Position numbers and translations under genes: made by a program. DNA of 34,976 nucleotides. Source: a bacterium (GTDB taxonomy: Bacteria > Pseudomonadota > Alphaproteobacteria > Rs-D84 > CACZYB01). This document shows, in pieces, positions 1 to 34,976 of the stretch; positions within the stretch are counted from its first letter, which is position 1; each line of letters begins with the position of its first letter. A model generated the notes under the pieces. It saw nothing but the letters and a program-made list of their open reading frames with translations. It searched no databases and was not told the DNA's origin. The DNA is taken from assembly GCA_014803575.1 (NCBI GenBank), contig JAAVBO010000008.1, positions 1 to 34,976 on the forward strand, in the 5' to 3' direction.

Positions 1-1
1 G

Positions 2-871
2 ACTTGCAATAGTGGGTATACTAAAAAAGGTGATAACTGTTGCGCCAATGCCCCCGCAAACGCTACCCTTAACACCAACGATTGCGGGTGGACGTGTAAC
101 AGCGGGTATAGTAAGAATGCTGAAAAAACAGGGTGTCAATGTGCTTCAGGAACTATAACATATAATAATAAATGTGTAAAATTAAGTGATTTAAAGGAAA
201 GCGATTTCACACAAGTGACTTCTGCTTCTGTTGGTAACTGTGTTACCGGAACTTTGAGTAGCGGTGTATATATGGTAAAACTTAGAGGTGGAAAAGGTGG
301 TAAAGGATATGGAAATTCAAACTACATTACACAAGAAAATGCAAAGGGTACAGTATTTCAGTTAACAGAAAGTGAGACATATAATTTGTGTGCAGGAAAA
401 GATGGAACAGATGGAACAGAAAAACAAGCATCAACAGGAGGATTTTCAAGCCATATCTCTTTAAAGACTAAACATAAATTTTATGAAGTAGACGGATCTA
501 ATGGATCTCCTTCAACAAAATGTTCATCATCAGCTTATTATGATGGCTGGTGTAGTGACTCTCCTAAAGCTTTAGATGAATCTTATAAAGTATGTTCAGG
601 CTATATTAATCGCGACAATATATGTTGTTACAAGCTTATTGGAACACCAGGTCGTAATGAATGCACAATTTCTAATATAAAATTTGCGGCAAGCGGTGGT
701 GGATGTTCTGTTATATTTGGTGGATTAGGAGGTTCATCATATATAGACTTTAAAACATGGGTTACAGCTGCATCATATTTTGATGGAGGTTCTGGTGCTT
801 CCAAAATATCTGATACTATCTCAGTTCAAAATTGTGATGGACCTTGTGCTATACTTTATAAATTAAAATAG
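2..871 (+). CDS. Cys-rich / Gly-rich secreted or surface protein, 5'-truncated by window edge
   Basis: The frame is open from base 2 to the TAG at 869-871. The GTG at 215 has no ribosome-binding site and lies inside the open frame, so the gene starts outside the window. About the first 60 visible residues are Cys-rich, with repeated C-N-S-G-Y motifs and paired cysteines. The remaining ~220 residues resemble the bacterial glycine-rich domain: a 'VYMVKLRGGKGGKGYG' segment, then 'GTVFQLTESETYNLCAGKDG' and 'TGGFSS'. That domain is found in large extracellular proteins. The cysteine content suggests an oxidising, extracytoplasmic location. The Cys-repeat style resembles the phase-variable gene at 5593-6334, so both may belong to one expanded surface-protein family. 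Specific function unknown. Confidence 0.75.
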   Translation, partial: TCNSGYTKKGDNCCANAPANATLNTNDCGWTCNSGYSKNAEKTGCQCASGTITYNNKCVKLSDLKESDFTQVTSASVGNCVTGTLSSGVYMVKLRGGKGGKGYGNSNYITQENAKGTVFQLTESETYNLCAGKDGTDGTEKQASTGGFSSHISLKTKHKFYEVDGSNGSPSTKCSSSAYYDGWCSDSPKALDESYKVCSGYINRDNICCYKLIGTPGRNECTISNIKFAASGGGCSVIFGGLGGSSYIDFKTWVTAASYFDGGSGASKISDTISVQNCDGPCAILYKLK

Positions 872-875
872 TAAA

Positions 876-909
876 AAAAACTCCCTTCTGTAAAAAGAGG
901 GGAGTTTTT
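876..909. terminator. bidirectional terminator between convergent genes
   Basis: AAAAACTCCC (876-885) pairs with GGGAGTTTTT (900-909). A-rich and T-rich flanks let it work on both strands. It serves the gene ending at 871 and epmA, whose stop codon overlaps its right edge. Confidence 0.8.
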
Positions 910-1963
910 ATAATGTTGGGATTTCGGTCCAAAGGACTTCCTTTATATCCTTTGCACCAGTTGTAAGCATAATAAGTCTGTCTATGCCCATTGCTATGCC
1001 TGTTGCAGAATTTATGCTCTTTATCGCCTCTAAAAAACTTTCATCAATTGGATAGGTGATGCCGTATAAATCCTTTTTGGTTTGCATATCTTGTTCAAAT
1101 CTTTTGCGTTGGATTTCTTCATCAGTCAATTCTGTGAAGGCGTTTGCAATTTCCACCCCGCAAATATAAAGCTCAAATCTTTCAGCTATATTTGGAACCC
1201 CTGACTTCGCCTTTGAAAGGGCTGCCTGATGTATCGGATATTCGTAAAGTATTGTCGGTCTACCTATACCCAAATTTGGTTCAATGTATTCAAACATAAG
1301 TTTTTCATAGATGTCATCCCATGTATCTATTTCTGATACATTTATTTGGAGTTTTTTTGCCTCTGTTTCAAGTAAAGTTTTTGACGGTGTGTTTGGATTA
1401 TCAATAGTTGCGAGAATATCAAAATGGCAAAATTTTTGGAATGCCTCTTGTATTGTTAATTTTTCAATACCGTTAAAAGGAGTGCAAGTTTTTTCCCCAT
1501 ATACAAATTTGAGTTTGCCAATTGAGGTGAGGGCGGATTTTAAAATTTCCTCGCAATCGGACATAAGTTTTGTATAGTCGTGATTAAGTCTATACCATTC
1601 GAGCATTGTAAATTCCGGATAATGGGTAGGAGAGATTATTTCATTTCGAAAGGTATGTGTGAATTGAAATATATTTTCCATCCCGAAGCTTAAAAGTTTT
1701 TTCATTGCGAATTCCGGTGAAGTATGAAGGTATAAAGTTTTTGATGGTTCGCCAGTGATGTTTACAAATTTTGTTTCAAATGCCATTAGGTGGACTTCCA
1801 TTCCAGGGCAGTATTGAAGGATAGGGGTGTCAACTTCTGTAAAATTTTCTGTGGAAAAGAAATTTTTTATAGATGCGATAATTTTGTTTCGCATTAAAAG
1901 AAAAGGAAGTTTCTTTTCAAAAACTTCCCTTGCTTTGTATATTTGTGAAAAATTATTTTGCAT
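908..1963 (-). CDS. epmA: EF-P beta-lysylation ligase EpmA (GenX/PoxA), LysRS-like
   Basis: A 351-aa class II aminoacyl-tRNA-synthetase catalytic domain with no anticodon-binding domain. It has motif 2 ('FRNE' followed by 'PEFTMLEWY') and motif 3 ('GIAMGIDRLIML') near the C-terminus, which is the architecture and length of EpmA. Members attach (R)-beta-lysine to a conserved lysine of elongation factor P, which helps ribosomes through polyproline stretches. The frame is open upstream to 2047, but those 28 residues merely overlap the rplY tail. I place the start at the ATG at 1963, which overlaps the 3' end of rplY by 11 nt and implies translational coupling. The partner aminomutase gene epmB is not in the window, so lysine rather than beta-lysine as donor cannot be excluded. 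Confidence 0.88.
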   Translation of the reverse strand: MQNNFSQIYKAREVFEKKLPFLLMRNKIIASIKNFFSTENFTEVDTPILQYCPGMEVHLMAFETKFVNITGEPSKTLYLHTSPEFAMKKLLSFGMENIFQFTHTFRNEIISPTHYPEFTMLEWYRLNHDYTKLMSDCEEILKSALTSIGKLKFVYGEKTCTPFNGIEKLTIQEAFQKFCHFDILATIDNPNTPSKTLLETEAKKLQINVSEIDTWDDIYEKLMFEYIEPNLGIGRPTILYEYPIHQAALSKAKSGVPNIAERFELYICGVEIANAFTELTDEEIQRKRFEQDMQTKKDLYGITYPIDESFLEAIKSINSATGIAMGIDRLIMLTTGAKDIKEVLWTEIPTL

Positions 1964-2621
1964 CTTCTTTTGTTTCAGCTTTCTTTGCAGCCTTTTCTTC
2001 CTGTGCAGATGGAACTTCTGCTGATTCAGGTGCAGATGTTTCAACAACTTCGCTTACTGCGGAAGTAATAGTTGCAATAGTGAATTTTTCGTGATTTGCA
2101 AAACGTAATCCATTTGGAAGTTGAACTGCGTCAGAGTGAATAGATTCTGCAACGTCAAGTTTTGAAACGTCAACTTCTATACTGTCAACCATATCAGATG
2201 CTTTACAAATAATATCGGCTGAACGATTTACGATGTTAAGAACACCACCTTTTTTAACGCCGGCACATGTTGCTTCGCCAACAAATGTGAATGGGATTTC
2301 AACGGTGATTTCTTTGTTCAAATCAATTCTTAAAAAGTCAACATGGATTGGGTTATCTTTAACCTTATCATATTGAATTGCTTGGCAAAGGGCAAGTTCC
2401 TTTTTATTTTTGCCTTCGATTTCAAGTTCGAATTGGCGAGTTTTGAAACCCTTTGTTTGCATTTGTTTAATTAAATCTTTTGGTGTAATAGAGATAAGTT
2501 CGGGATCTTGTTTATTTCCATAAATCACAGCAGGAATTAAACCAGCCCTTCTTGTAGCGCGTGCGGCCCCCTTACCACTATTTTCTCTTGCTTTTACATT
2601 TAATACGACTTTATTTGCCAT
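1953..2621 (-). CDS. rplY: 50S ribosomal protein L25, long Ctc/TL5 form
   Basis: A 222-aa protein starting MANKVVLNVKAR with 'GKGAARATRRAGLIPAVIYG', the L25 N-terminal 5S-rRNA-binding domain. A C-terminal beta domain of the Ctc/TL5 type follows ('VDFLRIDL', 'IPFTFVGEA'), with a charged Ala/Glu/Lys-rich tail. The length suits the two-domain form common outside gammaproteobacteria. It binds 5S rRNA in the large subunit. The ATG is preceded by AAAGGA at a normal distance. It overlaps epmA by 11 nt. The leader carries a 9-bp hairpin (2653-2680), annotated separately. Confidence 0.93.
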   Translation of the reverse strand: MANKVVLNVKARENSGKGAARATRRAGLIPAVIYGNKQDPELISITPKDLIKQMQTKGFKTRQFELEIEGKNKKELALCQAIQYDKVKDNPIHVDFLRIDLNKEITVEIPFTFVGEATCAGVKKGGVLNIVNRSADIICKASDMVDSIEVDVSKLDVAESIHSDAVQLPNGLRFANHEKFTIATITSAVSEVVETSAPESAEVPSAQEEKAAKKAETKEDAK

Positions 2622-2652
2622 TTTTTTATCCTTTTTTATTTAATTATAAAAT

Positions 2653-2680
2653 ATAATTTGCCTCCAAGGGTGCAAATTAT
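2653..2680 (-). promoter_or_regulatory. hairpin in the rplY 5' leader
   Basis: Two 9-nt arms, ATAATTTGC and GCAAATTAT in minus-strand order, enclose a 10-nt loop. The structure lies between the likely rplY promoter and its ribosome-binding site. It could be a leader autoregulatory structure, as ribosomal-protein mRNAs often have, or a weak terminator. Only the inverted repeat is certain. Confidence 0.5.
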
Positions 2681-2687
2681 GAAGGGT

Positions 2688-2715
2688 AGTTTATCATATT
2701 TATTTGAAAAAGCAA
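2688..2715 (-). promoter_or_regulatory. putative rplY-epmA promoter
   Basis: On the minus strand, TTGCTT (2715-2710), a 16-nt spacer and TAAACT (2693-2688). The matches are moderate. Confidence 0.45.
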
Positions 2716-2761
2716 GGATTTTATCAAGTTTTTCTATAATTTATAATTCTTTTAGAATATT

Positions 2762-3688
2762 TTATTCTTTTTGAAGTTCTATTACTCGGATAATTCCGTT
2801 TAAATCTTTGAAGTAATGTAGGAATTTGAAACCAAATGCTTCAAAGATTTTTTTTATGTCGTTTTCCTGTCCCTTTCCTATTTCCAGAAATACTTTTCCC
2901 TTTGGGGTAATTATATTCCAATAGTATAGGGATTTTGCAAGTTTTCTGTATTCGGTCAGTCCGTCATTGCCACCGTAAAGGGCACTGTGAGGTTCATATT
3001 TTTTTACATCTATGTTGAGTTTTTTCATATCATTTTTTGTGATATATGGTGGGTTGGAAATAATTATATTGAATTTTACATCTTTTATTTTTTTGTGTGG
3101 TAATTTGTTGTGCCAGCTGTATTTTAAGATTTGTGTGCGATTGTCAAAGGATAGTTTTTTTGCATTTTGTGATGCGGTTTTGACTGCATTTTGACTTATA
3201 TCTATACCAACTCCCGTTGCATTTTTATATTCACTTAAAAGGGCGAGAAGCAGGCAACCGGAACCGGTTCCCAAATCAATTATTTTGTGGGGTGCATTAA
3301 TATCTTTGAATTCGGATTTTACCCCCTCTATTAAAGTTTCGCTGTCAGGTCGTGGGATTAAAGTGTGTTTTGTTATTTTGAATGGAAGTGCCCAAAACTC
3401 CTTTTCCTTTGTAATTTGTGCGATTGGTTCCTTTTTTACTCTTCGTTTGATAAGTTTTAAGTATTCTTTGTATTGTTTTGTTGGAACTATTGTTTTTGGA
3501 TTGGATATAAATAGATGATGTTCCATACCTAAAATATATGAAAGAAGAATGCGAGAATCCAAATCAAAAGTGTCTATGTCGGCATTTTTAAGAATGTCTT
3601 TTCCTTCGGATAAAGTTTCATATACTGTATGTTGTTGTTCTTTTTTTATCATACAGATATTTTTACATAAATTGAAAAATTTTTCCAC
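2762..3688 (-). CDS. prmC: peptide chain release factor glutamine N5-methyltransferase PrmC/HemK
   Basis: A 308-aa class I SAM-dependent methyltransferase. SAM-binding motif I is 'DLGTGSG' (residues 138-144) and the diagnostic 'NPPY' motif is at 212-215, which binds the target amide. A helical N-terminal domain precedes the catalytic domain, as in PrmC. It methylates the GGQ glutamine of RF1 and RF2. The longest start is a GTG at 3688 with AGGA upstream, overlapping the trxB stop. An ATG at 3652 (residue 13) has no visible ribosome-binding site, so I keep the GTG. It lies 12 nt after trxB and is probably co-transcribed with it. Confidence 0.9.
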   Translation of the reverse strand: MEKFFNLCKNICMIKKEQQHTVYETLSEGKDILKNADIDTFDLDSRILLSYILGMEHHLFISNPKTIVPTKQYKEYLKLIKRRVKKEPIAQITKEKEFWALPFKITKHTLIPRPDSETLIEGVKSEFKDINAPHKIIDLGTGSGCLLLALLSEYKNATGVGIDISQNAVKTASQNAKKLSFDNRTQILKYSWHNKLPHKKIKDVKFNIIISNPPYITKNDMKKLNIDVKKYEPHSALYGGNDGLTEYRKLAKSLYYWNIITPKGKVFLEIGKGQENDIKKIFEAFGFKFLHYFKDLNGIIRVIELQKE

Positions 3689-3700
3689 AAGTATGAGTTC

Positions 3701-4636
3701 CTATTTTTCCAAAGAAATAAGGTAAGTTGTTGCCTCCATAGCAGCTTGGGCACCAGAGGCTGCGGCGATAACGACTTGCTTAAAACGTGGATTTTTTACG
3801 TCACCTGCGGCGAATACACCGTCAATTTCTGTTGCACAGAGGTCTGGTTTTGTAATTATGTATCCGGCGTTATCAAGTGGAAGTTTATTCTTGAAAAGTT
3901 CGGTTTGTGGAATGTTGCCTATTGCGATGAACAAGCCTTCTGTTTCGTAAGTTGTTCTTTCCTTTGTATCAACATTTTCGACTGTGATAGATGAAAGTTT
4001 TCCGTCTGTTTCCTCTGCCTCCACCACAACAGAATTCCAAATAGTTGAAATGTTTGGTGTGTTGAAAAGGTGAGTTTGGTTTATGTGTTCTGCGGTAAAA
4101 TGATCACGACGATGAATCACATTTACCTTTTTACATACGGTTGATAAGTGTAGAGCTTCGTATATTGCGGTATTTCCGCCACCGACAACGAATACTTCCT
4201 TACCTTTGAAAAAGAAACCGTCGCAGGTTGCACAGTATGAAATGCCATGACCCGTTAATTTAGCTTCGTTTGGAAGTCCAAGTTTTCTGTGGGTTGCTCC
4301 GGTTGCAATTATTACGGCATCGGCAGTAATAATATTATCATTTTCGCATTTAATAGTGAAAGGACGGTTTTGAAAGTCCACTTCAACAACTGTGTCGGCA
4401 AGTATTTCTGCACCGAAAATTTCGGCTTGTTTCCTCATTTGTTCGGTTATATAAATACCGTCGATTTTTTCTGTAAATCCGGGGTAATTTTCAAGGTCGA
4501 AAGTTTTTGTGATTTGTCCGCCGAATTCAACCCCTGTTATTATAAGAGGGTGATTTCCGTTTCTTGCAGAATATATGCCGGCAGAATATCCGGCCGGACC
4601 TGAACCTATGATTACGACTTCTCTATGTTGTTTCAT
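3701..4636 (-). CDS. trxB: thioredoxin-disulfide reductase TrxB
   Basis: A 311-aa low-molecular-weight flavoprotein reductase. It has the FAD motif 'GSGPAG' (11-16), redox centre C135-A-T-C138 followed by D-G, the NADPH motif 'VGGGNTA' (151-157) and the C-terminal FAD motif 'GVFAAGDV'. It transfers electrons from NADPH to thioredoxin in the cytoplasm. A strong ribosome-binding site (AAGGAG) precedes the ATG, and a clear promoter lies at 4665-4693. prmC follows in the same transcript. Confidence 0.95.
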   Translation of the reverse strand: MKQHREVVIIGSGPAGYSAGIYSARNGNHPLIITGVEFGGQITKTFDLENYPGFTEKIDGIYITEQMRKQAEIFGAEILADTVVEVDFQNRPFTIKCENDNIITADAVIIATGATHRKLGLPNEAKLTGHGISYCATCDGFFFKGKEVFVVGGGNTAIYEALHLSTVCKKVNVIHRRDHFTAEHINQTHLFNTPNISTIWNSVVVEAEETDGKLSSITVENVDTKERTTYETEGLFIAIGNIPQTELFKNKLPLDNAGYIITKPDLCATEIDGVFAAGDVKNPRFKQVVIAAASGAQAAMEATTYLISLEK

Positions 4637-4664
4637 GACTTTCTCCTTTTACTATTTTTTACCG

Positions 4665-4693
4665 ATTATAAAGTAGTGATTATATTTTTGCAA
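4665..4693 (-). promoter_or_regulatory. trxB promoter
   Basis: TTGCAA (4693-4688), a 17-nt spacer and TATAAT (4670-4665) on the minus strand, about 30 nt before the trxB ATG. Confidence 0.75.
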
Positions 4694-4702
4694 GGGGTTA
4701 TT

Positions 4703-5428
4703 TTAAAATCTTAATTCCAGTTCGCAAACAATACCACGCAAAGTTTTTTCAAATTCCTTGTCTGTGAAAAATTGTGTAATTTCGTGTGCGGATGGATTGT
4801 TCGGGTTTTCCTTATCCACAGGGCGATAGCGTTGAATAGTGTATTTTTTCACACCCATTTGGGTTATTGTTTTTGCAATATCAATAATATCTTCCTTTGT
4901 TAAAACGGTAGGGTCAGCGGTTGTGCGGACTTCTAACTCTTTGTTTTGAGATAAAAGGTATTGTAGGCTTTCAAGGGCTTGTTCCCCGCTTCCTTTTACC
5001 TTTGTAATATCGTAATATTTCTTGCATGGTGCTTTTATATCAAATCCTATCCAATCAATATGAGTGGATAGTTTTTTAAGGTTTTCAGGAAAACAACCGT
5101 TGGTATGAAGTCCGATTTTGAAATGAGGAGCAAATTTGTGAATATCTTCTATTGCTTTGATGATTTCATCTGCTTGGGCAGAGGCTTCACCGCCGGAGAA
5201 TACTACTGCATCAAGTGTTTTTGTTCTTTTTCTTAACACATTTAAGATATATTCCCAGTTTGTTTTGTCGTTTTCGGTTGGACGACGAAATTCAAAAAGG
5301 TGAGGGTTGGAGCAGTAAATACATCTCCATGGACAGCCCTGTAAAAAAATGACTGCTGATATTTTATTTGGGTAGTCAATAGTTGTAAACGGAACAAATC
5401 CTCCAATAATAATATTTGAATTTGACAT
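4703..5428 (-). CDS. anaerobic ribonucleoside-triphosphate reductase activating protein (radical SAM)
   Basis: A 241-aa radical SAM protein with C32-x3-C36-x2-C39 ('CPWRCIYC') coordinating the 4Fe-4S cluster, and 'FSGGEAS' as the SAM-binding GGE motif. The opening 'GGFVPFTTIDYPNKISAVIFLQGCPW' segment is characteristic of the NrdG-like activase subfamily that installs the glycyl radical on class III ribonucleotide reductase. No nrdD is next to it in this window, so the pairing is inferred from family knowledge. The gene has its own promoter (5450-5478) and a good ribosome-binding site (AGGAG). Confidence 0.85.
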   Translation of the reverse strand: MSNSNIIIGGFVPFTTIDYPNKISAVIFLQGCPWRCIYCSNPHLFEFRRPTENDKTNWEYILNVLRKRTKTLDAVVFSGGEASAQADEIIKAIEDIHKFAPHFKIGLHTNGCFPENLKKLSTHIDWIGFDIKAPCKKYYDITKVKGSGEQALESLQYLLSQNKELEVRTTADPTVLTKEDIIDIAKTITQMGVKKYTIQRYRPVDKENPNNPSAHEITQFFTDKEFEKTLRGIVCELELRF

Positions 5429-5449
5429 ATTTTTCTCCTGTTTTTATTA

Positions 5450-5478
5450 ATTATATTTTTTTTTAATTTTTTAGTCAA
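5450..5478 (-). promoter_or_regulatory. promoter of the nrdG-like gene
   Basis: TTGACT (5478-5473), 17 nt, TATAAT (5455-5450) on the minus strand. Confidence 0.75.
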
Positions 5479-5561
5479 GATGTAGGAGAAAATTGTTTTT
5501 ATATTTTAATTTGTTTATGTTAAAAAATAAAGTTTAAAAATATATAAATTGTAAAATAAGA

Positions 5562-5595
5562 TAAAAAAAACTCCCCGATATGGGGAATTTTTTTA
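5562..5595 (-). terminator. terminator of the phase-variable Cys-rich gene
   Basis: CTCCCC pairs with GGGGAA around a GATAT loop, with A- and T-runs on both sides. It directly follows the stop codon of the minus-strand gene ending at 5593. Confidence 0.75.
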
Positions 5596-6334
5596 CCAGG
5601 TGTAATTTTTGCTTACGCATTTTTTCATTACACCGTTTCCGTCGTAAATACATTTTTCTCCGGTGGTTTTGTTGCAAACTACTTGGAACTTGCCACCTTC
5701 ACCTATGCCTATACCGCTGTTCATATACCATTTAGCTGCTTTTTTATGAGTATCTTCGGCACAGTATTTTGAATGACCTTTATATGGGTCTCCAAAAAAG
5801 TCGTTGCCACATGTGTATACGGTATTCCATTTTAATTTAGATGTTGTTTTTTCTTTGGTATATTTTGTTGCATAACCGTAATATACACGCATTTCAGAAC
5901 AGGAGTTGCAAGCGCATCCACCGTAGTTAGCTTGATATGTACCATTTTCACAGGTAGTGCAAGATGTGATATAACCACCTTTTGAGTAAGTTCCTGGGGA
6001 ACATTGTTTACATACATAGGAAGGACTGCAACCACCGGAATAAGAATTATAATATCCTGCTCTACAATTTAAAGTATTTCTGGTAATTGTTGTAGTACTG
6101 CAACCACCGGAACTTGTTGTAGTATTTTTGATACAATAGGAAAATGAATTTAATGTATATCCTGATTTACAAGATGTAGATTTTCCGGTTATTGGATTGC
6201 AATTTGTTGCGAATGGGTCTCTTGTAGTGCAAGGTTTACAGGAATAAAGAGTTACAGCATTGGCTGGATTATTTAGACAAATACCCCCCCCCTGTCAAAA
6301 CTATTACGGTCAACAAGGATTTATTGAGAATCAT
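5593..6334 (-). CDS. Cys-rich secreted protein, phase-variable; frame OFF in this sequence (C9 tract)
   Basis: From the ATG at 6334 (ribosome-binding site AAGGAAAGGA upstream) the frame reads MILNKSLLTVIVLTGGG and then hits a stop 22 codons in, just after nine consecutive G (C9 at 6284-6292 on the plus strand). In the frame ending at 5593 a long ORF is open up to 6294. Removing one base from the tract joins the two and gives a 246-aa protein. Its start is a textbook signal peptide ending ...NNPANA before V-T-L-Y, a signal peptidase I site. The mature part has many cysteines in C-x-x-C, C-x-S-G-Y and G-G-C-x repeats, then a C-terminal domain of ~100 residues. The repeats resemble the partial gene at 2-871. 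Surface or secreted function is likely; the exact role is unknown. A sequencing error in the homopolymer is the main alternative. Confidence 0.8.
6284..6292 (-). repeat. poly-G(9) contingency tract inside the signal-peptide codons
   Basis: Nine C on the plus strand (nine G in the coding strand) within the first 17 codons of the gene ending at 5593. Lengths of 8 or 11 keep the gene in frame; 9 and 10 truncate it. Confidence 0.85.
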
Positions 6335-6350
6335 TTTATTTTTTCCTTTC

Positions 6351-6366
6351 CTTAGATTAATCTAAG
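6351..6366 (-). promoter_or_regulatory. 16-bp perfect palindrome at the predicted transcription start
   Basis: CTTAGATTAATCTAAG is perfectly self-complementary. It sits between the -10 box (6371-6376) and the ribosome-binding site of the phase-variable gene, a natural place for a dimeric repressor operator. Confidence 0.5.
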
Positions 6367-6370
6367 ATAC

Positions 6371-6398
6371 AATATAGTATATTTTTTTATTTTGTAAA
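6371..6398 (-). promoter_or_regulatory. promoter of the phase-variable Cys-rich gene
   Basis: TTTACA (6398-6393), 16 nt, TATATT (6376-6371) on the minus strand. Confidence 0.65.
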
Positions 6399-6441
6399 GT
6401 ATATTTGTTTTAAGGTTTGAAAAATTCCGATATAAAATTGG

Positions 6442-6470
6442 TTGACAATTTGATAAGATTAAATTATTAT
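6442..6470 (+). promoter_or_regulatory. tRNA(CAU) promoter
   Basis: TTGACA (6442-6447), 17 nt, TATTAT (6465-6470), 12 nt before the tRNA. Confidence 0.75.
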
Positions 6471-6482
6471 ATATTAATCTTT

Positions 6483-6559
6483 GGCGCCCTAGCTCAGTCG
6501 GTTAGAGCGACGGAATCATAATCCGCAGGTCCCCAGTTCGAATCTGGGGGGCGCCACCA
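6483..6559 (+). tRNA. tRNA with anticodon CAU (elongator Met, or Ile2)
   Basis: A complete 77-nt cloverleaf: acceptor GGCGCCC/GGGCGCC, D-arm GCTC...GAGC, anticodon loop ATCATAA, T-arm with TTCGAAT, and encoded CCA. The G1-C72 pair argues against initiator tRNA. Elongator Met and lysidine-modified Ile2 both use CAU and cannot be separated safely by eye; I favour Met. Confidence 0.93.
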
Positions 6560-6566
6560 AAAGTTT

Positions 6567-6590
6567 AATCCTCTTATGGGGATTTTTTTT
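6567..6590 (+). terminator. tRNA(CAU) terminator
   Basis: AATCCTC pairs with GGGGATT (one G-U) around TTAT, followed by eight T. Confidence 0.75.
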
Positions 6591-6606
6591 ATTTTATATA
6601 ATTTTA

Positions 6607-6635
6607 TTGACAAATGTATATATTTGGGTTAAAAT
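6607..6635 (+). promoter_or_regulatory. promoter of the VanX-like gene
   Basis: TTGACA (6607-6612), exactly 17 nt, TAAAAT (6630-6635). It is a useful local reference: the phase-variable promoter at 7666 has the same two boxes with a 15-nt spacer. Confidence 0.8.
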
Positions 6636-6667
6636 AAAACTATTATTAATTTATCAAGGAGTTTTTT

Positions 6668-7600
6668 ATGAAAAAAGGTGTAAAATTATATTCTGATTTT
6701 CAAAAAATGGGTATAGATCCGTTTAAGATGTTTGTTGGCAGGGAGTATGAAATACTTATTCCACTTTCTGGGCTTGACAGATTGAGCTATACTCCGGCGT
6801 ATGAAAAGGATTACAGGGAGTTGGGTATACTTGATATGACATATTCCGTAAATCCTACTATGTATGTCAGTATGTATATTCTTAACAAGCTTGCGAAGAT
6901 TTTTGATGTGAAGTTTCGTGTTATAGAGGCTTGGCGTCCGTTTGAAATTCAAATGGCGAAATATGAGGCGGAGCAAAAGAAGAACCCTGGGTCAACTTTG
7001 TTTTTAAAGCCAGATAAAAATGTTGGTATGCCACACATTTGCGGTGGTGCGATTGATTTGTTGATGACTGATTCCTACGGTAGACCATTTACTCAGCCAA
7101 AGTGGTTATTAAGAAAACATCCTGAACTTTTAAAGCAAATAAAGGCTTTGAATTCCGATTTTGATAATGTAAACAATCCTTTCTTTACTACTCATATGGA
7201 ACCGTTGGAGAATGCGGATAAGGATTTGAAACTTTCCGTTTTAAATGTTGATATATTGCGTTTGATGGTGTCATCAATTTTGAACCTTCGTCATATAAAT
7301 GATGAAAATTGGCATTTCCAACTTGCTGATAGTGATGAGGAGTATTTGCCTTCGTTTAAAAATATTTCCATCAGTGATGTAAGGAATACTTCTCCTTCTC
7401 ATATTGAAAGAGTGAAAAAAGAAGTGACTGATTTTGCAGAGCGTGTGTTCGGTGTATTTTATGACAGGGAGTTTGTGAAAGGTCAAAAGCATAACTATAC
7501 AACATCCGAATTTAAAAAGGAAGATGTTATGACACTTGATGAATTAAAGAAAAAAGTTAATAACCTTATCGTTATGCAACAAAATATTTTATCAAGATAA
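6668..7600 (+). CDS. D-Ala-D-Ala dipeptidase-like M15 peptidase (VanX/DdpX family)
   Basis: A 310-aa protein with the M15D signature: 'E87-A-W-R90-P', zinc ligands H123 and D130 in 'MPHICGGAID', then catalytic E213 and ligand H216 in 'ENWHF'. VanX-type enzymes hydrolyse D-Ala-D-Ala. There is no signal peptide, so it is probably cytoplasmic, as VanX is. No ligase or lactate dehydrogenase of a resistance cassette is nearby, so recycling of cell-wall dipeptide is more likely than glycopeptide resistance. The C-terminal ~70 residues extend beyond the minimal family core. It has its own promoter and a ribosome-binding site (AAGGAG). It sits between the two homopolymer switches. Confidence 0.82.
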   Translation: MKKGVKLYSDFQKMGIDPFKMFVGREYEILIPLSGLDRLSYTPAYEKDYRELGILDMTYSVNPTMYVSMYILNKLAKIFDVKFRVIEAWRPFEIQMAKYEAEQKKNPGSTLFLKPDKNVGMPHICGGAIDLLMTDSYGRPFTQPKWLLRKHPELLKQIKALNSDFDNVNNPFFTTHMEPLENADKDLKLSVLNVDILRLMVSSILNLRHINDENWHFQLADSDEEYLPSFKNISISDVRNTSPSHIERVKKEVTDFAERVFGVFYDREFVKGQKHNYTTSEFKKEDVMTLDELKKKVNNLIVMQQNILSR

Positions 7601-7617
7601 GAAGAGTTTATTTTTAT

Positions 7618-7655
7618 AAAGAGGGGGTATAAGTTTTATATCCTCTTTTTTTTTT
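7618..7655 (+). terminator. terminator of the VanX-like gene
   Basis: AAAGAGG (7618-7624) pairs with CCTCTTT (7642-7648), with an inner TATAA/TTATA extension and a long T tract. It ends just before the -35 box of the next promoter. Confidence 0.8.
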
Positions 7656-7665
7656 GTTTTTTTTC

Positions 7666-7692
7666 TTGACAAAATTTGGGGGGGGGTAAAAT
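7666..7692 (+). promoter_or_regulatory. phase-variable promoter: G9 tract between -35 and -10
   Basis: -35 TTGACA (7666-7671) and -10 TAAAAT (7687-7692) flank a 15-nt spacer that is AAATTT plus nine G (7678-7686). Spacing changes with tract length: 9 G gives 15 nt, 11 G gives the 17 nt used by most promoters here. This is the arrangement of known slipped-strand switches such as Neisseria porA. Confidence 0.8.
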
Positions 7693-7723
7693 AGGATATA
7701 GTTTAATAATAGAGGAGAAAAAA

Positions 7724-8296
7724 ATGGAAGAATCAATTAAAGACTTTTTTGCAAAAGCATATCCTGATAGAAAACTTACTTATTTTGTAAGTAATGATGA
7801 CTATGTATATCGTTATGATGAAACTTTAAAGTCTATAAGATTTCATTATCATGATTTGTTTTATAACAGCAATCATAGAGAAGTTTTTGAAAGTAAAGAA
7901 GAGGCGATGGAATATGTTAAAAAAAACAAAAAATATTTAGGCTTTTTCCATATAGATGTTAAGACAGAATTTCCAAAGGATGCTATGCCTAAATCTTTTA
8001 TAACACATGGGGAAAATAATTATATCGGTAAACTTTTGACTAAGAAAGAAGTGGAAGCTCTTCAAGATGATCCTGCAACTTCTTTCCTTTGTTTAAGATT
8101 GAGAACTTTGGATTCTGTTATAAAGAGGAGTAGCAATCCGGAATATGTGCCAGATGTGGAAACTTATGTTCAATCTTTTTCGGACGGGCAAGTGTATCCT
8201 GTTTTCAAGTATGAGAAAGTTTTGGATAAGGACCTTAATCAAATATATCCTGTGAATGATATGGTCGTTGAAAAGTTAAAGGGTGAATCTAGGTAA
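7724..8296 (+). CDS. hypothetical cytoplasmic protein under a poly-G promoter
   Basis: 190 aa, starting MEESIKDFFAKAY. The frame is open back to 7676, but that part lies in the promoter; the ATG at 7724 has a strong GAGGAG ribosome-binding site. No family recognised. The protein is soluble, rich in Lys, Asp and Tyr, with no signal peptide, membrane segment or obvious catalytic motif, and ends ...KGESR. It is a single-gene transcript between the promoter at 7666 and the terminator at 8298. The only functional clue is that its promoter looks phase-variable. Contingency control is usually applied to surface components, modification enzymes or restriction-type systems, so a cytoplasmic protein here is unexpected. 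Confidence 0.8.
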   Translation: MEESIKDFFAKAYPDRKLTYFVSNDDYVYRYDETLKSIRFHYHDLFYNSNHREVFESKEEAMEYVKKNKKYLGFFHIDVKTEFPKDAMPKSFITHGENNYIGKLLTKKEVEALQDDPATSFLCLRLRTLDSVIKRSSNPEYVPDVETYVQSFSDGQVYPVFKYEKVLDKDLNQIYPVNDMVVEKLKGESR

Positions 8297-8297
8297 A

Positions 8298-8326
8298 AAA
8301 AATCCCCTCGGACCTGAGGGGTGTTT
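8298..8326. terminator. bidirectional terminator
   Basis: CCCCTC and GAGGGG around GGACCT, with A and T runs on either side, between two convergent unknown genes. Confidence 0.8.
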
Positions 8327-8329
8327 TTA

Positions 8330-9148
8330 TTATCTTCCTTTATATTCCAAATATTGCGTCATCATATTTTCTGTGACTTTTACATTTGGAAATTTGTCCT
8401 TTATAAAGAAAACAGCTCTAAAATTAACTTTAGCAAAAAAATATCTTATATAATCAAGCAAACGTCTTTCATCTATAAACATACCAAGTGTATCCTCATC
8501 TCCTAAATAATCATGGTATACCAAGTAGGAGCCACCACCACTAGCATAACATTCACATATTGAAGCATAAATACTTGCAAGAATTAAATCCCTCTCTTTT
8601 AATCTTTTAAATATATCAAAGGATTTTTTTAATTTCTCTATCTTTTGCTCTTTATCTAATATTGGTATTTTTTTTGTTCCTACTTTATTAGTAACATTAA
8701 CTGTAATACTTGTTTTTCCTGTATATACTACTTTTGTCGTTGTTCTATTAATATCATGTTCATAGATTTCTTTTCCATTATCTGAAGCAAAATTTACCGC
8801 ATACTCTGAATATATATTATGATATAAATCATTTAATAAATTATCCCTATATGGACGACCTTCCTTATCTTTATAAGGTTCATTTTCATCAAATAAATTA
8901 TAAAAATCTAAAAGAAGCTTAGCATGATCAGCAGGTAATCGTTCTACCTTTGCTTTGGTAGCGTTTATCCATTCTCTTATATGGACATATCTGGAACCAG
9001 ATATATCATCAAAGTACTTAAAACCGTTCCCACCCAAGTAACCCCAATCCGCAGGTTCCGCCTCTTCATACATTTTATCTATATCATCAAGGGTCAAATA
9101 TTTAATTTCTTCTTTTTCAGTATTGGTATTCGCATTTACATTATTCAT
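8330..9148 (-). CDS. hypothetical protein, distant paralogue of the gene at 33432
   Basis: 272 aa, soluble, no recognised domain. It starts MNNVNANTNTEKEE with GAGGTCC upstream. By eye its first half aligns with the protein at 33432-34064. Both begin with a K-Y-x-T-[LV]-[DE]-[DE] element. Both have K-[VL]-E-x-[LF]-P, then L-x-D-F-x-N-L-F-[DE], then an E-I-Y...R-T-T block. Their leaders around the start codon are also nearly identical. The middle is Thr/Lys-rich; the C-terminal ~90 residues ('DLILASIYASICECYASGGG' onwards) are not in the paralogue. It ends ...EYKGR. The promoter lies in the mltA 3' region. Confidence 0.78.
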   Translation of the reverse strand: MNNVNANTNTEKEEIKYLTLDDIDKMYEEAEPADWGYLGGNGFKYFDDISGSRYVHIREWINATKAKVERLPADHAKLLLDFYNLFDENEPYKDKEGRPYRDNLLNDLYHNIYSEYAVNFASDNGKEIYEHDINRTTTKVVYTGKTSITVNVTNKVGTKKIPILDKEQKIEKLKKSFDIFKRLKERDLILASIYASICECYASGGGSYLVYHDYLGDEDTLGMFIDERRLLDYIRYFFAKVNFRAVFFIKDKFPNVKVTENMMTQYLEYKGR

Positions 9149-9182
9149 AATAGGACCTCGTATCTTGTTAATCTTTTACAAG

Positions 9183-9211
9183 ATTATATAAAAATCATAT
9201 ACAAATATCAA
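9183..9211 (-). promoter_or_regulatory. promoter of the 8330-9148 gene
   Basis: TTGATA (9211-9206), 17 nt, TATAAT (9188-9183) on the minus strand. Downstream, CTTGT and ACAAG form an inverted repeat (9164-9182) before the ribosome-binding site. Confidence 0.7.
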
Positions 9212-9214
9212 TAT

Positions 9215-10351
9215 TTATTTCTTTACAGCGAAGTTTTTGCCGTCTCTTGGAAGAAGGATGTAGTAGGAGCCGTTAGATCTCATACGGCCGGCCATTTGAA
9301 GGGCTTCTTTACCGCTACCCCAGAAATAATCCGCACGGATTGCACCCTTTATTGCGGTACCAGTATCCTGTGCAATAACTAATCTTTGAAGTGGAGTTCC
9401 ATTAGGATCATTTGTTTGTAAAAACATAGGAAGTCCGAGAGGGATGTATTCCGTATCAACGGCAATACTTCTTCCGGCAGTAAGTGGAACACCCATTGCA
9501 CCAATAGGTCCTTCACCAACTACATCACGGAAGAAAATGTATCTTGGATTTTGGTTCATAAGTTTTTTTGCTTGAACAGGATGTGAATCAAGCCAGTTTT
9601 TTATTGAACCCATAGAAAGTCCACCTTCCGGTCTTATCCCGTTTTTTTGAAGAATAGAACCGATACCGACAAATGAATGTCCGTTATTGCCGGCATATCC
9701 GACACGGTATTTTTTACCGTCCTTTGTTCTGACTATGCCGGAACCTTGGATGTGTAGTATAAATACATCGGAGGCATCCTTTGCCCAAAATAGGACAGGG
9801 GTTTTATTACGGATTGCACCATTTTCTATTTGTTCGCGAGTGTGATATTTACCGCCGTTTGTTGGTAAATCAGAAGGTTTTCCATAAATAGGGTTTAGAT
9901 ATTCGCAGGTTGCGTTAAGACTTCCTTCTAATTCTGCCTCATAATAACTTGTGAAAGTTCCGGTTGAAGAACCGTCCATATTTTGAATCATATAAGGTTC
10001 AAACCAATATTCGAAATATGTGGTTGCCAATTCCGGAGTTATATTTCCCTCCGGTACAGCTTCGCATGCGGATTTCATAAAGTCGGCAGATATTACGATT
10101 TGAGAGCTTGCCACGAAATCATTTTCCGACATAATTTTTGCACAGGATTTTTTGAAAGCCTCCAATGCTTTGACTTTGTTATCATTGTTCCAATTAGGAA
10201 GTGTTTCAAAGTCACTTTTTTGCAACATCATTTTCTTTTCAGATTTTTTGAACGGAATCCGCTGGTCTAATCTTGATGAACGGCAGGAGGTAAGTCCTAT
10301 ACATATTACAGATATTGTTTTTAAAATATTTAGGTTGTTACTTCCTGACAT
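9215..10351 (-). CDS. mltA: membrane-bound lytic murein transglycosylase A (MltA), lipoprotein
   Basis: 378 aa. The N-terminus is a lipoprotein signal with lipobox L-T-S-C23. An MltA domain follows ('TGTFTSYYEAELEGS', 'PVLFWAKDASDVFILHIQGSG', 'YVGYAGNNGH'-type core). The C-terminal 3D domain holds its diagnostic aspartates ('SIAVDTEYIPLGLPMFL', 'IAQDTGTAIKGAIRADYFWG'). It cleaves peptidoglycan glycan strands with 1,6-anhydro formation, probably at the inner face of the outer membrane. Ribosome-binding site GGGAG; promoter at 10377-10405. Confidence 0.93.
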   Translation of the reverse strand: MSGSNNLNILKTISVICIGLTSCRSSRLDQRIPFKKSEKKMMLQKSDFETLPNWNNDNKVKALEAFKKSCAKIMSENDFVASSQIVISADFMKSACEAVPEGNITPELATTYFEYWFEPYMIQNMDGSSTGTFTSYYEAELEGSLNATCEYLNPIYGKPSDLPTNGGKYHTREQIENGAIRNKTPVLFWAKDASDVFILHIQGSGIVRTKDGKKYRVGYAGNNGHSFVGIGSILQKNGIRPEGGLSMGSIKNWLDSHPVQAKKLMNQNPRYIFFRDVVGEGPIGAMGVPLTAGRSIAVDTEYIPLGLPMFLQTNDPNGTPLQRLVIAQDTGTAIKGAIRADYFWGSGKEALQMAGRMRSNGSYYILLPRDGKNFAVKK

Positions 10352-10376
10352 TTTTCTCCCTCATTTCGACTTTTCT

Positions 10377-10405
10377 ATAATATCATATTTTTTTAAGTGT
10401 GTAAA
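10377..10405 (-). promoter_or_regulatory. mltA promoter
   Basis: TTTACA (10405-10400), 17 nt, TATTAT (10382-10377) on the minus strand. Confidence 0.7.
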
Positions 10406-10449
10406 GAGGGGATTTTAATTTTTTTTATTAAATAATAGAGTTAAAAGTC

Positions 10450-10478
10450 TTTACAATAGAGAAAAAAAATGATACAAT
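10450..10478 (+). promoter_or_regulatory. promoter of the 10502 gene
   Basis: TTTACA (10450-10455), 17 nt, TACAAT (10473-10478). An in-frame ATG at 10469 lies inside this promoter, so it cannot be the start. Confidence 0.75.
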
Positions 10479-10501
10479 CTAATCAAATTGAGGAGAGTAT
10501 T

Positions 10502-12373
10502 ATGAAAAATAGAAATATTAAATTTATTTTTTTCGGTATTTTATTATTGATTAGTGTTTTTTTAGCTGACAATATATTTGCTGCACCTAGTAAGCGTGCG
10601 ACTAAGTCAAAATCTACTTCTTCAAGAAAAAAGAATAAAACAACGGTAGCAAATACTGCTTCTACGGAGAATTTGGATGATGAAAGGGCGGGTTCTACCA
10701 CTGCCAGAGCAAGAGGAACAATTTCCACAACTACCACATCAACAACTGCGGTGGATGATGATACTGCGGCTGAATTATTGGCAAGTAATTTGCTTGCTTG
10801 TATAAATTCTGCTTGTTATGGTGATGTTCCGTATGAAAAATGTTTTAAAACAGGAGTTGCGGAAACTTATATAAGGGCAAATTCCGAATGTCTATCAATG
10901 TATAATGGTGCAAAATCTGATTTGATAAGGATTAAGGCAAAAAATCTTATTACAACAAAAATTAAATCTTATTTTGCGGATTCTTGCTCTTCTGCTGGTG
11001 GAAAAGTAAGTGGAGATGTATGTAAAGTCCAAATTTGTTATTTTGCAAAGGCCGGAGGTAACAAGCAAAACAGATGTCAAGATTTTAATGTTGGAAAGTC
11101 GTTTACTTGTTCTTATCAAGCATTTGGTTTAACTGATAAAGATATGGAATATCAGGAAGAAATGACCGGTGAACAAATGGGTATGATTGTTAATGCCGGT
11201 ATAAATGCCTTTACGGGACTTTTGCAAACAGGAATGTCAGTTGCTGATACAGTTATAGCAAGTAAGGAGTTGAAGAAGAAATCAAGGGTGAAGGGTAAAG
11301 ATTGTAAATTTACATTTTCTGCTGGTACTGAGCATATTACTACAGATGTTTCTAAATGTAAGGAAGAATGGACATTATGTGGTTCTTCGGGTACGAGAAA
11401 AGAATGTGATGCTTCTCCTAATAAATGTGATCCCAATAATATTGTTTCAGATTCTGCAGGTAATTACTATTGTAAATCTTCTGCCCCTGCGACATCCTCT
11501 TCAAAAATAGAAATCGCTCCTTTCTCTAATTTTCCTATTCCTGCCCCTGCGATATCCTCTTGTAATTCAGTAAAAACTTCTGATTGGGGACATAGTGTAT
11601 CTAGTTGTTATGTAGAGTTTTCAGAATGGACTGATTTGGCGGTAAAGGAGAAAGAGGCTGAACTTTATAAGAAATTTACTGATTTTAAAACTTTGCAGAT
11701 AAAAGATCAATTAAGTACTGCATATATACAGGGAACTACTTATAATGCTTTTTATGGAAATAAAAGTTCTAATAATGAAAAAGATTGGTGTGAATTTCCT
11801 GCTTTCAGTTCAAGTTTTCCAGTTTCTTCTAATTGTTTGTCAGAATCTGTAAAACATTCAGATTGTACAAATCTTAGAGATAAAACCTGTGAAGTTATGG
11901 GAAGTTCAAATTGGAATGAATCTAAGAATGGTTATGATTATTCGTGTAAATGTACAGCTAAATCATCATCTTCTTCTAATAACGTAACTATTAATACAGA
12001 ACAAATAAAAACTGCTCTTGACAATATAAATAACGGTAAATCTGTAACAGGTAGTTATGATCCGACATCTTTTGCAACTAATAATTACAGTTCTGCCGTA
12101 GAAACTTATAATTCTATGCAAAAGAGTGTTAATGAAGAAAAAAATAAAATTAAGGCTTTGGAGGAGAAAAAGCAATCCGGACTTTCAAATGCGATTGCAT
12201 CCGGTGCATCGACTTTGGTTCAATCCGGTGGTGCTTTGACTACGGCAATTGTTGCTGCGAAAAGTAATACCGCAACTATGACCGGGGCTTGTTATATAGG
12301 TGATCCGGAAAATGGTGGAAGTCTTTTTGCAAATGAAGGTGCGGCTAAAAAATTGACATGGAGTAATTTATAA
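10502..12373 (+). CDS. large Cys-rich exported protein of unknown function
   Basis: 623 aa from the ATG at 10502, which has a GAGGAG site and a promoter 24 nt upstream. A signal peptide (MKNRNIKFIFFGILLLISVF..., cut near FAAP) is followed by a Lys/Ser/Thr-rich low-complexity linker to about residue 90. Then comes a Cys-rich region with many C-x(3-12)-C pairs. A Gly/Ala-rich hydrophobic stretch ('GMIVNAGINAFTGLLQTGM') lies near residue 240, and a second Ala/Gly-rich stretch is near the C-terminus ('SNAIASGASTLVQSGG'). A 60-nt spaced duplication (11481 and 11541) encodes repeated P-A-P-A-x-S-S. The cysteines indicate an oxidising compartment, periplasm or surface. The two weakly hydrophobic stretches could be membrane-inserting. 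No family recognised. A terminator follows directly. Confidence 0.85.
   Translation: MKNRNIKFIFFGILLLISVFLADNIFAAPSKRATKSKSTSSRKKNKTTVANTASTENLDDERAGSTTARARGTISTTTTSTTAVDDDTAAELLASNLLACINSACYGDVPYEKCFKTGVAETYIRANSECLSMYNGAKSDLIRIKAKNLITTKIKSYFADSCSSAGGKVSGDVCKVQICYFAKAGGNKQNRCQDFNVGKSFTCSYQAFGLTDKDMEYQEEMTGEQMGMIVNAGINAFTGLLQTGMSVADTVIASKELKKKSRVKGKDCKFTFSAGTEHITTDVSKCKEEWTLCGSSGTRKECDASPNKCDPNNIVSDSAGNYYCKSSAPATSSSKIEIAPFSNFPIPAPAISSCNSVKTSDWGHSVSSCYVEFSEWTDLAVKEKEAELYKKFTDFKTLQIKDQLSTAYIQGTTYNAFYGNKSSNNEKDWCEFPAFSSSFPVSSNCLSESVKHSDCTNLRDKTCEVMGSSNWNESKNGYDYSCKCTAKSSSSSNNVTINTEQIKTALDNINNGKSVTGSYDPTSFATNNYSSAVETYNSMQKSVNEEKNKIKALEEKKQSGLSNAIASGASTLVQSGGALTTAIVAAKSNTATMTGACYIGDPENGGSLFANEGAAKKLTWSNL
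11481..11561 (+). repeat. 60-nt period short duplication within the 10502 gene
   Basis: A 21-nt segment at 11481-11501 recurs at 11541-11561 with one mismatch. The period is exactly 20 codons, so the frame is kept. Confidence 0.6.
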
Positions 12374-12376
12374 CAG

Positions 12377-12420
12377 AAAAGCCGAATAGCAACTTTTAGG
12401 GGCTATTCGGCTTTTTTTTT
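12377..12420 (+). terminator. terminator of the 10502 gene
   Basis: AAAAGCCGAATAGC (12377-12390) pairs perfectly with GCTATTCGGCTTTT (12402-12415), followed by T. Confidence 0.9.
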
Positions 12421-12429
12421 AAGGATTTA

Positions 12430-12458
12430 TTAATCCCTTGTTGTGGGGATTTTTTTTA
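12430..12458 (+). terminator. second terminator-like hairpin
   Basis: AATCCC and GGGATT around a short loop, followed by eight T; a back-up to the terminator just upstream. Confidence 0.55.
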
Positions 12459-12569
12459 TTGAATTTTATATATATGAAGTCAGTGGATGTTCAGACTCAT
12501 ACAAAAAGAAAAATATTAATTAAAGAGGAGAGAAAATAAAAAGATTTAAATGAAATAAAAAAAACGGCG

Positions 12570-12609
12570 ATGAGCCAGCCAGAAAAATTCGGGTCGCGGG
12601 CTGGCTCAT
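12570..12609. repeat. inverted repeat 1 (11-bp perfect arms)
   Basis: ATGAGCCAGCC (12570-12580) and GGCTGGCTCAT (12599-12609), 18-nt loop. GC content is far above the surrounding DNA. Confidence 0.8.
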
Positions 12610-12670
12610 AATATAAAAAAAGAATTAAAGGAGAAAACAAAATGAAAATAAAAATAAAAGAATCACTAAG

Positions 12671-12684
12671 TTCGTAATTACGAA
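12671..12684. repeat. 14-bp perfect palindrome
   Basis: TTCGTAATTACGAA overlaps the stop codon of the 11-codon ORF. Part of it (TAATTACG) recurs 8 nt later. Confidence 0.6.
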
Positions 12685-12694
12685 GTTAATTACG

Positions 12695-12727
12695 CGCCAT
12701 CCCCCATAGGGGGGTAGGGGGATGGCG
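12695..12727. repeat. inverted repeat 2 (11-bp perfect arms)
   Basis: CGCCATCCCCC (12695-12705) and GGGGGATGGCG (12717-12727), 11-nt G-rich loop that can also pair with the C run. Confidence 0.8.
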
Positions 12728-12778
12728 ACATAGAAACCAAACTTCCTCTCTCCCAAGAAAATGTATGGAGGATATTTA

Positions 12779-12847
12779 ATGGAAAAAAATAAGTCAGCAC
12801 AATGGGACCGAAGTGACTATGGTCACCCCTTCGGGGGGTGGGGGTGA
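12779..12847 (+). CDS. possible 22-aa leader peptide
   Basis: ATG with GGAGG 7 nt upstream encodes MEKNKSAQWDRSDYGHPFGG followed by W-G and TGA. The whole ORF lies within inverted repeat 3, which has competing hairpins, so translation would disturb the folding. This is the arrangement of an attenuator leader, but no gene follows on this strand before the terminator. It may instead be accidental. Confidence 0.25.
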   Translation: MEKNKSAQWDRSDYGHPFGGWG

Positions 12848-12861
12848 CCGTTTGCTGACTT
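12791..12861. repeat. inverted repeat 3, nested hairpins
   Basis: Outer arms AAGTCAGCA (12791-12799) and TGCTGACTT (12853-12861). Inner arms GGTCACCCC (12821-12829) and GGGGTGACC (12841-12849). An alternative stem GTGAC (12813-12817)/GTCAC (12822-12826) would exclude the inner one. Confidence 0.75.
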
Positions 12862-12915
12862 GGAACATTCTACAAGGATTTATCAACTAACTAAATGAAA
12901 TAATGAAAGTAATAT

Positions 12916-12948
12916 TAAAAAGCCCCTCTGTTTGAGGGGCTTTTTTTT
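12916..12948. terminator. bidirectional terminator shared with fba
   Basis: AAAAGCCCCTC pairs with GAGGGGCTTTT around TGTTT, with A and T runs; the fba stop codon overlaps the right flank. Confidence 0.85.
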
Positions 12949-14011
12949 AATCTTTAATGATTGGGTCAAGTTCGCCGGATTCATATCTTTTTGCCATATC
13001 AAGAAGTGATATAGGTTTGATTTTGTCGGCATGACCTGCGGCACCGAATTGTTCGTATCTTGCTTCACATACAGATTGCATTTTTTCAATTGCAGGTTTT
13101 AGATACTTTCTTGGGTCAAATTCTGCAGGATTTTCCGCATAAACTTTTCTGATTGCTGCAGTGCAAGCAAGACGGAGGTCTGTATCAACATTAACCTTGC
13201 GGACACCGTATTTGATACCCTTTTGAATTTCTTCTACCGGAACACCGTAAGTTTCTGGTATTTCACCGCCGTATTTGTTTATTTCTTCAAGTAAATCTTG
13301 AGGAACACTTGAAGAACCATGCATTACCAAAGCAGTGTTTGGAAGTTTTTCGTGGATAAGTTTTACTGTTTCAATAGAAAGGATTTCACCGTCAGGCTTT
13401 CTTGTAAACTTATATGCACCGTGTGAAGTTCCGATAGCAACAGCGAGAGCGTCAACATGAGTTGCGGAAACAAACTTTGCCGCTTCGGCCGGATTGGTGA
13501 CGAGTTTGTCCTTTGATACTTTACCTTCGGCGCCGAAACCGTCTTCCTTTTCACCCTTTCCAGTTTCAAGGGAACCGATAACTCCGATTTCGCCTTCTAC
13601 TGATACGCCGAGAGGGTGTGCAATGCATACTGTGTGTTTTGTAACATCTGCGTTGTATTCAAAACTTGATGGCTTTCCGTCTGGGGTAAGGGATCCGTCC
13701 ATCATAACAGAAGTAAAGCCGTTTGCAATAGCAGAAGCACATACGGAAACTGATGGACCGTGATCTTGATGAAGACAGATAGGAAGATGCGGATACATCT
13801 CAACTGCAGCCTTCATAAGATGAGTAAGAACCTTGTCATTTGCGTATGCTCTTGCACCTTTTGATGCTTGTATAATAACAGGAGCATTACATTTATTTGC
13901 GGCAGCGAGGACTGCGAGCATTTGTTCCATATTGTTTATATTAAATGCTGGAATACCGTATCCGTATTCGGAAGCATTATCAAGTAATTGTCTTAAAGAT
14001 ACCATTGCCAT
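12947..14011 (-). CDS. fba: class II fructose-bisphosphate aldolase
   Basis: 354 aa. It has the class II zinc site region 'LHQDHGP' (H81, D83, H84), a Gly-rich segment 'GEIGVIGSLETGKGEKEDG', 'TSHGAYKF', and 'MHGSSSVP' followed by 'VRKVNVDTDLR' for substrate phosphate binding. Length and motifs match the CbbA-like type used in glycolysis and gluconeogenesis: fructose-1,6-bisphosphate to DHAP plus glyceraldehyde-3-phosphate. AAGGAG lies upstream of the ATG. It is a single-gene unit between its own leader and the shared terminator. Confidence 0.95.
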   Translation of the reverse strand: MAMVSLRQLLDNASEYGYGIPAFNINNMEQMLAVLAAANKCNAPVIIQASKGARAYANDKVLTHLMKAAVEMYPHLPICLHQDHGPSVSVCASAIANGFTSVMMDGSLTPDGKPSSFEYNADVTKHTVCIAHPLGVSVEGEIGVIGSLETGKGEKEDGFGAEGKVSKDKLVTNPAEAAKFVSATHVDALAVAIGTSHGAYKFTRKPDGEILSIETVKLIHEKLPNTALVMHGSSSVPQDLLEEINKYGGEIPETYGVPVEEIQKGIKYGVRKVNVDTDLRLACTAAIRKVYAENPAEFDPRKYLKPAIEKMQSVCEARYEQFGAAGHADKIKPISLLDMAKRYESGELDPIIKD

Positions 14012-14120
14012 TTTTTTCTCCTTTGTTTTGTTTTAATAAAGTTATTAAAGTCTAGCATTATCAAATATGAAAATCAATTATTTTTAAAATAATTATTTGA
14101 CAAATAAATTAAAAAAATAG

Positions 14121-14149
14121 TTGACAATGATATTGTTATTGTTTATATT
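14121..14149 (+). promoter_or_regulatory. promoter of the RNase H-like operon
   Basis: TTGACA (14121-14126), 17 nt, TATATT (14144-14149). The TTG that opens the longest reading frame here is the -35 box itself. Confidence 0.8.
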
Positions 14150-14201
14150 CTGCGTATATATTAATTTTAAATATCAATTAATAAAAATGAAAGGTAATGT
14201 T

Positions 14202-14990
14202 ATGAATAGATTGTATAAACGTGAAGATCAAATAATAAATCGTCTTTATGACAGAAATGATACTCAAGAAACTCTTAAAGAATATACAATTATGGATATT
14301 TTGGAGACTGTACCATTAAAATTTAAAAATTTAAAAGGGGTAAAGAGTGCATTTGAAAAAGGAACAATTTTTCTTGATAAATCTTTTTTGAATGAAGAAA
14401 ATATAAGTATGCACGAAATTGAAAATCATTTATTACATCAATTTGTTCGTTTTGAGCAAGATGTTAGTCTTAAAGAGAATAGTGAGAAAACTGTTGGTCT
14501 TGATGAATTAGTAGATGGTGATAAATATATTAATTTTCTTTTTCTTGCTTTGTCAGAAGTTGATGCTTATATAAAAGAAGAATTATTCTATACTTCTGAT
14601 AAAGATATAGATAAAGCTTTAAAGACAAGAAAAGTGAATGATTTTACAGTTGTATTTTTACAAAAACTTAAAGAGTATTTTACTCTACCAAATAGTAATT
14701 ATGATTTAAGCAAATTTTCTTTTGTAGGTAATACACATATTAATTCTCATTTTGGAATTGTTAAGGATAATGCTGATGCTATTTTACGTAGTCTTTCTAA
14801 TTATGCTAATATTGGCAAATTGTTTACTTATAAAGTTAATTTAGAAGAAATTTTAAAAACTATAAGTTTAGATTATCAACAAAATAGAATTTATAAATTT
14901 GCTATTGATAACTACATTGGTGAAGGTAGAGTAAATTCTTTGAATTCATTTCTATCTATTATTAAAGGAAAAGATTATAAAAGCAGATAA
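14202..14990 (+). CDS. hypothetical protein, first gene of the RNase H-like operon
   Basis: 262 aa from the ATG at 14202, preceded by GAAAGG. Upstream in-frame codons fall in the promoter. Mostly helical by composition (Leu, Lys, Glu, Asn-rich), soluble, and ends ...DYKSR. No family recognised. A segment 'ISMHEIENHLLHQFVRFEQD' contains H-E-x-E-x-H. It might look like a metal site, but the spacing is not HExxH and I make no functional claim. It is followed after 26 nt by the gene at 15017 and then, after another 26 nt, by the RNase H-like gene at 15592, so the three are probably one transcript. Confidence 0.8.
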   Translation: MNRLYKREDQIINRLYDRNDTQETLKEYTIMDILETVPLKFKNLKGVKSAFEKGTIFLDKSFLNEENISMHEIENHLLHQFVRFEQDVSLKENSEKTVGLDELVDGDKYINFLFLALSEVDAYIKEELFYTSDKDIDKALKTRKVNDFTVVFLQKLKEYFTLPNSNYDLSKFSFVGNTHINSHFGIVKDNADAILRSLSNYANIGKLFTYKVNLEEILKTISLDYQQNRIYKFAIDNYIGEGRVNSLNSFLSIIKGKDYKSR

Positions 14991-15016
14991 AATTTTTAAT
15001 ATAAGAGAGGTATAAA

Positions 15017-15565
15017 ATGTACATTGTTGATGATAAAAAAGTATATACAAAAAGAAATATGTTCAAAAATATTGATAAAGGTTTGAAAAAGTGTATTATA
15101 GTTCTTTCAGATGGTCAAATTGATCATAAAGAGAGTGGTGATATTTATCAACATATTGATAATATGTATCGAGCTGTTAATGTAGTTAAAGGTAAATATT
15201 ATGTTATTGATAATGGTATTGGATTGCAAAAGTTTGCTAAGCCTTTGGATAAAAAATTAAGATTTGAAACTTTTGATTACCTTAATAATTATGTTAATTT
15301 ACAGGCAATTAATGAGTTCTTAGTTTATTTTAAAAATAAGCAAGCTGAAAAAAAAGAACTTAAAGATTTTGATATTGTAATTTTTAATAAGCATCTTGAT
15401 ACTTTACGTGTTATTAATAATATTGATAAGCTTTATGACTTTGAAAGTAATGTATTTATTAGAAATTTGAAAAATAATTCATTTGATTCATTTTATAAAA
15501 ATTTGTTTGAAGCTAAACCTCCTCGTTCTAATGGTATTAAATTAGCAGGTGGTAAAAGTAGATAA
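15017..15565 (+). CDS. degenerate RNase H-fold protein, paralogue of the next gene
   Basis: 182 aa with GAGAGG upstream. It shares with the protein at 15592 the identical opening MYIVDDK, an S-D-G strand (D32), a helix 'QAINEFLVYFKNK' matching 'KAIKHTLAYLNMN', and the strand 'DFDIVIFNKHLD' matching 'DLDIVIFNDCLN'. The position of the catalytic Glu is not acidic, the second Asp is Lys, and the C-terminal His/Asp motif is absent. The middle holds an insertion of about 20 residues. It is therefore probably inactive as a nuclease and may bind nucleic acid or regulate its neighbour. It ends ...GGKSR. Confidence 0.78.
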   Translation: MYIVDDKKVYTKRNMFKNIDKGLKKCIIVLSDGQIDHKESGDIYQHIDNMYRAVNVVKGKYYVIDNGIGLQKFAKPLDKKLRFETFDYLNNYVNLQAINEFLVYFKNKQAEKKELKDFDIVIFNKHLDTLRVINNIDKLYDFESNVFIRNLKNNSFDSFYKNLFEAKPPRSNGIKLAGGKSR

Positions 15566-15591
15566 AATTTTATAAAATAAAAGAGGGGTAA

Positions 15592-16077
15592 ATGTATATT
15601 GTTGATGATAAGTATTATAACAAAAAAGAAGCATTGAAACGCTGTAATGAATTTATGAAAAGTTCAGTAGTATTTTTTTCCGATGGAAGTTTTGTTAAAG
15701 GAAAAGAAAAGGGCGGTTATGGATTTGTTTCTGTTGGTAGTATTTATGTAGAGAAGAGTGGTGTTGATGTAGCGAAGTCGCCTGTGGAAATGGAATTAAA
15801 GGCTATTAAGCATACTTTGGCTTATTTAAATATGAATAGGGAAAAGTTGAATGATTTGGATATTGTGATTTTCAATGATTGCCTTAATGCAATAGGAAAG
15901 ATTAAAAAGTATGTTGAAAATCCTACCGGTGCAAATAAATTGCTTGATGAAATTCATTTTCTTCTTACATCTTTGAGTGATAAAACAATTTCAATTTGTT
16001 GGGTTAAAAAAGAAAGTTTGAAATATCACGAAAAAGTTGACAGTCTTAGTAAAATGGCTCGCGATATGGTAAGATAG
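15592..16077 (+). CDS. RNase HI-like nuclease
   Basis: 161 aa with GAGGGG upstream of the ATG. The RNase H fold signature is visible: D31 in 'FFSDGSF' followed by a Gly-rich 'KGGYGFVSVG' hairpin, E68 in 'PVEMELKAI', D96 in 'DIVIFNDCLNAI', and D150 in 'HEKVDSLSKMA'. These match the D-E-D-D metal-binding set of RNase HI. Family enzymes cut RNA in RNA-DNA hybrids. The first ~24 residues (MYIVDDKYYNKKEALKRCNEF) form an extra N-terminal element shared with the degenerate paralogue upstream. Divergence from typical RnhA makes a specialised role possible; a housekeeping RNase H cannot be excluded. Confidence 0.8.
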   Translation: MYIVDDKYYNKKEALKRCNEFMKSSVVFFSDGSFVKGKEKGGYGFVSVGSIYVEKSGVDVAKSPVEMELKAIKHTLAYLNMNREKLNDLDIVIFNDCLNAIGKIKKYVENPTGANKLLDEIHFLLTSLSDKTISICWVKKESLKYHEKVDSLSKMARDMVR

Positions 16078-16107
16078 AAGTTTTTTGTAAAATTATGAAA
16101 AAAGTTC

Positions 16108-16135
16108 TTGCAATTGTTTTTTATATGTGTATAAT
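16108..16135 (+). promoter_or_regulatory. tRNA-Glu promoter
   Basis: TTGCAA (16108-16113), 16 nt, TATAAT (16130-16135). Confidence 0.7.
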
Positions 16136-16155
16136 ATCCTCTATGTTTGAAAGTT

Positions 16156-16231
16156 GTCCCCATCGTCTAGAGGCCTAGGACTAGAGGCTTTCAATCTCTC
16201 AACAGGAGTTCGAATCTCCTTGGGGACGCCA
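16156..16231 (+). tRNA. tRNA-Glu (anticodon UUC)
   Basis: 76-nt cloverleaf: acceptor GTCCCCA/TGGGGAC, anticodon stem AGAGG/TCTCT, loop CTTTCAA giving TTC, T-loop TTCGAAT, encoded GCCA end. Confidence 0.95.
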
Positions 16232-16247
16232 AAAACAAAGAAATTCA

Positions 16248-16275
16248 AGCCCGTTTTTAAAACGGGTTTTTGTTT
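16248..16275 (+). terminator. tRNA-Glu terminator
   Basis: CCCGTTTT pairs with AAAACGGG, followed by TTTTTG and more T. Confidence 0.8.
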
Positions 16276-16289
16276 TATAAAAAAAATTA

Positions 16290-16318
16290 TTGACAAAATA
16301 ATTAGTTTATGATATATT
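16290..16318 (+). promoter_or_regulatory. promoter of the 16347 gene
   Basis: TTGACA (16290-16295), 17 nt, TATATT (16313-16318). An in-frame ATG at 16320 would lie upstream of the expected transcript start. Confidence 0.75.
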
Positions 16319-16346
16319 TATGGTTAGTCAAAAAAAGGAAATAAAA

Positions 16347-16694
16347 ATGAAGAAGATAACTAAAAACAAAATAAGAGAAACTGTAAGGGAAGAAATTACT
16401 CGTGCAGGTGATTTAAATGCTCCTACAAATAATGAAGATTTTCTTCAATTTTGGGTAAATATAACAGAATTGAAATTTTGTGTTTTTGTGAAATGGATAC
16501 AGGAAACTGTAAAGGAAGCTATAGATAGTGGAAGTGAAGAAGAAATGTTTGTTCCTGGTTATATGTTTAGTTTAGAAGAGTTTTTAAAGAAAAAATGTAA
16601 AGACGATGGTGTTAATTATGAAGATGTTAAAAATTATTTAATATCTAAAAAACAAAATGGAGCAATTTTGAAATTTCCATCAAAGCAAAGATAA
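16347..16694 (+). CDS. small hypothetical protein
   Basis: 115 aa from the ATG at 16347, which has AAAGGAAA upstream. Starts MKKITKNKIRETVREEI and ends ...FPSKQR. Helical, charged, soluble; no signal peptide or recognised domain. One cysteine pair (C47, C85) is not arranged as a metal motif. It is a monocistronic gene between tRNA-Glu and a convergent YjbR-domain gene. Confidence 0.75.
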   Translation: MKKITKNKIRETVREEITRAGDLNAPTNNEDFLQFWVNITELKFCVFVKWIQETVKEAIDSGSEEEMFVPGYMFSLEEFLKKKCKDDGVNYEDVKNYLISKKQNGAILKFPSKQR

Positions 16695-16715
16695 TTTCTT
16701 TCATTTTATTAAATA

Positions 16716-16747
16716 AAACTCCGTCCTATTGCGGCGGAGTTTTTTTA
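16716..16747. terminator. bidirectional terminator
   Basis: AAAACTCCG (16716-16724) and CGGAGTTTT (16736-16744) between convergent genes. Confidence 0.85.
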
Positions 16748-17416
16748 ATTTTCTTTTGCCAATATAAAACTTTCATCAATAAGTTTTTTTATTTTGGTTA
16801 TATCAATATTTGTATTAAGAGGGATTGTTATCCAGTGTTTTTTATTCATATGATAGCCAGCGAAGTAGACTTTGTTATCAACAAGTTTATCAATGTCCTC
16901 TGGCTTCATTCGTATATCAATAATTTCAATTTCTTTGTTGTCCTTTAATCCTATTTTATCAGCCCTTATTGTTAAAAATGCTATATACCATTTTTTATTG
17001 TCGGTTCGGCGGGCGATTGCATTATTTGGAAATTTTTGCCAGAGATATTCCAAATCATTGTTGTATTTATCCTTTATATATTTAATAAGTTTTTTTGCGG
17101 TTGTTGTTTTAAATACATCTGGTGTAAAGCAATTATTTCTTATATCATACAGGATAGTTTCAAATTCATTTTTTATTTTTGAAATGAAAGTTCCATTTGC
17201 ACTTTCTACCTTTACAAGTGTGTAAATGTCGTTTGTATCTTTGTCCCAAACATCTGCTTTTATATTTTTATCAGATATAATTACTTTTAATTCAAATTGT
17301 TTGTTGGAAAGTAGTTGATTATATGTGTAGGTATTTTTTTGTTTTTGAAAGCCGAAATCAAGTAGCTTTTTTGAATCATAAATAAAGTTATCAAAAATTT
17401 CTTTTATTATATCCAT
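16745..17416 (-). CDS. MmcQ/YjbR family protein
   Basis: 223 aa. The C-terminal half carries the MmcQ/YjbR (CyaY-like fold) pattern: 'LEYLWQKFPNNAIARRTDNKKWYIAFLTI', 'IDIRMKPEDIDKLVD' and 'FAGYHMNKKHWITIPL'. The N-terminal ~110 residues are an extra domain seen in the longer members. These proteins are often called DNA-binding, but biochemical roles are poorly established. No ribosome-binding site is strong; the ATG at 17416 is preceded by GGAAAAAATT. Confidence 0.8.
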   Translation of the reverse strand: MDIIKEIFDNFIYDSKKLLDFGFQKQKNTYTYNQLLSNKQFELKVIISDKNIKADVWDKDTNDIYTLVKVESANGTFISKIKNEFETILYDIRNNCFTPDVFKTTTAKKLIKYIKDKYNNDLEYLWQKFPNNAIARRTDNKKWYIAFLTIRADKIGLKDNKEIEIIDIRMKPEDIDKLVDNKVYFAGYHMNKKHWITIPLNTNIDITKIKKLIDESFILAKEN

Positions 17417-17448
17417 AATTTTTTCCTATCATATATTTAATAATTATA

Positions 17449-17477
17449 TTGCATATTAAAAAAGTTTCAAATAAAAT
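17449..17477 (+). promoter_or_regulatory. promoter of the 17509 gene
   Basis: TTGCAT (17449-17454), 17 nt, TAAAAT (17472-17477). Confidence 0.65.
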
Positions 17478-17508
17478 AGTAATATTAAACCAATAAAAGG
17501 AGAAGAAT

Positions 17509-18381
17509 ATGGTAAAAAAAGTCAAATCCGGTGATGAATACAAAGTTATGCATCAAAAATCAACTGCAAAAAAAATTGCAAATATTTTTAGTTTTCTTTG
17601 GATAATATGTGTAACTCTTCCTGTATGTTATGTTATTTATACAAGGGCTGATGCTATAAAAGAATTTGTTGTCGTAAAAGGTGTGTATGAAGCAAACAAG
17701 GCTTTGATGGATCAATATACAACTCTTTCAAATGATTTAGTTAATAAAATAAATATTAACAAATATACAAGTAAGATAAAGGTTCCTGAAATAAAACTTG
17801 ATACTGTTGTTGAGAAAACAGAGAAGGTTAATAAAGCTGCAAACATTTTATCAAAAGTTGGAGTTAAGGAGGCTACAAAAGTTGCTGATACTACTTCTGC
17901 TTTGCAAGCTCAGGTTGATAAAATTAATAATCAAATTAAAACTTCAACTGAAAATATTACAAAGACTTTACAAAGTGATTTAACAAGTGCTTTGAAAACA
18001 GAGCTTAGTGAATTTGGGTCAAATCAAATGCAAAAACAATTAAGTTTGAATGATACAAATTACAAAAATTTGGTTGCTGACAGATATGGCATAATGACTG
18101 AAAATCAAAGAAAAATTACATCATCTATTTACAAGGAATTTTCAAATTCAAAAGTTTCCGGTGTAAGAAATGTTATGACTGCAATTAATAAATATTTTAA
18201 GTGGTTTGCTTTGGGCGTTCTTGTTATTGTATTTATTATTACTTTGATACCTGTGATTATTGCAAAAAAGATTGCAAAGATATTTACAAAGAACCTTAAT
18301 AAATGTCCTTACTGTGGAAAGGTTTATTTTTCAAAGCAAGGAAAACTTGGTTTATTGGGTTTCTTGAAATTTTGGAAATAG
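17509..18381 (+). CDS. two-TM protein with a long periplasmic coiled-coil region and a C-terminal CPYC motif
   Basis: 290 aa; AAGGAGA precedes the ATG. TM1 is at about 24-45, a ~185-residue segment rich in Lys, Thr, Asn and heptad-like Leu/Ile/Val follows (coiled coil about 100-180), and TM2 is at about 232-252. A short C-terminal tail contains C266-P-Y-C269-G-K. With positive residues at both ends the tails are predicted cytoplasmic and the coiled coil periplasmic. The single C-x-x-C could be half of a zinc ribbon completed by dimerisation, or a redox pair. No family recognised. Confidence 0.78.
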   Translation: MVKKVKSGDEYKVMHQKSTAKKIANIFSFLWIICVTLPVCYVIYTRADAIKEFVVVKGVYEANKALMDQYTTLSNDLVNKININKYTSKIKVPEIKLDTVVEKTEKVNKAANILSKVGVKEATKVADTTSALQAQVDKINNQIKTSTENITKTLQSDLTSALKTELSEFGSNQMQKQLSLNDTNYKNLVADRYGIMTENQRKITSSIYKEFSNSKVSGVRNVMTAINKYFKWFALGVLVIVFIITLIPVIIAKKIAKIFTKNLNKCPYCGKVYFSKQGKLGLLGFLKFWK

Positions 18382-18395
18382 TATATAGATTTGTA

Positions 18396-18432
18396 AAAAG
18401 AAAGGGGCTTGCGTTTGCAAGTTCTTTTTTAT
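18396..18432 (+). terminator. probable terminator of the 17509 gene
   Basis: CTTGC and GCAAG around GTTT, extended by imperfect A/G-T/C pairing, followed by six T. Confidence 0.6.
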
Positions 18433-18453
18433 AGATTTTGTAGTGTGGGATGT

Positions 18454-20094
18454 TTATTTTATTTTCAATAAATTGTGGTTTTCGAATTTATAGAACTTAT
18501 TACATATTTCATTTATTTTTTCATTATGTGTAGCGATTATTAAGGTTTTATTTTTAAAATATTTTAATATGAAATTTACAACTATTTCTTCGGTATGTTT
18601 ATCCAAATTAGAAGTCGGTTCATCCAAAATATAAATGCTTTTATCCATTAAATAACTTCTTAAAATATTTAATCTTCTTTTTTGTCCGGTAGATAGTTTT
18701 AATCCCTTTTCACCGACTATGGTATAAATTCCATCTTCAAACAATAAGATTTCGTTTAATTCTAATTCTTTTAGATAGTTTATGATTTCTTCGTCCGAGA
18801 TTTGTTTATCTAAACATAGATTGTCCTTTATAGACATATTAAACAATTCGATTTCCTGGCTTACCGTTCCAATATCTAATTTAATACCATTTAAGTTCTT
18901 TTTATCAATAAAGACTGTTCCTTTGTAGGAATTGTTGTTTCCCAAAATCAGGTTTATGATAGAGGTTTTACCCTGACCGGATTGCCCTATGATTGAGATT
19001 TTATCATTCTTATTGATTATAAATTCATTTACTTTTATTTCCAATTTTGTTTTAGGGTATTTAATTACTATATCAGATAATGTAATTTTATTAAAAGATT
19101 CAAGTTTGTTTCTGTTATCTAAATTTTCAAATATAGATTTTAATTTATCTTTAATCGCTTTGAGTTCATACCAACTTATTATTGTTCTGGATAATTCGTT
19201 AAATACATAATCCATATCTACCTGTAATGAAATGTAAAAGGTAATTATTCCTATTGTATCAATTCCATTTGATAAATCAATAACCGCACTTACAAGTCCT
19301 AAAACGAAGGGGATAAGTATTAAGATATGACGAACTAATTCTTCAAAAGAATAAAACTTCACATATTTTCGGTGTTCGTTATAACATTTTTTCCCTTCCT
19401 TGTTTATCTTGCTGGCAAAATAATTATTGTCGTTTAATAATTTAACAGTGCGAATATTGCTTATAAAATCATTATATATTGATGAGTATTCATATTCTTG
19501 ATTATATAGTGTTTTGACCTGTGAGTTTGCTTTTTTTAATATTTTAATACTTAAAAATACACAAACAACACTTGCGACAAAAGAGCTGATAAACAATATA
19601 GTTGATTGATTATACAGAGTATAAAATAAAAAACCGAAAGTCATTATTATACCCATATACTCTGCTAGTAATATATTTTTTACTAATATAGTGATTTTGT
19701 TAATTATGTTTTGAAAATATCCGGTTTGATATTTTGAAATAGTGTCAACCGGCAATTTATTTAATTTTTTGTAATATTCCTGATATTGAACATAGCTATG
19801 TTCATATAGGTAGTTATCATTATATATTCGTAATAAGTAATATCCTGCGGTACGGAGAGATTTAGAAATTATGAATATACCTACAACGATAACGGCTTTT
19901 TTTAGTGTGAATGGTAGGGTTAGAAATAAAGTGAAGCTGAACGGAATGAAATAGTAAATAAAATCCAAAAAGGCTTCTAACAATAAACATATTGTAATTT
20001 TTTTCTTATTAAGGCTTTTGAATATAAAATTGATATTGTCGTTATTTTTATCAGAATTGTTTTTGAGAGATTTCTTAGATTTAAAGAACAGCAT
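18454..20094 (-). CDS. ABC exporter (fused membrane domain and ATPase)
   Basis: 546 aa. The N-terminal ~325 residues contain about six hydrophobic segments (for example 35-60, 66-80, 145-185, 255-275). The ATPase domain has Walker A G370-Q-S-G-Q-G-K-T, Q-loop Q413, signature L467-S-T-G-Q, Walker B 'SIYILDEPT' with catalytic E492, and switch H523. It is a homodimeric half-transporter type of exporter. Substrate is unknown; there is no peptidase domain and no adjacent substrate gene. The ATG is preceded by GAGG and begins only 23 nt after the tRNA-Leu CCA end with no terminator between, so the tRNA promoter probably drives it. Confidence 0.9.
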   Translation of the reverse strand: MLFFKSKKSLKNNSDKNNDNINFIFKSLNKKKITICLLLEAFLDFIYYFIPFSFTLFLTLPFTLKKAVIVVGIFIISKSLRTAGYYLLRIYNDNYLYEHSYVQYQEYYKKLNKLPVDTISKYQTGYFQNIINKITILVKNILLAEYMGIIMTFGFLFYTLYNQSTILFISSFVASVVCVFLSIKILKKANSQVKTLYNQEYEYSSIYNDFISNIRTVKLLNDNNYFASKINKEGKKCYNEHRKYVKFYSFEELVRHILILIPFVLGLVSAVIDLSNGIDTIGIITFYISLQVDMDYVFNELSRTIISWYELKAIKDKLKSIFENLDNRNKLESFNKITLSDIVIKYPKTKLEIKVNEFIINKNDKISIIGQSGQGKTSIINLILGNNNSYKGTVFIDKKNLNGIKLDIGTVSQEIELFNMSIKDNLCLDKQISDEEIINYLKELELNEILLFEDGIYTIVGEKGLKLSTGQKRRLNILRSYLMDKSIYILDEPTSNLDKHTEEIVVNFILKYFKNKTLIIATHNEKINEICNKFYKFENHNLLKIK

Positions 20095-20117
20095 TTTACA
20101 GACCTCAAAAAAATAAT

Positions 20118-20202
20118 TGGTGCGATCGAGAAGACTTGAACTTCCAAGGGTTGCCCCACAGCGACCTCAACACTGCGCGTCTACCAATTTCGCCACGATC
20201 GC
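20118..20202 (-). tRNA. tRNA-Leu (anticodon GAG)
   Basis: 85-nt class II tRNA: acceptor GCGATCG paired with CGATCGC, anticodon stem CAGTG/CGCTG with loop TTGAGGT, a long variable arm, T-loop TTCAAGT, encoded ACCA. Confidence 0.94.
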
Positions 20203-20214
20203 AAAATCTTAATT

Positions 20215-20242
20215 ATTATATATAATAAAAAATTTTTTTCAA
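20215..20242 (-). promoter_or_regulatory. tRNA-Leu promoter
   Basis: TTGAAA (20242-20237), 16 nt, TATAAT (20220-20215) on the minus strand. The -35 box abuts the end of the upstream gene. Confidence 0.6.
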
Positions 20243-20536
20243 CTACTTTTCATTTACTTGAAGTAATATTTTCGACATTGGTGACCAAAATTTATTTTGT
20301 AAAGTTTCAAAATCATTTTGGGAAAGGATATGATTTTTTTCAATTTCGTTTGCAAGGTGCATTAAGATGTGAAGTTGTAAAAAGTTTTTATCATTTTTAA
20401 ATGATCTTGGAAGGTAGTTATAAAAATTCCTTAAATCAAAAAACTTTTTGTTTGCGGAGTATTCGGCAACTCTGTCCCTATGATAATTGAATAGTTTGAT
20501 TAGGTTGTTAAGTTGTGCGTTTTCAATAACTTTCAT
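20243..20536 (-). CDS. small hypothetical protein
   Basis: 97 aa with AAAGGA before the ATG and a TTGACA/TATAAT promoter at 20566-20593. Helical and charged, with a Leu/His-rich middle ('FLQLHILMHLANEIEKNHI'), no signal peptide and no recognised family. Same strand as tRNA-Leu and the ABC exporter; no terminator is visible before the tRNA, so some read-through into the tRNA is possible. Confidence 0.75.
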   Translation of the reverse strand: MKVIENAQLNNLIKLFNYHRDRVAEYSANKKFFDLRNFYNYLPRSFKNDKNFLQLHILMHLANEIEKNHILSQNDFETLQNKFWSPMSKILLQVNEK

Positions 20537-20565
20537 AATATATTCCTTTGTCGTTATTACCTTTT

Positions 20566-20593
20566 ATTATATAGAAAAATATCTGTTTGTCAA
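20566..20593 (-). promoter_or_regulatory. promoter of the 97-aa gene
   Basis: TTGACA (20593-20588), 16 nt, TATAAT (20571-20566) on the minus strand. Confidence 0.75.
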
Positions 20594-20619
20594 TAGGATA
20601 ATACTTGTTGTGTATGGAT

Positions 20620-20652
20620 AAAAAATAAGAGCTATGAAGTATAGCTCTTATT
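20620..20652 (-). terminator. terminator of the small lipoprotein gene
   Basis: TAAGAGCTAT (20626-20635) and ATAGCTCTTA (20641-20650), a perfect 10-bp stem with a 5-nt loop, followed by T on the minus strand. Confidence 0.85.
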
Positions 20653-20666
20653 TAATTTATGAATTA

Positions 20667-20819
20667 TTATTTGTTACATGGGGAAACCATTTCACTGAAT
20701 GAAAGTACTCCTAAGAAGTAATCATTTGTGCAAACTTTTTGTCCGCCTATTTTACCACGAGTACCTGTACATGCTGAAAGTGCAAATAATGCTAATGCAA
20801 TTGTAACTAATTTTTTCAT
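20667..20819 (-). CDS. 50-aa lipoprotein
   Basis: A complete short ORF: MKKLVTIALALFALSAC, then a mature part of 34 residues ending ...SPCNK. Signal peptide with lipobox L-S-A-C17. The mature peptide holds two further cysteines (C30, C48) that could form a disulfide. AAGGAG lies at ideal distance, a promoter at 20872-20899 and a strong terminator downstream, so this is a real gene despite its size. Function unknown; small outer-membrane lipoproteins of the entericidin or Lpp type are possible comparisons only by size. Confidence 0.85.
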   Translation of the reverse strand: MKKLVTIALALFALSACTGTRGKIGGQKVCTNDYFLGVLSFSEMVSPCNK

Positions 20820-20871
20820 ATTTTTCTCCTTTTTTTTATTTTTATAATATAGCTATGTTTAGCTATGTGTC

Positions 20872-20899
20872 ATTTTATAGATAATAGGAATAAAGTCAA
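20872..20899 (-). promoter_or_regulatory. promoter of the small lipoprotein gene
   Basis: TTGACT (20899-20894), 16 nt, TAAAAT (20877-20872). The leader contains a direct repeat CATAGCTA twice (20850-20866). Confidence 0.65.
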
Positions 20900-20948
20900 A
20901 TAAAAAAATTTTGTTTTTCTTGTTTGTATATAAGTGAGAAAAAAAGAC

Positions 20949-20976
20949 TTTACAAAAGTTAATAAATGTATATAAT
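20949..20976 (+). promoter_or_regulatory. tRNA-Arg promoter
   Basis: TTTACA (20949-20954), 16 nt, TATAAT (20971-20976). Confidence 0.7.
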
Positions 20977-20994
20977 ATAACATATCTTTATTAT

Positions 20995-21071
20995 GGCCTC
21001 GTAGCTCAGCTGGATAGAGCAACAGCCTTCTAAGCTGTGGGTCAGACGTTCGAATCGTCTCGGGGTCACCA
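20995..21071 (+). tRNA. tRNA-Arg (anticodon UCU)
   Basis: 77-nt cloverleaf: acceptor GGCCTCG/CGGGGTC (two G-U pairs), anticodon loop CTTCTAA giving TCT, T-loop TTCGAAT, encoded ACCA. Confidence 0.95.
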
Positions 21072-21123
21072 TTTTATTATTTGATTTTTCTTAAGTTTTT
21101 AATGTTATGGTAATGTAAAATGC

Positions 21124-21161
21124 AAAAAAATCCCCTTGTATAAATTAACATGGGGATTTTT
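21124..21161. terminator. bidirectional terminator
   Basis: AAAAATCCCC and GGGGATTTTT between tRNA-Arg and the convergent HAD gene. Confidence 0.85.
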
Positions 21162-21178
21162 GTTATTGATGTATAATA

Positions 21179-21982
21179 TTATTTTTGCTTTTGATTAATG
21201 TTTTCTATGGAAAGAATATTTTTCTTTGCTTTTTCTAACATTATAATTTTTGCGACCAAAGAATCATAGGTTGTAGCAATACGAACTTCTTCCGGAAAAA
21301 TTCTGTTTTTTCTGTTTTCAAAATCCAATCCGATAAAAGTTGTAGTTGATTTTTGTGTTGCTTTATATTCACTTATTGCATCACCGGTTGCAAAAATATT
21401 TTTATTTGAATATTGATTTGTAATATCTTCTACCCATTCAGTTTTCTTTTTTTGAGAACCAAGAATTCCATCAAAGTATGTGTCAATTTTATGATTTTTA
21501 AGTGAGGCTTCAATCATATCATTTTCCATACCTGTAAGAATGTATTGTTTTACACCTAAAAGATGAAGGAGTTCGTGAAATTCACCGGCTTTGTTATACA
21601 TTTTTCTGTTCATATAATTAGGGCGAATATAATCGTTAAGGTTTTCTGTAATTTCTTGACCTTTTTCCAAAGAAATTTCACGACCATAAACTGTTTTTAA
21701 AATGTCAACGAAAATCATATTCATAGGAAGTCCATGGGCTCCACGATGAATTGCATTTACAGTTGCATCTTGAACTATTTCACCATTTTTATCAGTTTTT
21801 CCAATTTGACTGCGACAAAATTCTCCTAAAAGTTCATCTTTTACTTGATTTGTATCACAAATTGAGCCATCGTGATCGGCAAGAACAATTTTATCACTGA
21901 AAAAGTTTTCAAAATTTTTAAAGTTTATATCTGTCATATTGAAAATTTTTTGAAGTTCTTTTATTCTGTTTACTTGTTTCAT
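21179..21982 (-). CDS. HAD-superfamily phosphatase-like hydrolase
   Basis: 267 aa. HAD motif I is D36-H-D38-G; motif II is probably the T in 'YILTGMENDM'; a Lys-rich stretch 'SQKKKTEW' is the candidate motif III; and 'IFATGDAISEYKA' is motif IV (G-D-x3-E). A helical cap lies between motifs I and II ('NAIHRGAHGLPMNMIFVDILK'). This is the beta-phosphoglucomutase/phosphoglycolate-phosphatase-like layout, so a small phosphorylated metabolite is the likely substrate. It follows the kinase gene by 26 nt, ribosome-binding site AAAGGA. It ends ...NQKQK, like its two upstream neighbours. Confidence 0.82.
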   Translation of the reverse strand: MKQVNRIKELQKIFNMTDINFKNFENFFSDKIVLADHDGSICDTNQVKDELLGEFCRSQIGKTDKNGEIVQDATVNAIHRGAHGLPMNMIFVDILKTVYGREISLEKGQEITENLNDYIRPNYMNRKMYNKAGEFHELLHLLGVKQYILTGMENDMIEASLKNHKIDTYFDGILGSQKKKTEWVEDITNQYSNKNIFATGDAISEYKATQKSTTTFIGLDFENRKNRIFPEEVRIATTYDSLVAKIIMLEKAKKNILSIENINQKQK

Positions 21983-22008
21983 TGTTTATATCCTTTTGTT
22001 AAATATAA

Positions 22009-22794
22009 TTATTTTTGTTTTGAATTTTCAATCAAAGTATTTACAACATTTTGAGACTTAACTTCTTTATCGAAATCTTTTTTCCAATCAGCAAAAAGTT
22101 TGTTATATTTTTCTGTTGTTGCAAGGTTATTAATTGCAATCATCATTATAACTTTCTTTGCAATGGAATCAACGCTCCAATCAATACCATTTAAATCCAA
22201 AGTGTAATTTGCTTTTGAATAAATGAAATCAATACGTTTAAGAGTTCCCATGTGGCGAGCAAGCCAACCTTCTTCCAAAGTTTTACCTTCTTCAACAGCT
22301 TTCTTTGCATCCTTTACATATCCGGAACGACGTGCCCAGTTTTCATATCCTTTTTCACCAGTAATAGGGTTAACTGCTTCCGCATCAAAACCTTTTAAAT
22401 GTTTAATAGAAATATTAATGTCATTGTTAAGAAAAACTGTTTGAACTTTGTTATCTTTAAGTTTATCAAAAACTTCTTTGTATCCGATATCGTATGAACC
22501 AAAACCACCGAAATCGAGAACACTTTTTTCCTTAATATCAAATTGATTCATAAGGAGTTCTTTTTCATATTTTCTCCATTCAAGTTCACCTTCGTTATTA
22601 ATAATATCTTTTGGCATAATACCTTTATTTTCAAAAGTTTTTTGTTTTAAAGTAGCATCAACACCAATAACTTCACGACTAAGCATTTCACCAATTTTTT
22701 TACTTACAGTTGTTTTTCCGGTTCCCGGTACACCCAAAACACCAAAGGTTGGAAGTTCATTGTTAAGTTCATTTAAAAGAGATACATTTTTCAT
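22009..22794 (-). CDS. P-loop kinase, shikimate-kinase-like fold
   Basis: 261 aa. Walker A G21-V-P-G-T-G-K-T28, an Asp in 'VIGVDATLKQK' after strand 2, 'SVLDFGGFGS' resembling the substrate-binding Gly-rich loop of shikimate kinases, and a lid-like Arg pair in 'WARRSGY'. The C-terminal ~90 residues extend past the minimal kinase fold. It probably phosphorylates a small hydroxylated molecule; shikimate itself is not established. Own promoter (22847-22875) and AAAGGA site. Genes before and after encode HAD phosphatase-like proteins, so kinase and phosphatases may act on the same pool of metabolites. Confidence 0.75.
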   Translation of the reverse strand: MKNVSLLNELNNELPTFGVLGVPGTGKTTVSKKIGEMLSREVIGVDATLKQKTFENKGIMPKDIINNEGELEWRKYEKELLMNQFDIKEKSVLDFGGFGSYDIGYKEVFDKLKDNKVQTVFLNNDINISIKHLKGFDAEAVNPITGEKGYENWARRSGYVKDAKKAVEEGKTLEEGWLARHMGTLKRIDFIYSKANYTLDLNGIDWSVDSIAKKVIMMIAINNLATTEKYNKLFADWKKDFDKEVKSQNVVNTLIENSKQK

Positions 22795-22846
22795 TTTTAT
22801 TTCCTTTTTTTATATTTTATAATTCATTTTTGAATTATTTAGTTAA

Positions 22847-22875
22847 ACATTAAACGAAATTATTTTAAATGTCAA
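22847..22875 (-). promoter_or_regulatory. promoter of the kinase-HAD pair
   Basis: TTGACA (22875-22870), 17 nt, TAATGT (22852-22847). The motif TTCGTTTAAT overlaps the spacer end and -10, and recurs in the promoter at 23975-24004. Confidence 0.55.
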
Positions 22876-22895
22876 TATATATTTTATAAAAAATA

Positions 22896-23930
22896 TTATT
22901 TTTGTTTATTTAAAGTTAAAAGTAAATTTATATCTGTCTGCTTACCGGCAACAGAATGAATAAGATAATTAGCATATCCATCTTCGTTTGTATAAATTTC
23001 ATTGAGAGCTTTAAAGTCAACTTTGCCATTTTTTTGAACTTTATTTCCTGTAATACCGGTTCCGACGGTAAGAATAGTTTTAATTCCTGCTTTGTGACCG
23101 CCACAAATATCTGTTCTTACTGTATCACCAATTATTGCAATGCGATTTTTATTTATAGCGATATTGTTTTCTTTCAGTTTATCAAATATGTAATCAAATA
23201 CAATTTTATGAGGTTTTCCAACTTCAACTACTTCGCCACCCATATCTTTGTAATCTTTTACAAGTGCGCCTTGGCACAAGCCATATTTTGTTGTTTTGTT
23301 TTCAATATCATCTTTGAATGAACCAATATCCGGATTTGCATTAAAACCGGGAAGTCCAAGTTTTAATACCCTCTTTAAATCTTCTTTGAAAATATCAGAT
23401 GTGGTTATTGAATATTTTTTATTGCTTCCGTCTTCTTTCATTTTTGAAAGAAAGAATTTATCTTTGTTTATTGTCTTTGTTTGCTCCTCTGTCAGTTGAG
23501 GGAGACCAAAGTAAAAGAAATCGGCATCATTAATATTGTTGACCTCTTTATATATAGTATTTTCAAATAAAGATTTATTTTTCATACCAATAGTGTAGTA
23601 ATTTACATGTTTTGTATTATTTTTAAATTTTAATGATGAATTTAGAAGAAAATTTCTTGCAACCTCACCAGAAGTAATTGCCATATCATAATGGATACCT
23701 TTAACAAGTCCTTTTTGGGCATAACTTTTTTCCCATTCGGAAGAAAGTTGAGTTCCGTTTGAAAGAATATAAATTATTTTACCTTCTTTTTTAAGGTTTT
23801 CCATAATTTCAGGAACATTTTTGTATATTTCCTTACCGCTCCAAATAACACCGTAAACATCAAATATTAGAATATCGAATTTATCTTTTATATCTATAAT
23901 GCTGTTAAATACTGTATTTGTTATATTCAT
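22896..23930 (-). CDS. NagD-like class IIA HAD protein
   Basis: 344 aa. Motif I is D24-V-Y26-G-V, followed by 'YILSNGTQLS' (motif II) and 'IAIIGDTVRTDICGGHKAGI' (motif IV, G-D-x4-D). The cap is of the C2A type, between motifs II and III, as in NagD and pyridoxal phosphatases. The second Asp of motif I, the usual acid/base, is Tyr. Alphaproteobacterial relatives with D-x-[W/Y]-G exist as a family, so activity may be altered or directed to another substrate. AAAGGA site. Paralogue at 25767. Confidence 0.82.
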   Translation of the reverse strand: MNITNTVFNSIIDIKDKFDILIFDVYGVIWSGKEIYKNVPEIMENLKKEGKIIYILSNGTQLSSEWEKSYAQKGLVKGIHYDMAITSGEVARNFLLNSSLKFKNNTKHVNYYTIGMKNKSLFENTIYKEVNNINDADFFYFGLPQLTEEQTKTINKDKFFLSKMKEDGSNKKYSITTSDIFKEDLKRVLKLGLPGFNANPDIGSFKDDIENKTTKYGLCQGALVKDYKDMGGEVVEVGKPHKIVFDYIFDKLKENNIAINKNRIAIIGDTVRTDICGGHKAGIKTILTVGTGITGNKVQKNGKVDFKALNEIYTNEDGYANYLIHSVAGKQTDINLLLTLNKQK

Positions 23931-23974
23931 TTCAATTCCTTTGGTATTAGCGATTCGTTTTTTTTATTCCTTCT

Positions 23975-24004
23975 TTTATACAAAATTAAACGAATTTATA
24001 TCAA
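23975..24004 (-). promoter_or_regulatory. promoter of the NagD-like gene
   Basis: TTGATA (24004-23999), 18 nt, TATAAA (23980-23975) on the minus strand; the spacer carries TTCGTTTAAT. A TTGACT/TAAACT pair just upstream is an alternative. Confidence 0.5.
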
Positions 24005-24135
24005 GTTTAAACATAAAAAAAAAATAGTCAATAAAATTTCTTTAATTTCAGAGAAAAATTTAATTATTTTTGTTTAATTGTATTCAACCTATTGATTTTA
24101 CATTATTTCATAAAAATAGAATAAAAATTCTATAA

Positions 24136-24163
24136 TTGACAAAGTTTTATAATAATATATAAT
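24136..24163 (+). promoter_or_regulatory. promoter of the HAD-kdsB operon
   Basis: TTGACA (24136-24141), 16 nt, TATAAT (24158-24163). Confidence 0.75.
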
Positions 24164-24202
24164 AGCATTTATAACTTAACCAACAAATAAAAGGAAAATA
24201 AA

Positions 24203-24910
24203 ATGAGTAAAATTGTTATCAAAAATATTATGTGGGATGTTGACGGCGTTCTTGCAAACCTTGACCACGCATATTTCAGACTTTTGAAGGGACATCCAAA
24301 TTACAAGGATAAATATAAGGATTTGGTTTGGGAAGATTTGCCAAAGGCTTTGCCTATTGCCCCTAAATTCGGCTCACTTGAACTTACACAACATCCAACA
24401 ATGGGAAAGGAATTAAATGAAGATTTTTGCCACAATTCCGGTGAAATTTATTTTGACCGTCCATTGTATCCAAATGTTGTTGAAACCTTAAAAGCATTGA
24501 ACGAAAAGGGATATATGCAACTTACTATGTCATCTGGATTTAATGCGGAAATAAAAAGAAAGATGATTGCGGATACTCTTGGTAAGGAACTTTCATTTGT
24601 TAATATAGAAGTTGTTGAACATCAAAAATCTACAAAAGATGCTTCCCATGGTAAAGCTATGGTTGGTGAAAAAGAACAACGCATTATCGAATGTTTGGCA
24701 AAATATAATTTGAAGCCGGAAGAAACTGTGCTTGTTGATGACAGAATATTTAACTGTGAAACAGCACTTAAAGTAGGTATGCATACCGTTCGTTGTCGTC
24801 CTGGATTCACTACTGATACACCAGATGAAATAAAAGCAAAGTTTGATGCAGAAGTAAAAAATGTAGTTGAATTTAAAAAATGGCTTGAAGAAAACACAAC
24901 ACAAGACTAA
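24203..24910 (+). CDS. HAD-superfamily hydrolase
   Basis: 235 aa. Motif I D12-V-D14-G-V, motif II around 'LTMSSGFNAE', candidate Lys in 'EVVEHQKSTKD', motif IV 'TVLVDDRIFNCETALKVGMHTV'. The cap carries 'LTQHPTMGKEL' and a Trp-rich start 'LVWEDLPKALP'. A phosphatase or phosphotransferase acting on a small molecule is likely. It is larger than KdsC, so I do not call it Kdo-8-phosphate phosphatase, although it precedes kdsB by 37 nt in the same operon. Ribosome-binding site AAAGGAAA. Confidence 0.82.
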   Translation: MSKIVIKNIMWDVDGVLANLDHAYFRLLKGHPNYKDKYKDLVWEDLPKALPIAPKFGSLELTQHPTMGKELNEDFCHNSGEIYFDRPLYPNVVETLKALNEKGYMQLTMSSGFNAEIKRKMIADTLGKELSFVNIEVVEHQKSTKDASHGKAMVGEKEQRIIECLAKYNLKPEETVLVDDRIFNCETALKVGMHTVRCRPGFTTDTPDEIKAKFDAEVKNVVEFKKWLEENTTQD

Positions 24911-24947
24911 GTTTTAAATATTAATAGTAGAAATGAAGGATAAAAAA

Positions 24948-25721
24948 ATGAATAAAGTTATTACAATGATACCTGTCAGAATGGCAGCAACTCGTCTTCC
25001 TAATAAACCACTTTTGGATATTAACGGCAAAACACTTATTCAACGTGTTTATGAAAATGTAAAGGCGGTTGTTCCTGGGGATATTGTTATTGCTGCTGGG
25101 GATCAGGCTATTATTGATGAATGTGAAAAATTTGGTGCAAAGGCGGTTCTTACCGACCCATCTCTTCCAAGTGGAACTGACAGAATTGCTGCTGCGTTAA
25201 AAGAAATTGATCCGGACGGTTCAAAATATGATATAGTTGTTAATTTCCAAGGTGATAATATCAACGTTGACCCTCGCGTTAATTTGCCACTTATTGAAAT
25301 GGTGGAAAGAACCGGTTGTGATATTGCTACCTGTGGTATGGTTTTCAAAACAGAAGAAGCTATCAACAATCCAAACAATGTAAAAATTGTTATGGGTATA
25401 AAAGACGGTGAAAAGGAAGCTCGTTGTTTGTATTTTACTCGTGCGGCGGCTCCTTATATCAGAAATCCTGAAAAATCAAAATCACACAATTTCTATCATC
25501 ATATAGGTATTTATGTGTATAAGGCAGAATCCCTTAAAAAAATGGTTTCACTTCCTGTTGGTGTATTGGAAGACAGGGAGGCATTGGAACAACTTCGTGC
25601 ATTGGAGGCGGGTATGGAAATCCGTGCGCAAGTAATAGATTCAATGAAGCTTATTGAGGAGGCTCCTGCTGATATAAATACACAGGAAGAATACACAGAA
25701 TCCTTAAAATGGATTAAATAA
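24948..25721 (+). CDS. kdsB: 3-deoxy-manno-octulosonate cytidylyltransferase (CMP-Kdo synthetase)
   Basis: 257 aa from the ATG at 24948, which has AAGGA 7 nt upstream; the in-frame ATG at 24933 overlaps that site. Family motifs: 'IPVRMAATRLPNKPLLDINGK' near the N-terminus for CTP binding, 'LPSGTDRIAAAL', 'VVNFQGDNINVDP' and 'YFTRAAAPYIR', then 'HHIGIYVYKAESL', 'LEDREALEQLRALEAG' and 'DINTQEEY'. It activates Kdo with CTP for lipid A inner-core synthesis. In 'FQGD' the usual next residue is E or P and here it is N, a small departure. Other CMP-ulosonate synthetases are the alternative. Confidence 0.88.
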   Translation: MNKVITMIPVRMAATRLPNKPLLDINGKTLIQRVYENVKAVVPGDIVIAAGDQAIIDECEKFGAKAVLTDPSLPSGTDRIAAALKEIDPDGSKYDIVVNFQGDNINVDPRVNLPLIEMVERTGCDIATCGMVFKTEEAINNPNNVKIVMGIKDGEKEARCLYFTRAAAPYIRNPEKSKSHNFYHHIGIYVYKAESLKKMVSLPVGVLEDREALEQLRALEAGMEIRAQVIDSMKLIEEAPADINTQEEYTESLKWIK

Positions 25722-25724
25722 ATC

Positions 25725-25756
25725 TTACCCCCTTTTTATAAGGGGTAATTTTTTAA
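25725..25756 (+). terminator. terminator or attenuator between kdsB and the NagD-like gene
   Basis: TTACCCC (25725-25731) and GGGGTAA (25742-25748) followed by six T. The next gene starts 11 nt later with no promoter of its own visible. Confidence 0.75.
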
Positions 25757-25766
25757 AGGAAATAAA

Positions 25767-26735
25767 ATGCAAATATATAATTCTATTTCAGATATATATA
25801 AAGATTTTGATGCGTTTGTTTTTGATGCAAATGGTGTTTTGTGGGGTGGTAAAGATTGGTTTGACGGTGCGCTTGATACTCTTCAAAAACTTATAAGCGA
25901 AGGAAAAATCGTTTATATATTTTCAAATTCCACTTTTCGTGCAGATTTCACAATTTCCCAATATGAAAAGTATAATCTTAAAAAAGATATTCACTATACA
26001 AAGATAATTACAAATGGAGAAATAGTTCACGAATTTTTGAAAAACAAGCTTTTGAAATTTGCTTCAAATCCTGCACCTTTGAAATATTACAATTTATTTT
26101 ATCCGAACAAGGCTTTGTTTGAAAATACTCCTTATGAAAAAGTTTCTGATATGAATGATGCCGACTTTATATATATCGGTATTCCGCGTATTCATTCCTC
26201 ACAAACCGATATTATCAACAAATACTCCTCTATGCTAAATAATTTTGGCGGGGATACAAAAACTTTCTTTGATAAGGAAGGTGATGTTTGGTATGATTGT
26301 TTGGAAATAACTCCTTTTAATGAAATGTTGAAAAGGGTAAAAGCTCTTAAACTTCCTGTATTAAACATAAATCCTGATTTCACAGCAAAGGAAAATGGTG
26401 CGTTTGTGATAAGACAAGGAAGTATTGCAAACGAGTTTTTAAAATCAGGAATAGAGGTTGTGCAATTTGGGAAGCCTTTGAAAATAACATTTGAAAATGC
26501 ACTTAAAGATTTGTCTTTTATATCAAAAGACAGGATACTTATGATTGGGGATTCCATTCCGAATGATATAATCGGGGCGAATAATTACGGAATAAAATCT
26601 GCCTTGGTCTGTCATACGGGATTAACTGCAAATGAGGTTTTAAACGGTAAGGAAGTTGATATTTGCAAACTGATAGATTTAATAAAGCAACATAATGCAA
26701 CGGTTGATTTTGTAATAAAAAAAGTTGCTGGGTAA
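25767..26735 (+). CDS. NagD-like class IIA HAD protein
   Basis: 322 aa. Motif I D20-A-N22-G-V, motif II 'YIFSNSTFRAD', motif IV 'ILMIGDSIPNDIIGANNYGI'. It is paralogous to the gene at 22896, sharing the 'I-x-D-x-x-K-D-F-D', 'K-x-V-F/L-x-F-D', 'Y-x-x-G-M/L-x-x-K-x-L-F-E-N-T' and 'D-A-D-F' patterns. The second motif I Asp is Asn here and Tyr in the paralogue. AAAGGAAA lies right after the terminator hairpin at 25725, so expression probably depends on read-through from kdsB. Substrate unknown; a sugar phosphate fits the context. Confidence 0.82.
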   Translation: MQIYNSISDIYKDFDAFVFDANGVLWGGKDWFDGALDTLQKLISEGKIVYIFSNSTFRADFTISQYEKYNLKKDIHYTKIITNGEIVHEFLKNKLLKFASNPAPLKYYNLFYPNKALFENTPYEKVSDMNDADFIYIGIPRIHSSQTDIINKYSSMLNNFGGDTKTFFDKEGDVWYDCLEITPFNEMLKRVKALKLPVLNINPDFTAKENGAFVIRQGSIANEFLKSGIEVVQFGKPLKITFENALKDLSFISKDRILMIGDSIPNDIIGANNYGIKSALVCHTGLTANEVLNGKEVDICKLIDLIKQHNATVDFVIKKVAG

Positions 26736-26764
26736 GTTTCTTTTGATGACTTAATCTGACATAT

Positions 26765-26800
26765 AAAAAAAGCCCCTCAAATAAGAGGGGTACTTTTTAC
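26765..26800. terminator. bidirectional terminator
   Basis: AAAGCCCCTC and GAGGGGTACTTT around AAATAA, between convergent genes. Confidence 0.8.
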
Positions 26801-26815
26801 AGAACAGACACTGGA

Positions 26816-27811
26816 TTATCTTTTCTTTAAAATCTCCTTTACCGCTTGAACTTGTGCGACATGAGGTTTAAACATACATGTTTTACAAGGTGTTGGAATA
26901 TTATCTTTGTTAAATTCATCTGTTAAAGACTTTATCATAGGAAGACCCCTTGCATAAATATCCCAAATTTTTTCATCATTGATATTTCCGAAAATATACG
27001 GTCTGTGTGCATCTGTTAATGCACCGGTAAAGTTTGTGCAAAGAGAGACATCGCCGTTTGCATCAATGCCAAGGAAATGTCCGATTTGTGGACATGGCTC
27101 TGTTCTTATACCTTGCTCACCGGTTTTTGTTGCTTCGGCACGATTGCAACCAAGTTTTGTTAAATTTTTTGCATATATTACAAATTGTTTATCATCACCG
27201 TAATCGCTGATTTGCCATTCGTAATAGTATCCATCCATAATTTTTGTTTTACTATAATCAAGATTTACACCAAGCTTTTTTACATAAGCATCACGACCGG
27301 CTTCGGCAAAATCACGACCAAATTCAATTCTGTCTTTTTCATTTCTTGGATATATTTGGATATTCATACCTGTTAAACCTGCATCAACAAGTTTATCCAA
27401 TTTTTCACGAGTAAGAAGTGAACCGTTAGTATTGAAACCAATTTTTTTGCAATTTGGAAGGTTATCTTTTATATATTTTATGCGATTGCAAAGGTCGTTA
27501 ATATCTATAAGCAATGCTTCATTATAACGAATAAGAGACATATTTCCGGAATAGTTAGCCTCATTTAATTCACCAATAAATTTTTCAAATGTAGCCCATG
27601 GCATTATATAATCATTTTTTGAATCTTTTTTATTACCCTTTGGGCACCACTTGCAAATACCACTTCCTGCAAAATTGCAATTATTATTAAAGGCAATATC
27701 AATATTTGCGTTTACATTATTTGAAAAAATATCTTTGTTGGTTCCTTCGAAAATAAGTCCGCTGATATTTGCGTATCCGTCAGAAATGTTTGTTTTTTTT
27801 ACAATATTCAT
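26816..27811 (-). CDS. radical SAM protein with SPASM-like C-terminus and CX7CX2C cluster motif
   Basis: 331 aa. The N-terminal cluster motif reads C45-N-F-A-G-S-G-I-C53-K-W-C56, that is C-x7-C-x2-C rather than C-x3-C-x2-C. It is followed by 'SLIRYNEALLID', corresponding to the GEPLL strand, and 'IGFNTNGSLLT'. The C-terminal third has C222, C240, C258, C309 and C312 with 'HFLGIDANGDVSLCTNF', a SPASM/twitch-like auxiliary-cluster region. Such proteins modify peptides, sugars or tRNA. The neighbourhood (glmS, acyltransferase, sugar phosphatase-like genes) suggests a carbohydrate substrate, but this is inference. Ribosome-binding site AAGGA; promoter at 27862-27891. It ends ...ILKKR. Confidence 0.83.
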   Translation of the reverse strand: MNIVKKTNISDGYANISGLIFEGTNKDIFSNNVNANIDIAFNNNCNFAGSGICKWCPKGNKKDSKNDYIMPWATFEKFIGELNEANYSGNMSLIRYNEALLIDINDLCNRIKYIKDNLPNCKKIGFNTNGSLLTREKLDKLVDAGLTGMNIQIYPRNEKDRIEFGRDFAEAGRDAYVKKLGVNLDYSKTKIMDGYYYEWQISDYGDDKQFVIYAKNLTKLGCNRAEATKTGEQGIRTEPCPQIGHFLGIDANGDVSLCTNFTGALTDAHRPYIFGNINDEKIWDIYARGLPMIKSLTDEFNKDNIPTPCKTCMFKPHVAQVQAVKEILKKR

Positions 27812-27833
27812 TTTTTTTCCTTATAATATATTA

Positions 27834-27854
27834 TAATTCTAACTTTTTTAGAAT
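27834..27854 (-). promoter_or_regulatory. inverted repeat in the radical SAM gene leader
   Basis: AATTCTA and TAGAATT around ACTTTTT, between the -10 box and the ribosome-binding site; possible operator or leader hairpin. Confidence 0.4.
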
Positions 27855-27861
27855 TTTCAAT

Positions 27862-27891
27862 ATTATATTAACAAAAAAAAACAATTGTCAA
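27862..27891 (-). promoter_or_regulatory. promoter of the radical SAM gene
   Basis: TTGACA (27891-27886), 18 nt including nine T, TATAAT (27867-27862) on the minus strand. Confidence 0.65.
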
Positions 27892-27999
27892 TATATTTTT
27901 TTTGATAAACTCTTTTTATAAGAAAATTACAGTTTGTATTGTATTTGTTACATATATTTAAATTGAAATATTTGGTAATAAATCTTGTTTTTAAAGTGT

Positions 28000-28028
28000 T
28001 TGAATAATTGTTAATTGTAATATATAAT
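28000..28028 (+). promoter_or_regulatory. promoter of the acyltransferase-glmS operon
   Basis: TTGAAT (28000-28005), 17 nt, TATAAT (28023-28028). Confidence 0.7.
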
Positions 28029-28057
28029 TTTTCCTATATATAAAGGAAAGATGTTAA

Positions 28058-28588
28058 ATGGAAAATAAAATTAAACATGGAAAAGATTTCATACTTGGTA
28101 AATCTGCTATTATAAAAAAGCCTGAGTTAATAGAAGTTGGGGATAATGTTCGTATTGCTGAATTTTGTTATGTTTCAAGTGCGTGTAAAATTGGTTCTAA
28201 TTGCGAGATAGCATTTGGAGTTTCTATTGCAGGAGGTGGTGGAAAGTATACTTTCACTATGGGTGATTATTCTTCACTTGCCGCGGGAGTGAGAATGTGG
28301 CTTGCAAGTAATGATTATGTTAATGATTTGGTTGCTCATAATGTGCCTTTTGTAAAGGAAATTGAGGGTAATGTGACTATGGATAAATATACCGGTATTG
28401 GAAGCAATTCTGTTGTGATGCCTAATAATCATATACCGGAGGGTGTAAGTATCGGTGCATTAAGTTTTGTTCCGTCAAATTTTCCTTTTAAACCTTGGAC
28501 TGTGTATGCGGGAAGTCCGATAAAAGAAGTAAAACCAAGAAACAAGGAAAATATTTTAAAAATTTTAAAATTATTAGGAGAAGAATAA
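28058..28588 (+). CDS. left-handed beta-helix (hexapeptide) acyltransferase
   Basis: 176 aa with several hexapeptide turns ('VGDNVRIAEFCYVSSACKIGSNCEIAFGVSIAGGG', 'MGDYSSLAAGVRMWLAS', 'IGSNSVVMPNNHIPEGVSIGALSFVPSN') and the closing 'YAGSPIKEVKPR' typical of sugar O- or N-acetyltransferases such as those in surface polysaccharide loci. It probably forms trimers using acetyl-CoA. AAAGGAAA lies upstream. Its stop codon is one base from the glmS GTG, so the two are translationally coupled. This ties the enzyme to hexosamine supply. Confidence 0.85.
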   Translation: MENKIKHGKDFILGKSAIIKKPELIEVGDNVRIAEFCYVSSACKIGSNCEIAFGVSIAGGGGKYTFTMGDYSSLAAGVRMWLASNDYVNDLVAHNVPFVKEIEGNVTMDKYTGIGSNSVVMPNNHIPEGVSIGALSFVPSNFPFKPWTVYAGSPIKEVKPRNKENILKILKLLGEE

Positions 28589-28589
28589 G

Positions 28590-30431
28590 GTGTGTGGTAT
28601 TGTTGGTTATGTCGGTGAAAAAAAATGCACCGATATTTTACTTTCCGGACTTAAAAGTCTTGAATACAGAGGTTATGATTCCGCGGGTATTGCGATTATT
28701 GATGAAGACACAGTAAAGATATTTAAAAGTGTTGGAAAAATTCAAAATCTTTTTGATAAAGTTGAAAATGAAAAATCAAATATTAAGAATCCTGTTGTGG
28801 GTATAGGACATATTAGATGGGCGACCCACGGAAAGCCAACCTTGTTTAATGCTCATCCTCATACTTGTAATTGCGGAAATCTTGCAATAGTTCATAATGG
28901 TATTATTGAAAATTACAAGGAGTTAAGGGAAGAGTTGACCTTAAAAGGGGCGATTTTCAAATCGGAAACCGATACGGAAACGGTGGCTCATTTAATTGCG
29001 TATGAATATGAAAGTTCAAAGGATTTATTAATTGCTGTTCAAAATGCAACAAAGAAATTAAAGGGTGCGTATTCTCTTTGTATAATGCACAGGGATAATC
29101 CTGATGAAATAATTGCAACAAAGTGTTTTGCTCCTCTTTTAATTGGGGTTGGTGAAAATGAAAATATGGTAGGAAGTGATGTTCCCGCGATAATTGGAAT
29201 TACAAATAAAATTATATATCTTGATGATATGGATATTGCAGTTGTGAAAAAGGATGGTGTTGTTGTTCGTAATTATAATGGTGATGTTGTTAATAAGAAA
29301 GTTGTAGAGCTTTCTATTAAAGAAGACAGTCTTAATAAAATGGGGTATAAGCATTTTATGATAAAGGAAATTTTTGAACAACCTGATATTATAAGAAATG
29401 CCCTTAATGGAAGATTAAAAGATGTACATTCAAATATTGTTTTTCCGGAGATTGACAGTCTTCAATCTGATAAAAAAATTGATAATATAAAGATTGTTGC
29501 GTGTGGAACTTCGCTTCATGCGGGAATAATTGCAAAGTATATAATTGAAGATTTAACCGGTGTTACGATTGAAGTTGAAAGTTCCAGTGAATATATTTAC
29601 AGGAATAATACTACAAATTCTTCATCCTTGGTAATTGGAATTTCTCAATCCGGTGAAACGGCGGATACTATTACTGCTATGCGACTTGCAAAGGATAAGG
29701 GTGCAAAGATTTTAATTATAACGAACAGACCAGACAGTTCTATTTGTAAGTTTGCGGATAGTGTGATACCGGTGAATGCCGGAATTGAGGTAAGTGTTGC
29801 TGCGACAAAATCTTATACTGCACAATTGATAGTTTTATATTTGTTTGCAATTTATCTTTGTGAAGTTCAGAAAAAGCATACAGCTGTATTGAGGGAGATA
29901 AAGCAGGAGCTTTTGACAATACCTTCAAAGATAGAGCATATCCTTAATAACAAAAGTGAAATTGAGGGTATGGCAAAGAGTTTGAGTCATTACAAGGATT
30001 TTATTTATATTGCAAGGGGAACAAATCTTGCAACTGCACAAGAAGGAGCCTTGAAATTAAAGGAAATAAGTTATATAAATGCGACGGCATATCCCGCTGG
30101 GGAGTTAAAGCATGGACCTATTGCAATGTTGGATGAAAATATGCCGGTACTCGCAATACTTATCCCTAATCATATTACTTTTGATAAGATGATTTCCAAT
30201 TGTGAGGAGGCAAAGGCAAGGAATGCAAAACTTATTGCATTGACTTCATCAAATGATGAACGGTTGGAAAAGTTGTTTGATTATATAATAAGAGTGCCAG
30301 AAGTAAGTGAGATTTTATCGCCACTTATTACCTATGTTCCGTTGCAACTTCTTGCATATTATATTGCGAATTATTTGGGTAAGGATGTAGATCAGCCAAG
30401 GAATCTTGCAAAATCGGTGACAGTTGAGTAA
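28590..30431 (+). CDS. glmS: glutamine-fructose-6-phosphate aminotransferase (isomerizing)
   Basis: 613 aa. The N-terminal glutamine amidohydrolase domain has catalytic Cys2 right after the initiator ('CGIVGYVG'), 'GIGHIRWATHG', 'AHPH' and 'VHNGIIENY'. Two SIS domains follow ('VACGTSLHAG', 'GISQSGETADT', 'ARGTNLATAQEGALKLKEISYINA'), with the canonical 'DQPRNLAKSVTVE' C-terminus. It makes glucosamine-6-phosphate for peptidoglycan and lipopolysaccharide. The start is GTG, with AGGAG 9 nt upstream inside the acyltransferase gene; no ATG is available before Cys2. Confidence 0.97.
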   Translation: MCGIVGYVGEKKCTDILLSGLKSLEYRGYDSAGIAIIDEDTVKIFKSVGKIQNLFDKVENEKSNIKNPVVGIGHIRWATHGKPTLFNAHPHTCNCGNLAIVHNGIIENYKELREELTLKGAIFKSETDTETVAHLIAYEYESSKDLLIAVQNATKKLKGAYSLCIMHRDNPDEIIATKCFAPLLIGVGENENMVGSDVPAIIGITNKIIYLDDMDIAVVKKDGVVVRNYNGDVVNKKVVELSIKEDSLNKMGYKHFMIKEIFEQPDIIRNALNGRLKDVHSNIVFPEIDSLQSDKKIDNIKIVACGTSLHAGIIAKYIIEDLTGVTIEVESSSEYIYRNNTTNSSSLVIGISQSGETADTITAMRLAKDKGAKILIITNRPDSSICKFADSVIPVNAGIEVSVAATKSYTAQLIVLYLFAIYLCEVQKKHTAVLREIKQELLTIPSKIEHILNNKSEIEGMAKSLSHYKDFIYIARGTNLATAQEGALKLKEISYINATAYPAGELKHGPIAMLDENMPVLAILIPNHITFDKMISNCEEAKARNAKLIALTSSNDERLEKLFDYIIRVPEVSEILSPLITYVPLQLLAYYIANYLGKDVDQPRNLAKSVTVE

Positions 30432-30471
30432 AATTTATCTAAAAAGAATCAAAAAAAGAATCGATTCGTGA

Positions 30472-30500
30472 TAATCCTGTAATTTTTACAGGATTTTTAT
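30472..30500 (+). terminator. glmS operon terminator
   Basis: AATCCTGTAA pairs with TTACAGGATT, followed by T. A GAATCGATTC palindrome sits just before it. Confidence 0.8.
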
Positions 30501-30554
30501 TTGTTGTAAAATCAATATGTTATAAATTGTTATTAACTTTTTGATAAAAAGATG

Positions 30555-30583
30555 TTGACAATTTGAAATGAATTTATTATAAA
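30555..30583 (+). promoter_or_regulatory. promoter of the radical SAM / NrtR-like operon
   Basis: TTGACA (30555-30560), 17 nt, TATAAA (30578-30583). Confidence 0.75.
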
Positions 30584-30622
30584 TGATAATAACAAAGTGA
30601 TATAAACGCTTTAATATAAACT

Positions 30623-30655
30623 AAAACTAAAAAAACTGAAAGGAAATTAAAATGA
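30623..30655 (+). repeat. 33-nt leader repeat, copy 1
   Basis: Identical to 31271-31303. It contains the ribosome-binding site (GAAAGGAAA) and start codon of the 30652 gene. Confidence 0.85.
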
Positions 30656-31248
30656 GAATGAAAAATGTTGATTTAACGGGATGGACTGATTTTGATAAAT
30701 ATATTTATCTTGATAGTGATTTTGAAAATCGGGTAATTATGAATCCAAAATATCTTGAAGCAAAACAGGGTGGAGTTTTTTATCTTAAAATATTTAAAGA
30801 TACTTTTTTTGAAAAGTTTAATATTTCAGATACAGCAAAACTTTCTTATCCCATAATGAATGTTAGAAATATTGATTTTGATTTATGTATTATAAAGGAG
30901 AAAGCAAAGAATCTTGATTTATCTTCTAAATTAAAAGAAAACGATTATGTGGTGAAGCATATATGTATGCCATATAAGGGAACTTCTGTGGATATAAAAC
31001 CATTTTTGTTCACAAATGGTGAAATAATATTGGATTGTGTTAATGCTGGAAACAAGTCTGAAATTACATGTAAGGTTTTAGGAAATAAAGAACCAGAACA
31101 TATAAAAATAGATATTGATATTGAGAAGAAAAATGTTTTCTTATATAGAAAAGGTTGGTTTCGTTTCTCTTATGCTGATAAGAAATATTCTTATGTAAAT
31201 CCAAAATATAAAGAAATTCTTATGAAACAAATTGAACAAACTAGATAA
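30652..31248 (+). CDS. hypothetical protein, first gene of the radical SAM / NrtR-like operon
   Basis: 198 aa, starts MRMKNVDLTGWTDFDKYIYLD, ends ...IEQTR. Soluble, rich in Lys, Asp, Ile and aromatic residues, with alternating hydrophobic patterns suggesting beta structure in the second half. Three cysteines but no metal motif. No family recognised. The start codon lies in a 33-nt leader duplicated before the next gene. It lies 51 nt before the 103-aa gene, and the operon continues with a radical SAM enzyme and an NrtR-like regulator, so it may be a substrate, partner or co-enzyme of the radical SAM protein. Confidence 0.8.
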   Translation: MRMKNVDLTGWTDFDKYIYLDSDFENRVIMNPKYLEAKQGGVFYLKIFKDTFFEKFNISDTAKLSYPIMNVRNIDFDLCIIKEKAKNLDLSSKLKENDYVVKHICMPYKGTSVDIKPFLFTNGEIILDCVNAGNKSEITCKVLGNKEPEHIKIDIDIEKKNVFLYRKGWFRFSYADKKYSYVNPKYKEILMKQIEQTR

Positions 31249-31270
31249 AATTGTAATTAAATGAAATTTA

Positions 31271-31303
31271 AAAACTAAAAAAACTGAAAGGAAATTAAAA
31301 TGA
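31271..31303 (+). repeat. 33-nt leader repeat, copy 2
   Basis: Perfect copy of 30623-30655, including ribosome-binding site and ATG, before the 31300 gene. Confidence 0.85.
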
Positions 31304-31611
31304 CAAATGTAAATGAAAAATTATTAAATGAAATAAAAGAACAAAATCAACAAATATTGGTATTGTTGCAACTTTTGGTTGCTTCCAATAAAGAAATAAA
31401 AATGAGCTATGGTAAAATACAGAGTCAATATAATGAAAAACGTAATTTTAGTAATGGTTATGTTTCTATGTATGGAGATGAAGTTGTTTTACCGGAAAAA
31501 TTTGATAAAACATACGAAGAATATTATAAGGATAGAATTAAGGATATTTATGAAACTGAAACTATCCCTATGGATATGATAAAAGAACTTTTGAAAACAA
31601 AGCAAAAATAA
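31300..31611 (+). CDS. small hypothetical protein
   Basis: 103 aa. The N-terminal ~35 residues are strongly helical with heptad-like Leu spacing (NEKLLNEIKEQNQQILVLLQ), suggesting a coiled coil. The C-terminal part is charged and Tyr-rich, ending ...KTKQK. No known family. The gap to the radical SAM gene is 9 nt, and that gene lacks a clear ribosome-binding site, so the two are probably translationally coupled. A chaperone or docking subunit for the radical SAM enzyme is one possibility. Confidence 0.78.
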   Translation: MTNVNEKLLNEIKEQNQQILVLLQLLVASNKEIKMSYGKIQSQYNEKRNFSNGYVSMYGDEVVLPEKFDKTYEEYYKDRIKDIYETETIPMDMIKELLKTKQK

Positions 31612-31620
31612 GTGTTATAA

Positions 31621-32370
31621 ATGTTTAAGGTTAATACAAAAACGTCTGATTATATGAGTATTGTGCTTACTCATGAATGTAATAAACAATGTCCGTATTG
31701 TATTGATAAATACAGAGGCTGTCATGAGTATATAACTTTGGATAGTATTAAAAAGGCAATTACATTTGCGAAAAGTCATAATATAAAAGACATACTTCTT
31801 GTGGGTGGAGAGCCTACTCTTCATCCGCAAGTGGTAGAAATTGCAAAGATGATAAAAGAAGCTGGATTTAATACTATACTTACAACCAATTATACAAGAC
31901 CAGAGGTTGTAAAGAAGCTTGATAAATACATAAACAGCTTTAATATATCATTTTATAATCAGAAGGAACTTCCAAAGCAAAGGGATTTTAAGGCTGATTT
32001 GACCTTGTCAACTTTGCTTTACAAAGGAGGTATTGACAGCAAGGAAAAGCTTGATGCTTTTATTGAAAAATACAAAGATGATTTTATTTTAAAATTTTCA
32101 ACACTGACCGTTTGCAATGATTGGACAGCAAAGCATCAGAATGTTGATTTTCTTGATAATCTTGATGCAAAAAAGATAGTTCTATTTAATGAAATTGAAG
32201 GCTTGATTTATAAGGGCTTTGTTATAAAAAGGTATGACAGGATTATAAACCTTAATGTAGAACAATCTTTTAAGTGTCATGTTGATGGGACTATATCGGA
32301 TGGTTGGGAAAGGGTGAATGTGCCAGCTCGTCCTTTGGTATTAAACAGTGTTCTTCAAAAACAAAGATAG
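31621..32370 (+). CDS. small radical SAM enzyme
   Basis: 249 aa with canonical C20-N-K-Q-C24-P-Y-C27, 'LLVGGEPTLHP' (GGE 62-64), and later strands 'TILTTNY' and 'NISFYNQ'. The C-terminal ~80 residues have no SPASM-type cysteine cluster; a single C in 'QSFKCHVDG' remains. It is short for the superfamily. The ATG at 31621 has almost no Shine-Dalgarno sequence and probably relies on coupling to the upstream ORF. It lies 54 nt before the NrtR-like gene. Substrate unknown. It ends ...QKQR. Confidence 0.85.
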   Translation: MFKVNTKTSDYMSIVLTHECNKQCPYCIDKYRGCHEYITLDSIKKAITFAKSHNIKDILLVGGEPTLHPQVVEIAKMIKEAGFNTILTTNYTRPEVVKKLDKYINSFNISFYNQKELPKQRDFKADLTLSTLLYKGGIDSKEKLDAFIEKYKDDFILKFSTLTVCNDWTAKHQNVDFLDNLDAKKIVLFNEIEGLIYKGFVIKRYDRIINLNVEQSFKCHVDGTISDGWERVNVPARPLVLNSVLQKQR

Positions 32371-32424
32371 GAGTTGCTTTTTTATATTTTTGTTATTATC
32401 ATAAAAGGTAAAAGAGAGGTGAAT

Positions 32425-33225
32425 ATGGAAAATTTTAAATCGGAAAAAGAGTTTTTAGAAAGTTATAATCCGGAGGATTATGAAAGGTTATCTTTGGGTG
32501 CGGATATGGTAATTTTTTCCATATCAAATGAGGATTCAAAAAATTATAGGAAACTTAATAACAAATATTTTTCTGTGTTGCTTGTTAAACGGTTGGATTT
32601 TCCGTATAAGGGTATGTGGAACTTGCCGGGCGGATTTGTGAATATTGATGAAAATATTGATGATGCGGCGGACAGGATTTTGAAAAAATCAAGCGGGCTT
32701 TCCAATATTTATAAGGAGCAACTTTACACCTTTGGTGATGTGAAGCGTGACCCTCGTATGAGGATTGTGACGGTGTCTCATATTTCCCTTATCAACAAAG
32801 ATGAGATAAAACAGGACCTTAACGAGAATGCATTTTGGTTTAATATTGATTATGAGGAAAAGGGCGATACTTTTGTATGTCGTCTTTCATCCGTGGTGGA
32901 AAATATTGAATTTGAGGCAAAGAAAATTGGAGATACCTATCAGATAGTAAAAAATGATAAGATTGCCTTTGACCACGCACTTATTATTTTAACTGGAATT
33001 TTAAGGTTGAGGAATAAGATTGAATATACCGATGTTGTGTTTAATTTGCTTCCTGAATATTTTACTTTGACGGAGCTTCAAACTATATATGAGCTTATTT
33101 TAGGTAAAAAGTTGCTTGCGCCGGCGTTTAGGCGGACTATTAAGGATAAGGTTGAAAAGACATCCAAAATCCAAGGTGGAGCAGGGCATAGACCTTCTGT
33201 TTTATTTAGGCGTAAGAAAAAGTAG
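32425..33225 (+). CDS. NrtR-like regulator: degenerate Nudix domain plus winged helix
   Basis: 266 aa from the ATG at 32425, preceded by GAGAGG. The frame is open back to 32374, but that part has no site. An N-terminal Nudix fold has its box at G70-x5-E76-x7-R84. The expected R-E-U-x-E-E reads R84-I-L-K-K88-S89, so the acidic metal ligands are lost. The C-terminal ~85 residues ('FDHALIILTGILRLRNKIEYTDVVFNLLP', 'FTLTELQTIYELILGKKL', 'GHRPSVLFR') match the winged-helix part of NrtR, the ADP-ribose-sensing repressor of NAD genes. I infer a ligand-binding regulator rather than a hydrolase. Its targets are unknown; no NAD gene is nearby. Confidence 0.85.
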   Translation: MENFKSEKEFLESYNPEDYERLSLGADMVIFSISNEDSKNYRKLNNKYFSVLLVKRLDFPYKGMWNLPGGFVNIDENIDDAADRILKKSSGLSNIYKEQLYTFGDVKRDPRMRIVTVSHISLINKDEIKQDLNENAFWFNIDYEEKGDTFVCRLSSVVENIEFEAKKIGDTYQIVKNDKIAFDHALIILTGILRLRNKIEYTDVVFNLLPEYFTLTELQTIYELILGKKLLAPAFRRTIKDKVEKTSKIQGGAGHRPSVLFRRKKK

Positions 33226-33431
33226 ATTTTTGTTTGAGGTAATAAAAAATCCCTTTAAAGGTAGTCAACCTTACAAAGAGTTATTATAACTTTCCAACAA
33301 TGTATGAATATATAATATCACGATTCGCAAACTTTTGCAAGTGGGAAGTTTAAATATGTAAAAATTATTTGATTTTTTGTTTTATTTTGTTTAAACTTAT
33401 ATCCGATATGATAATAAAAAGAGGCCCTATT

Positions 33432-34064
33432 ATGAATACAGTTGAAAAAAATAAGTATTATACCGTTGAAGAAATGATTGGATTTATAAAAAATATTCCT
33501 TCCTCATCTTTTTTTGATATACATACAAAACTTTCTAATGATCAGCTTTTAAATGATATGAATAAGATATATCCTGATACAATGGTAAGAAAATTAGAAA
33601 ATTTTCCTGATGATGAACAACGCAAATTTTTAAGTGATTTTATTAATTTATTTGAAGGGGATACTAAATATTATATTTTAAATAGATTGCTTTTTATATA
33701 TGATACAGATGTTAATTTATATAGGCGTGAGATATATCTAGAGAAACGTTATAGAACAACTATTACAGATATCAAAGAAAAAACAAGAATATTGAGTAGA
33801 ACTTTCAACGAATTAAAACATATAGAAAATCCCAGCAAAATTTTTAATTATTTTCTTCATAATGAACTTCCGACAACTCCTCATCCTCGCTCGCCTCATG
33901 ATTTATTTCAAATATTATTAAATGTGGATATTTTATTATTTAATGTAGGTAGGTATACCAGTGATGAAATACTGGATGGACACTATAAGACAAAAGATGG
34001 TAAATTTTCCTTAGGTAAATATGAAAGAATTATATTTGGCGGTTTAGATAAAAATATAAAATAA
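33432..34064 (+). CDS. hypothetical protein, distant paralogue of the gene at 8330
   Basis: 210 aa from the ATG at 33432; GAGGCCC precedes it. The longer frame from 33369 crosses the likely promoter. Starts MNTVEKNKYYTVEEMIGFIK. The K-x-E-x-F-P-D-D...F-L-S-D-F-I-N-L-F-E region and the 'REIYLEKRYRTTITDI' block align with the protein encoded at 8330-9148. The leader around the start codon is almost the same in both. Soluble, helical, no recognised domain. A convergent terminator and tRNA-Gly follow. Confidence 0.78.
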   Translation: MNTVEKNKYYTVEEMIGFIKNIPSSSFFDIHTKLSNDQLLNDMNKIYPDTMVRKLENFPDDEQRKFLSDFINLFEGDTKYYILNRLLFIYDTDVNLYRREIYLEKRYRTTITDIKEKTRILSRTFNELKHIENPSKIFNYFLHNELPTTPHPRSPHDLFQILLNVDILLFNVGRYTSDEILDGHYKTKDGKFSLGKYERIIFGGLDKNIK

Positions 34065-34124
34065 AGAATGCAAGAAGTATCTACCGAACGCTATTATAAA
34101 ATCAAAGATTACCATCAATTTGAA

Positions 34125-34159
34125 CCTATAAAAGATAATCAACGATAATCAAAGATAAT
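34125..34159 (+). repeat. three short AGATAATC-like tandem units
   Basis: About 10-nt units of the form [AC]GATAATC repeat three times just before the terminator. Nothing else is seen in 34065-34169. Confidence 0.4.
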
Positions 34160-34169
34160 TATAGTTATT

Positions 34170-34202
34170 AAAAAGCCCCTCTCTTGAAGGGGCTCTTTTT
34201 TA
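34170..34202. terminator. bidirectional terminator
   Basis: AAAAAGCCCCT and AGGGGCTCTTTTT around CTCTTGA, between the 33432 gene and convergent tRNA-Gly. Confidence 0.85.
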
Positions 34203-34230
34203 TTTAAGGAAACTATTAGTTTGAAGAAAT

Positions 34231-34307
34231 TGGAGTGGGTAAAGGGGCTCGAACCCTCGACCTCAACCTTGGCAAGGTTGCGCTCTAGCCAACTGAGCTA
34301 CACCCAC
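34231..34307 (-). tRNA. tRNA-Gly (anticodon GCC)
   Basis: 77-nt cloverleaf: acceptor GTGGGTG, anticodon stem CAACC/GGTTG with loop TTGCCAA, T-loop TTCGAGC, discriminator T as expected for Gly, encoded CCA. Confidence 0.95.
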
Positions 34308-34324
34308 ATATTAACAATAGATAG

Positions 34325-34353
34325 ATTATACAGATTCTTTTTATTAAATGCAA
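34325..34353 (-). promoter_or_regulatory. tRNA-Gly promoter
   Basis: TTGCAT (34353-34348), 17 nt, TATAAT (34330-34325) on the minus strand. Confidence 0.7.
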
Positions 34354-34364
34354 GTATTTTTTTT

Positions 34365-34976
34365 CTAGAACATATATTTTATTTTTATACCGAATTCATT
34401 TATATTTATATCACCAGATTCTACATTGCGTTTTATTTCAGAATCTTCTATACTTTCATTCTCTTCATAGATACACCAATTATCCCCATCTGAATAAAAA
34501 CCATCTGTACATCCTGATTGCGAACCTGATTGTGGATTTTCATAAAAGTAAATCTCTTGTGTGTAATATGATGTAAGAACCGTGCCGGATGTTTGAACTT
34601 TTCCAAGCATTGTTCTTTTATAAAAGAAATCAATTTCCATATTATTTTCAAGTGCAACTGTAAAACCGGCTTCTAAACCATAACCAAATGTTCTGTTATT
34701 TTTTCCTATGTATGTTATTTCACCGTCATAGTAGTCAATTTGTGTACAAAAGTCACTTGAAGTAGTTCCACTACAATCAATATTTGGTTCTATTGTAGGG
34801 GCACCATTATCATCCAGATTGTCGAAATCCTCTTCATACATTATATCACCAGAGGAAAAACCGTCAGGATCTTCTATAATATAGTTATCAATGTTGTTCA
34901 TTGCGAAACCTATTTGAACACCAATGTATGGTTTTAACATTCCGCCAAGAAGCGAACCAAACATATGGTCAAGTTT
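34365..34976 (-). CDS. outer-membrane beta-barrel protein, C-terminal part (truncated by window edge)
   Basis: The frame is open from the right edge to the TAG at 34365, so the start lies outside; the ATG at 34964 has no ribosome-binding site and residues upstream of it are in frame. About 203 residues are visible. Amphipathic strand segments ('PYIGVQIGFAMN', 'TFGYGLEAGFTVALENNMEIDFFYKRTM', 'INEFGIKIKYMF') and a C-terminal Phe fit the BAM recognition signal of porin-like barrels. Long acidic loops rich in Asp, Asn and Cys lie between them, probably exposed. Small opacity-like surface antigens are the likely class. Confidence 0.72.
   Translation of the reverse strand, partial: KLDHMFGSLLGGMLKPYIGVQIGFAMNNIDNYIIEDPDGFSSGDIMYEEDFDNLDDNGAPTIEPNIDCSGTTSSDFCTQIDYYDGEITYIGKNNRTFGYGLEAGFTVALENNMEIDFFYKRTMLGKVQTSGTVLTSYYTQEIYFYENPQSGSQSGCTDGFYSDGDNWCIYEENESIEDSEIKRNVESGDININEFGIKIKYMF

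Follow-up and report, generated by a model that had tools for sequence, protein, structure and literature searches.

The 190-aa protein gene at the center of this analysis lies on the forward strand of the window, i.e. the whole 34,976-nt stretch of DNA that was analysed, and is preceded by a promoter whose spacer carries nine consecutive G residues (Table 1). Intrinsic terminators bound the gene on both sides, so that the G9 promoter is the sole sigma-70-like promoter of a single-gene unit. The product of the upstream gene matches the D-Ala-D-Ala dipeptidase model NF007557 weakly and under the cut-off (E 8e-5). For the 190-aa protein no Pfam or NCBIfam family was found, and a fold search with the predicted model, which is of moderate confidence (pLDDT 74.8), gave no match. 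The protein has no evident signal peptide and thus does not share the surface exposure of porA/tp0126-type products. A search for RNA elements found none at the promoter, and only tRNAs within the window. As a separate observation, 21 of the 32 window proteins end in Lys or Arg (including those ending at 7600, 8296, 8330, 14990, 15565, 21179, 22009, 22896, 31248 and 32370), with -SR, -KSR, -KQK and -KQR as frequent C-terminal ends, and K+R comprise 13% of residues. These ends may represent either a C-terminal tag or a composition effect.

Table 1 Features of the G9 promoter and its surroundings, in window coordinates.
Feature	Position	Strand	Remark
Coding region of signal-peptide protein, broken by C9/G9 tract	5593..6334	-	gene start 6334
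Second tract, C9 on + / G9 on -	6284..6292	-	42 nt past start codon of exported-protein gene
Ordinary promoter of upstream gene	6607..6635	+	same boxes, 17-nt spacer
Upstream gene, 310 aa	6668..7600	+	weak D-Ala-D-Ala dipeptidase match
Intrinsic terminator between upstream gene and G9 promoter	7618..7650	+	15-pair stem; RNA fold -14.4 kcal/mol, z -2.66
-35 hexamer TTGACA	7666..7671	+	sequence; 6/6 match
Non-G part of spacer, AAATTT, 6 nt	7672..7677	+	sequence
G9 homopolymer touching -10 box	7678..7686	+	sequence; G9 in both G004 homologous promoters
-10 hexamer TAAAAT	7687..7692	+	sequence; TAAAATAGGATATAG kept in both G004 homologues
Shine-Dalgarno-like AGAGGAG	7711..7717	+	sequence
Gene of 190-aa protein, controlled by G9 promoter	7724..8296	+	no Pfam/NCBIfam family
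Intrinsic terminator 3' of 190-aa gene	8304..8321	+	monocistronic unit

The arrangement TTGACA-AAATTT-G9-TAAAAT at 7666-7692 is as the earlier note had described it, with a homopolymer inside the spacer and a total -35 to -10 distance of 15 nt, and the homopolymer thus occupies the same place as in porA/tp0126-type promoters. A pattern search identified the TTGACA at 7666-7671 as the only TTGACA...TANAAT in this genome with a G run. The Shine-Dalgarno AGGAG is followed by the ATG at 7724, 31 nt past the -10 box, a geometry that is usual for the promoter class described below. The neighboring promoter at 6607-6635 has the same two boxes in the form TTGACA-N17-TAAAAT, again as claimed. The usual spacer optimum of sigma-70 promoters is 17 nt, and by standard rules spacers of 15 or 18 nt are rated poor.

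When this genome and 58 relatives were searched (59 in all), the only other genome with the 190-aa gene was G004, a sister species of the same genus, which encodes three tandem paralogues (72, 30 and 31% identity) that likewise adjoin the 310-aa neighbor. Two of the copies are preceded by TTGACA-AAATCGCC[T/G]A-G9-TAAAATAGGATATAG (L007:1976 and 2723). The -35 box, the G9 tract, the -10 box and the bases after it are unchanged relative to the window promoter, whereas the non-G part of the spacer measures 10 nt rather than 6 nt. Alignment with related genomes, proposed in the earlier note as a check, thus supports the retention of G9 in both homologues and not that of the spacing, which is 19 nt there versus 15 nt in the window. 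Consequently, a two-step change to 17 nt would run in opposite directions in the two species. In G004, the third copy and the 310-aa neighbor have T9 spacers, and an unrelated gene (L135) has TTGACA-AAATCTTCT-G9-TAAAAT with 18 nt. T8-T10 spacer runs (TTGACATT..T9-GTTTA..) are common in the genus (L007:349-384 and 1362-1389; window 27862-27891); they look structural because their spacing is 16-19 nt and some of the runs are interrupted.

At a window GC content of 31.5%, G9 runs are expected by chance about zero times in 35 kb. In the whole genome (1.12 Mb, ~31% GC), pattern searches, on which all genome-wide counts rest, returned 27 G/C runs of at least 8, compared with ~0.7 from an independent-base estimate, which is the strong over-representation associated with SSR contingency loci. 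Twenty-two of the runs are exactly 9 and two exactly 8 nt long, and the exact G9/exact G8 counts in four genomes are 22/2, 31/4, 121/10 and 106/3. G004 has 45 such runs of at least 8, and the congeners G001, G002, G003 and G005 have 1 to 3 each. Mismatch repair damps mononucleotide slippage, but its loss was rejected as the cause of the runs since this genome encodes MutS. Dispersal of G9TAA on a mobile element was also rejected, as the contexts of the runs share only G9-TA(A) and are otherwise different.

Several features recur around the runs. TA directly follows a G8+ run at 25 of 27 sites in G000 and 40 of 43 in G004 (65 of 70 together), independently of promoter, coding or intergenic context. 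G9 also occurs in the loop of G/C-rich palindromes, e.g. GCGCACCCCTA-G9-TAAGGGGTGCGCC (L097, L102, L120, L126, L136, L144 and L146 in G004; L028 and L032 contexts), some of which are preceded by a second small hairpin. At L131, L139, L123, L133, L043 and L140 the run is adjoined by a TTGATTTTACA-like motif or the reverse complement thereof, frequently ~20 nt before a TTTACA-N17-TATAAT promoter; such runs are a possible upstream-site spacing switch.

The same tracts are found in coding regions. The C9 at 6284-6292, which the earlier note did not include, lies 1.4 kb from the promoter G9; the gene is out of frame at the assembled length, and a tract of G8 or G11 opens a frame of 246 aa. Many runs in G000 and G004 come after the initiation codon of a gene for an exported protein. 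Of the 30 genes of these two genomes with an N-terminal tract, 25 are out of frame at the assembled length and 5 are in frame; 21 of the genes open at a length of 8/11, six at 9/12 and three at 7/10. The frames past the break are intact for up to ~700 codons, which favors reversible frame switching, or at least opposes decay. The coding tracts, that at 6284-6292 included, therefore have the properties of SSR frame switches, i.e. a position near the gene start, a frame that depends on tract length and an intact remainder. In the relative G008, mid-gene G9 tracts are mostly in frame.

Of 190 genomes belonging to the same order, 41 contain TTGAC-N6-13-G8+, compared with only two of ~237 genomes elsewhere in the taxonomic class. 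A reversed-pattern control was near zero in the order (one relative gave 73 raw matches versus 0 reversed), which rejects a chance promoter match. With TANNNT after the run there are ~48 sites in G008, 17 in G009, 23 in G127 and single sites in other genera, and full promoters are present in 11 of 13 genomes checked. In a set of 87 unique sites, dominated by these three genomes, in which the run touches TANNNT, the tract is G9 in 72 (83%), G8 in 7, G10 in 5 and longer in 3, as read from assemblies with one genome per species; lengths of 8 to 12 occur among the promoters of relatives. The spacers are 15 nt in 22 promoters, 16 in 8, 17 in 2, 18 in 40 and 19 in 11, the non-G part has two frequent lengths of 6 or 9 nt, and an SD-preceded ATG mostly follows 20-46 nt past the -10 box. 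Spacing of 17 nt is depleted, occurring in 2 of 48 run promoters versus 15 of 35 ordinary TTGACA promoters (Fisher p 1.9e-5), where the control is a small set from the same DNA (35 sites with 15-19 nt spacers in the test, 37 by another count, 17 being the commonest). C-runs are also present in promoter spacers; hence the strand does not matter, and strand-specific recognition of G was rejected. A further motif, TTTGTCAA, stands after the -10 box, where it is the inverted counterpart of TTGACAAA in the -35 box (L155:12829, L216:1501, L211:1501 and other G008/G172 promoters); this inverted repeat is a possible operator.

Proteins encoded downstream of the class promoters are nearly all mutually unrelated, indicating that the arrangement recurs independently. 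Matches above the NCBIfam cut-offs comprise dCTP deaminase and DapB, both with promoters at G9, and weaker matches comprise NDK, CMP kinase and PurN. Further targets are lipoproteins and OMP_b-brl/Opacity-type outer-membrane barrels, so that some other members of the class do encode surface-exposed proteins. In G080, two paralogous barrel promoters with near-identical flanks differ in carrying G9 and G8. A search of viral contigs for copies found none. The earlier note had regarded a non-surface target as unusual for a contingency locus; instead, a mostly cytoplasmic and unrelated set of downstream proteins is typical of this promoter class.

The exact placement of the tract and its recurrence before dozens of unrelated genes make it look like a lineage-wide slippage-prone dial. 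A slippage switch or dial of the porA/tp0126 type is the most likely reading of the G9 promoter, with a probability of roughly 0.6. Here, G9 would be a slippage-prone repeat within a sigma-70-type spacer, and the promoter would belong to a large set specific to this lineage. Replication slippage would alter the number of G residues, and this number would in turn shift the distance and helical phase between the -35 and -10 boxes and hence transcription of the 190-aa gene. One slip at the window tract would change the spacing from 15 to 14 or 16 nt, and the addition of two G would give 17 nt. Output is predicted to be low at G9 (15 nt) and higher with one or two additional G (16 or 17 nt), in keeping with the prediction of the earlier note, by analogy, that 9 G is low and 11 G high at this promoter. 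G9 seems to be the length at which tracts throughout the class come to rest under mutation, because it dominates both the promoter sites and the coding sites with differing opening frames. Presumably, the remaining spacer bases are selected such that the resting state (15 or 18 nt) misses the 17-nt optimum, and single slips would then change expression.

The phase-switch reading of the earlier note stands in part. The tract in the spacer, its retention in G004, the order-wide class and the coding frame switches support it, whereas the uniform G9, the 15/18 clusters and the metabolic targets do not; MutS, the in-frame mid-gene runs of G008 and the G004 spacing of 19 nt also count against a dial. 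Further evidence for the dial comes from the terminator-bounded unit, the depletion of 17-nt spacers and the unrelated downstream proteins, and the G9/G8 pair of G080 and the range of 8 to 12 G among promoters bear indirectly on changes of length. The strikingly uniform length and the metabolic targets in particular speak against an antigen switch that is simply ON or OFF. Since dCTP deaminase and DapB have promoters at G9, this length can hardly mean 'off' everywhere, and with metabolic genes among the targets a stochastic dial seems a better description than strict ON/OFF switching of an antigen. The uniformity may be exaggerated, as a consensus assembly would show the commonest length of every site.

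The uniform G9, the two spacing clusters, the G004 spacing of 19 nt and the metabolic targets make a promoter class of fixed geometry a live alternative. In this alternative, G9 would be a structural or recognition element of a lineage-specific class with spacings of 15 and 18 nt, acting for example through A-like DNA geometry or a bound protein, its length hardly changing. Such an element would account for the predominance of G9 (72 of 87) in two sharp spacing classes, for the contact of the tract with the -10 box in all 87 promoters and for the near absence of runs of length 8. Furthermore, in some G8 promoters (G008 C48, G096) the non-G part is one base longer and the 15-nt spacing is kept, and control of metabolic genes would fit. 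It does not readily explain, however, why the modal G9 followed by TA is also seen in coding sequence that is out of frame, a place in which one would not expect a promoter, why C-runs occupy spacers too, or why lengths of 8, 10, 11 and 12 do occur in promoters. On balance the fixed element is unlikely. A further-reaching proposal, that the whole order uses TTGACA-N6 or N9-G9-TANNNT as a dedicated architecture with a constant G9, not mainly as a switch, in dozens of promoters per genome with metabolic genes included and 15 or 18 nt spacing, is less likely than not and is put forward tentatively. If true, the G tract would be recognized by RNA polymerase or by a partner of it, or else stochastic tuning of genes other than antigens would be tolerated throughout the genome.

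A neutral product of lineage mutational bias, with the G runs having no regulatory role in promoters or gene starts, would fit the runs in intergenic palindromes and mid-gene and the way G9 seems to be an attractor whatever the context. Yet the strong TTGAC/TANNNT placement, the near-zero control and the 17-nt depletion are unexpected without selection, and the runs are lacking in congeners (1-3 of at least 8 in G001-G003 and G005), which renders this origin improbable. An assembly or sequencing artefact, with G9 as the consensus of miscalled homopolymers of other true lengths, might be suspected as all genomes appear to be assemblies and a single length dominates, but it is the least credible explanation given tract contexts conserved across independent genomes and species, normal A/T runs and other reading frames, and relatives without tract promoters.

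The slippage dial, if correct, would extend a known device. A few pathogens are already known to carry a homopolymer in a promoter spacer, in each case at individual promoters of antigen genes. In the present order of bacteria with small genomes the arrangement reaches regulon scale: the richest genomes have ~17 to 48 such promoters, and these stand before ordinary cytoplasmic and metabolic genes. A literature search found no papers on the G-tract promoters of this lineage, and the papers searched described neither this scale or lineage nor such a gene set or 15/18 spacing pattern. Either slippage-based bet hedging reaches well past surface antigens, or a promoter class exists with non-standard spacing.

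The tracts of Campylobacter jejuni lie mainly inside surface-modification reading frames, and promoter-spacer tracts are not the main class there. The C. jejuni phasome resembles the present case in that a small genome holds tens of poly-G/C tracts, most of which are frame switches; 29 poly-G/C loci of 7 or more are given for NCTC11168 (PMC4965091). In porA of Neisseria meningitidis, as here, poly-G lies in a spacer of sigma-70 type; 11G is high there, 10G 2-fold lower and 9G 13-fold lower (PMC3639595), and 9 G is predicted to be low here as well. Unlike porA, a single locus for an outer-membrane antigen with strong between-isolate variation, the present class comprises dozens of promoters seen in one genome per species, drives mostly cytoplasmic proteins and belongs to a different bacterial class. 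In Treponema pallidum, poly-G between the -35 and -10 boxes precedes tp0126, an OmpW homologue, where the spacing optimum is 17 nt (PMC7864442). Some members of the present class drive OMP_b-brl/Opacity barrels and in this are like tp0126/tprE/G/J/L, although the latter belong to a spirochaete and concern outer-membrane proteins only. The tprL tract ranges over 7-11 G, with 9 G predominating within isolates (PMC7864442), and overlaps the -10 box, whereas the tract described here lies within the spacer.
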